In this document: in pieces, positions 1 through 64,000 of the stretch
Numbering within the stretch: the stretch's first letter is position 1
Layout of the letters: each line of letters opens with the position of its first letter
Assembly: GCF_003002875.1 (NCBI RefSeq)
Contig: NZ_PVTH01000005.1
Span: forward strand, 124,001 to 188,000
DNA length: 64,000 bases
Direction: 5' to 3'
DNA from: Arcticibacter pallidicorallinus
Lineage (GTDB): Bacteria; Bacteroidota; Bacteroidia; Sphingobacteriales; Sphingobacteriaceae
Position numbers and translations under genes: made by a program
The notes under the pieces: model-generated
Told to the model about the DNA's origin: nothing
The model's input: only the letters and a program-made list of their open reading frames with translations
Database searches by the model: none

Positions 1-1442
1 CCGAAAAGGGACGGTACTTCAAAGTAACTTGGTATGTCTCTCCATAGTTCGCGCTTTTTATCGCCCGCTGCCGCAAACACGACCTTGGATCCAGAATTCA
101 GTCCGTCACCGCTATAATCCAAAGTGTCGATAGTGGTATTGGTATGGAAGTGCAAATCTCTAGTAAAATCCATTCGCTCCAGCACATGCATCATGAATGT
201 ATCGATGTTATGTGTGTGCAAAGCTGGATTGTCTTCTTTGGCCGCAATGAAAAGGTATTTTGCAAGACTGAGCTGATTTCTACCCAGAATCTGATTAGCG
301 ATCGTCAGGATCTCCTGCGGACGGCGTTCGTTCAGATAGGGCGTGTAGCGCTCACTACCGATGGCGAACAACAGCGGATGTACCCCCGCAGCATCGACGG
401 CATTTACTTCGTGCAGTCCGGCTATTTCCTTCGGCATAGCAGAACCTGTGATTTCATGTATGAGCGCACCGAAACTGGTATCCTCCTGAGGAGGTCGCCC
501 TACTACGGTAAAAGACCAAATCGGGTTTTTCTTATGATACACCTTATGGACCTTCATCAACGGAAAGGGATGAACGAGGCTATAGTAGCCGAGGTGATCT
601 CCGAAAGGTCCTTCAGGCTTGTTGTCCTGCGGGTAAACTGTTCCTGTGATGACAAAGTCTGCATCTGCAGAAATACAAAATCCTTCTTCATCGTAAAAAT
701 AACGGAAGCGGCGATTGCCCAGCGCTCCGGCAAATATCATCTCGGAAAGTCCTTCTGGCAGGGGCATTACGGCGGACAAGGGGTGTGATGGCGGACCTCC
801 TACAAAGATACTCACCTTCAATGGTTGTCCCAGAGCATTGGCTTTCGCCTGATGAACGCCTATACCTCTGTGCAGCTGGTAATGCAATCCGACTTCCTGA
901 TCCTGTATATAGTCATTTCCCCCCAACTGGATGCGGTACATCCCCAGGTTGGCATTCATGACGCCTGGTTTATCATAATCCTCGGTATATACCTGAGGCA
1001 TGGTAACAAACGGCCCTCCGTCCATTGGCCAGTTTACTATTTGAGGAAGTTCTGAGATACTGGTTTTTCCGAACGCAATCGGGGCATTCTTTCCCACTTT
1101 CATCGGCAGGGCCGAAAGCGCAGTAAGGCTGACATTAGCATACTTGAAGGGATTTTTCATGGCCTTTACAGGGTCCATTTTGATATCTACAAGCGTTTTG
1201 ATCTTGTCGAGTGTATCCCTGAAAATAAAGCGAGAGCGCTCCAATGTGCCAAACAGGTTCGACACGGCGGGAAACTTGCTGCCTTTTACATTTTCAAAAT
1301 ATAAGGCAGGCCCCTGATGCTCGTACACGCGCAGGTGTATAGCTGCCATTTCGAGATAAGGGTCGACTTCTTCTTTTATTCTTATTAAATGGCCATGTTG
1401 CTCAAGGTCATTTACACATGCTTCTAAACTGTGATATCCCAT
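1..1442 (-). CDS. UbiD family decarboxylase (3' end beyond window)
   Basis: About 480 residues can be read from an ATG at 1442 to the window edge without a stop, so the C-terminus is missing. The protein carries the UbiD-family motif EGPFGDHLGYYS and the surrounding prenyl-FMN decarboxylase sequence (for example MNANLGMYRIQL and TFVVGRPPQEDTSFG-like stretches). UbiD enzymes decarboxylate aromatic or unsaturated acids using prenylated FMN. In Bacteroidota without ubiquinone, close homologues are usually assigned to menaquinone biosynthesis, which is an inference here because no other quinone gene is visible. It is the last gene of a minus-strand run; the aldo/keto reductase stops only 26 bases upstream, so co-transcription is likely. 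Confidence 0.85.
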   Translation of the reverse strand, partial: MGYHSLEACVNDLEQHGHLIRIKEEVDPYLEMAAIHLRVYEHQGPALYFENVKGSKFPAVSNLFGTLERSRFIFRDTLDKIKTLVDIKMDPVKAMKNPFKYANVSLTALSALPMKVGKNAPIAFGKTSISELPQIVNWPMDGGPFVTMPQVYTEDYDKPGVMNANLGMYRIQLGGNDYIQDQEVGLHYQLHRGIGVHQAKANALGQPLKVSIFVGGPPSHPLSAVMPLPEGLSEMIFAGALGNRRFRYFYDEEGFCISADADFVITGTVYPQDNKPEGPFGDHLGYYSLVHPFPLMKVHKVYHKKNPIWSFTVVGRPPQEDTSFGALIHEITGSAMPKEIAGLHEVNAVDAAGVHPLLFAIGSERYTPYLNERRPQEILTIANQILGRNQLSLAKYLFIAAKEDNPALHTHNIDTFMMHVLERMDFTRDLHFHTNTTIDTLDYSGDGLNSGSKVVFAAAGDKKRELWRDIPSYFEVPSLF

Positions 1443-1468
1443 TTAAGCCAAACTTAGAGATTTTCGCC

Positions 1469-2416
1469 TTAAAAAGCGCTCACTGCATTCAATTCTTCGA
1501 GGTCTCCTTTGTCAAGATTCAGATACGCAGCCCTTGCAATGTCACGCAGCTGCTCTACGCTGGTAGCACTGGCAATTGGAGCGGTAACACCGGGTTGCGC
1601 AATGAGCCAGGCAAGTGACACCTGTGCGGGTGTAGCACCGTGCCTGGCAGCGATCTCGTCAAGTTTATTCAGGATGGAAGTTCCTTTTTTGTTTAGATAT
1701 TTTTTAACGCCAGCTCCCCGGGGACTTTTGGAGAGATCGGCTTCGGACCGGTATTTCCCTGTCAGAAATCCGGCGGCTAATGAGAAATAGGAAATGACGC
1801 CGATGCCATATTCCTGTACGATGGGCAAATACTGGCTTTCAAAGTCAGCACGCTCAACAAGATTATATTCTGGCTGGAAACATTCGTATCTGGGCAAACC
1901 CCTTTCGCTTGCATCCAATGCTTCACGCAGCCTTTTAGGCTCGAAGTTTGATGCACCGATGACCCTTACCTTGCCTTCACTGATGAGTTTCGCATAAGCC
2001 TCCAACGTCTCTTCCACTGGTGTAGCCGGGTCGTCGTAATGTGATTGGTACAGATCGATGTAGTCTGTTTGTAACCGACTAAGGGATGCTTCCACCGCTT
2101 GAATAATGTAGTCCTTCGTTAGACCTTTCAAGCCCTCGCCCATTTCTGAGCCAACCTTCGTAGCGAGCACGATGTCTTTACGCTTCTTACTTTCTTTGAA
2201 CCACTGACCAATAACCTTTTCTGAATCACCACCAGAGTTGCCTGGCACCCAGCGGGAATATACGTCTGCGGTATCGATGAAGTTAAAGCCCAGATCAACA
2301 AACTCATCCAAAAGTCTGAAAGATTCAGATTGATCGGCGGTCCAGCCAAATACATTGCCACCAAAACAAATTGTAGATACTTTGAGCTCTGACTTACCTA
2401 TTTTACGTTGTTCCAT
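1469..2416 (-). CDS. aldo/keto reductase
   Basis: NAD(P)H-dependent oxidoreductase of the aldo/keto reductase superfamily, with a predicted TIM barrel. The catalytic tetrad can be placed: Asp and Tyr in FIDTADVYSRW, Lys in LATKVG and His in LYQSHYDD. The C-terminal part (IASATSVEQLRDI) fits the cofactor-binding loop. Start chosen at the ATG at 2416 (MEQRKIGKSELK), which matches the usual beginning of this family; an upstream in-frame start at 2443 would add nine residues not expected for the family. The substrate cannot be read from sequence. It lies between the PAP2 and UbiD genes on the same strand. Confidence 0.85.
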   Translation of the reverse strand: MEQRKIGKSELKVSTICFGGNVFGWTADQSESFRLLDEFVDLGFNFIDTADVYSRWVPGNSGGDSEKVIGQWFKESKKRKDIVLATKVGSEMGEGLKGLTKDYIIQAVEASLSRLQTDYIDLYQSHYDDPATPVEETLEAYAKLISEGKVRVIGASNFEPKRLREALDASERGLPRYECFQPEYNLVERADFESQYLPIVQEYGIGVISYFSLAAGFLTGKYRSEADLSKSPRGAGVKKYLNKKGTSILNKLDEIAARHGATPAQVSLAWLIAQPGVTAPIASATSVEQLRDIARAAYLNLDKGDLEELNAVSAF

Positions 2417-2474
2417 ATTGTCGAAATTACACAGAAAAAACACCGCAAGGGGCGTCTTGTTCGACAGACGTGTG

Positions 2475-3167
2475 TCATTTCCTCGTTTCGATCCGCTTGA
2501 GCAGCCAGAGACAGAGGACTAACCAAATCGTTCCCATGCAATATCCCGCCAGCACATCGCTCGGATAATGAACCCGGAGGTAGATTCGGCTGTAGCCGAT
2601 GATCACGATAAAACTGAGTAGCAGAATCACGAGAAATATCTTGAGGAACTTGTTTTTTATATACTTAACAGTCAGATAGATGAAAAGACCAAAGAAAGTA
2701 ATACTTGTCATGGCATGTCCACTCGGGAAGCTCAGACCATGTGCCGGTTCCAGCAAAGGAATCAATGGTCGCGGTCTGTTAAAAAGCAGCTTGAGCAAGT
2801 GCATGACGCACACGCTGCTTAGCGCGATGGCGCCAAGTTTGATCGATTGCCACCTGTTCTTTCTGATGAACAAACAATAACAGATCAGTAAGATATTGGC
2901 CGGAAGCATGAATTGGGTGCCTCCAATCCAGCTGTAGATAACCATAATTCGCGAAGTCGTTTCGTTCGTATGGGGTTCGATCAAGGAATAGATCTCACGA
3001 TCGAAGGCCTCATTTTCGTCAATCAGGATCATCTTCGCAAGGACGAAAAATGATATCAGCGAAATGAACACCAGCATAGCCACCAGAAAGCCCTTTGAGA
3101 ATACGGTAAAGGATCGTTTCAGTTCTTCAGAATCGGCAGTGGCCGGGGACTTGTCTGGTGCTTCCAT
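2475..3167 (-). CDS. PAP2-family membrane phosphatase
   Basis: A 230-residue integral membrane protein with the three-part type 2 phosphatidic acid phosphatase signature: KLLFNRPRP (motif 1), PSGHAMTS (motif 2, His as acid/base) and SRIYLRVHYPSD (motif 3, nucleophilic His). Several hydrophobic segments precede and separate the motifs (for example FLVAMLVFISLISFFVL near residue 30), placing the active site at the outer face of the cytoplasmic membrane. Family members dephosphorylate lipid phosphates such as undecaprenyl pyrophosphate or phosphatidylglycerol phosphate; which one applies here is not known. Confidence 0.88.
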   Translation of the reverse strand: MEAPDKSPATADSEELKRSFTVFSKGFLVAMLVFISLISFFVLAKMILIDENEAFDREIYSLIEPHTNETTSRIMVIYSWIGGTQFMLPANILLICYCLFIRKNRWQSIKLGAIALSSVCVMHLLKLLFNRPRPLIPLLEPAHGLSFPSGHAMTSITFFGLFIYLTVKYIKNKFLKIFLVILLLSFIVIIGYSRIYLRVHYPSDVLAGYCMGTIWLVLCLWLLKRIETRK

Positions 3168-3203
3168 AGATGATGAGGGCTGTCGGCCTGTTTAGCAAAT
3201 AAC

Positions 3204-3659
3204 TCAGACCACTGATTTGTTCCAGAATTCGTGTAACTTTTCAATTGCGATTTTATCCGTCAGGAAGGTAACATCATCAGGTGAAAGTGCAGTCCGCTTC
3301 ACCCAACGGAACGATTGCTTTACCACGCCAGCATCCTCAAAATCGAAGTTGCCTGTAGAAATGCGGCATTTAAGAGGTTCAAGAGGCTTTACCAGGTAAT
3401 AGATGCTGATAATCTGACTCTCGTTAAATGACGATTTCTCAAAGAAATCCGTCGTATATATATGCTCCAGGATTTCGATAGGCGTCTCACATTCTTCTAT
3501 GAACTCCCTTTTGAGCGCATCCAAAAGGCCCTCTCCATATTCGAGCCCCCCACCAGGAAACTTACTAAATCTAACAGACTGGTGCTCTTCATCACTGAGC
3601 AGGATCTCGTCCTGCTCGTTGATCAGAAGGCCGTAGACACGAACATTAAATAAAAACAT
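3204..3659 (-). CDS. NUDIX hydrolase
   Basis: A 151-residue protein with a complete Nudix box: G-x5-E-x7-R-E-F-I-E-E, running from GGLEYGEG to KREFIEEC around residues 36-58. The box supplies the metal-binding helix that hydrolyses a nucleoside diphosphate linked to another group. The N-terminus (MFLFNVRVYGLLINEQDEILL) is the usual first strand of the domain, supporting this ATG. Substrate specificity is not deducible. It sits 24 bases downstream of argS and 36 bases upstream of the PAP2 gene, so it probably belongs to the same minus-strand transcript. Confidence 0.87.
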   Translation of the reverse strand: MFLFNVRVYGLLINEQDEILLSDEEHQSVRFSKFPGGGLEYGEGLLDALKREFIEECETPIEILEHIYTTDFFEKSSFNESQIISIYYLVKPLEPLKCRISTGNFDFEDAGVVKQSFRWVKRTALSPDDVTFLTDKIAIEKLHEFWNKSVV

Positions 3660-3683
3660 CTTTCGGTATTTAGAGCGATCAGC

Positions 3684-5450
3684 TTACATTCTTTGGGGAA
3701 CATCAATGCCCAATAACTTCATGCTTCTTTTCAATACGGAAGCAGTAGCAGATGATAAGGCAAGACGTATCTGACGAAGATCCGCATTCTCCTCTTTCAG
3801 GATAGGCTCTTCGTGATAAAACTTATTGTAAAGCTTGGCTATATCAAACGCGTAATTGGCAATCAGGGCCGGACTAAATTCCGCCGCTGCAGCCGTAACA
3901 ACCGCAGGGTATTTGCTGATTGCGAGTATTAATTCCCGCTGAACGACTGAGAGGTCGGCAATACCGTCAAAAGCGGGCGCTGCAACATCTGCCCTCATAA
4001 GCACCGAGCAAATCCTTGCATGAGTATATTGAATGAAAGGACCAGTATGTCCCTGGAAATCAATAGACTCATTAGGGTCAAACAAAAGGCGTTTCTTAGG
4101 CTCTACTTTTAAAAGGAAGTACTTTAAGGCACCAAGACCGATCATGCGGTATAAGGCAGTTTTTTCTTCCTCAGAGAAGCCGTCCACCTTCCCTAACTCT
4201 TCCGTACGCTGACGAGCCGTATCGACCATCTCCTGGATCAGGTCGTCGGCATCAACCACTGTTCCCTCACGGGACTTCATTTTACCAGATGGGAGATCCA
4301 CCATACCGTATGAAAGGTGGTATAGGCCTTTAGCCCATGACTTTCCAAGCTTATCAAGAATCAGAAACAGAACCTTAAAGTGGTAGTCCTGCTCATTGCC
4401 AACCACATAGATGGATTCATCCATCTGGAAGTTATCGTACTTCAGTTGAGCTGTTCCAAGATCCTGTGTGATATATACGGACGTGCCGTCTCCGCGCAGA
4501 ACCAATTTCTCATCCAGTCCATCAGCTGTAAGGTCAATCCAAACGGAATTATCCTCTTTTTTAAAGAAGACGTTCTTCTCAAGGCCTTCGTCTATGATGT
4601 CCTTGCCCAGCAGGTAGGTATCAGATTCGTAATAGTACTGGTCAAACTCGACGCCAAGACTCTTATAGGTAACGTCAAAACCGGCATACACCCAGCTGTT
4701 CATGGTCTTCCAGAGATTGATCACCTCCTCGTCGCCTGCCTCCCATTTACGGAGCATCAGCTGCGCTTCCTTAATCAGCTCTGCATTCTTCTTTGCTTCA
4801 TCCTCATTCTGACCAGCGGCCTTCAGTTCGTCAATCTGCTTTTTGTATTCCTGATCGAATTTAACGTAGTAATTTCCAACTAGCTTATCTCCCTTCAGTC
4901 CGGTACTTTCAGGCGTCTCGCCGTTGCCAAACTTCTGCCAGGCAAGCATGGATTTACAAATGTGTATTCCCCTATCATTCACCAGGTTCGCCTTAATCAC
5001 CTCATAGCCTGACGCAGCCATGATTTCAGAAACGGAGAATCCAAGAAGATTGTTGCGCACATGCCCCAGGTGCAGGGGCTTATTGGTATTAGGTGAAGAA
5101 TACTCAATCATCACCTTTTTTCCATTTGAAGGGAGGTCGCCAAATTCCGGAGAAAGGATCGTTTTGCGAAACAGATCCAGCAAATAGGCACTGCTAAGGG
5201 ATATATTAAGGAAACCTTTGATCACGTTGAATGCCGAAACCTGTGGAAGATTCTCCAGAAGGTAAGCACCTATTTCATTCCCGGTTTGCTCGGGCGACTT
5301 CTTAGAAATGCGTGTAAGCGGAAATGTTACTATGGTTGTTTCGCCTTCAAATTCCTTACGGGTTTCCTGAAGGTTTATGTCACTCTCTTTTAATTCAGCA
5401 TCGTATAAGGCCTTTACAGCCTCAAGGGTTCCTTTCACAATAAAATCCAT
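3684..5450 (-). CDS. argS: arginyl-tRNA synthetase
   Basis: Class I aminoacyl-tRNA synthetase that charges tRNA-Arg in the cytoplasm. The 588-residue length is normal for ArgS. The N-terminal tRNA-binding domain is followed by the HIGH-type motif in SSPNTNKPLHLGHVRNN (about residue 113-129), a KMSK-equivalent KMKSREGTV, and a C-terminal anticodon-binding domain ending in LGIDVPQRM, the typical ArgS terminus. It is divergently transcribed from the arginine deiminase gene with 44 bases between the two start codons, so arginine charging and arginine breakdown share one intergenic control region. Confidence 0.97.
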   Translation of the reverse strand: MDFIVKGTLEAVKALYDAELKESDINLQETRKEFEGETTIVTFPLTRISKKSPEQTGNEIGAYLLENLPQVSAFNVIKGFLNISLSSAYLLDLFRKTILSPEFGDLPSNGKKVMIEYSSPNTNKPLHLGHVRNNLLGFSVSEIMAASGYEVIKANLVNDRGIHICKSMLAWQKFGNGETPESTGLKGDKLVGNYYVKFDQEYKKQIDELKAAGQNEDEAKKNAELIKEAQLMLRKWEAGDEEVINLWKTMNSWVYAGFDVTYKSLGVEFDQYYYESDTYLLGKDIIDEGLEKNVFFKKEDNSVWIDLTADGLDEKLVLRGDGTSVYITQDLGTAQLKYDNFQMDESIYVVGNEQDYHFKVLFLILDKLGKSWAKGLYHLSYGMVDLPSGKMKSREGTVVDADDLIQEMVDTARQRTEELGKVDGFSEEEKTALYRMIGLGALKYFLLKVEPKKRLLFDPNESIDFQGHTGPFIQYTHARICSVLMRADVAAPAFDGIADLSVVQRELILAISKYPAVVTAAAAEFSPALIANYAFDIAKLYNKFYHEEPILKEENADLRQIRLALSSATASVLKRSMKLLGIDVPQRM

Positions 5451-5473
5451 CCGTCAAAATTAATAAATTCCTT

Positions 5474-5481
5474 TAGATTTG
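5474..5481 (+). promoter_or_regulatory. -7 promoter box for the arginine deiminase operon
   Basis: TAGATTTG matches the Bacteroidota -7 consensus TAnnTTTG and lies 13 bases before the ATG at 5495, giving a short leader. No clear -33 TTTG is present at the right distance, so the match is only suggestive. Confidence 0.4.
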
Positions 5482-5494
5482 TTATACATCCACC

Positions 5495-6934
5495 ATGCCT
5501 ATGAAAACACCCGGATCACAGCTCCACGTTGATTCAGAAATTGGCCGGTTACGGACGGTACTGATTCACAGTCCCGATAATGGAATCGGACGCGTAGCAC
5601 CCTCAAAAGCGCAGGATTGGCTATTTGAAGACATCCTGCATCTAGAAACTGTGCGCAAAGAATATGACTATTACGTACGAGTCCTCCTCTACTTTCTGGA
5701 TCCGGAAAAGCTCCGGGACAGGTTATCGGCAGGAGATGAACCGAATGATGACCGCGCATTCTACAAGCCCGGCATTCGGGGCTTCTATGATTCAGATCAC
5801 GTACTGGAGATGGAAAAGCTTTTGGCTGACATTCTCGGAGACGAAAGCATCCGCGAAAAACTTTGTGCCGCCGTTTGTGCGATAGAAGGATGCAGTTACA
5901 ACCAGCAGTTGGATCTGAACGCTCTCGAACCCGACCGCCTGGCAAGGATCTTAATATCAGGATCGCTGAAGAGTGGTGAGATGCTATTCCCTCCCATCCC
6001 TAATCTGATATTTACACGCGACCTTGGAATCGTCATCAACGGCTATGTTCTCTTAAACAAACCCGCAAAGAAAGCCCGCAACCGGGAAGCACTCCTCGCC
6101 CGGTATATGTTCTTTAACCATCCGCTTTTCGCAGCCTACCGCAGCAAGATCCTCGAAATACCGCATTCCGTGCAACATTTTCTGCGACCTGGAGAGGCGC
6201 CTGATGAAAAGGCTACGCTCGAAGGAGGTGATGTGATGATTGTCAGTCCGAACCACGTCATCATCGGCTGCTCCGAGCGTACTTCAGCAAGTGGCGTCAC
6301 CGAGGCCATGCGCCTGCTGTTTGATAACGAGGTAGTCGAGAAAGTCACCGTCGTAAAGATTCCGCATAAACGGGATTATATGCACATCGACACACTGTTT
6401 ACGCAGGTTAATCGTCATACCTGGGTCGTACTGCATTCCATCTGCTCAGGCCGTAATAAGATCAAAGGGGAGCCTTTGGAATACCTTAGCGACAAGAAGA
6501 AACAGAACGATGTTCAGATACTACAATTCAAAAAGAATAAGGAAAAGCCCAAAAAGTTCAAGAATATCGAAAGCCTTCTGGCATCTGTGAGCGAGAAAGA
6601 TCTGGGAAGCACGGAGAAAACGGTGTTTATTTATTCTGGAAACGATGAATTTCCCCACGATGAGCGAGAGCAGTGGACCGATTCCTGTAACCTCCTGGCT
6701 CTGAAAGACGGTGTGGTTCTTGGATATGACCGGAATGACCGCAGTGTCGAATCCTTCAAAGCCAATGGTTTTCAGGTCATTCCGGTGGAAGAGCTCAGTA
6801 AGCAGATTGAAGCCGGAAAAACCGATTTTCATTCACTGGAGAATACACTTATTCTTATGCCTTCGGCTGAACTTTCCCGCGCCAGGGGCGGTTTCAGATG
6901 TATGAGCATGCCTTTACTACGAGATCCCATTTAA
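5495..6934 (+). CDS. arginine deiminase family protein
   Basis: Guanidino-group-modifying enzyme predicted to hydrolyse arginine to citrulline and ammonia. The 479-residue protein contains LIHSPDNGIGRV near the N-terminus, FTRDLGIVIN, the EGGDVMIV acidic motif, HIDTLFTQV (catalytic His) and, eleven residues from the C-terminus, the nucleophilic Cys in RGGFRCMSMPL. These are the ADI catalytic elements. It is longer than classical ArcA (about 410), with an extra Lys-rich stretch around residue 350 (KKKQNDVQILQFKKNKEK). The stop is one base from the next start, so translation with ctlX is probably coupled. No carbamoyl-transferase or carbamate kinase gene follows, so this is not a classical arcABC operon. 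Confidence 0.85.
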   Translation: MPMKTPGSQLHVDSEIGRLRTVLIHSPDNGIGRVAPSKAQDWLFEDILHLETVRKEYDYYVRVLLYFLDPEKLRDRLSAGDEPNDDRAFYKPGIRGFYDSDHVLEMEKLLADILGDESIREKLCAAVCAIEGCSYNQQLDLNALEPDRLARILISGSLKSGEMLFPPIPNLIFTRDLGIVINGYVLLNKPAKKARNREALLARYMFFNHPLFAAYRSKILEIPHSVQHFLRPGEAPDEKATLEGGDVMIVSPNHVIIGCSERTSASGVTEAMRLLFDNEVVEKVTVVKIPHKRDYMHIDTLFTQVNRHTWVVLHSICSGRNKIKGEPLEYLSDKKKQNDVQILQFKKNKEKPKKFKNIESLLASVSEKDLGSTEKTVFIYSGNDEFPHDEREQWTDSCNLLALKDGVVLGYDRNDRSVESFKANGFQVIPVEELSKQIEAGKTDFHSLENTLILMPSAELSRARGGFRCMSMPLLRDPI

Positions 6935-6935
6935 T

Positions 6936-7859
6936 ATGCAGACGACATCCAGACTATTGATGATCAGGCCCTCCGAATTCGCTTTTAATGTGCAGACGGC
7001 CCCAAGCAATGTTTTTCAGAAAGCTCCTTCAGCAAATGAGCATGTACACGAGCAGGTGCTACGCGAGTTCGATCGCTTCGTGGCCATGTTGCGCGAAAAC
7101 AAAGTGTTGGTACTGGTGGTAGACGACGATCCGGAGCAAGACACACCCGATGCCGTCTTCCCTAATAACTGGATCTCGACACATGAAGATGGAACCCTGA
7201 TTATCTATCCGGTAGAAGCAGAAAACAGACGTGCGGAGCGAAGGATGGATATCGTAAAAGCGATACAGAACGGTTACCGCTTTAAGCATTTCGTTGACCT
7301 GAGTTTCTTCGAGCTGAGTGGAAAATTCCTGGAAGGAACAGGCAGCATGGTTCTGGACCGGGAGTATTCGGTTGCCTATGCCTCTATCTCTTCGCGGACT
7401 GATCCAGACGTGCTGAACTACGCCGCTAACCTGTTGAATTATGACGTTGTGAGCTTCCATGCTGCCGATCAGGCCGGCAGACCGATATACCACACCAACG
7501 TCATGATGTGCGTCGGCAAAGGCTTTGCGCTCGTTTGTTTGGAATCTATTCATAATGAGCAAGAACGAAGCGGCTTCCTAAGCTCACTTATCGAAACCAA
7601 CAAAGAAATCATCCCCGTTTCCTTAGACCAGATGAATCATTTTTCAGCTAATATACTGCAGATCGAAAACGTTGAAGGCGAAAGCCTGATCGTGATGTCT
7701 TCCGGTGCTTATAAGGCTATGAATGAGATCCAACACAGCGCATTGACCCGTTACGGAAGGATCATTTATTCTCCCTTAAACACTATCGAGCGCATTGGTG
7801 GCGGTAGCGCGCGCTGTATGATAGCGGAAATTTACCCTCCTAAAACCATGATTTTGTAA
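6936..7859 (+). CDS. ctlX: citrulline utilization hydrolase CtlX-type amidinotransferase-fold protein
   Basis: A 307-residue protein of the same alpha/beta-propeller superfamily as arginine deiminase and dimethylarginine hydrolase. Visible elements: FPNNWIS (substrate-binding region), an acidic EGTGSMVLDR segment, YHTNVMMCVG with the catalytic His, and the C-terminal nucleophile Cys in GGSARCMIAEIY, 14 residues from the end. CtlX proteins are associated with citrulline use, which fits its place immediately after an arginine deiminase. The inferred path is arginine to citrulline, then citrulline hydrolysis. The exact reaction is known from the family name, not from this sequence. Confidence 0.85.
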   Translation: MQTTSRLLMIRPSEFAFNVQTAPSNVFQKAPSANEHVHEQVLREFDRFVAMLRENKVLVLVVDDDPEQDTPDAVFPNNWISTHEDGTLIIYPVEAENRRAERRMDIVKAIQNGYRFKHFVDLSFFELSGKFLEGTGSMVLDREYSVAYASISSRTDPDVLNYAANLLNYDVVSFHAADQAGRPIYHTNVMMCVGKGFALVCLESIHNEQERSGFLSSLIETNKEIIPVSLDQMNHFSANILQIENVEGESLIVMSSGAYKAMNEIQHSALTRYGRIIYSPLNTIERIGGGSARCMIAEIYPPKTMIL

Positions 7860-7937
7860 ACATTTAAATCTTTAGCGATTTAAAGGAAATATTATTCATT
7901 AAAAAATCACACTTTTGCACAAATTTTAATTTAATAA

Positions 7938-9323
7938 ATGCAGAGCTACGAAGAATTTCTTGACCTGAGTGTAGGATTTCCACAGGAAGGATTTGAAGTA
8001 ATAGACGATGAGCTATTCTTCCACGACCTTAACCTGATGGAGATGATCGAAACGTATGGTACTCCCCTACGTTTTACCTATTTGCCACTGATCACGAAGA
8101 AGATCCAGAAGGCAAAGATCCTCTTTCAGCAAGCCATCATAAATAACAACTACCGCGGTTCCTACATGTACTGTTACTGTACAAAGAGTTCGCATTTCAA
8201 GCACGTGGTTGAAGAAGCATTGAAAAATGATATTCACCTGGAAACCTCTTCCGCTTTTGATCTGCCGATGATTGATGCGTTGGAAAAGAAAGGAGTTGTT
8301 TCCAAGGACATCACAGTGATTTGCAATGGCTTTAAAACATACCAGTACAAGCAGTATATCGTAGATATGCTGCATGACGGTTTCAAAAATATCATCCCGG
8401 TACTCGACAATAAAGAAGAGTTCAATCTGTATGATGATGAGCTGGACATTCCCTGCAGCCTCGGTATCCGCATTGCGGCAGAAGAGCAGCCGGATTCTCA
8501 ATTCTATACGTCGCGCCTTGGCATCCGTATGGAAGACATTATTGACTTCTACAACAACAAGATCGCAACAAATCCGAACTTTGAAGTAACACTGCTGCAC
8601 TTCTTTATCAACTCTGGTATCTCAGATACCCCTTACTACTGGAATGAGCTGGAGAAGTACGTAACGCTTTACTGCAAGTTCAAGAAGATTAACCCTGCGC
8701 TTTCTATTTTGGACATTGGCGGCGGTATGCCGTTCAAGGATTCGCTTGTATTTGACTTTGATTACGAATACATGGTGAACGAGATCGTGAAACGTATCAA
8801 GGAAATCTGTGCTGAACACGATGTGGAAGAACCGGATATCGTTACTGAATTTGGTAAGTACACCGTAGCTGAGGCATCTGGCATACTCTATAAGGTACTT
8901 GGCCGTAAACAGCAGAACGATCGCGAGAAGTGGCTGATGCTGGATGGGTCATTCATCACCAACCTTCCGGACGTTTGGGCCCTGAACCAGAAATACATCC
9001 TGGTGCCCGTTAACAACTGGGATTCTGAATACGAGCGTGTCAATTTGGGCGGTATAACCTGCGATGGTCAGGATTACTACAACCAGGAAGCGCATATGAA
9101 CAGTGTGTTCATGCCTAAGACGAGAAAAGTGCAGTACCTTGGTTTCTTCCATACGGGAGCTTACCAGGAAGTACTCAGCGGATATGGTGGTATTCACCAC
9201 TGCCTTCTTCCGTCCCCCAAGCATGTGCTGATACGCAGAAACCGCGACGAGACTTTCAACTTTGAAGTCTTCGGCGAGGAGCAGAACAGCAAGCAGGTAA
9301 TGAAGATTCTGGGATATACCTAA
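7938..9323 (+). CDS. speA: fold-III PLP-dependent arginine decarboxylase
   Basis: A 461-residue alanine-racemase-fold decarboxylase. The PLP lysine lies in YCTKSSHFKHV (the YAxK equivalent), the phosphate-binding glycines in LDIGGGMPF, an EFGKYTVAEA segment replaces the usual EPGR, and the C-terminal active-site Cys/Asp pair is CDGQD. Bacteroidota proteins of this length and sequence type are annotated as arginine decarboxylase, shorter than the 630-residue E. coli SpeA. Context (argS, arginine deiminase, CtlX) supports arginine as substrate and agmatine as product; other basic amino acids or carboxyspermidine-type substrates are not excluded. A 78-base AT-rich gap with a CACTTTTGC box precedes it, so it may also have its own promoter. 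Confidence 0.75.
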   Translation: MQSYEEFLDLSVGFPQEGFEVIDDELFFHDLNLMEMIETYGTPLRFTYLPLITKKIQKAKILFQQAIINNNYRGSYMYCYCTKSSHFKHVVEEALKNDIHLETSSAFDLPMIDALEKKGVVSKDITVICNGFKTYQYKQYIVDMLHDGFKNIIPVLDNKEEFNLYDDELDIPCSLGIRIAAEEQPDSQFYTSRLGIRMEDIIDFYNNKIATNPNFEVTLLHFFINSGISDTPYYWNELEKYVTLYCKFKKINPALSILDIGGGMPFKDSLVFDFDYEYMVNEIVKRIKEICAEHDVEEPDIVTEFGKYTVAEASGILYKVLGRKQQNDREKWLMLDGSFITNLPDVWALNQKYILVPVNNWDSEYERVNLGGITCDGQDYYNQEAHMNSVFMPKTRKVQYLGFFHTGAYQEVLSGYGGIHHCLLPSPKHVLIRRNRDETFNFEVFGEEQNSKQVMKILGYT

Positions 9324-9332
9324 TAAATGCAC

Positions 9333-9367
9333 AAAAAAGCCGGTCACTAGTAGTGACCGGCTTTTTT
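9333..9367 (+). terminator. rho-independent terminator after arginine decarboxylase
   Basis: A perfect stem GCCGGTCAC / GTGACCGGC with a five-base loop, flanked by six A on the left and six T on the right, starts 10 bases after the decarboxylase stop. It closes the arginine operon. Confidence 0.93.
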
Positions 9368-9399
9368 GTGTTCGTTGAGCAGATACTTCCTTAATTTTG
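9365..9399 (+). promoter_or_regulatory. Bacteroidota promoter for the WG-repeat gene
   Basis: TTTG at 9365-9368 and TAATTTTG at 9392-9399 match the -33 and -7 boxes with a 23-base spacer. The -33 box overlaps the T-tract of the preceding terminator. The expected transcription start near 9405 argues for translation from the ATG at 9412 or 9424 and against the in-frame TTG at 9397, which lies inside the -7 box. Confidence 0.5.
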
Positions 9400-9423
9400 C
9401 TATTTTCGGGTATGACATACCCT

Positions 9424-10707
9424 ATGAAGTCAATTTTTAAATATTCTGCGGGAGCGCTACTCGCCTTATCTTTGATTCAAAACGGGCCTGCCTTTTCCCA
9501 GAAAAAAGTTGAAGGCTATATTATCGAGAACGGAAAACTGGTCAGCCAATTTATAGGTGATAAGTTTACGTTAGCTAGAAATAATGGCTATGCGATCTAT
9601 AACCTGTCCGGAGATCTGCTTGTAAGTGGAATCAAAACACCATCATCACTCCTTGCCTCAGCCCCATTGGATATTAGTCATAGTGCCTATTTTGAAAAGG
9701 CGGCTCTTGGCTCTATATTAAAAGACCTGAGTGGCAAACCCTTGAATGCCACAACATACAGTAAAACACTTCCTTTCATCACAGATAATACTCCGGTTCT
9801 TGTCGCTTCGACGGTGACGGATAAAAAGATCGTTTATATCGATACGCTTGGAAAAGAGATCATCTCCGTTAGCCGGGAAAATTACTTTAAAGCACTAGGC
9901 ATCGATATTAAAGCGAACTTCTCTGTTACCGATCACTTCATTGCTAAGACGATGTTTTTCGCTGCGAAAGATTTCAAACCGTTTAGCGATGGTCTTACAC
10001 CTATATTTAATCCGGTAAGTAAGCGATATGGATATGTGAACACAGGTTTTACGCTAGCCATTCCTGCGTCTTATACCGAAGCCGAGGTATTCTCGGATGG
10101 ACTGGCAGCGGTTATGGACGAGAACAAAAACTGGGGGTACATCAATAAATCGGGAGAGTTAATAGTTCCATATTCCTACTCAAAGAAGCCAGGTCGGTTC
10201 AACTCTGGATTAGCAAGGGTTAGCACCAAAACAGGTAAATATGGTTATATCAACCAATCAAATGAGATTATAATAGAACCCGCCTACACTTACGGCACCG
10301 TTTTCTACAAAGGTTTTGCGCTCGTGAGAGAAACATATAATTCTCCGGTATTGTTACTAGATATCAAAGGCACGATTGTCGCCTCCTTTGATCCGGATTA
10401 TTCTTTTATTGATTCTTCAGCTTCCAGCAATTATTCCAGCGAGGATAACCCCTTCTTCGTTCCCGAAACATTGGTTCAGCTAGTGGATTATGGAAAAGCA
10501 ATCTTCAAAGGTACCAGTGGTTTTTCTCTAGTTGACAAAACAGGAAAGGAAATCTTGACGGGTGATTACAAGCTCCTCAAGGATTATCATAACGGAAAGA
10601 TGCTGGCCCACTGGTCCAAGTTTATCGACGGTAAAACACAACACCGCTACGGAATAATAGACGAACAGGGAAACTTTCTAATTGAGTTCACCGAATCCGC
10701 TTTTTAG
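9424..10707 (+). CDS. exported WG-repeat protein
   Basis: Begins with a signal peptide (MKSIFKYSAGALLALSLIQ, cleavage likely after PAFSQ). The mature part carries WG repeats: YGYVNTGFTLAIPASY, WGYINKSGELIVPYSY and YGYINQSNEIIIEPAY follow one another around residues 200-290 (counted from 9424), with further degenerate units on both sides, ending in YGIIDEQGNFLIEF. WG repeats form a beta-rich surface fold of unknown function, often exported in Bacteroidota. Start 9424 was chosen because of the signal peptide and promoter position; ATG 9412 would add four residues. Stops 18 bases from the convergent reductase gene. Confidence 0.8.
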   Translation: MKSIFKYSAGALLALSLIQNGPAFSQKKVEGYIIENGKLVSQFIGDKFTLARNNGYAIYNLSGDLLVSGIKTPSSLLASAPLDISHSAYFEKAALGSILKDLSGKPLNATTYSKTLPFITDNTPVLVASTVTDKKIVYIDTLGKEIISVSRENYFKALGIDIKANFSVTDHFIAKTMFFAAKDFKPFSDGLTPIFNPVSKRYGYVNTGFTLAIPASYTEAEVFSDGLAAVMDENKNWGYINKSGELIVPYSYSKKPGRFNSGLARVSTKTGKYGYINQSNEIIIEPAYTYGTVFYKGFALVRETYNSPVLLLDIKGTIVASFDPDYSFIDSSASSNYSSEDNPFFVPETLVQLVDYGKAIFKGTSGFSLVDKTGKEILTGDYKLLKDYHNGKMLAHWSKFIDGKTQHRYGIIDEQGNFLIEFTESAF

Positions 10708-10725
10708 GCCGTACCCGGTCCTGAA

Positions 10726-11721
10726 CTAAATTTTGACGACCATTTTCCCGTTGTTTTTCCCATCGAATAAGCCGATGAAGGCCTGGGGGATTTGATCAAA
10801 GCCATTTACAATGGTTTCTGTATACGTTAGCTTTCCCTCTTGTAACCACTGGGTCAGTTGCTTAATGCCTTCAGGGAATTTGGCGCCATAGTTTGAAACG
10901 ATAAATCCTTGCATTAACACACTGTTCTTGACCAGTATGGGTTGAAGCCTGGGTCCCTGCGAAACCACGGTATCATTATAGGTGGAAATAGCACCGCACA
11001 CTGGTACCCGTCCGAAATTATTGATATTTGCCAGAACCCCGTCAGACACCTCGCCCCCCACGTTATCAAAATAAACATCCACACCATCAGGAGCAGCATC
11101 AGCAATTGCCTTCGTCATATCCTGGGTAGTTTTATAATTAATACCAGCATCAAAGCCAAACTTTGATTTAAGCTGTTCAATTTTTTCGTCACTTCCTGCG
11201 ATACCAATGACCTTGCATCCCATTATCTTACCTATCTGACCAACCACACTGCCCACAGCACCGGCTGCACCGGAAACAACCAGGGTCTCGCCCTCTTTAG
11301 GCCGCCCGATCTCCGTCAGGCCAAAATATGCAGTCAGTCCTGTCATTCCTAAGATACCCAGATATGCAGACAAATCAGCCGCTTCCGCATCAACCCTGTT
11401 CAGTCCCCTTCCATCAGAGAGCTGATACTCCTTCCAATCCAGCAGTCCGGTTACGAAATCTCCCTTATTGAAACTGCTATTCCCGGAGTCCAGAACTTCA
11501 GCTACTACAGCAGATTGAACCGGCTTATTGAGTTCAAAAGGAGGTACGTAAGACTTCGCGTCTGTCATCCTTCCCCGCAAATAAGGGTCAACAGAAACAT
11601 AACGAGTTTTCAGGAGAACCTGACCTTCGGAAACGACAGGCGTCTCTTCTTCTACAAATTTGAAGTCTTCCAAAGTTGGTTTCCCTTCGGGGCGTTTGTT
11701 TAGCAGAATTACTTTGTTCAT
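10726..11721 (-). CDS. NADP-dependent MDR-family alkenal/one oxidoreductase
   Basis: Zinc-free medium-chain reductase of the leukotriene B4 dehydrogenase/curcumin reductase group, 331 residues. The N-terminal signature RYVSVDPYLRGRM and the Rossmann motif VSGAAGAVGSVVGQIGK (around residue 148) are diagnostic; GCKVIGIAGS follows as the NADPH-binding strand. These enzymes reduce the double bond of alpha,beta-unsaturated aldehydes and ketones. It faces the WG-repeat gene convergently and no operon partner is evident. Confidence 0.88.
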   Translation of the reverse strand: MNKVILLNKRPEGKPTLEDFKFVEEETPVVSEGQVLLKTRYVSVDPYLRGRMTDAKSYVPPFELNKPVQSAVVAEVLDSGNSSFNKGDFVTGLLDWKEYQLSDGRGLNRVDAEAADLSAYLGILGMTGLTAYFGLTEIGRPKEGETLVVSGAAGAVGSVVGQIGKIMGCKVIGIAGSDEKIEQLKSKFGFDAGINYKTTQDMTKAIADAAPDGVDVYFDNVGGEVSDGVLANINNFGRVPVCGAISTYNDTVVSQGPRLQPILVKNSVLMQGFIVSNYGAKFPEGIKQLTQWLQEGKLTYTETIVNGFDQIPQAFIGLFDGKNNGKMVVKI

Positions 11722-11778
11722 GCGGGTCTAACAATATAAGGCGCCGCTAAGTTTGACTCTAATTCAATTATCCGCTCG

Positions 11779-13224
11779 TTACCAGCCCTTTCTGTACTCA
11801 CGCTTTACAAACTGGTTAACCTCCTCAAAATTGGTAATACGCATATTCTCATTGTCCCATAACATTTTGAGGCTCTTGCCCGGAGAAACAAAACCACCAT
11901 TTACTCCTGGCCTCCTGATATCATGCCCTCTAATGGCCAGATTAGCCATCAGCAAGGCCTCAGTGAGCGGACCGGATTCCTCAAACGGAGCGCTCAACTC
12001 GGCATTGCCGTATCCTGCGATACAAGCCTCCACCCATTGAGCATAGTGACCTTCAGCCTGCCCCGGAATACGTTTATATTGTTGTTTAACGCTTACCTCC
12101 GCAGTGCGCGAGCTTGGTAGTAATTTTGCGTCTGCGCCATAGGTACTGGCTATCATTTTACCTTTGGTACCTATGAATAGGGTGCCATTGCCACCATCGC
12201 CAAAGATCTCGTTAGCCCCCAGTTCATCGGGTCGCACTGGCTGAATTCCTCCGTCCATCCAATGTAATGTCACATCTCCCCTGGTTTTATCCGTCTTTGG
12301 AAAAGTAAGGATTACATGACTCGATGGCGGGCAACTTTCGGGAAAATAACCCTGCTTAAACTCGTCAACGTAAACTGTCCCCACGCTTGCCTGTACATCC
12401 CTGGCGTATTTCAAGCCAAGCACCTTGAAAGGAGCGTGAACAAGGTGACAACCCATGTCACCTAATGCGCCCGTTCCGTAATCCCACCAGCCACGCCAGT
12501 TAAAGGGGACGAGCTTGTCAACGAAGTCTTTGTACGGAGCTGTACCCAGCCACAAATCCCAGTTCAGATCTTTGGGCACGCTAGCCTTCGTGGAAGGCCA
12601 GGGTATCCCCTGAGGCCATACCGGACGATCTGTCCAGCAATATACGGTATGAACGTCGCCGATAACCCCTGCATCATACCATTCCATTAACTGACGCACC
12701 CCATCGTTGGAAGCCCCCTGATTGCCCATTTGAGTAACCACTTTGTATTTCTTTGCTGCTTCTGTGAGCACGCGTGCTTCGTATATGTCGTGGGTAAGCG
12801 GCTTCTGCACAAACACATGCTTGCCCAGTTGCATAGCTGCCAGTGTAGTGATGGCGTGATTATGATCCGGTGTCGAAATAGATACCGCGTCAATTCTTTT
12901 AGATTCTTTATCCAGAAGCTCGCGCCAGTCCTCATAGTATTTTGCTTTCGGGAAAGCGTTCACACTGGCAGCAGCGCGTCCTCTGTCAACATCACAAAGA
13001 AACGCGATATCCGCCTTCCCTGTCGCCGCGAAAGAAGCAATATCGCTTTGCCCTTTGCCACCCACTCCTACGGCAGCAATCTGGAGACGATCACTGGGAG
13101 CAACATATCCCTTTCCGCCCAGAACAAAACGCGGAACAATAAAGAAGCCGGTCGCTGCCAGTACACTGTTCTTAACAAAGTTTCTTCTCGAAACGTCAGT
13201 AGGTGCATCTGTTATCTGTGACAT
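11779..13224 (-). CDS. Tat-exported Gfo/Idh/MocA family oxidoreductase
   Basis: A 481-residue NAD(P)-dependent sugar or inositol dehydrogenase-like protein. The N-terminus has a twin-arginine signal (SRRNFVKNSVLAATGFF), so it should be folded with cofactor in the cytoplasm and moved to the periplasm. After it come the Rossmann strand LQIAAVGVGGKGQSD, the EKP-type motif VFVQKPLTHD (here Q-K-P, with the catalytic Lys) and the Trp-rich segment FNWRGWWDYGTGALGDMGCH with the conserved His. Bacteroidota use such proteins in polysaccharide and cyclitol breakdown, compatible with the neighbouring GH43 gene. The two are separated by a terminator, so they are not simply one transcript. Confidence 0.88.
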   Translation of the reverse strand: MSQITDAPTDVSRRNFVKNSVLAATGFFIVPRFVLGGKGYVAPSDRLQIAAVGVGGKGQSDIASFAATGKADIAFLCDVDRGRAAASVNAFPKAKYYEDWRELLDKESKRIDAVSISTPDHNHAITTLAAMQLGKHVFVQKPLTHDIYEARVLTEAAKKYKVVTQMGNQGASNDGVRQLMEWYDAGVIGDVHTVYCWTDRPVWPQGIPWPSTKASVPKDLNWDLWLGTAPYKDFVDKLVPFNWRGWWDYGTGALGDMGCHLVHAPFKVLGLKYARDVQASVGTVYVDEFKQGYFPESCPPSSHVILTFPKTDKTRGDVTLHWMDGGIQPVRPDELGANEIFGDGGNGTLFIGTKGKMIASTYGADAKLLPSSRTAEVSVKQQYKRIPGQAEGHYAQWVEACIAGYGNAELSAPFEESGPLTEALLMANLAIRGHDIRRPGVNGGFVSPGKSLKMLWDNENMRITNFEEVNQFVKREYRKGW

Positions 13225-13311
13225 GGTATAACTGGTTATGAATCAATAACAAGTTAGCAAATTGAAGGGATATAACCATATACATTAAATGGCCAATGCC
13301 CCCCAAAATAA

Positions 13312-13344
13312 AAACGTCTTCGCATGTAGCATGCGAAGACGTTT
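13312..13344 (-). terminator. terminator after the GH43 gene
   Basis: A perfect 15-bp stem (AAACGTCTTCGCATG and its complement) with a three-base loop lies 24 bases after the GH43 stop. On the minus strand it is followed by TTTTTATTTT. Confidence 0.9.
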
Positions 13345-13368
13345 CCTATTCATAATTAGCTGAAGTGA

Positions 13369-15456
13369 TTATTTACTTAACAGAACATGATAATTCTTTA
13401 CCATTCCGTTATAATCAAAACTCACTGTTGCTGTTCCAGATGCAGATTCCGCTTGTTTGATCGTCACCTTGACGTTTTTATTATTCGAAGAGGCGCTGAC
13501 CTTAGGAACTCCCGTTTCAGAAGAAGGAACTTTATAGCTTGTTTGGTAAACATCATAACCAACAAGACCATTTTCGTTCGTAGAGCGAACCGGGGTAGCA
13601 GGAATTTCAACTGCCTTTCCATTTACAGCAATTTTTATCTCCGGTACAATCGGACGAACAATCTGCTTGTTCTTCGACGAGAAGCCGAGGCCGATCAGAT
13701 CAAAAAGCTCTTCAGAATTACCACCTTCGCCAACAAGGAAGATCGCATGTTTTTTATCGAGGTTGTCGACAAACTTCGAAACATCAACCGCAAACTGAGT
13801 AGTCTCCTGCTTTGCGTTTGCAGGTACAGTTACTTCACCGATCTTCTTGCCTTTCCATGCAGCATTATCCCAAGGACCGTCTAACCATATAGCCACTTTG
13901 AAAGACGATGTTGTCTTAGGGGTAATGAAGAGATTAAACTTCGTTTGATTTCCAGCCTTTGTTCCCTGGAATGCCTTTAATCCAAGTTGATCCTTGGCAA
14001 GACCACCGAAACCAAAATACTTGTATCCGATAATATGCCCGTTCTTTACCTTTGTAATCGGCATGTGGTTGTCCCAGATATCCCATGAATCCTGCTGAAT
14101 ACTAACATCCGAAAGGTAGCTGGCGTATCCCGCAGAGTAATACTGGTAAGGATCCAGACCATATACATGGAAACCCTCTGAAGTTACTTCAGCACCCTTG
14201 TACTCTAAACCTTTGCTGTCTTTTGCTGTCCAGATTTTATTATCCGCATACGGATCAAATGCACGGATGGAAACAGATCCTCCTTCAGCTACCGGCTTCT
14301 CATCCCATTTAATAGTTACCGGAGCAACTACTGCCTGACGAGCAAATCCAAAGTTTCTAGGTGGCCGGTGGTAGAACACATACCATTGTCCGTTAATCAG
14401 TTCCAAACTACCATGAGTATTATGTCCGCCATTGGTAGTCTCCAACGCAGTACCATCCTGATTCAGTACAGGAGCACGGGAATCAACCAGGACACCGCCA
14501 CTCTTCCATGGCCCCAGAGGAGAATCCCCTATCGCATAGCGCAATGTAGAGTTAGAACTGCTTACACCATACTCAGGTCCAGAATAACCGCTATAAACGC
14601 TTAAGTATTTGTTGCCCACTTTACGAATCGAGGAAGCCTCGAAAAAGTTAAATGAACCCAGATCCTCTTCCTTATAAATGTTAGGATACTCGGTACCCTT
14701 AGGATCGCGAATTACGCCATATCTGTGGCTGGCAGGTAGAAGGTAATTGATAATTTTCTTACCCGGTCTAAGAGAATATAAGGTATTTTGATCTAGTTCA
14801 GCTGCCATAGATCTTTGGAAACCCCAAAAACCGTAAGCACGGAAGCCAATCTCAAAATCAGGATCCTTAGGATCGGTTATATATTCGATGTAGACCGCCG
14901 GATCGAATCCCAGGATACTCCCAGGAACAGTGCGTTTTCCATCTGCTGTTAAATTCACAGGAGTGAAGGGTCCGTCAGGACGACTTCCTTTGGCCACCAT
15001 AGCCTCACGGTTCGGACCGCGACTATGCGGGAACAGGTAGTATTCTTTCTTACCATCTTTTCTTTTCACTTCTACCAGATCAGGAGCGTACATAACATCC
15101 CACTGTCCGTCAATTTCATATGTGAAAATAGCTCCCTCATCACGCCAGCTGGATAAATCTTCCACTGGTGCCGACCACATTCTAATATCCGGACCGCAAT
15201 AGCTCGTAAGCCTTAGATCATGAGAGCCTATAATGTAAGCACGGTATTTCCCAGGCCTGTCGGGATCCTCAAATACACGAGGTTCGCCATCAGGTAAATG
15301 TTCCCATAAAGGCAGATAAGGATTACCGGCTCCCTTATGAACAAACTTTTTTTGCGTTTTATTAACTCCTTGCATACTGTTTTGTGCCTTAACACCTGAG
15401 GCAATAAAAACAAATACCATAATAAAAAAGAATATTGAAGACGTTCGCTTCAACAT
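13369..15456 (-). CDS. exported glycoside hydrolase family 43 protein
   Basis: Signal peptide MLKRTSSIFFFIMVFVFIAS ending near VKAQ, then a five-bladed propeller catalytic domain. GH43 elements in order: FEDPDRPGKYRAYIIGSHD (base Asp region), WDVMYAPDLVEV, GFDPAVYIE (pKa-modulating Asp), FFEASSIRKVGNKYLSVYSG (acid Glu) and GGHNTHGSLELINGQWYVFYHR. About 280 further residues form beta-sandwich modules. Family members cleave arabinose or xylose side chains; the nearby pectinesterase suggests pectic arabinan or rhamnogalacturonan, which is inference. Start at 15456 gives a clean signal peptide; an in-frame ATG at 15474 lies in a leader shared with the pectinesterase gene and would add MRGSES. Confidence 0.85.
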   Translation of the reverse strand: MLKRTSSIFFFIMVFVFIASGVKAQNSMQGVNKTQKKFVHKGAGNPYLPLWEHLPDGEPRVFEDPDRPGKYRAYIIGSHDLRLTSYCGPDIRMWSAPVEDLSSWRDEGAIFTYEIDGQWDVMYAPDLVEVKRKDGKKEYYLFPHSRGPNREAMVAKGSRPDGPFTPVNLTADGKRTVPGSILGFDPAVYIEYITDPKDPDFEIGFRAYGFWGFQRSMAAELDQNTLYSLRPGKKIINYLLPASHRYGVIRDPKGTEYPNIYKEEDLGSFNFFEASSIRKVGNKYLSVYSGYSGPEYGVSSSNSTLRYAIGDSPLGPWKSGGVLVDSRAPVLNQDGTALETTNGGHNTHGSLELINGQWYVFYHRPPRNFGFARQAVVAPVTIKWDEKPVAEGGSVSIRAFDPYADNKIWTAKDSKGLEYKGAEVTSEGFHVYGLDPYQYYSAGYASYLSDVSIQQDSWDIWDNHMPITKVKNGHIIGYKYFGFGGLAKDQLGLKAFQGTKAGNQTKFNLFITPKTTSSFKVAIWLDGPWDNAAWKGKKIGEVTVPANAKQETTQFAVDVSKFVDNLDKKHAIFLVGEGGNSEELFDLIGLGFSSKNKQIVRPIVPEIKIAVNGKAVEIPATPVRSTNENGLVGYDVYQTSYKVPSSETGVPKVSASSNNKNVKVTIKQAESASGTATVSFDYNGMVKNYHVLLSK

Positions 15457-15470
15457 AGATTCAGATCCCC

Positions 15471-15586
15471 TCATAAATGTTTTAGTTCTGTTGGTTGGCT
15501 TTACTTAATTGTAACACTTTACAATTTTAAAGCTGTTCTGAGGGAAAAAACAGCATTAATCGCTAAAAATATAGAAGTTTTGTTTA
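15471..15586 (-). promoter_or_regulatory. GH43 promoter/leader, copy A of a shared leader
   Basis: About 116 bp upstream of the GH43 gene align almost end to end with 23148-23266 upstream of the pectinesterase gene. The best conserved block (15553-15586) reads on the minus strand AAACAAAACTTCTATATTTT followed by TAGCGATTAATG, and probably holds the promoter. Downstream in the leader, 15507-15526 is a perfect inverted repeat AATTGTAA-CACT-TTACAATT. Both copies end in CATTTATGAGGG. Confidence 0.6.
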
Positions 15587-15603
15587 AGTAGGCCACGGTC
15601 CAC

Positions 15604-17568
15604 TTACCTTTCTATGGGTAACGTAAACCAAAAGAGACTTCCCTCTCCCGGTACACTGATTACTCCGATCTCGCCGCCATGCCGTTCAATGATCTCCTTA
15701 CAGATATAAAGCCCAATACCAAAACCGGAAATCGATTTCCGGTCCTGCCCCTCAACCCTGTAAAAGCGATCAAAAAGCTTCCCCTGATCCTCCTGGTTAA
15801 TTCCTATACCGTCATCCTTAACGCTGACATACGCAAAACCATTTTTTGATTCACAGGCAATCCGAATGCTAGTATTCGGTGGAGAGTATTTGATCGCGTT
15901 ACTGATAAAGTTGCTTATCACCTGCTCGATCTTATCCCGGTCGATGTTCACCCAGGTTTCCGTTACCGGCGCAAAAACGACCGTATGCGTACTGGCCTCA
16001 GGCACTATATTGCTTTCGACATCTTTCAAAAGTGCGGATAGGTCAACGCTTTTCTTATCGATGTAAATTTTACCAGCCTCTAATCGCGATACATTCAAAA
16101 ATCCATTAATAAGTGCTTTCATTTTCCCGAGCTGCCTGAAGGCTCGATCAAGCATCCCGGCAGTAGTTAAATCGCCGTTATCAGAAAGTTTTCTCTGCGA
16201 TACCTGCACATAACTAATTGTAGAGGTAAGCGGGGTCTTCAACTCATGGCTCACCATCGATATAAATTCATTCTTCCGTTGCTCATTTTGCTTACGCTCC
16301 GTTATATCAATAGAGGAGCCAATATAACCCGTGAAAGAACCATCAGGCTCGAAACGCGGTGATCCTGATGTAAGCAGCCATCTGTATTCCCCATTTTTAC
16401 TTAACATCCGATACTCTCCGGTGTAGGGGACCCGTTTTTCAAGCGAGTCCATATAGAGCTTCAAACAGGCATCCTTATCTTCAGGGTGAACAAGGGCACA
16501 CCAGCCAAAACCCAGGAGTTCGTCAGTATCTATGCCAGTGAGTGCAGACCAAGCCTTGTTGAAATAATTAATTTCACCTGTTTCACTTGCGAGGGCTATT
16601 AGAATGCCCGATCCTTCAGCCATATTTCGGAAGCGCGCTTCGCTCTCAATAATCGCAGCCTCAGCTTTTCGGATTTCGGTAATATCACGAGTCGTACCTG
16701 AAACAGCCACGATTTCCCCTACCTCATCTAGAACAGGTGCCAAAATATAATCGTAAACACGTTTACCCAGTACGGCATGAGGAAATGAAACTTCACCTCT
16801 CACCCGTTCTTTGCTGGCTACAACCTGGTCAATTTCCCGCTCATGCATCGCTGCATGCCACTCTTCATAGCCGTTCTCGCGCAGACCTTTGCCAATGGCT
16901 TCCTCCGAAGATTTTCCCCACATCTCCAATAAAGCCCGGTTTGCATAGGTGAATTTATACTGCAGATCAAACATATACATCAAATCCGGAGTACCGGATG
17001 TGATATTATCGTATAACTGCTTTTGCTTTTCCAGAAGAGGAAGCTGTTGCTCCGTTTCCTTAAGCTGCTGGTTACGCTTCGTAGTTTCCGTACACACCAC
17101 TAAGATGCCCTCGGGGGTCCCGTCCTCTCCACGAATGGGGTTGTAAGAAAAAGTCCAGTAAACATCGTCCAAAACACCCTTGCGATAAATGGGAAGGAAT
17201 TGATCCTCACGAAAGACAGCATCACCCGTCTTCAATACGTCCTCAATCAGAGGACTGATCACTGGCCATATCTCTTGCCAGCACTCCTCACCTTTCTGGC
17301 CCAGAGCTTTGGGGTGTTTACTTTTTTCGTCGGTACCGAGAATCTTCAGATAAGCATCATTGTAGAACTGTATTTTTTCTTTCCCCCACCAGATAAACAT
17401 GGGAAAACCAGAGTCCAACAACAAATTAACAGCGGTACGTAACTGTAATGGCCAGTCTGTTATCGGACCCACTGAAGTTGCAGACCAATCGAACGCACGG
17501 GTTCTGTCTGCCATTTCTCCCCTGGCAAATATGATATCAAGTACGTCTAATCCAGCTCGCATATACAT
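15604..17568 (-). CDS. multi-PAS sensor histidine kinase
   Basis: Soluble sensor kinase without a convincing membrane anchor. From the chosen start: a degenerate N-terminal PAS-like region beginning with FDWSATSVGPITDWPLQLR, a second PAS (LMYMFDLQYKFTYANRALLE), a third PAS/PAC pair (INYFNKAWSALTGIDTDELL), the HisKA box with phosphorylated His in FISMVSHELKTPLTS, and the HATPase domain with NAIKYSPP, DDGIGI and FGIGLYI. Start at 17568 was chosen because homologues have the FARGEM...DWS region near the N-terminus; an upstream in-frame start at 17679 would add 37 residues of unlikely composition and nearly touch the divergent ABC-F start. No response regulator is adjacent, so the partner is unknown. 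Confidence 0.85.
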   Translation of the reverse strand: MYMRAGLDVLDIIFARGEMADRTRAFDWSATSVGPITDWPLQLRTAVNLLLDSGFPMFIWWGKEKIQFYNDAYLKILGTDEKSKHPKALGQKGEECWQEIWPVISPLIEDVLKTGDAVFREDQFLPIYRKGVLDDVYWTFSYNPIRGEDGTPEGILVVCTETTKRNQQLKETEQQLPLLEKQKQLYDNITSGTPDLMYMFDLQYKFTYANRALLEMWGKSSEEAIGKGLRENGYEEWHAAMHEREIDQVVASKERVRGEVSFPHAVLGKRVYDYILAPVLDEVGEIVAVSGTTRDITEIRKAEAAIIESEARFRNMAEGSGILIALASETGEINYFNKAWSALTGIDTDELLGFGWCALVHPEDKDACLKLYMDSLEKRVPYTGEYRMLSKNGEYRWLLTSGSPRFEPDGSFTGYIGSSIDITERKQNEQRKNEFISMVSHELKTPLTSTISYVQVSQRKLSDNGDLTTAGMLDRAFRQLGKMKALINGFLNVSRLEAGKIYIDKKSVDLSALLKDVESNIVPEASTHTVVFAPVTETWVNIDRDKIEQVISNFISNAIKYSPPNTSIRIACESKNGFAYVSVKDDGIGINQEDQGKLFDRFYRVEGQDRKSISGFGIGLYICKEIIERHGGEIGVISVPGEGSLFWFTLPIER

Positions 17569-17682
17569 CAATAGCAACCAAATCAAAAAGCTAATTGTTT
17601 GCTCTGTGGCGCTAAATCTTGGATTTGGTCCGCACAAACAAATTCCACTATCTTTGCCACTCATTTTTAATTTCCTCACTTC

Positions 17683-19317
17683 GTGATTAATGTAAATAAC
17701 ATCTCCGTTTCCTTTGGCGGAACCACCCTGTTTAGTGACGTAACTTTTTCTATCAACGAAAACGATAAAATAGCCCTGATGGGCAAGAATGGTGCAGGCA
17801 AGTCTACCATATTAAAGATCATTGCCGGTGCTTCCAAACCTACTACAGGTAACGTAACCGGACCAAAGGATGCAGTAATTGCTTATCTCCCTCAGCACTT
17901 GCTTACCCAGGATAATGTTACCGTTTTTGAAGAAGCCTCAAAAGCCTTTCATGAAGTGCATCAGATGCAAACAGAGCTGGACGAGCTGAATGAACAACTC
18001 ACCATAAGAACCGACTACGAAAGCGACGATTACATGAAGCTGATTGAGCGCGTCTCGGAGCTGAGTGAAAAGTTTTATTCAGTAGAAGAAGTCAATTACG
18101 ATGCTGAAATAGAAAAGGTACTAAAAGGCTTAGGCTTTCAACGCAAAGACTTTACCCGTCAGACTTCAGAGTTCTCCGGAGGGTGGCGCATGAGGATTGA
18201 ATTAGCGAAGATTCTTTTGAAGAAGCCAGACCTGATCTTGCTCGATGAGCCTACCAACCATATGGATATCGAAAGTATTCAATGGCTGGAAGAGTTCCTG
18301 ATCAATTCAGCCAAAGCGGTGATGGTCATTTCCCATGACCGTACTTTTGTCGATAACATCACGAATCGCACCATCGAGGTTACCATGGGCCGGATATACG
18401 ACTATAAAGCGAAATATAGTCACTACCTGCAGCTGCGTGCTGATCGTCGCGTGCATCAGTTAAAAGCTTACGAAGAACAACAGCGCTTCATTGCCGACAA
18501 CCAGGAATTTATAGACCGCTTCCGAGGAACATACTCCAAAACCCTTCAAGTGCAGTCACGGGTTAAAATGCTCGAAAAACTTGAGGTCATCGAGATTGAT
18601 GAAGTAGATACATCGGCATTACGTCTAAAATTCCCGCCATCGCCGCGCTCAGGTCAGTACCCGGTTATTGTAGACGAACTCACCAAAGCGTACGGTGATC
18701 ACGTCGTATTCGAAAAGGCCTCCTTGACGATTGAACGAGGAGAGAAAGTAGCCTTCGTAGGTAAAAATGGTGAAGGAAAATCCACAATGATCAAAGCCAT
18801 AATGAATGAGATTGACTTCGAGGGGAATCTAAAAGTCGGCCATAATGCCAAGATCGGTTATTTCGCTCAGAACCAGGCCGCACTGCTGGATGAAAGCCTA
18901 ACCGTGTTTGAAACAATTGATCAAATTCCACTAAGCGACGGAACGATCAAAATCAAAGACCTTTTAGGTGCCTTTATGTTTAGCGGCGACGATACCACCA
19001 AAAAAGTCAAAGTACTTTCCGGCGGTGAGAAAACCCGCTTAGCCATGATCAAACTCTTATTAGAGCCCGTAAATGTCCTGATCCTCGATGAGCCAACGAA
19101 TCATTTGGATATGAAGACTAAAGACATCATCAAAGACGCCTTGAAAGATTTCGATGGTACGTTGATTCTTGTATCTCACGACAGGGATTTCTTAGACGGA
19201 TTGGCGCAGAAGGTATTTGAATTTGGAAATAAACGTGTACGCGAGCACTTTGAGGATATCAAGGGCTTCCTGGCGTACAAGAAGATGAACAGCTTGAAGG
19301 AGATTGAACAGAGTTAA
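17683..19317 (+). CDS. ABC-F family ATPase
   Basis: Two ABC cassettes in one soluble 544-residue chain with no membrane segments, typical of ABC-F translation factors or antibiotic-resistance-type ribosome protectors. First cassette: Walker A GKNGAGKST, signature SGGWRMR, Walker B LILLDEPTNHMD. Second: GKNGEGKST, LSGGEKTR, LILDEPTNHLD. The linker (RADRRVHQLKAYEEQQ onward, about residue 262) is the P-site tRNA-interaction motif region. Translation begins at GTG (17683), since MINVNNISVSFGG is the expected start of the first strand and no ATG lies nearby. It acts on the ribosome; the subgroup is not certain. Confidence 0.92.
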   Translation: MINVNNISVSFGGTTLFSDVTFSINENDKIALMGKNGAGKSTILKIIAGASKPTTGNVTGPKDAVIAYLPQHLLTQDNVTVFEEASKAFHEVHQMQTELDELNEQLTIRTDYESDDYMKLIERVSELSEKFYSVEEVNYDAEIEKVLKGLGFQRKDFTRQTSEFSGGWRMRIELAKILLKKPDLILLDEPTNHMDIESIQWLEEFLINSAKAVMVISHDRTFVDNITNRTIEVTMGRIYDYKAKYSHYLQLRADRRVHQLKAYEEQQRFIADNQEFIDRFRGTYSKTLQVQSRVKMLEKLEVIEIDEVDTSALRLKFPPSPRSGQYPVIVDELTKAYGDHVVFEKASLTIERGEKVAFVGKNGEGKSTMIKAIMNEIDFEGNLKVGHNAKIGYFAQNQAALLDESLTVFETIDQIPLSDGTIKIKDLLGAFMFSGDDTTKKVKVLSGGEKTRLAMIKLLLEPVNVLILDEPTNHLDMKTKDIIKDALKDFDGTLILVSHDRDFLDGLAQKVFEFGNKRVREHFEDIKGFLAYKKMNSLKEIEQS

Positions 19318-19368
19318 TAGCATTAAAAGTTGATCAATCCACCAGTTTGTTGATAATTACTTATCACT

Positions 19369-20133
19369 ATGAAGAAGCCCTTTTTGCATATATGCATATT
19401 CATTCTCTTTACGCTTTTTGCGTTCGCACCGGCTACAAAGGAAAATCTGAATGTTGTCTTCATTGGCGACAGTATCACACGCGGCACAGCCTCCAAAGAT
19501 CAGTCACCCCCTAGTCACACCGAAAATATGCTCCGGCAGCTAAATCAGTGGAAAAAAGTACAGGTATCCAACCAGGGAAGAAGCGGTAACACCACCTTGA
19601 ATTTCTTGCCCACATCAAAAAGTGCATATGCCAGTGTCAGAGCAGCAGCCGATCAATTCTACCAGGATAAAACAGCAACCCTCGTATTCTGCATCATGCT
19701 CGGCACCAACGACAGTGCCATAAAAGGACCATTAGGATCCCCCGTCTCCCCTTCCACATACCACTCGAATCTCCGGACGATAACAGACAGTCTGCTGAGC
19801 GCATACCCAGAATGCCGCATAGTGTTTAACTACCCACTCTGGTATAGTGATAACGCGCAGAACAAAGGTGCAGAATATAAGAAAGAAGGACAATTACGGA
19901 TTCGCGCTTACTGGCCTGAAGTTGACGAACTTGTAAAATCTTATAAAAAGAGTCACAAAGGTCAAGTCTTTACCGGAGACAAAAAGGCATATAATTATTT
20001 CAAAGAAAATCATTTGACAGACTTCAGAACCGAGACCGGTCCAAGCGGAACTTTTTATCTGCATCCCAACGAACAGGGCGACAAGACCTTGGCCGGGTTT
20101 TGGGTTAAAGCGATAGTAAAAGCGTTAAAGTAA
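19369..20133 (+). CDS. exported SGNH/GDSL hydrolase
   Basis: A 254-residue esterase-type hydrolase with a signal peptide (MKKPFLHICIFILFTLFAFA). SGNH blocks: Ser in VVFIGDSITRG, Gly in GRSGNTT, Asn in LGTNDS and the Asp/His pair near the C-terminus in LHPNEQGD. Such proteins remove acetyl or other acyl groups from polysaccharides, matching the carbohydrate genes around it. A 51-base gap follows the ABC-F gene, with no terminator visible. The end faces the GHKL ATPase gene with 36 bases between stops. Confidence 0.88.
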   Translation: MKKPFLHICIFILFTLFAFAPATKENLNVVFIGDSITRGTASKDQSPPSHTENMLRQLNQWKKVQVSNQGRSGNTTLNFLPTSKSAYASVRAAADQFYQDKTATLVFCIMLGTNDSAIKGPLGSPVSPSTYHSNLRTITDSLLSAYPECRIVFNYPLWYSDNAQNKGAEYKKEGQLRIRAYWPEVDELVKSYKKSHKGQVFTGDKKAYNYFKENHLTDFRTETGPSGTFYLHPNEQGDKTLAGFWVKAIVKALK

Positions 20134-20169
20134 GTCCTCGAGCTTGCCCTTTGCTTCAAACGTAAAATC

Positions 20170-21420
20170 CTACGGAGCAGAAAGACCAAGAACTTGCCCT
20201 ATCCTCAAGCGCTCTTCGTGACTCAAATCCACTATGCTTTCAATAACCTTCAGCACACGTTCACGGTTATCATCCAAAAGCAGTAAGTTCAACAAACCCA
20301 CAATCATCTTACTTTGCTGATTATTGGAACTTTGGAAAACACGCGGTTCAGCACAGTAAATCTCCTTTACCACCTTCTCGAGCTCATCAGTCTTCACGGT
20401 TGAGTCCGGAAAGATTCCACGCCCATGATAATCTTCAATTAACTTATCTGCCTGGATACCTCTGATAAACTGCTTCTCTTTATCAGACACCAACGCATTA
20501 AGCGCTTTTAGCAACGCTTTGAAAGACGGATGCGTCTGGTTTTTCCCGGAAAATTCCAGGACAGGATTGTCGTCCATCGTCTCATGAAAATTATCGAAAA
20601 ACGGCGACTCGACGTACAGCGAATGATGGAAGTCAATAGCTTTATTGTTAAACGAAGTATGTTTTTTACCAGCTTCCTTTTGATTCTTACCCAGGAAATA
20701 GAAATAATACCGATCACCTATCTTTTGATTCCAGCGAATGAAGATAGCCTTGAAATGATAATCACCAATCTCATATCTTACTTCCTCAGTATCGCCAATG
20801 ATATTCTCGTAAGCCAGTTCGACACCATTAATGAAAATCTTGCAACCTCTTTCTTTATTGAGAAATAAGAACCATCCAAACTCGCTGGAAAGGTAACCTT
20901 CGAACTCCTTGTTTGACAGCATGCTTGCCGACAGGTCAAAAACATTCTGAAAGTTAACAACCGTACCTGTAGGAATCTTTTTAACTATCACCCTATCCGA
21001 AATAATAAAGTTCTGAAGATCACCCTTGTTTATAGCGATAGTGTATCGAAGCAACGTGCCGTCAGGTCCTTTAAAGGTTGTAAGCCAACTGCAGCTATTA
21101 GCAAACGTGCTAAAAGCATAACGCCCCTTTCCTTTTCTACCCTTTTGGAAACCCTCCTGATTATCTAAATCACGTTTTCTTGAGTCAAGGAAGTTACCGA
21201 ACGTATCATCAATAGTTTCAATGTCGATACCTGTGCCGTTGTCACTAATCGAGAATGAAGCCAGATGACCGAGCTCATTCGCCTCAAAATCTAAATGAAT
21301 TTTTGTAGCGCCGGCATCAAAACCATTCCAGATATACTCCGCCAGAGCCTTTTTATAATCGTTAGGCAAGCCGCTTTGTTCGATGCTCTTGGTGGTAATT
21401 TTTGATGTATGCTTATTCAT
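20170..21420 (-). CDS. GHKL-type ATP-binding protein, possibly C-terminally shortened
   Basis: A 416-residue protein with an N-terminal GHKL (HSP90/MutL/MORC-like) ATPase fold: N-box in EYIWNGFDAGA (residues 28-38), the D-x-G-x-G box in SDNGTGID (about 58-65) and a Lys/Gly-rich lid GRKGKGRYAF. There is no HisKA box or phosphate-accepting His, so it is not a histidine kinase. From memory, related Bacteroidota proteins are often longer, continuing after an LSxEER segment like the LSHEERLRIGQVLG at this C-terminus; here a TAG follows within ten residues. The start overlaps the pectinesterase stop in an ATGA, so translation is coupled. Some related ATPases occur in defence islands, but nothing else here supports that role. 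Confidence 0.75.
   Translation of the reverse strand: MNKHTSKITTKSIEQSGLPNDYKKALAEYIWNGFDAGATKIHLDFEANELGHLASFSISDNGTGIDIETIDDTFGNFLDSRKRDLDNQEGFQKGRKGKGRYAFSTFANSCSWLTTFKGPDGTLLRYTIAINKGDLQNFIISDRVIVKKIPTGTVVNFQNVFDLSASMLSNKEFEGYLSSEFGWFLFLNKERGCKIFINGVELAYENIIGDTEEVRYEIGDYHFKAIFIRWNQKIGDRYYFYFLGKNQKEAGKKHTSFNNKAIDFHHSLYVESPFFDNFHETMDDNPVLEFSGKNQTHPSFKALLKALNALVSDKEKQFIRGIQADKLIEDYHGRGIFPDSTVKTDELEKVVKEIYCAEPRVFQSSNNQQSKMIVGLLNLLLLDDNRERVLKVIESIVDLSHEERLRIGQVLGLSAP
21366..21420. repeat. 55-bp direct repeat, left copy (5' end of the GHKL gene)
   Basis: The first 55 bases of the GHKL coding region recur at 33347-33401 in the same orientation with 51 of 55 positions identical. The two copies bracket the pectinesterase-SusD-SusC-regulator locus. 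Confidence 0.9.
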
Positions 21421-22952
21421 TTTCTTAAATATTGAGACAGGCTTTGAGGGATATCAGGCATCCAACCATCCAAAATATACGCTGGATTTCGATAATTTTC
21501 TATCAGTTTAGCATCTTTCTCCAGGTCAAGTTGCCTCGATGCCGGATGACGTTTGCTTATGTCGACCGGCTTTCCATCCAGCGTGGTACTGTTATACTCC
21601 CAATAGCGGATGTCTTTGGTAACGTCAGCGACTTTTCCCCAGCCCTCAGGTACTATCCCTTCCAACTTGCAATCTATCAAAACAGCCTCCACAAACGGAT
21701 AAGAAAAGCCATTGCTATTGGGCGCACGGGCGATGGTCGTTTCTACATCACCAATAGTACGTAACGTACAGTTCAACAGCACATTTCCATGATTTGCCTG
21801 AGTATTGCGCACCCATAAATGCGGCCCAAATGTCGAAACAAAATCACATTTATCGAAAAACACCGCTCCATAACCCAATACATTGTCTCCAAAGCCCTGG
21901 ATCTTCGAATCTTTAACATAGATCGTACCCGTGGCCTGCAATGCATCGCCGGAGCCTTCAATATTCACATTATTCACGATGATCTTCTTACCAATTACAA
22001 GAAGTGCTTCTGCCTGAGCAGGCTTTTCACCGAGAGATCTTAGCGTAAGGTTCGACAGATGTATGCCATTAGAATTATGTACGGCAAACACCGCCCTTAA
22101 ACTATGGCTGCCCTTAGAAAGTGCCGGATCAGCACTCATCAAACGGGTATTGAAGACGCCGTTATTCGCATAGTTGACGATCACTTTTTCCCTATCTTCC
22201 CCCGCGAACGTGATGTTTTCTTTATTTCTGAAATAAACGATTTCGTCATAAACCCCATTCTTTATGCGGATAATCTTGCGCTTTGGATTCACTTCCGGAA
22301 TAAAGTCTACCGCTGCCTGCACTGTACTGAAGTCGCCTTGTCCGTCGGCCGACACAACATACGACTCAGCAACCAGCGAAGGTGCCTGAACCTTTGTGGT
22401 AAAAACCCAGTCCTTTTTGCCTTTAAATCCATTAAAAGTCCCCTCATCACTCGAAAACACATCCGGACCGATCCGTACATAGTAGACCTTATTATACTTC
22501 AGTTTATTGTTATGCGGACAAATAATTGCCGAGTTTCCGCGGACGATAACAGGATAAAAATGAAATGCATCAGACTCAAGATTGCCCCCTATGTAATTCT
22601 TCTGATAAATATGAGCACTACTGGTATCAGGCTCTTTAACTGAATACATCTTGTCTCCATAAGAGTTGTAGACCATCGAATCGTAAGGCGCCGGAGTACG
22701 GGTGTTTCTAGGTCCGGGAGGAATACTCATATCGAGCATATCCACCAGCTCATCGTTTGATGCATCGTATATTCTTATTTGCCCCTTGTTGTGGAGCTTA
22801 AAATTTCCCGGAAAAGTGAGAATCAGCCGGGTGTCCGGATTGACTTCCCTGGACAGATTGGCCGGAAATGTCGTAATTACCTTTTGCGCCTTCACCTGTA
22901 CACAAGCTGCAAGTCCCAACAACACCAACAGTACCGACCGGACGTTTCGCAT
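21417..22952 (-). CDS. exported pectinesterase (CE8-like) with N-terminal Ig-like domain
   Basis: Starts with a signal peptide (MRNVRSVLLVLLGLAACVQV, cut near KAQ), then an SbsA-type Ig-like domain (FPANLSREVNPDTRLILTFP) and a right-handed beta-helix resembling carbohydrate esterase family 8: the entry motif ADGQGDFSTVQAAVDFIP, the QAEAL segment, an Asp in GSGDALQ and a second Asp in GFGDNVLGYG where CE8 has its two catalytic Asp. The usual QD is GD and the usual LGRPW Arg is not obvious, so activity on methylated pectin is likely but not certain. The frame is open upstream to 23141, but the signal peptide fixes the start at 22952. Last PUL gene; it overlaps the GHKL start by four bases. Confidence 0.8.
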   Translation of the reverse strand: MRNVRSVLLVLLGLAACVQVKAQKVITTFPANLSREVNPDTRLILTFPGNFKLHNKGQIRIYDASNDELVDMLDMSIPPGPRNTRTPAPYDSMVYNSYGDKMYSVKEPDTSSAHIYQKNYIGGNLESDAFHFYPVIVRGNSAIICPHNNKLKYNKVYYVRIGPDVFSSDEGTFNGFKGKKDWVFTTKVQAPSLVAESYVVSADGQGDFSTVQAAVDFIPEVNPKRKIIRIKNGVYDEIVYFRNKENITFAGEDREKVIVNYANNGVFNTRLMSADPALSKGSHSLRAVFAVHNSNGIHLSNLTLRSLGEKPAQAEALLVIGKKIIVNNVNIEGSGDALQATGTIYVKDSKIQGFGDNVLGYGAVFFDKCDFVSTFGPHLWVRNTQANHGNVLLNCTLRTIGDVETTIARAPNSNGFSYPFVEAVLIDCKLEGIVPEGWGKVADVTKDIRYWEYNSTTLDGKPVDISKRHPASRQLDLEKDAKLIENYRNPAYILDGWMPDIPQSLSQYLRK

Positions 22953-23097
22953 AGGCTTTGTTTTAGTCCAATGGTTCCCGGGCAGCACAGGTCTTCCCTT
23001 TGCAGAAGCATTATCGGAATTTAAGTTGATTACTTGGTCAGTCTTAAAATGCATAGGAATAGATAATTGATATAATAATTCGATAATAGCCGCAACA

Positions 23098-23151
23098 TCA
23101 AAAAAGCAGTCGCCCCCCAGCCACGCAGAACCGACGCTCAATGTCCCTCAT
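23098..23151 (-). CDS. possible upstream leader ORF (17 codons)
   Basis: At the exact position equivalent to the ATGAGGG of GH43 copy A, copy B of the shared leader also has ATGAGGG, opening a 17-codon frame (MRDIERRFCVAGGRLLF) that ends in TGA about 145 bases before the pectinesterase start. It may be a regulatory upstream ORF or only a relic of copying the leader. Confidence 0.25.
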   Translation of the reverse strand: MRDIERRFCVAGGRLLF

Positions 23152-23266
23152 AAATGATTACTTCTGCTAGTCAGTTTTTATCGACTTGTACCACTTTACA
23201 AGTCGATAAAAACAGTCCAGTGCGAAAAAGCACCATTAATCGATATAAATATAGGAGTTTTGCTTA
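23148..23266 (-). promoter_or_regulatory. pectinesterase promoter/leader, copy B of a shared leader
   Basis: About 119 bp aligning with copy A at 15471-15586. The conserved promoter-like block is 23233-23266. Inside the leader, 23175-23212 is a perfect 16-bp inverted repeat (TTTTTATCGACTTGTA and its complement, six-base spacer) sharing the core TGTAAAGTGnTACA with copy A. The repeat could be an operator or an AT-rich attenuator hairpin. With this promoter the 5' UTR of the pectinesterase mRNA would be nearly 300 bases. This covers the 329-base gap between SusD and pectinesterase. Confidence 0.6.
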
Positions 23267-23281
23267 TGAGTATGCCCCTGC

Positions 23282-25318
23282 CTAAGGCTGTGCCAGGCCG
23301 TAGCCATTTGTAATTGCTCCTTTTGACTGCCTGATAGTCTCCGAAGGAATTGGCCAATAGTACCTTGGAGGGTCGCCAGCAGATGTGATACCCGAAAGCG
23401 CATTTCTTTTGTAAGCAGCCTCATAATTGACAATTTCTATAGCCCAATTCGTTCTGACATAACCCTGGCTTTCTAATGAAAGCGCTTCTGGACTGCCTGG
23501 AGCGATATAGCGAAATAAGCCCTGAATTGCCACGTTATGGTTTGTACCCACGACCTTGCTGCTTACAGCCGGAAGCGAGCTATAGTTGTATTGTCCGCGC
23601 CAACCAGGATACAGTGCAGGGTTTGTTATATCTGCGTCAAAGGTTAACGGATTAGGCAAACTAACCATTTTAGTCCAAATGTAGGCAGGTATTTCATTGC
23701 CGTTAGCAAAGCGATGATAACCCTGATTTCGAAGGTTGCTGATCATTGTCGCCATTTCTTGCTGGATGGCTATGGCTTTTTCTGAAAATTTCCCCGACCG
23801 GATCATATCCCAGCGGCGCGTGCCTTCACCAAGCAGTTCCAGCTTCCGCTCCTGCATAATAGCTTCTTTCAAGTCTTCTCCTGATAAAGAGGCCAGGTTG
23901 TTGCTGGCATTGCCAAAAGCCCTTTCGCGAATCTGATTCACGAGGGAGATCGCGTCAGCTTCACCAATTTCAGCTTTCGCTTCAGCAAGCATCAAAATAA
24001 CATCAGCCATCCTTAAGATCGGCCAATTCAGACCGGCAGCCCTTTGTGTCGGAGTATAGGGAGGATTCATACGGTTTTCATCCCATTTGTTCGTTGATAT
24101 TCCACCAGTGTTCTTATTTCCCGGAACGAAAGAAAGCATCATTTCGTTACCATCTCCTCTACTTCCTGTAACCGCTACACTTGCGTCTCTCCGTTTATCA
24201 TCATTGCGGTATTCACCGTAGTAGACCGTAGGAAAGATCCGGAGAGCACCAAACACCTTATTAGGGGCTGAGTTAGAGCTGCCACCATCGGATGGTCTTC
24301 CGAAGGCATAAGGGTACTCGCTGGAGGTCAGCAGCTGACCACCCTGTATATTCCCAATTTCGAATAGAGACTCCGGACTAACCTGCATCTCCGCAAAATA
24401 CTGGAAATGACGTTGAAAAGGATTGTTGGCAAAGCTGCGGTTATCATTGGTAATTAAACCTGCTGTTCCCCTGTTATCAATAGCTTTTTGAAGATAAGTT
24501 TTAGCTGTCTGGTAGTAATCCAGATAGTCTGAACGTCGCGCATATACCGAGTTATGAGCCTCATTCCCCTTTCTGCTGAAACTTACGCTTCCGTAAAGAT
24601 CAGGTATATCAGTACGGATTGTCTGATAGCCCCCTGCATGAAGCGCTAACTGCCCTATCAATGCGTTACAATACGTCCTGCTAAAACGCTCAGCATTGAT
24701 TCCGCCCTCGCCTATCCTATACATCAACGGTTCGGCTTTTTTAAGATCTTCAATCAAGTCATCATAGATAACAAAACGTGAGGTCAATGAATACTCATCC
24801 ACGATGGTGTTTTCGTAACCGTATGGAACGTCGCCAAAATGCTTTACCAGCTCGGCATAACAAAAAGCCCTCATCGTTAGCGCTTCGCCGTATAACTGCG
24901 TCCAGTCGGACGGCTGACCGGCAGCGACAGCATCCTTATAAGCTTGTTTCTCGGCGATAAGTGAAGCCACTTTTGATGCTGCCCTGATCGTCCCATATAA
25001 CCCGTTAAAGCCGCCGGCAACTGCATCCACCGGTATAAGTTCAGGTCGCAGTATAGCATTCAGGTTATTGCTTGAATTATCTTCAGGGTACGTTTCGGCA
25101 TCTGATCCTATCGGATCATTCCATCTGTAGACTCCCATGATACTACTTTGCCTGTAATTGGCATAACCCCAGGAAAGGATCTTAAACGTTTCCGCAGGCG
25201 TTGTTGTAACGAACTCATCATCCACACTAGACGGCGACCTCGCATTGAGGAAGTCATCCTTACATTGAGTAAAAGTGATACACACTGCAATTGCCAATAT
25301 ATATTTGAAACTTTTCAT
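23282..25318 (-). CDS. SusD/RagB family surface glycan-binding lipoprotein
   Basis: Outer-membrane lipoprotein that lids its SusC partner and binds oligosaccharide. MKSFKYILAIAVCITFTQCKDD gives a lipoprotein signal with the lipobox Cys in FTQC. The chain (about 678 residues) is long for SusD but has the family hallmarks: tetratricopeptide-like helices with GEALTMRAFCYAELVKHFGDVPYG, and the C-terminal RMADVILMLAEAKAEIG and ERKLELLGEGTRRWDMIR. Start at 25318 chosen for the lipoprotein signal; an in-frame ATG at 25333 adds five residues. Only three bases separate it from the SusC stop, so the pair is co-transcribed. Confidence 0.95.
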   Translation of the reverse strand: MKSFKYILAIAVCITFTQCKDDFLNARSPSSVDDEFVTTTPAETFKILSWGYANYRQSSIMGVYRWNDPIGSDAETYPEDNSSNNLNAILRPELIPVDAVAGGFNGLYGTIRAASKVASLIAEKQAYKDAVAAGQPSDWTQLYGEALTMRAFCYAELVKHFGDVPYGYENTIVDEYSLTSRFVIYDDLIEDLKKAEPLMYRIGEGGINAERFSRTYCNALIGQLALHAGGYQTIRTDIPDLYGSVSFSRKGNEAHNSVYARRSDYLDYYQTAKTYLQKAIDNRGTAGLITNDNRSFANNPFQRHFQYFAEMQVSPESLFEIGNIQGGQLLTSSEYPYAFGRPSDGGSSNSAPNKVFGALRIFPTVYYGEYRNDDKRRDASVAVTGSRGDGNEMMLSFVPGNKNTGGISTNKWDENRMNPPYTPTQRAAGLNWPILRMADVILMLAEAKAEIGEADAISLVNQIRERAFGNASNNLASLSGEDLKEAIMQERKLELLGEGTRRWDMIRSGKFSEKAIAIQQEMATMISNLRNQGYHRFANGNEIPAYIWTKMVSLPNPLTFDADITNPALYPGWRGQYNYSSLPAVSSKVVGTNHNVAIQGLFRYIAPGSPEALSLESQGYVRTNWAIEIVNYEAAYKRNALSGITSAGDPPRYYWPIPSETIRQSKGAITNGYGLAQP

Positions 25319-25336
25319 ATTCCTTAAATTCAACTT

Positions 25337-28300
25337 TTAAAAATTAACATTCATTCCGAAGACAAAAGACCTTGCGCGCGGATAAGAGCCGAAATCCATA
25401 CCAACGGTAGGATACTGCTGGTTATTGAAGCCCTCGTTTGAACTAACTTCCGGATCAAGTCCGCTATATCCGGTGAGTGTGAGCAGATTGTAAACACTGC
25501 CATACAGGTACAGATTACTCAACTTAATACTTGAAAGCAGCGATTTTGGCAACCTGTATCCTAAAGTCAGTGTATTTAAACGGAGGAATGAACCATCTTC
25601 AATCCCAAGAGTTGAGGTAGGTCCCCCTTCACTGTATGCGAGTGGTAATGTAGAGTTGACATTGGCAGCATTTAACTGTTCAGGGGTATTCAGGCGCACG
25701 AGCTGGCCACCTACCACGTCGTATATCTTATACGCATTATTCATGATCGCCAGCTTATTTTCATAAACACCGGCCTCCTTCGGACCGTATAAGGTAGCTA
25801 GTTTGGTTACATTGTAGACATCATTACCATAACTCCAGTTGAAGTTCATAGCCAGGTCAAAGTTCTTATAGCCGACATCAAAATTGAAACCGCCTGAATG
25901 TATGGGGGCCATCCTGCCGATTACATCGAGGTCCTTATCATCAATTTTGCCACTATTATCGAAATCTCTAAACTTCGGAAGCCCCGGATATGCGGTTTGT
26001 CCAGCAGGACGGTTGGCCGCGCTAAGTCCATGCACGATGCCCATAAATGCACCCAGGTCCGCTACTCCCGGCTTTAATGTGTACAATCCGTTATTGTAGG
26101 TAAAATCTTCAGGCGTATAGAAGCCATCGTATGTTAATCCTCTGACCAGACCGACAGGTTCGCCCTCCATCAGTATGTAATCAGAAACCGGGTATGTTCC
26201 GGCACTGTTCCAGTTCGTTCCATAGAGTCCGGTTACACCAGGTGCAAGCTCGTCTATGTTGCTTTTGTTGAAGTTTATATTACCGCCAGCACTTATTCTC
26301 CAGTTGTCATTCCTGAAAATGGTTGCCGCAAGGGATAGCTCGATTCCTTTGTTACTGGTTTGTCCGACATTTTTAGTGGTCGAACTAAAGCCGGTGATTC
26401 CCGGGATGGAAATCCCCGTTAGCAAATCCCTCGTAGAATTCCAGTACAGGTCTATTGTACCCGACAACCTGTTTTTGAAAAGGCCGAAATCTGTTCCTAT
26501 ATTACGGGTAATGGTGGTTTCCCACTTCAAATCAGGATTAGCCTGCGTTCCGCTGACCTCATAAGCTCCCTGGCGCACGTTGTTAATCGCATACTGGTTT
26601 CGTTGGTCTGTTACAGAACCCCAGTTCTGAGTAAACAAGCTTGGGTTAATCCTGTCGTTACCCGCTTCACCGTAAGATACCCTGAGTTTTAAATTATCCA
26701 GCCATTCAGAACCTGACAAAAACGGTTCATCCGATACCCTCCACGCGAAAGCAGCCGCAGGAAAATATCCCCATTTATTGTTGGGACCGAACGTAGAGGA
26801 ACCATCCGCACGAAATGTAAATGTCAGCAAATAGCGATCCAGTAACGAGTAGTTCGCCCGTGCAAAGTAAGACGACATCCGGTTCGGAAAGCTCACATTA
26901 GACGAAAATACGGCCGATCCGACCGAAGCATCATATTGATTGATTTGGGCAAAAGCCGTTTCCTTATCAAAGTTTGCCGGAAAACGGTTCGCCTGCACAG
27001 CCAGGACCGTTCCGCCAGAGTTAGCCACTTCCTGGCCAACCAATACATTTAATTTATGTGACTCATTTAAATTGAAATGATAATTCAGGGTATTGGTCCA
27101 CCGTAGGTTCCAGCTATCAGATTTTCTATAGTCTGCAGCACCGGCATGCAGAACAGTACCGGTAGCATCTTCAATATAGTTGTTATAGATTGCCCCTGAC
27201 CAATATTTCCTTTGATTCCACCCCGTATTCAGACTGAAATCGGTATGGTATGTCAGTCCTTTAATAATGTCCCAGTTTAAAGAAGTTATCGCTACCGCAT
27301 TTTGATTCATGGAATAAGGCTCGTAATCTCCTATACGTGCAACCGGGCTATAGTTATCCCACATGGAATTTTTCCCGTATTGTTCAATGTTGCCCGTTCT
27401 GACCGCGTCAAGATCCCCCAAAACATGAGATGTGGCTATCGGCCGGAAACGGTAAGAGGTGGAAAGCACAGATCCTGAGCCGCTTGTTGTTCCCTCATCG
27501 CCCAGCGTGGGGGTACGAGTGTAACGGGTATTAAAATCGAAAGTCAGGTTCTCGCGAAGCTTCTGAGTTAACTTGAGCGCAGCATTTGCCCGTTTATAAT
27601 AGGAATTTATCTTCATTCCCTGGTCGTCAGTATAGTTAACAGAAAACAAAATCTTTGTTTTGTCTGTCCCACCAGTCAAGGTTAAAGCGTGGTTCCATGA
27701 AACAGATTCATTATATACCTGCTTTTGGATGTCGTCTGACGCTAAATTCCTGTAACTTTCGATACCGCCGGTATTGGCTCCGGCATTCGCCCCGATACCG
27801 TAATATTTTTCAAACGGTGTTTGATAGGCAACTCCGTTCGCTGCGGTATTTGCCCAGACATATTTCAAATAATCATAAGGCGCTAAAGATTCAAGATATT
27901 TTGTAGGCGTGTTAATTTTAGCGTATCCACTATAGCTTACCGTTGTTTTTCCCGCTTTAGCTGATTTTGTCGTAACGAGAACAACCCCGTTAGCTCCTCT
28001 GGCACCATAAATCGCAGTAGATGAAGCGTCTTTCAATACGTCAATGCTCTCAATCTGATCGCCCGATATATCGGCAAGGTTTCCGGGAATACCGTCTACC
28101 AGTATCAAAGGCTGGTTGCTCTGTGAAATGGAGCCTCCTCCACGAACACGGATAGCAATATCCGCCCCTGGCCGTCCGTCCTGCGCGGTGATCTTCACCC
28201 CCGGCAATTTCCCCTGCATTGCCTGGGCTGCATTAGGAACTGGGGTGGAAGCAATTTCAGCGCCGCTTACCGAAGCCACTGACCCTGTCAGATCCCGCCG

Positions 28301-28639
28301 TTTTACCGTACCGTAGCCAATAACTACCACCTCGTTTAACGATGTCTGTTCAGCCTCGAGAACTATATTTACGGCGGTTCGCCCGGCAAGGGATACTTCC
28401 TGGCTGGTAAACCCAATATATTTGAATACCAGCACCGACGCTGCCGAAGGAACACTGATCTTGAAGTTTCCATTCAGATCGGTCGCTGCACCAGTAGTGG
28501 TGCCTTTCACCAGTACACTGACCCCAATAAGGGCTTCGCCACTTCTGTCGGTGACTTTTCCTGAGATTTGCTGAGCCTGCGAGAATACTTGCTGAAGCGA
28601 TGCGACAAGCAAACACATAAAGAGTAATACTTTCTTCAT
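25337..28639 (-). CDS. SusC/RagA family TonB-dependent receptor
   Basis: A 1100-residue outer-membrane importer. Signal peptide MKKVLLFMCLLVASLQQVFS, then the carboxypeptidase-like domain typical of SusC (GKVTDRSGEALIGVSVLVKG), the TonB box region with EVVVIGYGTVKRRDLTGSV, the plug domain (AQAMQGKLPGVKI; GSISQSNQPLILVDGIPG; STAIYGARGANGVVLV) and a 22-strand barrel ending in the canonical aromatic terminus FGMNVNF. It pairs with the SusD that follows. Glycan specificity is not readable, but the pectinesterase in the same unit suggests a pectic substrate. Probably induced by the hybrid regulator encoded upstream, through the phased repeats at 28784-28842. Confidence 0.97.
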   Translation of the reverse strand: MKKVLLFMCLLVASLQQVFSQAQQISGKVTDRSGEALIGVSVLVKGTTTGAATDLNGNFKISVPSAASVLVFKYIGFTSQEVSLAGRTAVNIVLEAEQTSLNEVVVIGYGTVKRRDLTGSVASVSGAEIASTPVPNAAQAMQGKLPGVKITAQDGRPGADIAIRVRGGGSISQSNQPLILVDGIPGNLADISGDQIESIDVLKDASSTAIYGARGANGVVLVTTKSAKAGKTTVSYSGYAKINTPTKYLESLAPYDYLKYVWANTAANGVAYQTPFEKYYGIGANAGANTGGIESYRNLASDDIQKQVYNESVSWNHALTLTGGTDKTKILFSVNYTDDQGMKINSYYKRANAALKLTQKLRENLTFDFNTRYTRTPTLGDEGTTSGSGSVLSTSYRFRPIATSHVLGDLDAVRTGNIEQYGKNSMWDNYSPVARIGDYEPYSMNQNAVAITSLNWDIIKGLTYHTDFSLNTGWNQRKYWSGAIYNNYIEDATGTVLHAGAADYRKSDSWNLRWTNTLNYHFNLNESHKLNVLVGQEVANSGGTVLAVQANRFPANFDKETAFAQINQYDASVGSAVFSSNVSFPNRMSSYFARANYSLLDRYLLTFTFRADGSSTFGPNNKWGYFPAAAFAWRVSDEPFLSGSEWLDNLKLRVSYGEAGNDRINPSLFTQNWGSVTDQRNQYAINNVRQGAYEVSGTQANPDLKWETTITRNIGTDFGLFKNRLSGTIDLYWNSTRDLLTGISIPGITGFSSTTKNVGQTSNKGIELSLAATIFRNDNWRISAGGNINFNKSNIDELAPGVTGLYGTNWNSAGTYPVSDYILMEGEPVGLVRGLTYDGFYTPEDFTYNNGLYTLKPGVADLGAFMGIVHGLSAANRPAGQTAYPGLPKFRDFDNSGKIDDKDLDVIGRMAPIHSGGFNFDVGYKNFDLAMNFNWSYGNDVYNVTKLATLYGPKEAGVYENKLAIMNNAYKIYDVVGGQLVRLNTPEQLNAANVNSTLPLAYSEGGPTSTLGIEDGSFLRLNTLTLGYRLPKSLLSSIKLSNLYLYGSVYNLLTLTGYSGLDPEVSSNEGFNNQQYPTVGMDFGSYPRARSFVFGMNVNF

Positions 28640-28668
28640 AAGATTAATATTGGTTAAGATGGTTAGAC

Positions 28669-28752
28669 CTTGCCGCGACTACATGATAGCAACGGCAAGT
28701 GGGTCTGGGTTTTGAATGTTCAGCTACAATTGATTATCGGGAGCAATAATCA
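28669..28752 (-). promoter_or_regulatory. susC upstream region with two hairpins
   Basis: Two inverted repeats lie in the probable promoter/5' leader of susC: CTTGCCG / CGGCAAG at 28669-28699 with a 17-base spacer, and TGATTAT / ATAATCA at 28731-28752 with an 8-base spacer. The second may overlap the promoter (minus strand TGATTATTGC resembles a -7 box). Neither has a T-tract. Confidence 0.35.
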
Positions 28753-28783
28753 GTAAACCGCCCCTCTTACAGAGGATAGAAAC

Positions 28784-28842
28784 TGGTCAAAAGAGTCTAA
28801 AAATTGGTCACTAATACCGTTTAGACGCTATTTCATACCGTT
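28784..28842 (-). promoter_or_regulatory. candidate hybrid-regulator operator: 21-bp phased direct repeats
   Basis: Between the regulator gene and susC are two pairs of direct repeats, each pair spaced exactly 21 bp: TGACCA (plus-strand TGGTCA at 28784 and 28805) and AACGGTAT (plus-strand ATACCGTT at 28814 and 28835). A 21-bp period is two helical turns, as expected for two AraC-type DNA-binding domains on one DNA face. They lie 145-200 bases upstream of the susC start. Confidence 0.5.
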
Positions 28843-28887
28843 CAGCGATTGACAGGCTTCGTACATAAATTCAGCAAGGAAAAAGCA

Positions 28888-31800
28888 TCATCCTTTTGGG
28901 TGCTTTATAGCTTTGATATAATCAGAGGGACTTACCTGATAACGCGCCTTGAAACAGGAGGTCATATATTTCGGACTACTAAAGCCAGCAGAATAAGCAG
29001 CAGTTGATATATTCTCTTCACCAGCGTCGAAGAGATCCCTTACCTTCTTCAAGCGAACTTCACGCACGAATTCGACAGGCGTGAAATTTGTCAGACCCTT
29101 CAACTTTCGATAAAAGGTAGAACGACTCATACTTAACAAATCCACAATATCATCAATATTAAACTGCGAATCTGCAACCTTGTCCTCTACAATAGTTAAA
29201 ACCTTCGTCAGAAACTTCCGGTCGTTGTCTGTCATGTGTACTTCCGGCTCTTCTGCTTGCAGGACCTGGCCACCCTTGGCAAGAGGGTCTGTAGCCATGT
29301 CCGCCGCTTCCGGATCCCTAAGAAGGGCATTAAACAAGGTTTTCCTTCTGGAGATGATCGTTTGAAGGGCCGCTTCCAATAACTCCGTGCTCACTGGTTT
29401 GGTAAGGTAATAATCAGCACCATAGGTCAGCGCCTGCACGCGACTCTCGACTGAACTTCTGGCAGTGAGCAATACCACGGGGATATGACTTGTCGACTCA
29501 TTATTTTTAATACGATCAAGCAGTTGAATTCCATCCATTTCCGGCATCATCACATCCGACAAAATCAGATCAGGTAAGTCGGCCTTTGCCCTTTCCAGAC
29601 CTTCAAGCCCGTTGCTTGCAGTTGATACCCTATATTGACTGCCAAATTTCAAAGACCAAAATGAGCGTAACTCCGCATTGTCTTCCACGATCAATATAGA
29701 CGGCAAGAGCCCGTCCAGACCTGGGGTACTCCCGCTTCCACTTTCAAATATCTCTACCTCCTGAACTGCCTGTTGCGTGTCATCCGCAACATCAACAAAC
29801 GGAAGCTCTACGGTCAGCGTTGACCCGACTGCCTGGTTGTTAGAAGCATAAATCTTACCACCATGTAACTCAACCAGTTCTTTGGACAATGCCAGTCCAA
29901 TCCCCGAACCCTTCTGTTTTTGGCTACCGTTGTTACCTTCATGATACATCTGGAATATGGTATTCAACTCACTATCCTCTATCCCCGGCCCCTCATCCTT
30001 CACCCGTATGATGAAATATTTCGAATCTGCCGACTTATCTAAAGAGACAAGAACAGAAGATCCGTCATCAGAGAACTTTACGGCGTTTCCAATCAAATTA
30101 TACAACACTATCTCCAGCTTGTCCCGGTCAATACAGGATAGTACCTCAGGGAACGAAGACCGCACGGAGACATCAATCTGCCGCTGTTCCAACGTCTCCC
30201 TAAAATAATCAACCACCATATGAATAAAGCCAGTAATCTCCACCTTTTCGAGACGCAAGGTGGCCTTACCACTCTGAACCTTTCTTAAATCGAGAACATG
30301 GTTAACAAGGCGCAGCATCCGGTGTGCATTCCGGAGGACTATATTTATATACTCCCTGCCCTTATCTGTCAGGTTTTCCCGCTTTTCAATCTCTTCACTG
30401 GGACTTACTATCAAAGTCAGAGGCGTCCTTAGCTCGTGCGAAATCTGCGTAAAAAAGTTAAGCTTCAAATCAGCAAACTGTTTTTCCACCTCAATTTTCT
30501 GTCTTAAACGTAAAACCGTAAGCGTAACTTTTCTGACGGCCAGAGCCGCTGAAATGAAAAGGACCACATAGATTATATAGGCCCACCAAGTTTTCCAGAA
30601 TGGAGGAGATACGATGATGCGAAGCGACCTTGAGGGGGTGTTCAAATACAGTTCATCATTTAAGCTCCTCACTTCAAAGACATAAGAGCCCGGCGGAAGC
30701 TTCGTATAGGTTGCCCCACGCTGACCTTCACTGCTTCTCCACACGTTGTCAAAACCCACCAGTCTGTACATATATTTATCTTTGCCGGTCGAATGGAAGT
30801 CCAATACAGCAAAATCAATACCTATTACATTCTGATCATGCGCAAGCCTTATTTCTGATGTGTGGTTTATCGAGTACTGTAAGGGTGACCCCTCAGAAGG
30901 AACAAGTTCCTGACTATTAACATGAAAAGCAGTGAAGGCCATCTCAGCCTTAATCTTAGATGTTCTGATACGTTGCGGATCAAAGGAAATAAAGCCGGAA
31001 GCAGTGCCAAATACAATCTCACCATTCTGCCTTTTAGCCAGTGTTGCTTCAGAAAACACCACCTTCTCAAGCCCGTCATCCTCACTGAAATTTTGAATTT
31101 TTCTTTTAGAGATAGAAAACTTGCTGAGGCCATTTTGAGTACCAATCCATAAGTTCTTATGATTATCCTCCAGGCAGCTCAGCAGATAGTCGCTGGGTAG
31201 TCCATCACGGACCGAATAGTTAGTAAACGACAAACTTTCCAGCGGATTACCTCTTGAAGCAAGGTTTAGTCCGCCTGTTGACGTCAGCACCCACATGTCA
31301 TTATTCGAATCCCGGAAGATAAACTGCACATCATTCCCTCCTAAGCTACAGATGTCACCCGGCTTTTTACTGTAAGAACGAAACTCATAAGAATCCGGAG
31401 AGCCACTTTCCGGATCAAAGATCAACAAGCCATCCGTCGTCCCAATCCAGATCAGGCCATTTGCATCTTTTGCCATATGCCTGATTTTACGAAAGCCCTC
31501 ACGGGGATAATTTTTAAAGGCGTTTTTTAGCGTCCTGAACTTCGTTCCCCCGCTGCCTTCCGTAATTAATATCAGGCCATTTTCGAAAGAACCGGCCCAC
31601 AATCTCCCGGCTCTGTCTTCAAGCAAACAGTAGATCGACCTGCTGCTAATGGCGCCAGGATCCCTTGGCTGCGGCGTGTATTGAGTAACAGTGCCATCCC
31701 GGCCAATATCACCGCTGACCTGTGCTTTAACAAGGCCGTTCGCTTTAGTACCCAGCCAAAACCGCCCTTTAGAGTCCTCCAGCATAGTGTAAATACCCGC

Positions 31801-33261
31801 TTTGTTAGCGAACCTATTTTTCCAAACATCCGCTATCAGGGCATCACCATCCTGCACGAACAACGATCCCGCCCTTGTACCAATCCATAGACGATCCTTT
31901 TTATCCACCAGCAAACCTCTAACATAGTTTTCTTCCGGGGAAGCCGCCTCACTTACAACAACATTTTTGACAAATCTCTGCTCCTGGAAGATGATTTTAT
32001 TGACGCCGTCGTAGCCCCCCGCCACCCATAAAACACCTAAAGGATCACAGAATACCTGCGTAATATTTTGCGAGGAATGCGCATACCGTCTGTCCAGTTG
32101 CGATTGCAGCGTCAAAAGAGTTTTCTTGCTTCGTTCGTAAAAATACAGATGACGACCAAGAGCTATCCACACACGCGAGTCATTATCCTCAAATATGGGC
32201 AGACCGATCCTCTGAGCGCTCGGTGGGTAGCTTTCCTTCGGTAACAAGTATTGAGTGTCTCCCGAATCCGGATCAAAACGTATCACGCCAAAGCTCGCCG
32301 ACCTGAGCCATATATTTCCGGCCCGATCTTCATATACTTGCAAGATTGATGAGCCATCTTTCACTTTCATGAGCAACTCGACCGAGCCGCCGGTGGAAAC
32401 ACGATACAATTCACCACCTGACGTGGCACAGTAAAGCCTCCTTCTTTTTTTAGATGCCAGAATGCTGGTTGTAGACGAGGATAACGCTTTTACATGTTTT
32501 ATCCTTTTTAAGCTTTTGCTGACAGAAACCAGGGCTCCGCGGCTATCTCTAATCCATAAATCCGGTCCGACTTCCGCTATTTCAGCCGTCTCACCATGCA
32601 GCCCGAAGGCCTTGGATACATACTTTCCCTGTGATTTTTCCAGAAGAACGGCGCCCTTTTTTGTTCCCACCCATTTATTTCCTGAGCTGTCGCTGTAAAG
32701 GAAATTGATAACATTGGACGGCAGTTTCTTTTGTACAGCGGCATTCTCGGCAAAAATGGTATAACCAGTTCTACCCTCACTGTGACTAACCAGGAAAATG
32801 CCGACATCCGACTGCAACCATACTTCGCCGTCCTCAAGCAGGAGGATTTTAGAAAACTGCACCCTGTCAAGAGACTCCCTCTTCAGTATTTCCGAAAGCG
32901 ATTGAATCTGTTGAGACCGCTTGTTGAACCGATAGATTCGTTTGTCATAAGCCCTCAACCAAAGGTTTTCACCCCGAAAATCTTCCTTTATCTGATCAAT
33001 CCGGTTACTCTTCAAGCTCGACCTGTCCCCGGGATACGATTTAAAGGTAATAAACCGACTGCCATCGAAGCGACTGATGCCAGCCCAGGAGGCAAACCAC
33101 ATAAATCCTTCCTTGTCCCGGATAATGTCGGTGATCCTGTTATCCGACAGCCCTTCAGCGGTCGAATAATGACTTACATGAGTGATCGCCTGTGAAAAGG
33201 CCGAAGTCGCAGAAAGGAGCAGTAGGGAAAACAGAAGAATGACCTTTTTGAATAAAAGCAT
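28888..33261 (-). CDS. hybrid two-component system regulator (HTCS) of the PUL
   Basis: A single-chain sensor, kinase and transcription factor of about 1457 residues. In order: signal peptide (MLLFKKVILLFSLLLLSAT), periplasmic two-bladed propeller of many reg_prop repeats (first: GLSDNRITDIIRDKEGFMWF), a Y_Y_Y domain (YMYRLVGFDNVWRSSEGQR), one membrane helix (WWAYIIYVVLFISAALAV), HisKA with His in FFTQISHELRTPLTL, HATPase (NLIGNAVKFSD, DEGPGIED, GSGIGLALS), a receiver with Asp in LILSDVMMPEMDG, and an AraC HTH (MSRSTFYRKLKGLTNFTP; YSAGFSSPKYMTSCFK). It should sense an oligosaccharide in the periplasm and activate susC. The ATG at 33261 starts a good signal peptide; 33294 is an in-frame alternative. 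Confidence 0.95.
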   Translation of the reverse strand: MLLFKKVILLFSLLLLSATSAFSQAITHVSHYSTAEGLSDNRITDIIRDKEGFMWFASWAGISRFDGSRFITFKSYPGDRSSLKSNRIDQIKEDFRGENLWLRAYDKRIYRFNKRSQQIQSLSEILKRESLDRVQFSKILLLEDGEVWLQSDVGIFLVSHSEGRTGYTIFAENAAVQKKLPSNVINFLYSDSSGNKWVGTKKGAVLLEKSQGKYVSKAFGLHGETAEIAEVGPDLWIRDSRGALVSVSKSLKRIKHVKALSSSTTSILASKKRRRLYCATSGGELYRVSTGGSVELLMKVKDGSSILQVYEDRAGNIWLRSASFGVIRFDPDSGDTQYLLPKESYPPSAQRIGLPIFEDNDSRVWIALGRHLYFYERSKKTLLTLQSQLDRRYAHSSQNITQVFCDPLGVLWVAGGYDGVNKIIFQEQRFVKNVVVSEAASPEENYVRGLLVDKKDRLWIGTRAGSLFVQDGDALIADVWKNRFANKAGIYTMLEDSKGRFWLGTKANGLVKAQVSGDIGRDGTVTQYTPQPRDPGAISSRSIYCLLEDRAGRLWAGSFENGLILITEGSGGTKFRTLKNAFKNYPREGFRKIRHMAKDANGLIWIGTTDGLLIFDPESGSPDSYEFRSYSKKPGDICSLGGNDVQFIFRDSNNDMWVLTSTGGLNLASRGNPLESLSFTNYSVRDGLPSDYLLSCLEDNHKNLWIGTQNGLSKFSISKRKIQNFSEDDGLEKVVFSEATLAKRQNGEIVFGTASGFISFDPQRIRTSKIKAEMAFTAFHVNSQELVPSEGSPLQYSINHTSEIRLAHDQNVIGIDFAVLDFHSTGKDKYMYRLVGFDNVWRSSEGQRGATYTKLPPGSYVFEVRSLNDELYLNTPSRSLRIIVSPPFWKTWWAYIIYVVLFISAALAVRKVTLTVLRLRQKIEVEKQFADLKLNFFTQISHELRTPLTLIVSPSEEIEKRENLTDKGREYINIVLRNAHRMLRLVNHVLDLRKVQSGKATLRLEKVEITGFIHMVVDYFRETLEQRQIDVSVRSSFPEVLSCIDRDKLEIVLYNLIGNAVKFSDDGSSVLVSLDKSADSKYFIIRVKDEGPGIEDSELNTIFQMYHEGNNGSQKQKGSGIGLALSKELVELHGGKIYASNNQAVGSTLTVELPFVDVADDTQQAVQEVEIFESGSGSTPGLDGLLPSILIVEDNAELRSFWSLKFGSQYRVSTASNGLEGLERAKADLPDLILSDVMMPEMDGIQLLDRIKNNESTSHIPVVLLTARSSVESRVQALTYGADYYLTKPVSTELLEAALQTIISRRKTLFNALLRDPEAADMATDPLAKGGQVLQAEEPEVHMTDNDRKFLTKVLTIVEDKVADSQFNIDDIVDLLSMSRSTFYRKLKGLTNFTPVEFVREVRLKKVRDLFDAGEENISTAAYSAGFSSPKYMTSCFKARYQVSPSDYIKAIKHPKG

Positions 33262-33299
33262 GTTACAGATCCAACCTTCGAGACGCATACACATGTGTC

Positions 33300-33401
33300 T
33301 TATTCTTGTTCATCAATTGTTTCCATGTCGATTCCCGTACCATCAGGCAAACCGCTTTGTTCGATGCTCTTAGTTGTGATTTTTGATGTATGCTTATTCA
33401 T
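33300..33401 (-). pseudogene. degraded remnant of a second GHKL ATPase gene
   Basis: A 33-codon frame begins MNKHTSKITTKSIEQSGLP, identical in its first 19 residues to the GHKL protein starting at 21420, then jumps directly to DGTGIDMETIDEQE, which matches residues about 59-69 of the full protein (DNGTGIDIETIDD), and stops. So codons for about 40 residues were deleted internally and everything after residue about 69 is gone. Both preserved parts also align at DNA level (51/55 and 27/32 positions). It lies only 38 bases upstream of the ATG chosen for the hybrid regulator. Confidence 0.85.
33347..33401. repeat. 55-bp direct repeat, right copy
   Basis: Pairs with 21366-21420, same orientation, four mismatches. 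Together they flank about 11.9 kb containing the whole pectinesterase/SusD/SusC/HTCS locus. Confidence 0.9.
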
Positions 33402-33424
33402 TTGTTGTATAGGTTGCTGATATT

Positions 33425-33586
33425 CTACCCTTCCATATCTAATACTGATTTCCCGTTGGAAGAACAATCGCAATATACAAACTCTCTTCCATCACCTGCG
33501 ACACATACGCTCATGTTGATCACCCCTAAGCGAGTGCCTGGACCCGATGTAAGAAGAGACGAGGACGTAAAGAGTTTTTGATCCAT
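33425..33586 (-). CDS. small ORF of unknown function (53 aa)
   Basis: An ATG at 33586 opens a 53-codon frame beginning MDQKLFTSSSLLTSGPGT and containing VCVAGDGREFVYCDCSSN. I do not recognise it. It is the only sizeable minus-strand frame in the otherwise empty stretch 33402-33670, beside the GHKL remnant, and could be chance or another gene fragment. Confidence 0.2.
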   Translation of the reverse strand: MDQKLFTSSSLLTSGPGTRLGVINMSVCVAGDGREFVYCDCSSNGKSVLDMEG

Positions 33587-33670
33587 TTAGCAGAATTCTA
33601 TATTAATGAGTGGATTTTGCACGACGGATTTTCTAACTACCTTAAAGAGTACAGCCTATCTCAATAAACT

Positions 33671-34585
33671 TCAATTAAAAGAACGCCTGAAATCCAAAGG
33701 CGACACACTGGTTTTGAGCTTAAAAAGTTTAGTAAAAGACTGGGGATGTTCGAACCCTAATTCATACGCTATCTCACTTATCGACGCATGGCTTGTCGAT
33801 AGCTGCTCCTTTGCCTTTTCAATCAAGTGGCTATGAATGTGCTGTTGCGCATTCTGTCCCGTAAGTGAGCGCAGCATATCACTTAAATAACTTCCACTAA
33901 CATTCAACTGCGCAGAAAGAAATTGAACAGTGGGAAGCCCATGCTTTTGTGAGTGTGTTGACTGAAAGTAGCCCTGCAAAATCTCTTCAACTTTTTGAAG
34001 CAGATCACTGCTTACCGCCTTACGGGTGATGAACTGCCGGTTGTAGAACCGGTTCGCGTAATTCAGCAGCAATTCAATCTGAGAAATAACAACATCCTGG
34101 CTGAAATTATCAATTCGGTCTCTTAGCTCCTCTTCAATACTTTGAAAAACAGCAATGATCGTGTCTTTCTCTTTCTCCGATAAGTGCAACGCTTCATGGA
34201 TAGAATACGAGAAAAAACCGTACTCTTTGATTTTCCTGGCGAGTTCGTAGCCAAGTAAAAAGTCAGGGTGAAAAAGCAAAGTATAGCCAGATTGATCACT
34301 GAGTGGTACATGGCCTCCTGTGATTTGATTCGGCGAAACAAAAAACATTCCTCCCTCGTCAAAATCGTAGTAATGCTGCCCATATTTGAACTTTCCCTGG
34401 AAGTTCATCTTATAGGAGATCTTGTAAAAACTTAAGATGTGAGGACTGGGGAGTTTTTCCAGCGGAATGGTACCATCCGCATTGTTTATTAAGCTCACCA
34501 ATGGGTGCACAGGAGCTGGCATACCCAGCGCCTTATGCAACCTTGATAAAGAATTGAATCTATGGTTAGACAGGTCATTCTTCAT
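33671..34585 (-). CDS. AraC family transcriptional regulator
   Basis: A 304-residue regulator with an N-terminal sensing domain (YGQHYYDFDEGGMFFVSPNQ) and a C-terminal AraC double helix-turn-helix: VQFLSAQLNVSGSYLSDMLR, then SISEIAYELGFEHPQSFTKL. Cytoplasmic, ligand unknown. It lies nine bases downstream of the alpha/beta hydrolase gene, so the two are likely one transcript. It is a clear paralogue of the AraC half of the chimeric protein at 44036-45214, with more than half of positions identical by eye and the same order of motifs. Confidence 0.93.
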   Translation of the reverse strand: MKNDLSNHRFNSLSRLHKALGMPAPVHPLVSLINNADGTIPLEKLPSPHILSFYKISYKMNFQGKFKYGQHYYDFDEGGMFFVSPNQITGGHVPLSDQSGYTLLFHPDFLLGYELARKIKEYGFFSYSIHEALHLSEKEKDTIIAVFQSIEEELRDRIDNFSQDVVISQIELLLNYANRFYNRQFITRKAVSSDLLQKVEEILQGYFQSTHSQKHGLPTVQFLSAQLNVSGSYLSDMLRSLTGQNAQQHIHSHLIEKAKEQLSTSHASISEIAYELGFEHPQSFTKLFKLKTSVSPLDFRRSFN

Positions 34586-34594
34586 ATTATCTGT

Positions 34595-35524
34595 TTATGA
34601 TTTACTTTCAATGCTGCCTAATGCACCCTTTACCCCGTTAAGGCTTTTCTTTGCTTGTTCCCAGCTTGAATCGTTTGGATCCAGTGTACTCCGAATATAC
34701 GCAAGAATGGTTTCACATACAAAAGCAACACGCTCCGGATCTTCGTCACTTGTCTCGAGCGCATCATAACCAGAAATGCCACCAAAGATGTGTTCAGCGC
34801 CAAACACAGTCAGCAGATCCTTCGGGCCAGGACTTAGATGATAAGCGTCCGCACGCCAGTTGTCCACATCAGAGAACATGTGGTTTTTGTCTTTGTCGCC
34901 GTTGACTATGAGCGCTGGTAATGTCATGGTGCTAAAATCGGAAGCTGCCAACACAGGATAATGATGTCTGGCTGCTCCGGTCAATCCTTCAGGACCGCCA
35001 GGTAAACCAATCAGTACAGGAGCCTTTATCCTGGGTTCTTTTAAATTCAATATTTTTCCTGTCAAAGGATCCTTCACTTCCATGCCAGCAAGCATCGCAA
35101 CAGTATGGCCGCCTAAAGAATGGCCAATAGCAGCAACTTTTGCTTTATCAACTCTTCCGTTTAACCCTGGTACTGTGGAAATGATTTCGTCCAAATGATC
35201 CATGATGAATATCATGTCCCCCGGCCGCGAGCTCCAAAACAAGGGTGCTTCGGGAAGAGATGAAGGAAGCGCAAGTGCTTTTGAATTTTGATGAGTAGGT
35301 TGAATGACTACAAAGCCTTCTGCGGCAAAAAAATCTACAATGGGACCATATCCTCTGTACGAAGAGAGAAAGTTGGAGGCACCATGCCCGTGCGAAAGAA
35401 GAATGACCGGCAGGTTGCTTCCGCTTGCTGGAAAGGAAACTTTTATTTCCAGGTCTACGTGACGGCCGGGGACTGGTAATACAACCGGACTAAAGCTGAT
35501 GATGGGTGTTTTTGACTGTTTCAT
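34595..35524 (-). CDS. alpha/beta hydrolase
   Basis: A 309-residue cytoplasmic hydrolase. The nucleophile elbow is GHSLGG (IGHSLGGHTVAM), the oxyanion region ILLSHGHGASN precedes it, and a late GAEHIFGG supplies the likely catalytic His. The segment SYRGYGPIVDFFAAEGFVV resembles chlorophyllase/platelet-activating-factor acetylhydrolase-like enzymes. No signal peptide. Start at ATG 35524 (MKQSKTPIISFSP); an in-frame start at 35551 would add nine residues. Substrate unknown. Confidence 0.85.
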   Translation of the reverse strand: MKQSKTPIISFSPVVLPVPGRHVDLEIKVSFPASGSNLPVILLSHGHGASNFLSSYRGYGPIVDFFAAEGFVVIQPTHQNSKALALPSSLPEAPLFWSSRPGDMIFIMDHLDEIISTVPGLNGRVDKAKVAAIGHSLGGHTVAMLAGMEVKDPLTGKILNLKEPRIKAPVLIGLPGGPEGLTGAARHHYPVLAASDFSTMTLPALIVNGDKDKNHMFSDVDNWRADAYHLSPGPKDLLTVFGAEHIFGGISGYDALETSDEDPERVAFVCETILAYIRSTLDPNDSSWEQAKKSLNGVKGALGSIESKS

Positions 35525-35738
35525 TTTACTAGTTGATTTTGATATAGTCAAAGATCAGCAGCCCACGACTCCCCGACTTAGTGAAATTGGGGCATTACTT
35601 AGCCAAATATTGCCTCCCCTATGGCAGGTTGTATCAATGGGTCCATGTTCCCTTCCATTATTTATCGAAAAACATATATCTTTAATATATGAGAATGACC
35701 GTAATGTTATAATAAACTTTCAAGTCCTTTAAGACCAA

Positions 35739-35754
35739 TGTCCCGCAGCGGACA
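35739..35754. promoter_or_regulatory. short inverted repeat upstream of the PhyH gene
   Basis: TGTCC-CGCAGC-GGACA lies 36 bases before the dioxygenase start in an AT-rich divergent intergenic region (35525-35789). Its position suits an operator. The factor is unknown. Confidence 0.3.
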
Positions 35755-35789
35755 CTAATATCTTATTGTCTGATTTTTTCTTAAACATT

Positions 35790-36569
35790 ATGCACAACAT
35801 TTTAAATCCCGAACAAATACAATCTTTCATTTCAGAAGGTTTCGTCCGCATCGATAACGCGTTCTCGTCCGATCTTGCAGTCGAAGCAAGAAATATCCTA
35901 TGGAAAGATATACCAGCTGACCCAAACGATAACACCACGTGGACACTGCCCGTGGTAAGGTTAGGTATGTATTTCCAGGAACCATTTATCAAGGCTGCCA
36001 ATAGCGATGTACTTCATAGTGCCTTCGATCAACTGGTTGGAGAAGGAAAATGGATACCCTGCATGAGTATGGGTTCATTTCCTGTTCGATTCCCTTCTGA
36101 GGCAGATTCAGGCGATACCGGCTGGCATGTCGATGCCGGATTTCCCGGCGACGATCCAAACGACTTTTTTACTTACCGGATCAATTTAAATTCCAATGGA
36201 CGTGGCCTGCTGATGTTGTTTCTGTTTTCCAATGTAAGTGAACACGATGCACCCACCAGGATCTTGAAAGGCTCACATCTTGATGTTGCCAGATTGCTCG
36301 AAGGAAAAGGTGAAAATGGGCTCTCATTCATGGAATTAGCAATGAAGATATCCAGTTTACCGAAGAGAGAGGAAATACTTGCTGTCGGACCAGCTGGAAC
36401 AGTATACCTTTGTCACCCGTTCCTAGTTCACGCTGCACAGCGTCATTGTGGCAAGGTTCCAAAGTTCATGGCTCAACCGCCCCTGTTATTAAGGCAGAGT
36501 TTCAATATCAGTGGCGAAGGTCCTTTTGGACCGGTCGAGCAAGCCATTCGAAATGCTTTGAATCTCTAG
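35790..36569 (+). CDS. phytanoyl-CoA dioxygenase (PhyH) family protein
   Basis: Fe(II)/2-oxoglutarate-dependent oxygenase of 259 residues. The iron-binding facial triad is visible as the HxD motif in GWHVDAGFPG and the distal His in CHPFLVHAAQRH. ILNPEQIQSFISEGFVRI is the typical first helix and strand. Family members hydroxylate small molecules. The ATG at 35790 is preferred; an in-frame TTG at 35766 is possible but unlikely. Divergent from the hydrolase gene. Confidence 0.88.
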   Translation: MHNILNPEQIQSFISEGFVRIDNAFSSDLAVEARNILWKDIPADPNDNTTWTLPVVRLGMYFQEPFIKAANSDVLHSAFDQLVGEGKWIPCMSMGSFPVRFPSEADSGDTGWHVDAGFPGDDPNDFFTYRINLNSNGRGLLMLFLFSNVSEHDAPTRILKGSHLDVARLLEGKGENGLSFMELAMKISSLPKREEILAVGPAGTVYLCHPFLVHAAQRHCGKVPKFMAQPPLLLRQSFNISGEGPFGPVEQAIRNALNL

Positions 36570-36578
36570 GTGTCACCC

Positions 36579-36616
36579 AGATTACCAAATGTGTCGGATG
36601 ACATATTTGGTAATCT
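36579..36616 (+). terminator. hairpin after the PhyH gene
   Basis: AGATTACCAAATGTGTC pairs with GACATATTTGGTAATCT (one mismatch, four-base loop), starting nine bases after the stop. There is no T-run, so it may be a processing or stability hairpin. The rest of the gap to 37022 holds one small ORF and a second weak hairpin. Confidence 0.45.
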
Positions 36617-36764
36617 TCAGTATTAGCAATTGCGACTATCCCTGAACCAGTTTCACGGCTCAGTGTGCGAACTAAGCACAGTCTCTCAATCGCACATTTA
36701 TGCACCCTCCCGTATTAACTAAAGTATATCAGCGTTGAAGAAGAAAAGCCCGTTGAGAGGGGGG

Positions 36765-36953
36765 ATGAAATTATTTGAAGTTCCAGCACCAGGCAGGATT
36801 TCTTTTTATGATTTACAGATAGCAGCCGGAGATTTCTCTGCACTTCAACAGGCCGAAAGGGTCCGATATATAGAAGTTGAAGATCGATACAGCAGATCAA
36901 AACGCAGGCGTATCTATGTGAGAGATAAGTCCAATCCGGCAAACTGGATATAG
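36765..36953 (+). CDS. small hypothetical protein (62 aa)
   Basis: Begins MKLFEVPAPGRISFYDLQIA at ATG 36765, preceded by a purine-rich GAGAGGGGGG; an in-frame TTG at 36735 would add ten residues. The C-terminal half is strongly charged (RYSRSKRRRIYVRDK). I recognise no domain. The hairpin directly after it gives weak support that it is transcribed. Confidence 0.35.
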   Translation: MKLFEVPAPGRISFYDLQIAAGDFSALQQAERVRYIEVEDRYSRSKRRRIYVRDKSNPANWI

Positions 36954-36986
36954 GAGTCAAAGATTCTAAGTCTTCTACTCCCTTTT
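36953..36986 (+). terminator. weak terminator after the small gene
   Basis: GGAGT at 36953-36957 can pair with ACTCC at 36977-36981, with a short inner stem, followed by CTTTT. Confidence 0.3.
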
Positions 36987-37022
36987 CAGATCAATACTAT
37001 GTAACGACCCTCGACTTCCCCC

Positions 37023-37778
37023 CTATCCATCAAACCTATCCAACAACTTAATCAACGTCGCAAAATCCTTCGGATACGGAGCCTCCACAACTATCTCCTC
37101 TTCCTCATTGATCTTAAACGTCAACTGCTTCGCATGCAGCGCAAACCTCTTCATAATCGGCAGCTCCTCCTGATCCTTGCCTAACCTATACCCCCTCTTG
37201 ATCTCCGACAGAAACACCGGCTGACCACCATACATATCATCTCCCGCAATACACGCCCGCTGCGTAGCCAGGTGAATCCTGATCTGGTGCATCCTTCCCG
37301 TGATCGGCTGACACTCCACCAGCGTATAATGCTTATAATACTTCAACGAATTAAAGATCGTCTCCGCAGCCTTTCCCTCTTGCCTGCTGATACTCACATT
37401 CTTATTCCCCAAGTTCAAAATAGGCAAATTCACATGAACATCCTCAAACGTATGCGTCCCGTTCACCACGGCATGGTACACCTTCTTCACTTTCCTGTGC
37501 TCAAACTGCATAGAAACCAATCTGTATGTTGCCGGGTTCTTGGCAATGATCAGACAGCCTGAAGTTTCTTTATCCAACCGGTGACAAACCTGTGCATCCG
37601 GAGAATACTGCCGCGCTAAGCGGAGCATGCTGATCTCCCCTCCTTCGCGTTCGTCAAGAGAGCTGATAAAAGGTGGTTTATTTACAACCAGTAAGTCGTC
37701 ATTTTCAAACAGGACCAAATCCTGTATCTTAGGAATTTTCACAGCGCAAAAATACGGATTACTTTCTGAAATCTTCAT
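37023..37778 (-). CDS. RluA family pseudouridine synthase
   Basis: RNA uridine-to-pseudouridine isomerase of 251 residues. The catalytic Asp sits in VCHRLDKETSGCLI; LVVNKPPFISSL, MHQIRIHLA and FALHAKQLTF are the other RluA blocks. No S4 domain is seen at the N-terminus. Start at ATG 37778 (MKISESNPYF); the frame is open further upstream to 37880, but those residues do not look like the family. Target rRNA or tRNA position unknown. Divergent from nrdD. Confidence 0.9.
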   Translation of the reverse strand: MKISESNPYFCAVKIPKIQDLVLFENDDLLVVNKPPFISSLDEREGGEISMLRLARQYSPDAQVCHRLDKETSGCLIIAKNPATYRLVSMQFEHRKVKKVYHAVVNGTHTFEDVHVNLPILNLGNKNVSISRQEGKAAETIFNSLKYYKHYTLVECQPITGRMHQIRIHLATQRACIAGDDMYGGQPVFLSEIKRGYRLGKDQEELPIMKRFALHAKQLTFKINEEEEIVVEAPYPKDFATLIKLLDRFDG

Positions 37779-37924
37779 CTGCCAGTAAACAGCGGAAAAC
37801 CATGTAATGAAAACAGGCCCCGATTGTTTAAAAAGACCGTTATATATTTCTGCACCCTTTGTTGATAACAAAACTTCCATCAGCAGCCCGATAAGCCCTA
37901 ATCTTGCCGCCCATCCTAAGTTTT

Positions 37925-40111
37925 ATGACCAGATACGTAATAAAAAGAAACGGCGACTACGAGAGTTTCAGACCTTTCAAGATCAGCGACGCCATCGAGA
38001 AAGGCTTCCAAAGCACCAATACTCCCCTTGACGAGAGCATATTCCAAAACGTCTGCGCGCAAATACACGACCAGAAGATCTGGACAGTAGAAGAGATCCA
38101 GGACATCATCGAAAAAGAGCTCTTCTCCAACGGCTACTTCGAGATTATGAGATCGTTCATGCTCTACCGTCATACCCGTAAGCTGCAGCGTGAACATGCA
38201 GAGGGCATTGATGATGACACCACCTTCGTCAACAGCACCCAGACCATAGCAGAATACATCAATCAAACGGACTGGCGCATCAATGCCAACGCGAACACCT
38301 CCTACTCCAATGCCGGCCTGGTCAACAACGTAGCGGGCAAAGTGATCGCCAACTATTGGCTCGACAAGGTCTACTCCAAAGAAGAGGGCTACGCTCACCG
38401 CAACGGCGATCTGCACATCCATGATCTGGATTGCTTAACCGGCTATTGCGCCGGCTGGAGCCTGAGGGCTCTCCTGAATGAGGGCTTTAATGGGGTGCGC
38501 AGCCGTGTGGAAAGCAGGGCTCCTTCGCACTTCCGCGAGGCACTGGGACAAATGGCCAACTTTCTGGGGATCCTGCAAAGCGAATGGGCAGGCGCTCAGG
38601 CCTTCAGCTCCTTCGACACCTACCTGGCTCCTTATGTCTTCAAGGATCAGCTGAAATATGATGACGTCCTGAAATCCATAAGAAGCTTTGTCTACAACCT
38701 GAATGTCCCTGCCCGCTGGGGGCAGTCTCCTTTTACCAATATCACGATCGACTGGACCGTCCCCGAGGACCTGAAACAACAGATCCCGACAAAGAACGAT
38801 CTGCACCTCTTCAAAGGCGTCAACAACCATGAGCTCTCAACAAGAGCAAAAGCCCGAGGTGCCGAGACATTGGAGGACCTCTGCTACGGTCATTTCCAGT
38901 CGGAGATGGATATGATCAACAGGGCCTACTATACGGTAATGACAGAAGGTGACTCAAACGGCCAGCCTTTTACCTTCCCCATCCCTACCGTCAACATCAC
39001 GGAAGATTTCGACTGGAACTCTAAAAACACGGATATCCTCTTCGAGAACACAGCAAAGATCGGTTCTTCCTACTTCCAGAACTTTATCGGCAGCCAGTAC
39101 ATGAGGGACGAGAACGGAAACCGCATCGAAAACCCGGAAGCTTATAAACCTAATGCTGTCAGAAGTATGTGCTGCCGCCTTCAACTGGATTTGAGGGAGC
39201 TGCTCAAACGTGGCAACGGACTCTTCGGAAGCGCAGAAATGACGGGCAGCATTGGCGTAGTAACCATCAATATGGCTCGCTTGGGATACTTATACAGGGG
39301 AAACGAAAATGCTCTTTACAAGCGTCTTGACGAACTCCTGCATTTCGCCAAATCTACGCTCGAGAAGAAAAGATGCTTCATCCAAGAGATGTATGACCGG
39401 GGACTCTATCCCTACACTCAGCGTTATCTCAAGCATTTCCGCAACCACTTCTCTACCATCGGCGTGAATGGGATCAACGAAATGATCCGTAACTACAGCC
39501 GCGACACTGAAACCATCGTCCACCCAAAAGGCAAAGAATTCGCCCTCAAGGTACTGGACCACATCCGCAAAAAAATGACCCAATTCCAGGAAGAAACCGG
39601 TAATCTCTACAACCTCGAAGCTACTCCTGCCGAGGGTACTACCTATCGCTTTGCCAAAGAGGACAAGAAGCGTTTTAATGATATTATCCAGGCTGGTGAA
39701 GGCGATAACATCTACTACACCAACAGCTCGCAGATCCCCGTGGACCATACGGATGATCCCTTCGAAGCGCTCCTGCTGCAGGATGAACTGCAATGCAAAT
39801 ACACGGGCGGTACCGTCCAGCATGTGTATATGAGGGAAAGGCTGAGTTCAGCCGAAGCTTGCCGCAACCTCGTAAAGAAAGTGGTGTCTAATTTCAGGCT
39901 GCCGTATATCACCATCACGCCTGTCTTCAGCATATGTCCGGTGCATGGCTACCTGCAGGGTGAGCATGAACACTGCCCGGATTGCGAGGACACCAAATGC
40001 CTGGTCTACACGCGTGTGATGGGTTATCACCGCCCAGTCGAAAGCTTTAATATCGGCAAAAAAGGCGAGCACAGGCAACGTCTGCATTTCCTGGAGAGCA
40101 AAAGTGCATAG
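37925..40111 (+). CDS. nrdD: anaerobic ribonucleoside-triphosphate reductase
   Basis: Class III ribonucleotide reductase making dNTPs without oxygen. An N-terminal ATP-cone (VIKRNGDYESFRPFKISDAI) controls overall activity. The C-terminal part has the Zn site CPVHGYLQGEHEHCPDC and the glycyl radical site in RVMGYHRPVES, about 29 residues from the end. The start at 37925 (MTRYVIKRNG) puts the ATP-cone at the N-terminus; an upstream in-frame ATG at 37904 would add seven residues. Overlaps nrdG by eight bases. Indicates a facultative or microaerobic lifestyle. Confidence 0.96.
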   Translation: MTRYVIKRNGDYESFRPFKISDAIEKGFQSTNTPLDESIFQNVCAQIHDQKIWTVEEIQDIIEKELFSNGYFEIMRSFMLYRHTRKLQREHAEGIDDDTTFVNSTQTIAEYINQTDWRINANANTSYSNAGLVNNVAGKVIANYWLDKVYSKEEGYAHRNGDLHIHDLDCLTGYCAGWSLRALLNEGFNGVRSRVESRAPSHFREALGQMANFLGILQSEWAGAQAFSSFDTYLAPYVFKDQLKYDDVLKSIRSFVYNLNVPARWGQSPFTNITIDWTVPEDLKQQIPTKNDLHLFKGVNNHELSTRAKARGAETLEDLCYGHFQSEMDMINRAYYTVMTEGDSNGQPFTFPIPTVNITEDFDWNSKNTDILFENTAKIGSSYFQNFIGSQYMRDENGNRIENPEAYKPNAVRSMCCRLQLDLRELLKRGNGLFGSAEMTGSIGVVTINMARLGYLYRGNENALYKRLDELLHFAKSTLEKKRCFIQEMYDRGLYPYTQRYLKHFRNHFSTIGVNGINEMIRNYSRDTETIVHPKGKEFALKVLDHIRKKMTQFQEETGNLYNLEATPAEGTTYRFAKEDKKRFNDIIQAGEGDNIYYTNSSQIPVDHTDDPFEALLLQDELQCKYTGGTVQHVYMRERLSSAEACRNLVKKVVSNFRLPYITITPVFSICPVHGYLQGEHEHCPDCEDTKCLVYTRVMGYHRPVESFNIGKKGEHRQRLHFLESKSA

Positions 40112-40781
40112 ACCTATATACGACATAACGCCCTTTTCCGCTCTCGATTATCCTGAAAAAACAGCCTGCATCATCTGGTTTGCAGGCTGCAATATGCGGT
40201 GCGGGTATTGCTACAACCCAAGGATAGTGGAGGGAAAAGGGCGTTTTTTATATGCTGACGTGATCCGTTTTCTCCAGCAGCGACATGGGCTGCTGGACGG
40301 CGTGGTACTCAGTGGTGGCGAATGTATGCTGCATAAAGACTTGCCTGCGTTTGCGGAAATGATCAAAGACCTCGGGATGCTGCTGAAGATCGATACGAAC
40401 GGCACCTCTCCCCGAAAACTTGACATGATGATTCGAAACAAGCTGGTCGACTATGTGGCGCTCGACTTTAAGGCTCCCCCTAAAACATTTAAAGAGGTTA
40501 CGGATAGTAACCTCTTTAACAAATTTGATAAAAGCTTAGACGTGCTTCTTAACGCTGATATTCCTTTTGAAGTCCGAACTACCTACCATTCTGATCTGCA
40601 TTCTATAGCTGATCTGCAGGAAATGACCGACTTTCTAAACCATAAAGGCTATAACGGCACATACTATATTCAAAACTTTCTAACTGACACGCCTACTATC
40701 GGAGATCTGCCTCCGTCCATCTCCTTGAAATCGAATCCTCCGATACGTTCGGCCTTCCCCATTATACTGAGAAACCGTTAA
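40104..40781 (+). CDS. nrdG: anaerobic ribonucleotide reductase activating protein
   Basis: Radical-SAM activase that creates the glycyl radical on NrdD. The 4Fe-4S site is C-x3-C-x2-C in GCNMRCGYCYNP (near residue 30), followed by the SAM-binding GGE in VVLSGGECMLH. At 225 residues it is longer than E. coli NrdG (154), in the range of the NrdG2 type. The start overlaps the end of nrdD, implying coupled translation. Confidence 0.95.
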   Translation: MHRPIYDITPFSALDYPEKTACIIWFAGCNMRCGYCYNPRIVEGKGRFLYADVIRFLQQRHGLLDGVVLSGGECMLHKDLPAFAEMIKDLGMLLKIDTNGTSPRKLDMMIRNKLVDYVALDFKAPPKTFKEVTDSNLFNKFDKSLDVLLNADIPFEVRTTYHSDLHSIADLQEMTDFLNHKGYNGTYYIQNFLTDTPTIGDLPPSISLKSNPPIRSAFPIILRNR

Positions 40782-40811
40782 TATACAGATAAATAACCTG
40801 ACTCCGGCTAT

Positions 40812-42197
40812 CTATACAACATCCGGCTGAGGCTTAACTGCTCTCCTGACTCCTGTTTTACCTGGCTTCTTCTTCATCTTGTTGATCCAGATCAGCGTTC
40901 CGGTTACCGGTAAGCTGGTTGCAATCAGACAGGCGATGAAATACAGGATCTTGCTGAACATGCCATAAATATCACCCACGTGAAGCGCCTTAATGGAACC
41001 CGCGACGCGTTCGTTGAACGGCTTATCTGAGAAACGATCAACTTCCAGGGTTTGGGCGGTATACTGGTCCAACATAATCTTATCTGAAGCTGCCGGCGCG
41101 AAAAAGCCCAGTTTGTTCTTGGCAACGCTTACCGCCGCTGTGGAATCTGCTGGCAAACTAACAGTATAGTCTCCTTCATATTTCAACACGGCATTGGCAG
41201 CCATGATATATTCTTCTGCGGTAAGTGCCCTTTCTGGTTTCCCTACCGGAAGCTCCGAAGTGGCTGCGCGTTGTGGTGCTGCGTCATGGGGCTTATGCGT
41301 ACCCAATGTCTTCTGCAGCGCCTCGCGGTACCAGGGGAAAGACCACTGCGGACCGGTGATTCCCATAATGAACAGCAAGATGCAGGAGTAAAAACCCAGT
41401 GTATTGTGCAGATCATGGTTCATCCGTTTCCAGCTTCCCTTGGTCTTAATTTTCAGACCTTGTTTCCATGATTTCACTCGTCTGGGCACCCAGATTACAA
41501 TCCCGGTAATGACCCCTAAGGTGAATATGATCGTAGCGGTACCGCTGATATAACTACCCAGTGTGCGGTTCGGAAGCTCGCCAAAAAGAGGCTCTTCGAT
41601 CTTATCTAACAGCAACCATCTATGCAGACTGAACATCATTCCCATAAATTCAGAACTTGCTGTCTTCGAGTTTTTTGAATCACCCAATATCGCGCCTGTA
41701 TAGGGGTTCACATAGTAGGTTGTACCACGCGGGCCGCGTCCGCCTCCCCCGCCTTTGCCTTTCTCGGCTCCGCCTTTCGCTTTCTCTCCGGCACCTTTCC
41801 CGCCGGCCATCGCGCCATGGTCATGCTTGCGCCCTTCGCTTTTACCGTGTGACTCGCCTCTGCCTTTCTCGCCACCACCTTCGCCTTTAGGCTTGACCAT
41901 AATCTGCCATGACCTGGCCGGATCTGCTGGTATCTTTACCGAAAGTACTTGTCCGCCTGTCGTCTCCTTCACTTTGGAAATCAGTTCAGCGGATGTTTGT
42001 GCGATCATTCCTTCCTTATAATCGACCTTGAACAGCTCGGGCGACGCACTCTCGCGGATTTCTGTATTGAAAACGTAGATCGTGCCGCTAAGGCATACCA
42101 GGAATACAATGATTCCGCTTGATAAGCCGAGCCACAAATGGACATCGTTTAAAAATTTCCTTGTTTTTTCCCAAAGTGTTCTTGGTCTGGCTGACAT
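40812..42197 (-). CDS. PepSY-domain membrane protein with Gly/Lys/His-rich insertion
   Basis: A 461-residue inner-membrane protein of the PepSY-associated TM family. First TM: GLSSGIIVFLVCLSGTIYVF near residue 22; later TMs near IFTLGVITGIVIWVP, FYSCILLFIMGITG and IACLIATSLPVTGTLIW. Conserved LHRWLLL and HDLHNTLGFYSC His residues are compatible with heme or ferric reductase roles, and many relatives stand next to siderophore receptors, though none is visible here. Residues about 104-158 are a low-complexity tract of Gly, Lys, Glu, Arg with His (GRKHDHGAMAGG) in the periplasmic region before TTYYVNPYTGAILG. The next gene upstream ends at a terminator, so this has its own promoter. Confidence 0.88.
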   Translation of the reverse strand: MSARPRTLWEKTRKFLNDVHLWLGLSSGIIVFLVCLSGTIYVFNTEIRESASPELFKVDYKEGMIAQTSAELISKVKETTGGQVLSVKIPADPARSWQIMVKPKGEGGGEKGRGESHGKSEGRKHDHGAMAGGKGAGEKAKGGAEKGKGGGGGRGPRGTTYYVNPYTGAILGDSKNSKTASSEFMGMMFSLHRWLLLDKIEEPLFGELPNRTLGSYISGTATIIFTLGVITGIVIWVPRRVKSWKQGLKIKTKGSWKRMNHDLHNTLGFYSCILLFIMGITGPQWSFPWYREALQKTLGTHKPHDAAPQRAATSELPVGKPERALTAEEYIMAANAVLKYEGDYTVSLPADSTAAVSVAKNKLGFFAPAASDKIMLDQYTAQTLEVDRFSDKPFNERVAGSIKALHVGDIYGMFSKILYFIACLIATSLPVTGTLIWINKMKKKPGKTGVRRAVKPQPDVV

Positions 42198-42260
42198 ACT
42201 CAGTCGATATTTAATTTAAACTAGTTATTTAGACTGGTTAAAGATAAGTATTTTAATCAT

Positions 42261-42292
42261 AACAGGAAGTTGCCATGACAAAACTTCCTGTT
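42261..42292 (-). terminator. terminator after the metE-like gene
   Basis: AACAGGAAGTT and its perfect complement with a ten-base spacer lie 15 bases after the stop, followed on the minus strand by ATGATTAAAATAC. It shows that the metE-like transcript ends here, with no C-terminal-domain gene behind. Confidence 0.65.
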
Positions 42293-42306
42293 TAACGCTG
42301 ATTTAC

Positions 42307-43356
42307 TTAAAGATTTACAGGTGCGCTGATAAGCGCAGTGTATCCTGCGATCATCAATCTGTCAGCGCCGATGACCTTTCCTGCTTTTTCTATGATCCTG
42401 AGCGAATCTTGATTTTTATTCTTCATGAACCGCTCTCCTCCTGCTAAACCAAGCGAAAGCCATCGTCCTTGTGGAAAGCGCTGCAACAGTTCATCCAGTT
42501 GTTCAGCTCCTCTCATCACATCGACATGCAAACCTGCTACCGGAAGGGCAATTGCTAAAGCTGTATTTTCACCCAGAGATCCAACGCAGCTGGTTAGTAA
42601 TATTTTAATGCCAGCGCACTTCATGCTGATCTCCATATAAGCATACTCAAATGCAGCTTTTTCTTCATCTTGAAGATCCATGCCAAGGAAAGGCTCGTCG
42701 ATCTGAATCCATTTTGCTCCGTAACCTTTAAAGAGATTGATGATCTCCACGTAAACGGGAACGAGCCGCTTGATGAGATCGATACGTTTGAAGTTTTCGG
42801 CCTTGCCGTATTCGCTGTCTTCCTCTTTTCCGAGCAACAGGTAGCTGACCGGACCGGTTATTACGGGTTTGGGACTTGTACCCAGAATATGCGCCGCACT
42901 CGAGTATTCAGCGAAAGCCTTCTGTGAGAATAGCTTGAATCGCTGGTTCGCGGTAAACTCCGGAACGACGAAATGGTAGTCGGAATCAAACCATCTCGTT
43001 TTCTCCATAGCGGGAATGTCCAGCCCGTCTTTCTGATAACCGCGTGCCATGGCAAAATAAAGGTCGATCTCCGAATTCTCCGGCACCTGGCTGAGTACGG
43101 GTGAATAACGCCGGGGAATCGCTCCCAGCATCAGCGTCATATCAAGAATATGGTCGTAAAAGCTTAAGTCATTGCAGGGAATGAGATCTGTTCCTGCCTT
43201 CTGATGCTGTTTCAGACTTTTTACTCTGACTTTCCTCGCAGCCTGAAAGAGTTCGTCACGGCTTATTTCGCCTGTCCAGTAATCTTCACAGGCCTTTTTC
43301 AGTTGGTGGCCGCTCCCTATTCCAGGATGACCAAGGTTGTTTTTGAGCATACGCAT
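42307..43356 (-). CDS. MetE N-terminal-half protein (no catalytic C-terminal barrel)
   Basis: A 349-residue protein collinear with the first half of cobalamin-independent methionine synthase: NNLGHPGIGSGHQLKKACE, QHQKAGTDLIPCNDLSFYDH, TRWFDSDYHFVVPEF, PVITGPVSYLLLGK, WIQIDEPFL and GLHVDV are in order. It stops at GYTALISAPVNL, where full MetE (about 760 aa) has LLHSPIDL and enters the linker to the C-terminal barrel. The zinc ligands (His, two Cys, Glu) lie in the missing half, so it cannot methylate homocysteine alone. Either a decayed gene whose promoter and riboswitch survive, or a stand-alone domain working with another protein. No frameshift continuation is seen downstream. Confidence 0.85.
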   Translation of the reverse strand: MRMLKNNLGHPGIGSGHQLKKACEDYWTGEISRDELFQAARKVRVKSLKQHQKAGTDLIPCNDLSFYDHILDMTLMLGAIPRRYSPVLSQVPENSEIDLYFAMARGYQKDGLDIPAMEKTRWFDSDYHFVVPEFTANQRFKLFSQKAFAEYSSAAHILGTSPKPVITGPVSYLLLGKEEDSEYGKAENFKRIDLIKRLVPVYVEIINLFKGYGAKWIQIDEPFLGMDLQDEEKAAFEYAYMEISMKCAGIKILLTSCVGSLGENTALAIALPVAGLHVDVMRGAEQLDELLQRFPQGRWLSLGLAGGERFMKNKNQDSLRIIEKAGKVIGADRLMIAGYTALISAPVNL

Positions 43357-43519
43357 AAAACTTTGTTAAAACATTAATGTGAATTAATGTCCCTTACGTT
43401 TTTGGTATGCTTTCAAAATTGGGGGGTAGTCGCGTTGGCTAAGTGCATCAGCAGGTCATATGGAGACCGGCCGGCGTTAACGCGGGACTACTGCTTCAAT
43501 CGCGAAAGCATGTGTCTTG

Positions 43520-43712
43520 AACAGATGGCAAGTATCCTGGCTTGTAACTTTTCAATCCGTCCTTCTCACCGGGGCTACCCCGGCAATGGACATTGTATTT
43601 GGCTTGAAAATCCTGCGGAAAGCAGGGCGTTACTTACAGTTGCGCGACAGCCCGTGATTTGCACACGGTTCCTCTTTAATTCATACCCTTTCTGATATGA
43701 AACCTGTCTGTT
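43520..43712 (-). promoter_or_regulatory. cobalamin riboswitch upstream of the metE-like gene
   Basis: On the minus strand the region contains the cobalamin-aptamer core: GAGGAACCGTGTGCAAATC, then CTGTCGCGCAACTGTAA, and at the 3' end AGCCAGGATACTTGCC. AACAGA (plus-strand 43707-43712) can pair with TCTGTT (plus-strand 43520-43525) to close P1. B12 riboswitches in front of metE shut off the B12-independent enzyme when cobalamin is present. About 160 bases separate it from the start codon, room for an expression platform. Confidence 0.92.
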
Positions 43713-43827
43713 GTAAGAATGATAGTAAAGAACTGCAGCAAAGATAAGCTACAGATTTGAGAATAGCTAAATCATAGTTTCTAGAGAGGCAAATCAGCTG
43801 CGTTACAGCGTCGGATCTCGGTCGTAA

Positions 43828-43841
43828 AAAACACGTGTTTT
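43828..43841. promoter_or_regulatory. 14-bp perfect palindrome
   Basis: AAAACACGTGTTTT lies seven bases before the 11-bp tandem repeats in the gap between the riboswitch and the chimeric gene. Confidence 0.4.
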
Positions 43842-43847
43842 ATCGAA

Positions 43848-43880
43848 GCTGGTACGACGCTGGTACGACTTTGGTACGGA
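43848..43880. repeat. three 11-bp tandem repeats
   Basis: GCTGGTACGAC, GCTGGTACGAC and TTTGGTACGGA follow one another without spacing: two exact copies and one with four changes. One helical turn per unit suggests a protein-binding array. Confidence 0.55.
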
Positions 43881-43944
43881 GTTAATAAGGCGCTGATTAA
43901 GGGGTCTCAGAAAGCTCAGGGCGGCTCCGGGCGATTGCCAAATA

Positions 43945-43985
43945 AGTCTCTCATTTAGGTTACAAGTCTCCGTGATTTGGTTACA
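43945..43985 (+). promoter_or_regulatory. 20/21-bp direct repeats, likely regulator sites of the dehydrogenase-AraC gene
   Basis: AGTCTCTCATTTAGGTTACA is followed directly by AGTCTCCGTGATTTGGTTACA. The units share AGTCTC at the left and GGTTACA at the right with a two-turn period, placed 50-90 bases before the ATG at 44036. This is the spacing expected for an AraC-family activator next to a promoter. Confidence 0.55.
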
Positions 43986-44035
43986 GTCGCATCGGCCCTG
44001 ATGCGCACTTTTGTCTTAGTAATTATTGTAATCTC

Positions 44036-45214
44036 ATGGAAAATCAAATGACGTTAACTACAGACAAACAGCTTGTGGCTCTTGTGACCGGTGCCAACCA
44101 GGGCGTAGGTAATGAAATTGCCAAAGCACTCGCTGCGAACGGCTATATCGTATATCTGGGTTCCCGTAAACTGGAAAATGGCGAAAAGGCTGCTGCGGAA
44201 ATCGGTGAAAACGCGAGAGCTATTCAACTGGACGTTACGCAGGAACAATCCATCCATACAGCTATGGACAGGATAGGTAAGGAAGAGGGTCGGCTGGACC
44301 TGCTGGTCAACAATGCCGGTATATCCCATGGCGGAACAGCTCCTATTCATCGTATGCTGGATATTCCGGGTCCTCTTCATCCACTGATCAGTTTGCTGGA
44401 TACCCGGGACGAGAAGGTTAACTTGAGCCGGCTGCCTGTGAGCTACGTCACCACGCTTTACAAAATTTCTTTTATCAATAAACTGGGTGGAAAATTCAGA
44501 TATGGCCAGGGTTATTACGACTTTGACGAAGGAAGTATGGTTTTTACAGCTCCTAATCAGATCGTCGGCAGTACCTCCATATACAAGGGAAACGAGGGCT
44601 ACTCGTTGATCTTTCATCAGGATTTCCTCCACGGCTATCCGCTTGCAGCAAAGATCAGACAATATGGATTCTTTTCCTACGCTTCGAATGAGGCGCTACA
44701 TCTTTCTGAGCAGGAAAGAACGACCGTGGCGGCTATTTTCAGCATCATCCAAGAGGAACTTAGCAGTCGGATAGATGATTTTAGTCACGATGTGGTCATC
44801 GCACAGATCGAACTATTGCTTAGCTATGCCAAGCGCTTCTACAAGCGTCAGTTTCTTACCCGGCAGGCAGCTACCAGCGACCTGCTCCAGCAATTTGAAG
44901 GGCTGCTGAACACGTACTTTTATGAAGAGAAGCCGGTGATGAGAGGAATACCTACTGTACAGTATCTGGCCGAACAATTGAACTATACACCCAACTACCT
45001 GAGTGATATGCTGCGTTCGCTTACAGGACTGAACGCCCAACAGCACATTCATGAAAAGTTAATTGAGAAATCGAAGGAACTTCTTTCTACGACATCCCTG
45101 AGCGTTAGCGAGGTAGCTTACCAACTCGGCTTCGAGCATTCACAATCGTTCAGCAGGTTGTTTAAAATCAAAACGCAGATGACACCCGTACAGTTTAAGG
45201 AGTCGCTGAATTGA
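44036..45214 (+). CDS. chimera: truncated short-chain dehydrogenase fused to AraC regulator
   Basis: Residues 1 to about 100 are the start of a short-chain dehydrogenase: cofactor motif TGANQGVG (18-25), LDVTQEQSI, and NNAG at 92-95. The catalytic Ser, Tyr-x3-Lys and substrate region are absent. From about residue 104 (IHRMLDIPGPLHPLISLL) the chain matches an AraC regulator from near its N-terminus: YGQGYYDFDEGSMVFTAPNQ, then HTH parts VQYLAEQLNYTPNYLSDMLR and SVSEVAYQLGFEHSQSFSRL. Its paralogue at 33671-34585 has about 20 extra residues before the equivalent point, so only the first residues of the regulator were lost. The frame is intact across the join near 44336-44348. DNA binding should survive; dehydrogenase activity should not. 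The dehydrogenase promoter region would now drive the regulator. Confidence 0.9.
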   Translation: MENQMTLTTDKQLVALVTGANQGVGNEIAKALAANGYIVYLGSRKLENGEKAAAEIGENARAIQLDVTQEQSIHTAMDRIGKEEGRLDLLVNNAGISHGGTAPIHRMLDIPGPLHPLISLLDTRDEKVNLSRLPVSYVTTLYKISFINKLGGKFRYGQGYYDFDEGSMVFTAPNQIVGSTSIYKGNEGYSLIFHQDFLHGYPLAAKIRQYGFFSYASNEALHLSEQERTTVAAIFSIIQEELSSRIDDFSHDVVIAQIELLLSYAKRFYKRQFLTRQAATSDLLQQFEGLLNTYFYEEKPVMRGIPTVQYLAEQLNYTPNYLSDMLRSLTGLNAQQHIHEKLIEKSKELLSTTSLSVSEVAYQLGFEHSQSFSRLFKIKTQMTPVQFKESLN

Positions 45215-45254
45215 TTCCAACGCAAATTCTCCGTGCTTTCTCCTACATTTGTAT

Positions 45255-45905
45255 ATGGCCGACGAACTAACAGTATCCCAGTATATCAATCAGTTTTTCC
45301 CCCAGTTCGAGCCTACACTGAAGGAGAAACTGATTGCCAACAGCTCTTTAAAGCGGTTTGAAGCGGGTGAAATTCTGATGTCTCCGGGCCAGTATTTCCG
45401 TGCGACTATGCTCATCGTGGAAGGACGGGTGAAGGTGTACCGGCAAGATGAAGACGGTAACGAGTTCTTTCTTTACTACATAGAGCCGGGCGGCGCCTGC
45501 GCACTTTCCATGATCTGTGCTGCTAAACAAGAAACGAGTGCGATCATGGCCCGGGCGGTAGAAAATATCGTGGCCTTTTTGATACCCATTCATCTTATGG
45601 ATGAGCTGATGAAGGATCATAAAACCTGGTACTATTTTGTATTGGAAACCTATCGTAAGCGTTACGACGAGCTGCTGGTAATGGTAGACAATATTGTTTT
45701 TAAAAGCATGGACGAGCGACTCGAGTATTACCTCAAGCAACAATACGAGAAGCTGCATACGCGGCAGTTGAACATCACCCACCAGGAGATTGCCCATGAT
45801 CTGGGGACGTCCCGGGAAGTCATATCCCGCTTACTAAAGAAAATGGAACAACGGGGGGATCTGGTTTTGCTAAGAAACCAGATCGAATGGAAGAGGCCCG
45901 ATTAA
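45255..45905 (+). CDS. Crp/Fnr family transcriptional regulator
   Basis: A 216-residue regulator with an N-terminal cyclic-nucleotide-type jelly roll (FEAGEILMSPGQYFRATMLIVEGRVKVY as its core, about residues 35-62) and a C-terminal winged helix (ITHQEIAHDLGTSREVISRLLKKMEQRG). No Fnr-type Cys cluster at the N-terminus; the CALSMIC segment near residue 90 has two Cys. It precedes a permease and rhodanese genes, so a role in sulfur or redox response is plausible; Bacteroidota often keep such a regulator beside TauE/rhodanese genes. Start ATG 45255 (MADELTVSQY); TACATTTG at 45244-45251 fits a -7 box but would leave almost no leader. Confidence 0.92.
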   Translation: MADELTVSQYINQFFPQFEPTLKEKLIANSSLKRFEAGEILMSPGQYFRATMLIVEGRVKVYRQDEDGNEFFLYYIEPGGACALSMICAAKQETSAIMARAVENIVAFLIPIHLMDELMKDHKTWYYFVLETYRKRYDELLVMVDNIVFKSMDERLEYYLKQQYEKLHTRQLNITHQEIAHDLGTSREVISRLLKKMEQRGDLVLLRNQIEWKRPD

Positions 45906-45995
45906 TAAGAGCGGGTGTCGCCGATGTCGCAAGGTGACTTTTGTTACAGACTCCAGAGATTCAAAGCCTGACTTTTGTAATACTAAAACAAAACA

Positions 45996-46799
45996 ATGGA
46001 ATTACCAGGCTATATTGCGTCGGCACTAATCGGACTATCTCTCGGCTTAATCGGTGGCGGCGGGTCTATCCTGACGGTACCTGTAATGGTTTACTTGTTT
46101 GGCGTTCCACCCTTACTCGCTACGTCCTATTCTCTTTTTATCGTGGGCTTAACCAGTCTGATCGGTTCCTTTAGTAACTTTAAAAAGGGATTGGTGAGCC
46201 TCAAGGCCTCGCTGTTCTTCGGCCTGGCTTCTGTGATCACGGTCTTTGCCACACGCAAATTTCTTGTACCCATTATCCCTCAGGAGATCATCACCATCAG
46301 AGGTTTTACCGTTACCGAACCTTTTTTAACCATGATCCTTTTCGGCCTATTGATGCTCGTCGCCTCGATCAGTATGATCCGTGACAATGGAGATCCCGGC
46401 CCGGAAAAGGAGTGCTCAGAATGCATTAAGTTCTTCAAGCTTCTGGGTTATGGTCTCGGCATCGGCCTGGTAACGGGCCTTCTTGGTGCAGGCGGCGGTT
46501 TTCTGCTGATTCCTGCCCTCGTGTTCATGGTGAAGCTGCCCATGAAAAAAGCGGTAGGGACCTCACTCTCCATCATCGCGATGAATTCCCTGTTCGGATT
46601 TGCCGGAGACCTCGGGCACTTCAGTATCGACTGGACTTTCCTCCTCACGATTACATCTATCTCGGTAGCCGGACTCTTCATTGGCGGATTTTTAAGCAAA
46701 AAGATCCCGGGAGGAAAGCTAAAGACAGGATTTGGCTGGTTCGTTCTGATAATGGGGATTTACATCATTTTCAAGGAAATCTCGGCCTACCCGTTATAA
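45996..46799 (+). CDS. TauE/SafE (TSUP) family permease
   Basis: A 267-residue membrane protein with about eight hydrophobic helices in two homologous halves. Both carry the Gly-rich TSUP motif: GLSLGLIGGGGSILTVPV near residue 10 and GLVTGLLGAGGGFLLIPAL near residue 155. TSUP proteins move sulfite, sulfoacetate, thiosulfate or related anions across the inner membrane. Its place between a Crp/Fnr gene and convergent rhodanese-containing genes points to a sulfur anion. Confidence 0.92.
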   Translation: MELPGYIASALIGLSLGLIGGGGSILTVPVMVYLFGVPPLLATSYSLFIVGLTSLIGSFSNFKKGLVSLKASLFFGLASVITVFATRKFLVPIIPQEIITIRGFTVTEPFLTMILFGLLMLVASISMIRDNGDPGPEKECSECIKFFKLLGYGLGIGLVTGLLGAGGGFLLIPALVFMVKLPMKKAVGTSLSIIAMNSLFGFAGDLGHFSIDWTFLLTITSISVAGLFIGGFLSKKIPGGKLKTGFGWFVLIMGIYIIFKEISAYPL

Positions 46800-46808
46800 T
46801 CAACCGAT

Positions 46809-48491
46809 TTAAGAATAACTGGCCAGAAGTGCCTCTTCATCCTGGCATGCCTTCCATAACAGGTAACCACCGGAGAGATTGCTGACATTACTGAACCCGT
46901 TTTGAACCAGGATCCGTTGAGCCAGATATCCTCGCATACCTTGCTGACAAAATATCAACAGCGGTTTATCCCGCGGGATCTCCTGCAAGCGGCTTCTGAT
47001 CTCATCTAAGGGGATATTAACCGCCCCTTCTATGGTTCCTGCAGCAACTTCGCCCGGGTTCCGAACGTCAATCAGCAGGGTATCATCTTCCATCGAGCTC
47101 AGTTGGGAATAGTCGACAACTTTCAAACGCTCGAGCAGGATATTCTCCGCTACAAAACCTGCCATATTCACCGGGTCTTTAGCCGAAGAGAAAGGTGGGG
47201 CGTAAGCATGTTCGAGCTCTGTGAGTTCGTATATGGTGCCGTTATTCTTGATGACGGATGATAAAAGATCAAGACGCTTGTCCACCCCTTTTGCGCCGAT
47301 AACCTGAGCACTTAACAGCCTGCCGGTGTCCGGGGAAAACGCTATCTGTATGCTCATCAGCTGAGCGCCGGGGTAATAGCCTGCATGGGAATTTCCGTGG
47401 ATGGTGGCAGTGAGGTACGGAATATTTTCGCGCTGCAGCTGCTTTACGGGCATTCCTGCTGTGCCTACCGTCAGATCAAAGAGCTTAACGATAGCGGTAT
47501 TGATGGATCCCTTGTATTCTTGCCTGTTTCCCAAGGCGAGATTATTCGCACAAATCCTGCCTTGCTTGTTAGCTGGCCCTGCCAGGAAGGTAATTGTCGG
47601 CCTGTTGGAAATGGGGTTTGGGAACTCGATAGCATCGCCGACGGCGTATATATCGGGATCGGATGTTTGCAGGTATTCGTTTACCCAAATACCCTTAGCC
47701 TGCCCGATTTGCAAACCTGCATCTTCTGCCAGGCGGGTGTCAGGCTTAACGCCTATAGAAAGGATCACGACGTCTGCATCCAGCGCGGCCCTATCTTTTA
47801 GCTGAACTTTCAGTTGTCCGTCGTTTTTTTCGAAGCCGGTTACTGCGGTATTTAAGTAGAGCTGAATGCCCTTTTCTCTCAAGTGCTTTTGTGCAAGGGC
47901 AGCAATCGGCTGGTCTACCGGCGCCAGGATCTGATTGCTCATCTCGACTACGCTGACATCTAAACCCAGTTCATGAAAGTTCTCAGCCATCTCGAGTCCG
48001 ATAAAGCCGGCACCGATCACGACGGCCTTACGGGCGTTGGACTCAGCGACGTATGCTTTAATAAAGTCTGTATCCGCGACGTTCCGCAGGGTGAAGATAC
48101 CCTCATGCTGGATCCCGGTTAAAGGGGGGCGAACGGGACTTGCACCGGGCGAAAGCACCAGCTTATCGTAAGATTCGGTGTATTCTTCTCCGGTTAGGAG
48201 ATTCGTGGCGGTAACTGTTTTAGCAGTAGGATTGATGGCAGTGACTTCGGTAGATACCCGCACGTCTGCGTTAAATCGCAGGGCGAAGGAGCTTGCGGTT
48301 TGTACAAATAACTTATTCCTGTCTTTGATTATATCGCCGATATAGTACGGAAGTCCGCAGTTGGCGTAGGATATGTATTGTCCCTTTTCAAAGATGACGA
48401 TTTCCGCTTGCTCGTCTAACCTTCTTAATCTTGCTGCTGTGCTGGCGCCGCCCGCAACGGCCCCTATAATGATGTACTTCAAGTTCTTCAT
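46809..48491 (-). CDS. CoA-disulfide reductase with C-terminal rhodanese domain
   Basis: A two-domain flavoprotein of about 560 residues. FAD motif YIIIGAVAGGASTAARLRR at the N-terminus; the single redox Cys (residue 45) in SYANCGLPYYIGD marks the CoA-disulfide/persulfide reductase group; NAD motif VVIGAGFIGLEMAENF follows. From about residue 470 a rhodanese domain ends in the active loop FCQQGMRG (Cys). CoADR-rhodanese fusions reduce CoA or other low-molecular-weight persulfides and polysulfide. Start at ATG 48491 (MKNLKYIIIG); the frame is open upstream to 48542 but those residues precede the FAD strand. Ends 9 bases from the convergent TSUP gene. Confidence 0.92.
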   Translation of the reverse strand: MKNLKYIIIGAVAGGASTAARLRRLDEQAEIVIFEKGQYISYANCGLPYYIGDIIKDRNKLFVQTASSFALRFNADVRVSTEVTAINPTAKTVTATNLLTGEEYTESYDKLVLSPGASPVRPPLTGIQHEGIFTLRNVADTDFIKAYVAESNARKAVVIGAGFIGLEMAENFHELGLDVSVVEMSNQILAPVDQPIAALAQKHLREKGIQLYLNTAVTGFEKNDGQLKVQLKDRAALDADVVILSIGVKPDTRLAEDAGLQIGQAKGIWVNEYLQTSDPDIYAVGDAIEFPNPISNRPTITFLAGPANKQGRICANNLALGNRQEYKGSINTAIVKLFDLTVGTAGMPVKQLQRENIPYLTATIHGNSHAGYYPGAQLMSIQIAFSPDTGRLLSAQVIGAKGVDKRLDLLSSVIKNNGTIYELTELEHAYAPPFSSAKDPVNMAGFVAENILLERLKVVDYSQLSSMEDDTLLIDVRNPGEVAAGTIEGAVNIPLDEIRSRLQEIPRDKPLLIFCQQGMRGYLAQRILVQNGFSNVSNLSGGYLLWKACQDEEALLASYS

Positions 48492-48588
48492 TTCGGTCAA
48501 ATTTCCGACAATCAATTGAAGAATCATGGTGACATTTATCACAGATCAAAAGTGACTGTGGACACACTTTTTTATCGGGACTTGCCCG

Positions 48589-48987
48589 CTATTTATTGGT
48601 CTTGCCCTTATTGACAACGCGTTTGTCAGCTGCAACCCAAGCCTTCATACCGCCACTTAACCCAACGACCTGAGTAAATCCATTGCTGCGGAGCCATTCT
48701 ACCGCTTTGGCACTCCTCACTCCCGAGCGGCAGTACACGTACACAGGCTCCGACTTTTGAAGTTGCGATGCCTTCGTTCTGAACTCGTCCTGATTCTGCC
48801 AGTTTATATTCACCGCCTTTTTTATATGTCCTTCTGCATATTCCTCCGGCCTTCTTACATCAAGAATAACAGGACGCTCTTTTTTGATTCCTTTACTGAA
48901 ATCCTTAACGTTCAGGCTATCTTGTTGCTGAGCGAAGACATTACCAGTAAGGAGTAGTACAAATAGTAAACTAAGGAAGATTCTCAT
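48589..48987 (-). CDS. exported rhodanese-like protein
   Basis: A 132-residue protein with signal peptide MRIFLSLLFVLLLTGNVFAQ and one rhodanese domain: ILDVRRPEEYAEGHIKKAVN, active loop YCRSGVRS with nucleophilic Cys, and LSGGMKAW. It should carry sulfane sulfur in the periplasm, feeding or detoxifying persulfide with the CoADR-rhodanese encoded next to it (97-base gap, same strand). Confidence 0.93.
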   Translation of the reverse strand: MRIFLSLLFVLLLTGNVFAQQQDSLNVKDFSKGIKKERPVILDVRRPEEYAEGHIKKAVNINWQNQDEFRTKASQLQKSEPVYVYCRSGVRSAKAVEWLRSNGFTQVVGLSGGMKAWVAADKRVVNKGKTNK

Positions 48988-49166
48988 GGGGCAAATTTAA
49001 TTTATTTTGGACTGTGTTCATGTTTTTGTAAGAAAGGGTTGGTTACGACGCGTTGACATTAGGTTGTGTTTGAACTACAGAAAATCGAGAACTTTGGGTA
49101 GAAATGTTGGGGGGCCTGATCTGTTTAGATACAAAAGATTATACATTTACGCTAAAAGAATAACAC

Positions 49167-50090
49167 ATGGGTACTGCAGAAGATTTCATGAACTCATTCT
49201 TTAGAGCTAATCCTCATGCGAGGAGCGGTGCACTCAATATGGGCGAATTGAACGAATTGATTGCTGAACATCAGAAAAAGGTTAACGCTGAACGACTAGA
49301 GGACTTTGATGGTCTGAGTCCGAACCAGATGACAAGCCTGCTTTACACACCTTTCGCCCCGGGAGGTCTGCTTCAGTTTCGGGAAAACATAGATGCGCAT
49401 GTAAAGGAAGTGCCTTTTTTTAAACTTTCGGAAATATTACTGCGTGAAATCGAACAAGTCGGAAAGTTAAAATTAACAACAAAGGGCAACTTGCCCGTGA
49501 GTATTTGTCAGCGGTTATGCGACCAGAATTTAATTTACTGGTCTTTCATGAAATACGTTAAAAAAATTCGGGAGGAAGCGGTGCCGTATCTCTGGCCATT
49601 AAAGCAATACCTGCTTGATGAGGGTATCGTAAAGAAGCGCAACAATTCTCTTTCTTTGACGAAAAATGGGGAGAAGTTGCTTAAAGAGCAACAGAGCGTC
49701 CGATTTATCCGAATCTTTACATACCTGGCCAGTCGCTTTCACTGGGGCAACTTTTATGACCTGGAAGACGGCGGTAGAAGCGGACAATTGGGATGGGCTT
49801 ATTCATTGGCATTGCTCTCCAGGTATGGCGATAAAGCGCTTCCAAGTAAGTTTTATAGTCTTAAGGCAATGCGTGCATTTGAAAAGGAGTTATGGGAGGA
49901 TTACCAGAGAGGCCTGGAGGATCGGGATTATCACCGTGCTTACGAAATTCGGTTTTTCGAATGCTTTGCCCATTGGTTTGGCCTGGTCAATATCGAGCGT
50001 AAGAAAGATACCGGCATTTCTTATTTTGATGAACTTACCATTACAAAATCTGAATTGTTTGATAAGCTGTTTGAAGTGAAAGAACTCTGA
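49167..50090 (+). CDS. hypothetical cytoplasmic protein (307 aa)
   Basis: I do not recognise the family. No signal peptide or membrane segment is seen. The middle (LRFTTKG-like LKLTTKGNLPVSICQRLCD, then QYLLDEGIVKKRNNSLSLTKNGEKLL around residues 110-175) reads like two winged-helix-type units with beta-hairpin wings; the C-terminal third is helical (YEIRFFECFAHWFGLVNIER). Start: ATG 49167 after a weak AT-rich leader. Convergent with the kinase-like gene, 16 bases between stops. Confidence 0.75.
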   Translation: MGTAEDFMNSFFRANPHARSGALNMGELNELIAEHQKKVNAERLEDFDGLSPNQMTSLLYTPFAPGGLLQFRENIDAHVKEVPFFKLSEILLREIEQVGKLKLTTKGNLPVSICQRLCDQNLIYWSFMKYVKKIREEAVPYLWPLKQYLLDEGIVKKRNNSLSLTKNGEKLLKEQQSVRFIRIFTYLASRFHWGNFYDLEDGGRSGQLGWAYSLALLSRYGDKALPSKFYSLKAMRAFEKELWEDYQRGLEDRDYHRAYEIRFFECFAHWFGLVNIERKKDTGISYFDELTITKSELFDKLFEVKEL

Positions 50091-50106
50091 TCTTGTCAGC
50101 AGGTTT

Positions 50107-50742
50107 TTAAGAATAGAATGCAGGCCTTATATAAAATATCGTATCAATGAAGAAAAGTACACCTGTATTTGACAGGACATTTTCGTCGTGAAGGTCTTCC
50201 AATATTAATCCGAGCTCCGAATTGAAGTAGTCGTTGTTCTTTTTCAGTTGAAAACCATTATGATTTAAGAACTGCTTTACACTATCGAGATCAGTAGCTT
50301 CATTCGCTACAACAAACTCTTGTCTGACAACAGCGAAGAGCTCCCCATTAATCACCTTAAAACCTAAGAAAGTATAACCTGTACTTGGAAAGAAGTAATT
50401 ATGGATCAGCAGGCTGTTGAAGTAGTCCAGCCAATACTCATAAAAAATGCCAGCGTTTGTTTTAACGACTCTAGCCTCATCAAGCCGGTAGACTCTTTGT
50501 TCCGCGCCTTCACTTATGAAGTTGCTTTCTAGAATTTCATCTTGATAAAACAGATTTTGGGCCTCTGCAAATACTAAGATTGCTTTTGTCTCTTCACTTT
50601 TGAGGTACTGATGCTTTTCAGTGCAGACGCCTGCTTCCGCATATCTTCTAAGGAAAGCTTGGGTTTTTTTGAGTGAGTTTCCTTCGCCAAACGGTTCATC
50701 TCGGAGAATGATATGTTGTAATTCATCTTTGACGTTTTTCAT
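50107..50742 (-). CDS. polyvalent-protein-type Ser/Thr/Tyr kinase-like protein
   Basis: A 211-residue stand-alone kinase-like domain. A glycine-loop equivalent SEGAEQRVYRL is followed by VVKTN (ATP Lys); LEDLHDENVL replaces the catalytic HRDxxxxN loop (Asp and Asn kept), and FFIDTIFYI supplies the DFG-equivalent Asp. This pattern fits the kinase domain first described in phage/plasmid polyvalent proteins. Target unknown. It starts with MKNVKDELQHIILRDEPFGEG, and a good -7 box lies just upstream. Confidence 0.7.
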   Translation of the reverse strand: MKNVKDELQHIILRDEPFGEGNSLKKTQAFLRRYAEAGVCTEKHQYLKSEETKAILVFAEAQNLFYQDEILESNFISEGAEQRVYRLDEARVVKTNAGIFYEYWLDYFNSLLIHNYFFPSTGYTFLGFKVINGELFAVVRQEFVVANEATDLDSVKQFLNHNGFQLKKNNDYFNSELGLILEDLHDENVLSNTGVLFFIDTIFYIRPAFYS

Positions 50743-50756
50743 TAATTAACAATATT

Positions 50757-50782
50757 CAAAGATACCAAATTGTAATTGGTAT
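50757..50782 (-). promoter_or_regulatory. promoter with overlapping inverted repeat for the kinase-like gene
   Basis: On the minus strand TATCTTTG (plus 50757-50764) is a consensus -7 box 14 bases before the start codon. An inverted repeat ATACCAA / TTGGTAT (50762-50782) covers its upstream edge and spacer, a position suited to a repressor. Confidence 0.45.
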
Positions 50783-50838
50783 AAAAAATAGTGGCGTTGT
50801 GCAACTCACACCGCGCCCGAACTATTACTTAAACTTTT

Positions 50839-51879
50839 TTAGTCCTTTTGCATTTCCCTCTTCAATATCGCCTGATTGATCTTCTTGATCAATATGGGTC
50901 CTTCATAGATAAAACCGGTATAGATTTGAACCAGGGATGCTCCTGCATCGAGCTTATCTAAAGCATCCTGAGCAGAATGGATTCCTCCTACTCCGATGAT
51001 CGGAAATGCTTTGTTTGACTTTTCTGAAAGATAACGGATCACCTCCGTTGAGCGTTTCGTCAGTGGCTTCCCGCTGAGTCCTCCTGTTTCAGATTTCAGG
51101 TTTTCAGGAGAGCGAAGGTTGTCTCTTGAGATGGTGGTATTGGTTGCGATTACTCCGGCGATCCTGGTTTCTGTTACGATTTCGATGATGTCATCGAGCT
51201 GTTCGTTGGTCAGATCGGGTGCGATCTTCAGTAAGATGGGACGGCTGATACCATCTTTGTTATTGCGTTGCTGAAGGGTGTTTAGAATCTCTTTTAAAGG
51301 CCCTTTTTCCTGTAAAGCTCTTAGTCCGGGTGTGTTGGGTGAGCTAACGTTGACCACGAAATAATCAACCACATCAAACAGTGCATCGAAAGCTTTGATA
51401 TAATCGCTGACGGCGTCTTCATTCGGGGTGATCTTGTTTTTTCCGATGTTTCCGCCAATCATCAGGCCCTTGCGCTTCAGGAATTTCAGACGCGTGGCGG
51501 CTACTTCCGCACCTTCATTGTTAAAGCCCATACGGTTAATCAGGGCTTCGTCCATAGGAAGCCGAAACATCCGTGGCTGATCGTTGCCTGGCTGGGGCAA
51601 GGGGGTTACTGTACCAATTTCGATAAAGCCAAAGCCGAAATGCGACAGCTCATCTACAAGGGCGGCATTCTTGTCAAAACCGGCTCCCAATCCTACAGGA
51701 TTCTTAAACTTCAGTCCGAATACCTCACGTTCGAGTCGCGGGTCATCAAGATGGAACACGCTCTTCTGAAGGAAGGGAACTCCCGGAATCAGATTGCCGT
51801 TCTTCAGCATGGAAGTGACAATATGGTGAATATTCTCAGGAGCGAATTGAAATAATAAAGGCTTTATCAATTGATACAT
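50839..51879 (-). CDS. pyrD: quinone-dependent dihydroorotate dehydrogenase
   Basis: Class 2 DHODH, fourth step of pyrimidine synthesis, membrane-associated and using menaquinone. 346 residues with the N-terminal amphipathic region ([20 protein letters not shown]), FMN-binding [15 protein letters not shown], catalytic Ser in [12 protein letters not shown], and the C-terminal phosphate loop [20 protein letters not shown]. Normal length and complete. Confidence 0.96.
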
Positions 51880-51986
51880 GCGGCGAAATTACAGCAGTTT
51901 TAGGAAATACGAACGTATTATTTGATTTATTTCTGTTCAGGCCGATGGTTTAGGCTTAAGTTTGTGGCTGCAACTGATAAGAACAT

Positions 51987-52667
51987 ATGGCAGATCATCT
52001 TTCACTGGTACAGACGGCAGACGGCTCTTCGACAATATTTAATGAACTGGTGGGCGAAAACTACCACTCCAAACATGGAGCTGTGCAGGAGAGTCAGCAC
52101 GTATTCCTGAAATCGGGATTGCAGTATTTTCAGCAGCTTTCCGGGGCTGAGGCCATCAGTGTGCTGGAGGTTGGCTTTGGTACGGGACTGAACTTTCTGA
52201 TCAGCGCGGATTACTGCCGGACAGCAGGCTTGAATCTGGAATACACAGGTATTGAGGCTTATCCTCTGCCGGAGGAAATGATCTTTGGTACTGGTTATGA
52301 CCAGTATGTGTCTGCCGGTACCTGGACGGAGTTCAAAGAATGTTATTCGGCTGCATTGGGATCCGTTAGAGAATTGAACGCCTTCTGCAAGCTGGAGGTC
52401 AGTCCGGTAAAACTGATGGAATTTGATTCTTCAAAAACGTTCGACGTGATGTATTTTGATGCTTTCGCGGAGATCCACCAGCCGGAAATGTGGTCTTTAG
52501 AAGCCCTAACGCATATTACCAAATTCATTAAGCCTGGTGGCGTCTTTGTTACCTACGCGATCACCGGCAATCTGAAGCGTGCTATGAAGTCGCTCGGCTT
52601 TTCTATCGAGAAAGCGCCGGGAGCACCGGGAAAACGGGAAATGTTGAGGGCTACGAAAAACCTATAA
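51987..52667 (+). CDS. mnmD: tRNA 5-methylaminomethyl-2-thiouridine methyltransferase MnmD
   Basis: A 226-residue SAM-dependent methyltransferase equal to the N-terminal half of E. coli MnmC, acting on the wobble uridine of certain tRNAs. SAM motif VLEVGFGTGLNFLI near residue 60, and MYFDAFAEIHQPEMWSLEA near residue 155 is the catalytic loop. The first residues LSLVQTADGSSTIFNELVGE are the usual MnmD opening. The partner oxidase domain is not fused; the neighbouring flavoprotein (52708-53898) is HI0933-type, not the MnmC2 domain. Confidence 0.92.
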   Translation: MADHLSLVQTADGSSTIFNELVGENYHSKHGAVQESQHVFLKSGLQYFQQLSGAEAISVLEVGFGTGLNFLISADYCRTAGLNLEYTGIEAYPLPEEMIFGTGYDQYVSAGTWTEFKECYSAALGSVRELNAFCKLEVSPVKLMEFDSSKTFDVMYFDAFAEIHQPEMWSLEALTHITKFIKPGGVFVTYAITGNLKRAMKSLGFSIEKAPGAPGKREMLRATKNL

Positions 52668-52707
52668 GTTCGAAGGCCTGGATGGAGATTTGTCTCTTTT
52701 TTAAGTA

Positions 52708-53898
52708 TCAGATACGCTGTGCTATCACGAACCCTGAGGCCCAGGCCCATTGGAAATTATAACCGCCCAACCATCCGGTAACGTCTACGCATTCTCCGCC
52801 GAAATAGAGTCCGGGTACTTTTTTGGCTTCCAGGGTTTTGGAGGATAGCTCGCTTGTATCTACCCCGCCGCGCATGACTTCTGCCCTATCGTATCCTTTG
52901 TCGCCGGCTGGTTTGACCCTGAAATAATGAATCTGCTGCTCAACAGCTTGCAGATCGGCCTTACTCAGGGAGGCCAGATTCTTATCAACCGGCAGGTATT
53001 TGGCTAGTGCATCTGCAATCTTCCGGGTGTAAAGCTGTGCTAAGAGGGTGAGCAGACTGCGCTTTCCGTTCTGCTGACGCTCCTGCTCGATGAGCTCGAG
53101 GATATTCCTTCCGGGAAGAAGATCAAGTTCCACCCATTCCCCGGGGCGCCAATAGGATGAAATTTGCAGGATAGCGGGACCGCTGAGTCCCCAGTGGGTA
53201 AAGAGGATATTCTCTTCGAAGCTGATCCGCTCATTGCTTACTCTGCAGAAAATGCTGTTGCCGGACAAGCTGGCAAACCACTCCGCGTCTTTCCCCGTAA
53301 CGGTTAAAGGAACCAATGCTGGTGCTGTAGGGACAATCTTCAATCCGAACTCCTTTGCAATGCGCAAGCCAAAGTCGGTCGCGCCCATCTTCTGAACGGG
53401 CAAACCGCCTGAAGCGATGACAACGGCTGGTGCTTCCAGGGTCTTGCTCTTGCCTTGATGCTCATACATAACGGCAAAACTGCCATCTTCCTTGCGTTGT
53501 ACAGACTTCACATCTGCCTGCAAGCGGATCGTTTGTCCGAGATCATCGCAGAGCGATGTAAAGACGTCGACAATATCCTTGGCTTTGTTATTCTCGGGAA
53601 AGAGCTGTCCGAGTGTCTTCTCCTGACCGTAGATGCCGTATGCTTCGAAGAAACTGATGCTGTCTTCAACGGTCCATTGTGAAAAGGTCGACTTGGAGAA
53701 GTGTTCGTTTTGAGAGATGAAATTGGCGGGACTGCTGAAGAGATTGGTGTAGTTGCATCGTCCGCCTCCGGAGATCAGGATCTTCGCTCCTGCCTTGTCG
53801 TTCTTCTCCAGCAGGATGACCTGTTTGCCTAAAAAACCTGCCTGAACCGCACACATCAAGCCGCAGGCGCCGGCGCCAATAATAATCGCATCAACCAT
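52708..53898 (-). CDS. HI0933-family NAD(P)/FAD-dependent oxidoreductase
   Basis: A 396-residue flavoprotein of the YhiN/HI0933 group. FAD-binding AIIIGAGACGLMCAVQAG at the N-terminus, the family block KILISGGGRCNYTN, GLPVQKMGATDFGLRIA in the middle and LYFGGECVDVTGWLGGYNFQ with WAWASG at the C-terminus. Function of the family is not settled. Convergent with mnmD. Confidence 0.92.
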   Translation of the reverse strand: MVDAIIIGAGACGLMCAVQAGFLGKQVILLEKNDKAGAKILISGGGRCNYTNLFSSPANFISQNEHFSKSTFSQWTVEDSISFFEAYGIYGQEKTLGQLFPENNKAKDIVDVFTSLCDDLGQTIRLQADVKSVQRKEDGSFAVMYEHQGKSKTLEAPAVVIASGGLPVQKMGATDFGLRIAKEFGLKIVPTAPALVPLTVTGKDAEWFASLSGNSIFCRVSNERISFEENILFTHWGLSGPAILQISSYWRPGEWVELDLLPGRNILELIEQERQQNGKRSLLTLLAQLYTRKIADALAKYLPVDKNLASLSKADLQAVEQQIHYFRVKPAGDKGYDRAEVMRGGVDTSELSSKTLEAKKVPGLYFGGECVDVTGWLGGYNFQWAWASGFVIAQRI

Positions 53899-53915
53899 CG
53901 GCCAAATATAAAAGT

Positions 53916-53945
53916 TTTGATTTTAGGGTTGGATATGTATATTTG
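53916..53945 (+). promoter_or_regulatory. his operon promoter
   Basis: TTTG at 53916-53919 and TATATTTG at 53938-53945, 18 bases apart, match both Bacteroidota promoter boxes. The expected start near 53951 lies about 27 bases before the histidine leader ORF. Confidence 0.7.
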
Positions 53946-53977
53946 TCATATCCCGGTTTTAATCAGGAGCCCAATAT

Positions 53978-54034
53978 ATGTCGATATCGTTCACATACCA
54001 TCATCATTTCCATCATCGCCTAGCGGCGATATGA
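53978..54034 (+). CDS. histidine-rich his operon leader peptide
   Basis: An 18-codon frame, MSISFTYHHHFHHRLAAI, lies between the his promoter and hisG. Five of eight consecutive codons (54001-region, 53999-54016) are His, all CAT. AGGAG at 53965-53969 sits eight bases before the ATG, a rare good Shine-Dalgarno for this genome. Composition, size and position are those of a leader whose translation measures charged tRNA-His, as in the enterobacterial his operon. The hairpin ATCGCC-TAGC-GGCGAT starts inside the last His codon, so a stalled ribosome would block it. Confidence 0.8.
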   Translation: MSISFTYHHHFHHRLAAI

Positions 54035-54074
54035 TATGTATATGGTTTCTACGTGAAACTGATTGTTCCTGAAC
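54015..54074 (+). promoter_or_regulatory. candidate his attenuator hairpins
   Basis: After the His codons are three short inverted repeats: ATCGCC/GGCGAT (54015-54030), GTTTC/GAAAC (54045-54059) and GTTC/GAAC (54065-54074). None is followed by a classical T-run, so termination may be Rho-assisted or the control may act on hisG translation. Confidence 0.4.
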
Positions 54075-54106
54075 ACCTTTTATTGGACTGATTAACTTAT
54101 TTAAAA

Positions 54107-54958
54107 TTGAAAACACTCAAAATTGCTATCCAGAAATCTGGTAGACTAAACGAAAAATCGGTAGAGCTTCTTAAAAACTGCGGCCTTAGTTTTGAAAACT
54201 ACAAAAGCTCATTAATATCTACAGTTTCCAACTTCCCTTTAGAAATTCTTTTTTTAAGAGATGATGATATCCCTGAATACGTGCAGGATGGCATCGCTGA
54301 CCTGGGTATTGTAGGCGAAAACGTGATCAACGAAACGGAAGTTGATGTAGCTTACCTGCAGATGCTGGGCTTTGGCAAATGTTCGCTGAAGCTGGCTGTA
54401 CCGAACAACGGGCAGATCCAGTCCTTATCAGACCTGAGCGGTAAAGCAATTGCCACCTCCTATCCGAATATCTTAAAGAAATTCCTGGCGAAAAATAATG
54501 TTGCTGCGGATATACGCACCATCTCAGGTTCTGTGGAGATTGCTCCCGGCCTTGGGCTGAGTGATGCGATATGTGACCTTGTTTCGACAGGCGGCACGTT
54601 GAAGAGTAACGGACTGATCCCTTTCGGGGATGTCATGCATTCGCAGGCCGTCTTGATCGGCCGTAAGGGCGATGAGCAGAACCCGCTGATCGTGGAACTT
54701 CTGCAACGCGTACAATCGGTACTGCGGGCAAAAGAGACCAAGTACGTGGTGCTGAACATCGAGCGCAAGAACCTGGATGCGATCAAGTCACTGCTAAGCG
54801 GTATCAAGAGTCCTACTGTTGTTCCTTTGGCTGAAGAAGGCTGGGTAGCTGTTCATACGGTTGTTGCAGAAAAAGATTTCTGGGATAAGATCAGCCAGAT
54901 GAAGGCTGTTGGAGCGCAGGGAATTGTTGTTATGCCTATTGAAAAGATCATTTTATAG
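54107..54958 (+). CDS. hisG: ATP phosphoribosyltransferase
   Basis: First step of histidine synthesis, joining ATP and PRPP. The 283-residue length is the long form with a C-terminal ACT-like regulatory domain (VVPLAEEGWVAVHTVVAEKDF region), expected to bind histidine. IAIQKSGRLNEKS opens the chain and SVEIAPGLGLSDAICDLVSTGGTL is the PRPP-binding segment. The start is TTG at 54107, since LKIAIQKSGRL must be included and no ATG is nearby. Overlaps hisD by one base. Confidence 0.95.
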   Translation: MKTLKIAIQKSGRLNEKSVELLKNCGLSFENYKSSLISTVSNFPLEILFLRDDDIPEYVQDGIADLGIVGENVINETEVDVAYLQMLGFGKCSLKLAVPNNGQIQSLSDLSGKAIATSYPNILKKFLAKNNVAADIRTISGSVEIAPGLGLSDAICDLVSTGGTLKSNGLIPFGDVMHSQAVLIGRKGDEQNPLIVELLQRVQSVLRAKETKYVVLNIERKNLDAIKSLLSGIKSPTVVPLAEEGWVAVHTVVAEKDFWDKISQMKAVGAQGIVVMPIEKIIL

Positions 54959-56256
54959 TGTTACAAACCTATTCATATCAGGACCTGTCGGCCTCTGAGA
55001 TCAATAAACTGATCTCCAGAAATGCTGATGAAGACCAGACTATCGGCCAGCGCGTGGAAGGCATTATCGCTGAAGTGCGCAGCCGGGGTGATGAGGCTCT
55101 TAAGGCCTTCGCCGAAAAGTTTGACGGGGTAAAACTGGATAAGCTCTTTATTGAGAAAGCGGAGATTGCGCAAATTGCTGCCGGTATAGGCGCTGAACAA
55201 AAGGCGGCTATTGACCTGGCTTACGCTAATATTTCTGCATTCCACGCTGCGCAGAAGCATCAGGAAGCGCCGGTTGATACGATGCCGGGGGTAACCTGCT
55301 GGAGGGAAGCGAGAGCTATCGAGCGTGTTGGTCTGTATATTCCGGGAGGTTCGGCCGTGCTGCCCAGCACTTTTCTGATGCTCGGAATTCCTGCCCGTAT
55401 TGCGGGATGTAAGGAAATCGTGGTTTGTTCGCCTCCTCAAAAGGACGGCCTGATCAATTGTTACGTAGCTTATGTGGCGGTATTGCTTGACGTCGAACGC
55501 GTTTATCTTGCGGGGGGGGCTCAGGCGGTGGCTGCTATGGCTTATGGAACGGATTCTGTCCCACGCACGGATAAGATTTTCGGTCCGGGTAACCAATACG
55601 TAACCAAAGCGAAGACGCTCATTCAGTCGACGACGCAGACGGCTATTGATATGCCTGCCGGTCCTTCGGAGGTATTGGTTCTGGCAGATGAGGGTGCTAA
55701 TCCGGAATTTGTAGCGGCAGATCTTCTGGCGCAGGCGGAACATGGCGCGGATTCGCAGGCTATCCTGGTATCCAACTCGTCTGCGCTTATCAGCGAAACG
55801 GTTGCTGCTCTGGAAAGACAGCTTGCGGTGTTGCCGAGAGCGGAAATTGCTGCTAAGGCGATAGCGAATTCATACGCGGTATTGACGGCAGACCTGGTGC
55901 AGGCTATGGATTTCAGCAACCTGTATGCTCCCGAGCATTTGATCCTGGCGACAGCTAACTGGAAGGAATTGATTCCTTCGATCAGTAATGCGGGCTCAGT
56001 ATTTCTCGGACATCTTACTCCTGAAAGTGCGGGCGACTATGCATCGGGCACGAATCATACGCTGCCGACAAGTGCCTATGCGCGCTCCTACTCGGGTGTG
56101 TCGCTTGACTCCTTTATCAAGAAAATTACATTTCAACATATCTCACCCGAAGGGGTCCATCAGATTGGTAAGGCCGTTGAGGTTTTGGCCGAACTGGAGG
56201 GACTGCAGGCCCATAAAAATGCCATGTCGGTCCGAATTTCTTCTGTGAACAGCTAA
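54958..56256 (+). CDS. hisD: histidinol dehydrogenase
   Basis: Last two oxidations to histidine, zinc- and NAD-dependent, 432 residues. Key blocks: ERVGLYIPGGSAVLPS, KIFGPGNQYVTKAK, DMPAGPSEVLVLAD, DLLAQAEHGADSQA (catalytic Glu/His) and ASGTNHTLPTSAYAR with the metal His. Start is GTG in the TAGTG overlap with hisG, so translation is coupled. Confidence 0.96.
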   Translation: MLQTYSYQDLSASEINKLISRNADEDQTIGQRVEGIIAEVRSRGDEALKAFAEKFDGVKLDKLFIEKAEIAQIAAGIGAEQKAAIDLAYANISAFHAAQKHQEAPVDTMPGVTCWREARAIERVGLYIPGGSAVLPSTFLMLGIPARIAGCKEIVVCSPPQKDGLINCYVAYVAVLLDVERVYLAGGAQAVAAMAYGTDSVPRTDKIFGPGNQYVTKAKTLIQSTTQTAIDMPAGPSEVLVLADEGANPEFVAADLLAQAEHGADSQAILVSNSSALISETVAALERQLAVLPRAEIAAKAIANSYAVLTADLVQAMDFSNLYAPEHLILATANWKELIPSISNAGSVFLGHLTPESAGDYASGTNHTLPTSAYARSYSGVSLDSFIKKITFQHISPEGVHQIGKAVEVLAELEGLQAHKNAMSVRISSVNS

Positions 56257-56267
56257 TTAAACAAGCG

Positions 56268-57326
56268 ATGGAATTTGATTTAACAAAACTATTGAGAACC
56301 AACATATTGAATCTGGTTCCGTATTCTTCTGCACGGGATGAATACAAGGGGGAAGCTTCTGTTTTCCTTGACGCGAACGAGAACAGCTTTGGCTCTCCTT
56401 TAAATAAAAACTATAACCGCTATCCTGACCCTTTGCAGATGGCTGTGAAGACGAAGCTCAGCACGATCAAGGGTGTGCCGCCTCAAAATATCTTTCTGGG
56501 AAATGGCAGTGATGAAGCGATTGACATTTTGTTCAGGGCTTTTTGTCGCCCGGGTATCGACAACGTCATCGTCCTACCTCCTACCTATGGCATGTACGAG
56601 GTCTCGGCTAACATCAACGATGTCACGCTAAAAAAGATATTGCTGACTCCGGACTATCAGCTGGATATGGAAGCTATTGCGGAGGCTATTGATGAGAATA
56701 CGAAGATGATCTTTGTTTGCTCGCCTAACAACCCTACCGGTAACTCCATTATGCGTGAAGATATTGAAACGCTGATTGCGAATTTCGGGGGACTGGTTGT
56801 TGTGGATGAGGCGTATATCAATTACTCCAGGCAGAAAACCTTTATACAGGAGCTAACGGAATATAGCAACCTCGTGGTGCTGCAGACCTTGTCGAAGGCA
56901 TGGGGACTTGCCGGAATCCGTCTGGGTATGGCTTTCGCAAGTGAAGAGATCATCGAGGTCTTCAACAAGGTAAAGCCGCCATATAATATTAACGAGGCTA
57001 CTCAGGAACTGGCTCTGGAAGCGCTGAACAACGTAGACCAGGTAAATGAGTGGATCCGCGAGACGATCCGCCAGCGGGAGATGGTGATTGCAGAGATGAT
57101 TGAGCTCCCCTTCGTTATCGAGATCGTGCCTTCGGACGCGAACTTCATCATGGTGAAGACTACTGATGCCCGGGGACTCTATGTGTACCTGGTTGAAAAT
57201 GGTATCATCACACGTGACCGCTCCAAGGTTCAGCTTTGTGAGGGTGCTATCCGCATCACCATCGGTACACCTGAAGAAAACGTTTTATTGATTAATACAT
57301 TGAAAGCCTACTCTACTGCTAAATAA
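56268..57326 (+). CDS. hisC: histidinol-phosphate aminotransferase
   Basis: PLP-dependent class II aminotransferase, 352 residues. [11 protein letters not shown] near residue 33, [34 protein letters not shown] and the PLP Lys in [13 protein letters not shown] are all present. Follows hisD by 11 bases. Confidence 0.96.
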
Positions 57327-57327
57327 A

Positions 57328-58488
57328 ATGGAAGACTTGAAAAGTGCTAACAAGCGCAAAGTATTGTTTATTGACCGGGATGGGACCCTGGTTCTGGAGC
57401 CTGAGGATTATCAGGTGGATTCTTTTTCGAAGCTGCGCTTCTATCCGGGTGCCTTCAAATACATGACGAAGATTGCCGAGGAACTGGACTTTGACCTGAT
57501 CATGGTGACGAACCAGGACGGTTTGGGAACGGACAGCCATCCGGAAGCCAATTTCTGGCCGGTACATAACTTTATTATGAACTCTTTTGAGGCGGAAGGT
57601 GTGATATTTAAGGAAGTCATCATTGACAAAACCTTTGCACATGAGAACAAAGATACACGAAAACCGGGCATCGCACTTCTGAAGCATTTTTTTGACGTAG
57701 AAAAATACGACCTTGAAAACTCTTTCGTTATAGGTGACAGAGTGACGGATATTGAGCTGGCTAAGAACCTGAACGCTAAAGCAATATGGATTAACCAATC
57801 GGATAGTCTGGGTGCTGACGAGGTGAGCAGCAAGCTGGAGATACTGAACGATTACATTGCACTGGCAACTACTTCATGGAAAGACATCTATGAATTTTTG
57901 AAAGTAGGTAAAAGAGAGGTTGAGCACAGAAGGACAACCAAGGAAACCGATATATACATTAAACTAAATCTGGATGGTAAGGGCGATGCTAAGATCAGCA
58001 CCGGACTGCATTTCTTTGATCATATGCTGGACCAGATCGCGAGACATGGCAGCATAGATCTGGAAATTACGGCAAAGGGCGATCTGCACATCGACGAACA
58101 CCATACGATAGAAGATACGGGAATCACTCTGGGTGAGGCTATTGCGAAAGCATTAGGCGACAAAAGAGGTATTGAACGGTATGGTTTTTGCCTGCCAATG
58201 GATGATTGCCTGGCTCAGGCGGCTATCGACTTCGGCGGGAGGAACTGGATTGTTTGGGATGCAGATTTTAAGCGTGAAAAGATAGGCGAAATGCCTACGG
58301 AGATGTTCTACCATTTCTTTAAGTCGTTCAGTGACGCATCTCGCTGTAACCTGAACATTAAGGCTGAAGGGACTAACGAACATCATAAGATTGAAGCTAT
58401 TTTTAAAGTGTTTGCGAAAGCAATCAAGATGGCAGCGAAGCGGGATGTAAACAATATGCAATTACCCAGTACGAAGGGCCTTCTTTAA
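57328..58488 (+). CDS. hisB: bifunctional histidinol-phosphatase / imidazoleglycerol-phosphate dehydratase
   Basis: A 386-residue fusion. The N-terminal HAD phosphatase has the nucleophile motif FIDRDGTLV and KPGIALLKH with the HAD Lys; the C-terminal dehydratase (from about residue 195) has the metal-binding motifs [23 protein letters not shown] and a late [11 protein letters not shown]. The fused arrangement is common in Bacteroidota and Enterobacteria. One base separates it from hisC. Confidence 0.96.
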
Positions 58489-58503
58489 TTAAGACAGAAA
58501 TAA

Positions 58504-59094
58504 ATGATCGGAATAATTAACTACGGCGCCGGCAACATTTTTTCGCTCACTGCTGCATTGGACAGGCAGAAGATTGCTTATGAGATGGTGAATTCGGCCG
58601 ATAGCTTCGACAGATACGATCGCTTCATCATTCCGGGTGTGGGTCATGCCGGAGCGGCGATGCAGAAACTGGAGGAAAGCGGACTGGTGGAAAGCATCAA
58701 ATCGATCACGAAACCCGTGTTGGGAATCTGCGTCGGGATGCAGTTGCTTACGGAGTTTTCGGAGGAAGGAAATTCCTCATTATTAGGAATCACGCCAGTA
58801 AAAACCCGTCATTTTACCGAAGACCTGAAGATAAAGGTCCCACATACGGGCTGGAACAAGGTTAGCGTTCAAAATGAAAGTAAATTATTTGAGGGAATTC
58901 CAAATGAGACGTACTTTTACTTCGTTCATTCCTATTTTATAGAATTTAATTCTACTTTTACAGTCGCTTTTGCTGACTATGGGTTAAAATTCTCGGCAGC
59001 AATTAGTAAAAACAATTTTTATGGCGTTCAGTTTCATCCTGAAAAATCAGGTGAAGCGGGAGAGCAGTTACTCAAAAACTTTTCAGAATTATAG
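58504..59094 (+). CDS. hisH: imidazole glycerol phosphate synthase, glutamine amidotransferase subunit
   Basis: Class I glutaminase that feeds ammonia to HisF. 196 residues: NYGAGNIFSL at the start, nucleophilic Cys in GICVGMQLL, and the His/Glu pair in GVQFHPEKSG. Confidence 0.96.
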   Translation: MIGIINYGAGNIFSLTAALDRQKIAYEMVNSADSFDRYDRFIIPGVGHAGAAMQKLEESGLVESIKSITKPVLGICVGMQLLTEFSEEGNSSLLGITPVKTRHFTEDLKIKVPHTGWNKVSVQNESKLFEGIPNETYFYFVHSYFIEFNSTFTVAFADYGLKFSAAISKNNFYGVQFHPEKSGEAGEQLLKNFSEL

Positions 59095-59101
59095 AAAAAA
59101 T

Positions 59102-59857
59102 ATGTACATAATCCCTGCAATTGATATTCTGGACAAAAAGGTTGTCCGTTTACGTGAAGGAAACTACGAGCAAGCTACATTTTACGATGTAACTTTAGAG
59201 GAAATGATTGAGCGCTATCAGTCTAACGGGACTGAATTTGTTCACATTATCGACTTGAATGGCGCGAAAGGTGATTTCAGTAACCAGGAATATCTATTCG
59301 ATATTATCCGTAAGACTGAGATGAAAGTTCAGTATGGCGGTGGTGTTAGAAGTATTGAGAAAGTGAAAGAGCTTATCGATGCAGGCATACATCGTGTTAT
59401 TGTTGGAACTCAGGCGATCACAAATCCTGACTTTCTTCCTGAACTGAGCCGTGCTTTTACACACAGGGAAACAGGGACAGGAACTGACCAGATTGTTGTG
59501 GCTATCGACGTCCTTGACGAGGTAATCAAGTATTCGGGTTGGATGGAAAGCTCACCAATCAAATTAATGGATTACGTAGACACCTGTCTTAACTTAGGTT
59601 TCTTCCGTTTTCTTTGTACCGACATCAATAAGGATGGTAAATTAGGTGGTGCCGGTGTAGAACTGTACCAGAAACTTCTGGACCACTCTCCTTTCATCAA
59701 GCTTATTGCTTCAGGCGGTATCAGCTCAATGGATGACATCAGAGCGGTGCAGCAATATAAGGTAGAAGCTTGCGTGGTTGGTAAGGCTATTTATGAAGGT
59801 CATATCTCCATCGACGAGATAAAAGACTGGAACTTAAAATCATTAATTTCTTTCTAA
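59102..59857 (+). CDS. hisA: ProFAR isomerase
   Basis: TIM-barrel isomerase, 251 residues, MYIIPAIDILDKKVVRLREG with the catalytic Asp. VQYGGGVRSIEKV and LIASGGISSMDDI are the phosphate-binding loops. The frame is open upstream into hisH, but the barrel clearly begins at ATG 59102, seven bases after the hisH stop. Confidence 0.95.
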   Translation: MYIIPAIDILDKKVVRLREGNYEQATFYDVTLEEMIERYQSNGTEFVHIIDLNGAKGDFSNQEYLFDIIRKTEMKVQYGGGVRSIEKVKELIDAGIHRVIVGTQAITNPDFLPELSRAFTHRETGTGTDQIVVAIDVLDEVIKYSGWMESSPIKLMDYVDTCLNLGFFRFLCTDINKDGKLGGAGVELYQKLLDHSPFIKLIASGGISSMDDIRAVQQYKVEACVVGKAIYEGHISIDEIKDWNLKSLISF

Positions 59858-60613
59858 TTGGTCTCCAAACGCATTATTCCCTGCCTGGATGTTAAAGATG
59901 GCAGGACCGTTAAAGGTATCAATTTCGTTGACCTGAGGGATGCCGGTGACCCGGTGGAACTGGCCTGGCAATACTCGAGGCAGGGTGCGGATGAGCTGGT
60001 ATTCCTGGATATTACGGCGACGAATGAGCGACGTAAGACCATGGTTGAGCTGGTGAAGTCGGTTGCCCGACAGGTGAACATCCCTTTCACCATCGGCGGC
60101 GGGATCAACGAAATTGCGGATGCGGATGTTCTGCTGAATTCCGGGGCGGATAAGATTTCCATTAACTCGGCTGCGGTAAGAAATCCGGAACTCATCAATG
60201 AGCTGGCTAATGCCTTTGGTAAGCAGTTTGTTGTTGTGGCGGTGGACACTAAAAGGGTGAACGGAAAGAATCTGGTTCATCTGAACGGCGGCCGGATAGC
60301 GACGGAGATTGAAACCGAAGTCTGGATTAAGGAAGTGGAATCACGCGGTGCGGGTGAAATATTGCTGACTTCCATGGATCATGACGGAACGAAGGCTGGA
60401 TTTGATAACGGCTTGCTGGGGAAAATCAACAGCACTTTGTCTATCCCCATCATTGCTTCGGGCGGTGCGGGTACCATTCAGCATTTTGCGGATACTTTCC
60501 TGGAGGCGAATGTCGACGCTGCTTTAGCGGCTTCGGTTTTTCATTATGGAGAGATACTGATTCCTGACCTGAAAAGGGAGTTAAGGAAGCAGAACATCGA
60601 GGTCCGTTTATAA
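59858..60613 (+). CDS. hisF: imidazole glycerol phosphate synthase, cyclase subunit
   Basis: TIM-barrel synthase partner of HisH, 251 residues. [19 protein letters not shown] with catalytic Asp at the N-terminus, second Asp in [13 protein letters not shown], phosphate loops IGGGINEI and [11 protein letters not shown]. Starts at TTG directly after the hisA stop, with no gap. Confidence 0.95.
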
Positions 60614-60627
60614 TAAATAACATTGAA

Positions 60628-61215
60628 ATGTCTATAGACTTTAATAAAGGAGAGGGTTTAGTGCCTGTGATCATTCAGGATTTCCAAAGTTTGGAAGTGC
60701 TGATGCTGGGATACATGAACGAAGAGGCTTTTGCTAAAACAGAAGCTGAGGGTAAGGTAACTTTCTACTCGCGTTCAAAGAACCGCCTCTGGACCAAAGG
60801 TGAGGAAAGCGGCAACTTTCTTTATGTGAAAAACATCGCTATTGATTGTGATCAGGATACTATTCTGATTAAGGCCGATCCTGTCGGTCCGACCTGCCAT
60901 ACCGGGTCGCGCAGCTGTTTCTCTTCTGAATACAATCAAAACTTTATTTTCAAACTGGAGCAGATCATTGCCGACAGATATGCTAATCCTCAGGAAAGTT
61001 CTTACGTGAACCGACTAAGAGAGAAAGGTTTGAATAAAATCGCTCAGAAGGTAGGCGAAGAGGGTGTCGAGACCGTTATCGCGGCTTTGAATGAGACGGA
61101 ATTTGACTTTATTAACGAATCATCTGATTTGGTATTCCACCTGCTTGTTCTCCTGCGCGAAAAGAATGTTTCGTTGGAACAAATTGCCAAGAACCTCGAG
61201 TCGAGACATAAATAG
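60628..61215 (+). CDS. hisIE: bifunctional phosphoribosyl-AMP cyclohydrolase / phosphoribosyl-ATP pyrophosphatase
   Basis: A 195-residue fusion for steps two and three of the pathway. HisI part: GYMNEEAFAKT, Zn ligands in IDCDQDTILI and TCHTGSRSCF. HisE part from about residue 110: KIAQKVGEEGVETVIAALNE. Completes the hisGDCBHAF-IE order. Confidence 0.96.
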   Translation: MSIDFNKGEGLVPVIIQDFQSLEVLMLGYMNEEAFAKTEAEGKVTFYSRSKNRLWTKGEESGNFLYVKNIAIDCDQDTILIKADPVGPTCHTGSRSCFSSEYNQNFIFKLEQIIADRYANPQESSYVNRLREKGLNKIAQKVGEEGVETVIAALNETEFDFINESSDLVFHLLVLLREKNVSLEQIAKNLESRHK

Positions 61216-61218
61216 TCT

Positions 61219-62139
61219 ATGCTGATGATTGACATTGATTTGCTGGCTCTATTGCCCGGCCATCAAAACTCCATTTATACGGTTGAAACGGGCATCGATG
61301 ATGCAAGCTTTTATACGGCTGGAAATGACAAGGGTATTGTGCAGTGGTCATTGGCTGATCGCAAACCGACTGTTGTTTGTCCGGTTAGAAGCTCCGTTTA
61401 CGCTCTTCATCTTTCTCCAGAAAAGGGTATTCTTGTGATTGGGGAAAGAAGTGGGGCCGTGAGTATCTTCAGTCTTTCGGAGAGCAAAATCATCGCACGC
61501 ATTGAACAGCATAAGCTGCCTGTCTTCTCTATCGCGGAGATCAGGCGGAAGAATGAAATCCTGGTGGGATCTGAGGATGGTACTGTTTCGGTTATCAGTG
61601 CTCTAGATTACTCCTTTCTGTACAATTTCCGGGTTTCTAGTGATACCATCAGGGCGATGGCGGTGAGTCCGGATGAACAAACGCTTGCCTTTGGTTGCAA
61701 AGATAGCCTGGTGCGGATCTATGATGCGGATACTTATAGTTTGCAGCATGAGCTGAACGGGCATACGATGGCGGTGACTTCTGTGGCGTTTAGTCCGGAT
61801 GGACATGTACTTCTTTCCGGCGGACGTGATGCGCAGCTCATCAAATGGAGCGTTTCGGACTACAGCATTTCGAATAGCCTGACAGCCCACATGTCTGCGG
61901 TCTACGATATTAAGTTCCATCCCGGGGGCCGCTTGTTCGCAACGGCCAGTCAGGATAAGAGCATTAAAATCTGGGATCTGGATGGCATGAAGCTGAAACG
62001 CATCATCAGCAAAGATAAGGGCTTCAACTCCCACTCCCACTCGGTTAATAAGCTGACCTGGCTTGACGGCGGTAAGCTGCTGGCTTCTGTAAGTGATGAT
62101 AAAATGGCGATGCTCTGGGAGATCAGAGTTAGCTCGTAA
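61219..62139 (+). CDS. WD40-repeat protein
   Basis: A 306-residue cytoplasmic beta-propeller of about seven WD40 blades; the clearest are HTMAVTSVAFSPDGHVLLSG, HMSAVYDIKFHPGG and SIKIWDLDGMK, with the last blade ending DDKMAMLWEI. No signal peptide or other domain. It follows hisIE by three bases, so it is almost certainly read with the his operon, although no role in histidine synthesis is known for such proteins. The 3' end overlaps the convergent NlpC/P60 gene by 11 bases. Confidence 0.88.
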   Translation: MLMIDIDLLALLPGHQNSIYTVETGIDDASFYTAGNDKGIVQWSLADRKPTVVCPVRSSVYALHLSPEKGILVIGERSGAVSIFSLSESKIIARIEQHKLPVFSIAEIRRKNEILVGSEDGTVSVISALDYSFLYNFRVSSDTIRAMAVSPDEQTLAFGCKDSLVRIYDADTYSLQHELNGHTMAVTSVAFSPDGHVLLSGGRDAQLIKWSVSDYSISNSLTAHMSAVYDIKFHPGGRLFATASQDKSIKIWDLDGMKLKRIISKDKGFNSHSHSVNKLTWLDGGKLLASVSDDKMAMLWEIRVSS

Positions 62140-62920
62140 AGCGTTTTATTATACGCAGTTTATGGGTATGGCGCCCAACCTCTGCATTATAGATCCCCTG
62201 ATTGTCGATCACATCGATGCGTACCTTTCCTGATGCATGAATGATGTGCTGGGAGTCGAGAATAATGCCCACGTGGATGATTCGTCCTTCATCATTATCA
62301 AAGAATGCCAGATCTCCTGGTTTGATCTCCTGTAAAAAATTGACCACACTGCCTTGCTCTGCCTGCTGCCATGCATCTCTAAGTATTTCTATGTCGAGCA
62401 TTCTGAAGACCATCTGGGTGAAGCCTGAGCAGTCTATCCCTAAGATTGATTTTCCTCCCCATAAATAGGGTGCATTTAAGTAGAAACGTGCGTATTCGCT
62501 GATGTGGCGGTCGAAGTCACGCCCTGCGGCGAGCTGTGGTACCTGGATGAATCGGTAGGTCGTCTCTCCTATCCTGAACAGGTGTTGGGCATCCGGCGCG
62601 GGGATTCTGCTGCCGGCGACGAGATGCAATGTCTCGTGATTATCCGTCCTTTCGATGGTATGGAAAATGGCCGGTCCGGTCACTACCTGGTTTTCCTGGA
62701 GCTGCTGAACCTGCTTCTCCCTGAGATTCTGCTGCTGTTTTGGATCTATCCAGCCGGTATAATCGTCGGATAAGGTCCGCACCTGCATCCACTTTGGCTG
62801 AGTCTCGAGGATCTCAAAGCAATCTCCAAAAAGAAGAAAGGACATGATTTCACTTTTATCGGACGCTTCGGCCCTGAGAGGAACCAAAGCGAGGTTGCAC
62901 ACGCCAAATTCAGTAGTCAT
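62129..62920 (-). CDS. NlpC/P60 family peptidoglycan hydrolase
   Basis: A 263-residue protein: an N-terminal SH3-like domain (LVPLRAEASDKSEIMSFLLFG), a second SH3-like stretch, then the NlpC/P60 Cys peptidase with Cys in GIDCSGFTQMVF, His in GRIIHVGIILD and the downstream polar His HIIHASG. Such enzymes cut D-Glu to diamino acid bonds in cell-wall peptides. No clear signal peptide at MTTEFGVCNLALV, so it may act on imported muropeptides in the cytoplasm, like YkfC-type enzymes. Confidence 0.9.
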   Translation of the reverse strand: MTTEFGVCNLALVPLRAEASDKSEIMSFLLFGDCFEILETQPKWMQVRTLSDDYTGWIDPKQQQNLREKQVQQLQENQVVTGPAIFHTIERTDNHETLHLVAGSRIPAPDAQHLFRIGETTYRFIQVPQLAAGRDFDRHISEYARFYLNAPYLWGGKSILGIDCSGFTQMVFRMLDIEILRDAWQQAEQGSVVNFLQEIKPGDLAFFDNDEGRIIHVGIILDSQHIIHASGKVRIDVIDNQGIYNAEVGRHTHKLRIIKRFTS

Positions 62921-63020
62921 CTTACAAATAAATTAAAAAAATCTCCTAAGGCCTAATTAAAACTAATGGATTGTAAAAACGTTTCATCTTTATAAGACAG
63001 ATTAACTTAAACCCGCAATT

Positions 63021-63500
63021 ATGAAAACACTGAATCAGATCACGAAGATTTTGATTGCCGTAGAAGACAGTCAATATTCTGAACGGGCGGCAGGATATGG
63101 ATTTGACCTTGCCGAAAAGCTGAACGCCTCGGTGGCATTGCTACATGTTAATGAAGTGCCCGTAGGGACCTCTTATATCGCCGATCCGATGTTGAATGAG
63201 TCGCAGGTGGTGCTGCCGGATCTTATACAGATGCAGGACGAGTCGAGCAGGAAATTGCTGGATCGTATCTCTGAGGTGTACGCAGGTCGGGTTCCAACAT
63301 ATACATATACCAAGCTGGGTAATCCCAGAGACGAAATTCTGGCAACGGCGGAAGAATGGGAAGCGGATATGATCATTCTAGGCACACATGGCCGGACGGG
63401 TTTTGACCATTTCATTTCGGGAAGTGTGTCGGAAAAGGTAGCCAGGAAGGCAAAATGTCCGGTATTGATTATACCGAATAAAGATTTGGAGGAAGAATAG
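63021..63500 (+). CDS. universal stress protein (UspA family)
   Basis: A 159-residue single-domain Usp. ILIAVEDSQYSERA gives the first strand and Asp; the ATP-binding signature G-x2-G-x9-G-S is in GTHGRTGFDHFISGS, followed by CPVLIIPN. Stands alone and is closed by a two-way terminator. Confidence 0.93.
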   Translation: MKTLNQITKILIAVEDSQYSERAAGYGFDLAEKLNASVALLHVNEVPVGTSYIADPMLNESQVVLPDLIQMQDESSRKLLDRISEVYAGRVPTYTYTKLGNPRDEILATAEEWEADMIILGTHGRTGFDHFISGSVSEKVARKAKCPVLIIPNKDLEEE

Positions 63501-63517
63501 GTTCAGGCACAGGCATA

Positions 63518-63554
63518 AAAAAGGCGGATACATCAGAAATGTATCCGCCTTTTT
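63518..63554. terminator. bidirectional terminator between usp and ferredoxin genes
   Basis: AAAAAGGCGGATACAT and its perfect complement with a five-base loop; A-run on the left and T-run on the right serve both convergent genes. Confidence 0.95.
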
Positions 63555-63566
63555 GTATATAGGTTC

Positions 63567-63920
63567 TTATGCTTCCATGTGAAGCCAAGCCTTCTTTGCA
63601 AGAAGCTCTTCTTCAGTTTCTCTTACATCTTCGTCATCCACGCAGCAATCAACGGGGCAAACCGCCGCACATTGAGGCTCGTCATGGAAGCCTTTACATT
63701 CTGTACACTTATCGGATACTATATAGTAGAACTCGTCTGATATCGCGGCCTGAACTTCTTCGGCATCAAGAGTGGTTCCATCACCGAAGTCGATAACGCC
63801 ACGCAAGGATGTTCCGTCCGAGAAACGCCATGCAGCTCCAGCATCGTAAATAGCATTGTTTGGGCACTCTGGTTCACAAGCTCCGCAGTTTATACACTCA
63901 TCTGTTATTATAATTGCCAT
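63567..63920 (-). CDS. 2[4Fe-4S] ferredoxin
   Basis: A 117-residue electron carrier. First cluster: [12 protein letters not shown] (C-x2-C-x2-C-x3-C-P) at the N-terminus. Second: CTEC, then after eight residues CAAVCP, the longer loop typical of Allochromatium-type ferredoxins. Between them lies an insertion of about 45 residues ([18 protein letters not shown] region), and an acidic tail follows ([13 protein letters not shown]). Cytoplasmic, partners unknown. Confidence 0.93.
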
Positions 63921-63952
63921 GGTCTAAATGTCTTTTCCTTAACTTAACTTTG

Positions 63953-63983
63953 CAAAGTTATATGCATGCAAAAACAATGCAAA
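63953..63983 (-). promoter_or_regulatory. ferredoxin gene promoter
   Basis: On the minus strand TTTG (plus 63980-63983), a 19-base spacer and TAACTTTG (plus 63953-63960) form a consensus Bacteroidota promoter 32 bases before the start codon. Confidence 0.75.
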
Positions 63984-64000
63984 TATAATAGAAAACTTGG

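Follow-up and report, generated by a model that had tools for sequence, protein, structure and literature searches.

A conserved histidine leader of the attenuation kind, with no intrinsic terminator found, before hisG of Arcticibacter pallidicorallinus and its relatives

Known histidine leaders and the hisG upstream region of the window

In Enterobacteria, His-rich leader peptides sense the charging of tRNA-His and attenuate the operon that follows them. Leader stalling also underlies translational attenuation of the erm/cat type. Some attenuators in Bacteroidetes/Chlorobi were reportedly predicted by Vitreschak et al. 2004 (FEMS Microbiol Lett 234:357). The His attenuators of Firmicutes (Bacillus cereus group, Peptostreptococcaceae, Erysipelotrichales) carry terminator and antiterminator hairpins, and an amino-acid attenuator variant that hides the RBS is mentioned in the same source (PMC9413887, in extract). 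A survey suggests a gamma-proteobacterial origin of amino-acid attenuators, with few transfers (PMC3766115, in extract). Concerning the same gene as here, extracts of PMC9723704 describe a structured 5' element of hisG, conserved in Flavobacteriaceae and unmatched in Rfam, together with 'strong clues' of attenuation by leader peptides upstream of amino-acid operons. The word 'leader' is absent from the searched text of PMC8305728, on the his genes of Bacteroidota, and the titles and abstract beginnings of the open-licence PubMed Central literature yielded no Sphingobacteriaceae his leader or terminator-less Bacteroidota His attenuator. As far as these sources go, flavobacterial hisG leaders have already been described (PMC9723704) and the terminator-less form appears to be new.

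The stretch of DNA analysed here (the window, 64,000 nucleotides from Arcticibacter pallidicorallinus) contains a hisGDCBHAF operon at 54107-60613, with NCBIfam matches for all seven genes, the score of hisA being slightly below the model's cut-off. A first, sequence-only reading had drawn attention to an 18-codon ORF with five CAT codons in front of hisG, to short hairpins between the two and to a TTG start of hisG. The ORF, with five His codons that are all CAT, is borne out by the sequence and by chance controls, the pairs of two hairpins (P2 and P3) were verified, and hisG is seen to begin with TTG at 54107. The features, with the evidence for each, are the following.

53938..53945, plus strand: promoter -7 box TATATTTG of the Bacteroidota TAnnTTTG type (sequence, PMC9723704 consensus, family conservation)
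53959..53976, plus strand: 5' strand of P1, abutting the leader ATG (covariation, pairs checked)
53978..54034, plus strand: leader ORF MSISFTYHHHFHHRLAAI, ATG at 53978, stop TGA at 54032-54034 (sequence, conservation, chance controls)
53989..53994, plus strand: leader codons 4-6, in segment B, which can pair with 54053-54059, the P3 3' strand, with one bulge (covariation, pairs checked)
54015..54030, plus strand: P2 hairpin ATCGCC-TAGC-GGCGAT, over the last His/Arg codons and the ORF end (covariation, RNAalifold, pairs checked)
54045..54059, plus strand: P3 hairpin GTTTC-TACGT-GAAAC, whose 3' strand is also a partner of leader codons 4-6 (covariation, pairs checked)
54081..54095, plus strand: 3' strand of P1, -26 to -12 of the hisG start (covariation, pairs checked)
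54107..54958, plus strand: hisG (ATP phosphoribosyltransferase), TTG start, first in the operon (sequence, NCBIfam)

The pairs of P1 in the window, all canonical, join 53959-53966 with 54088-54095 and 53971-53976 with 54081-54086. With the enterobacterial his attenuator (Rfam RF00514, His_leader) the locus shares a His-rich leader peptide before hisG, a hairpin over the His codons and alternative pairings, but its family is without an intrinsic terminator and P1 links the 5' end of the leader to the region upstream of hisG. The Firmicutes attenuators are likewise independent His leader peptides outside Proteobacteria and differ by their terminator/antiterminator hairpins (PMC9413887, in extract). 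Neither the window nor 12 relatives matched RF00514, at the gathering and at permissive thresholds, and no Rfam T-box match that could indicate a His T-box riboswitch was found in the window. Elsewhere in the window a cobalamin riboswitch lies on the minus strand at 43510-43723 (Rfam, 80.2 bits).

The -7 box fits TAnnTTTG, a consensus taken from PMC9723704 (in extract), at -12 to -5, so that transcription is predicted to start at about 53950. In the family, 85 of 87 loci have the motif no more than 70 nt ahead of the leader's ATG. The sequence-only reading had proposed a near-consensus promoter; the promoter is better described by the Bacteroidota -7 box. A sigma-70 scan returned two sites where 1.8 are expected. 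The AGGAG on which that reading also relied as a Shine-Dalgarno sequence is present upstream of the leader ATG at 53965-53969, but the weight given to it is not supported: among 89 family loci the window is the one case of AGGAG no further than 20 nt from the leader ATG, and AGGA or GGAG is found in six. Ribosomes of Bacteroidia are reported not to recognise Shine-Dalgarno (SD) sequences (PMC9976891, in extract).

Conservation of the leader and absence of the terminator

The His-rich ORF that was to be sought upstream of hisG in relatives is conserved. The family set was made of the best 80 of 492 confirmed relatives, which by their matches are of Sphingobacteriaceae type and whose titles mostly name Mucilaginibacter; the closest hisG locus among the matches listed is that of Arcticibacter eurypsychrophilus, with 91% identity. 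In 78 of these best 80, hisG is preceded by a short ORF that has three His or more; the exceptions are L028, whose ORF has two His, and L054, which has 20 nt before hisG and is unreadable. To form the set of 89 family loci, the window was joined with 79 of the 80 (L054 excluded) and nine loci from a class-wide draw; among them, L081 is the window itself and L082, L083 and L086 duplicate L014, L011 and L038. In 69 non-redundant loci the leader has 15-20 codons with 2-8 His (CAT 286, CAC 133), and 52-85 nt separate its stop from hisG. Three Parapedobacter and Olivibacter loci have a larger distance from leader stop to hisG, namely 287 nt in L045, 108 nt in L067 and 140 nt in L080; by mechanical reading, these gaps of 108-287 nt contain further small ORFs (L045:1154-1500, L067:1333-1500, L080:1292-1500).

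A class sample of 296 Bacteroidia genomes, 136 of them with hisG, provided 130 upstream regions that were read, six (G013, G054, G099, G166, G185, G290) being omitted for contig edges, fragments or by the analyst's choice. An ORF with at least three His stands before hisG in 120 of the 130 (reverse strand 23, shuffles about 27), and in 107 of the 117 regions outside the window's family; given a chance level of 23-27 at this threshold, part of these 107 leaders are chance ORFs. Could the leader of the window, too, be a chance ORF over a structural RNA, with no translation-based regulation? Codon-position counts in the family leaders (2012/2155/2447) show a weak enrichment at the third position, which would agree with this and led us to set codon-position bias aside as proof of coding. 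The excess of His codons argues the other way: at least four His are found in 106 of the 130 regions as opposed to four on the reverse strand and about ten in shuffles, and at least five in 81 as opposed to none and one. Within the window itself, the leader is the single one among 823 ATG ORFs of 8-30 codons on both strands to have five His, and dinucleotide shuffles of 53899-54106 produced an ORF with at least five His in 11 of 20000 cases. We thus hold a chance ORF to be highly improbable. Judged from the comparison of sequences, this is a conserved histidine leader of the attenuation kind and a real one, and the ORF before hisG most likely senses histidine shortage.

At the threshold of three His, 34 of the 39 Bacteroidia families sampled have a His-rich ORF before hisG in at least one genome. 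The residues around the His run vary by family (LHHHHFH, HIHHHH, HHFHHSS), so that the feature kept is the His codons within a short ORF. This breadth, together with the missing Rfam leader match in the window and 12 loci, suggests that attenuation is an old, class-wide device. The ten leaderless regions fall in six families and include all four regions read of one of them, f41. No His-rich leader lies within 400 nt of hisG in L197, L198, L199, L208 (f41), L141 and L106 (f62), and in the four f41 loci hisG starts with GTG in each case.

The families differ in what follows the leader. A G+C-rich hairpin with a T-run terminator stands before hisG in 91 of the 107 leader-bearing loci outside the family (shuffles about 1; L112 and L120, clear by eye, were missed by the terminator finder and both are counted as having none). 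By the same finder no intrinsic terminator lies between leader and hisG in any of the 89 family loci, and no terminator-like site was found in 53850-54250 of the window, for which shuffles average 0.2; the remark of the sequence-only reading that no T-run terminator follows the hairpins is therefore true of the window and of the whole family set. Classic attenuation accordingly seems to be the common form in the class. The terminator-type His leader is presumably ancestral, and the window's family appears, from these sequences, to have lost the terminator that other Bacteroidia families have.

Given none in 89 family loci versus 91 of 107 elsewhere, leader-peptide control by a non-classical mechanism is the best-supported reading. 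The proposal that the operon is under leader-peptide control, by a mechanism that may not be the classical one, thereby gains support from the conserved ORF, from the covariation described below and from the absence of the terminator. One could still suppose classic His attenuation with a degraded terminator, in which a non-canonical, factor-assisted terminator, or a pause, acts in the T-rich stretch before hisG. T-runs at about -45 to -30 in several family loci would suit this supposition, as would the classic terminators between leader and hisG in the other families; we find it improbable nonetheless, as none of the 89 loci has a terminator by the finder's criteria and the T-rich strand sits within P1 in many folds.

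The terminator-type His leaders of other Bacteroidia precede the same gene and have a His-rich ORF as well, but differ from the family by their terminator and, mostly, by an ATG start of hisG. With one rule applied to all loci, the start codon of hisG is GTG or TTG in 85 of the 89 family loci, the four ATG exceptions being L007 and the distant-leader loci L045, L067 and L080, whereas the 91 loci with leader and terminator outside the family have 89 ATG, one TTG and one unassigned start. The 16 leader-bearing loci outside the family for which no terminator was found start with ATG in 14 cases, so a missing terminator alone does not go with GTG/TTG. Fisher's p for the start codons of the family against the terminator loci is 6e-45, a value that ignores shared ancestry and is not a measure of the strength of evidence; the contrast is confined to one family and hence represents largely one evolutionary event.

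Covarying pairings around the leader

Because the P1 arms of different genera are out of register in the alignment, we used a swap test, in which the duplex energy within each locus is compared with that of partners permuted among loci and the reversed strand serves as control. The loci with a leader far from hisG (L045, L067, L080) were omitted, and the 86 eligible loci were reduced to 69 by identity. P1, an idea that arose from reading 27 of the tested loci by eye, joins the stretch from -32 to +3 of the leader ATG with the 45 nt that precede hisG. The loci's own duplexes have -8.7 kcal/mol, against -6.4 kcal/mol for swapped partners, and none of 20000 permutations was as good as the loci's own pairing (69 loci).

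A subsequent scan of all segment pairs gave, as negative outliers, z -9.0 for P1 on -45 to -1 and -8.4 on -25 to -1. P3 reached z -8.1, P2 -5.5 and the pair of -60 to -31 with -45 to -20 -4.4, the segments of these three pairs being partly overlapping, and P3 was repeated with separate strands. Leader codons 1-8 gave z -7.9 with -60 to -31, -5.8 with -45 to -20 and -5.6 with -45 to -1, and the leader codons gave -5.2 with the 30 nt after the stop. Since the background is overdispersed, other pairs going up to z +5.4 in the opposite direction, and the loci are not independent, a z near -5 is weak when taken alone.

On 13 diverged representatives, P1 retains z -4.8 (reversed control 0.7), P2 -3.6 and P3 -3.1, and the leader codons give -3.5 with -60 to -31 and -4.4 with the stretch after the stop (control -2.3). 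By group, the signal of P1 is z -4.5 in 16 Arcticibacter/Daejeonella-like loci, the window included, and -3.3 in nine Pedobacter, unclassified and other loci; in 44 mostly Mucilaginibacter loci it is not significant (z -1.4, p 0.09). The 3' arm of P1 covers, at the median, -30 to -15 of hisG.

In 62 loci, two partners covary with the 3' strand of P3 (GTGAAAC), namely the P3 5' strand at z -6.3 (control 0.1) and early leader codons at z -5.5 (control -1.4); the seven others of the 69 were omitted, being without the searched P3 motif. This strand hence has two alternative partners, and the two helices are mutually exclusive. On 12 representatives the two pairings are weak (z -2.0 and -1.9, p about 0.03). 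We also weighed, by eye, whether the conserved TACGT loop makes a loop-loop contact with the leader, and discarded the idea. The sequence-only reading had proposed looking for covarying hairpins in relatives, and covariation is found for P1, P2, P3 and the pairing of leader codons with the P3 strand.

RNAalifold on 14 aligned family leaders recovered P2 and P3 alone, with 11 pairs of which two have double changes. Of the 69 loci, 65 have P1 in their free minimum free energy (MFE) structure, and many of the 19 folds viewed show it within a single long rod. Six chosen relatives have folding z-scores from -4.3 to -6.9; that of the window is -2.2, and in its MFE the P1 5' strand takes a rival partner, 54065-54072. 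In the distant-leader loci the 3' arm of a P1-like fold ends 224 (L045), 37 (L067) and 56 nt (L080) upstream of hisG.

A possible switch of hisG initiation and its alternatives

Comparison of the loci established that the His ORF is conserved, that the family has no terminator, that helices covary, that the 3' strand of P3 is shared and that hisG mostly starts with a codon other than ATG. From these results we predict a histidine response, with its direction, kinetics and translational output, as follows. With ample His-tRNA the first ribosome would clear the leader and the RNA would close. In this closed state P1 would tie the leader's own start region to about -30 to -15 of hisG, early leader codons would pair with the strand beyond P3 and P2 would close the His codons; hisG, with its weak GTG/TTG start, would be poorly initiated and the leader start would be locked too. 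With His-tRNA scarce, a ribosome would stall on the His codons and cover segments B and C while hisG is being made. It would thereby occupy the leader-codon partner of the P3 3' strand and leave the P3 5' strand free, P3 would form instead, and the hisG start region would be more open.

Among the explanations considered we favour a ribosome-mediated histidine attenuator, with its output moved from transcription termination to the translation of hisG, at about even odds. The leader probably acts as an attenuator, and its likeliest output is translational. Such a device would share with erm/cat-type translational attenuation the proposed stalled ribosome on a short ORF that opens the start region of the next gene. 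It would differ in its signal, predicted to be His-tRNA, and in a helix that lies over about -30 to -15 and not over an SD sequence, in a phylum that hardly uses SDs. In Flavobacterium, low structure is found at -20 to +20, structure around the start tunes initiation, and bS1 contacts at -12 to -15 are suggested (PMC6847099, in extract). We contend that a large family without a terminator and with a long-range closed fold is a natural test of translation initiation switching where Shine-Dalgarno pairing is hardly used.

In simulation, the unpaired share of positions -12 to +12 of hisG is about two-thirds, whether or not the leader carries a ribosome. The median openness of -35 to -13 rises from 0.41 in the free RNA to 0.53 with a ribosome at the first His codon, is unchanged at 0.41 with one at the last His codon, and reaches 0.67 solely with a ribosome on the leader start itself. 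The sequence of the window shows no opening, the value being 0.67 when free, 0.67 again for a ribosome at the first His codon and 0.57 for one on the leader start. P1 is kept in the MFE of 53 of the 69 loci when a ribosome is placed at the first His codon. This small simulated opening, and the fold away from hisG in L045, L067 and L080, imply that in some members P1 may not act directly on hisG, and that Rho or kinetic effects may play a part.

The same observations bear on two other explanations. The closed fold might chiefly control the leader itself and, through a closed 5' end, the stability of the mRNA, with the His codons tuning decay and not hisG initiation; the fold does also hide the start region of the leader (unpaired 0.33 at the median), and a similar fold persists where hisG is distant. 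That explanation would leave the start codons of hisG and the narrow spacing to hisG unaccounted for, and it is in our view quite improbable. The other is Rho-dependent attenuation, by which the stretch from P3 to hisG becomes free once the leader ribosome is done and Rho terminates before or in hisG, unless a stalled ribosome or an alternative fold blocks its loading. We deem it unlikely, for it would leave unexplained the GTG/TTG starts and why pairing is conserved as far as about -15 of hisG, even though it accords with the absence of an intrinsic terminator, with a C-rich stretch after P3 in many Mucilaginibacter loci, e.g., CCCCCGTT, and with the fold far from hisG in L045, L067 and L080.

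Returning to the switch of hisG translation, it can be speculated that it represents an attenuator for ribosomes that ignore SD sequences: the whole leader ORF would lie in one closed fold, in which the regions where ribosomes enter the leader and hisG are paired with each other, and the speed of the first ribosome over the His codons would decide once whether both starts lock. It would have arisen in Sphingobacteriaceae by replacing the ancestral terminator, perhaps from a post-terminator pairing that is still seen in some relatives. We offer this fuller version tentatively, as a possibility that falls short of even chances.

The pairing in question was observed in loci with a GAGT-type terminator (L176, L185, L196, L200, L203 and others), where a GTTTACTCAGAC-like strand just upstream of hisG complements the 5' arm and loop of the terminator, which are GTCTGAGTAAAC-like. 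Within the last 50 nt before hisG, the loci's own pairing in 23 loci of 12 families has -13.2 kcal/mol against -11.1 for permuted partners (z -5.2, reversed control -2.0), and 56 loci with other terminator types gave nothing (z -0.4). It is perhaps a second, translational check on read-through transcripts.

A further family (f15, by our guess Chitinophagaceae) has 20 of 28 readable loci without a terminator, seven with a clear one and one with a weak one, among the best matches of 57 genomes with hisG. In f15 leaders that end in ...HHxHHSS, the stop codon lies in the loop of a CCTCC-TAA/TGA-GGAGG hairpin, the arms of which are perfect anti-SD and SD sequences; this stop hairpin is seen in L218, L221, L226, L229, L230, L233 and L238, and variants of it in L213, L236 and L237.
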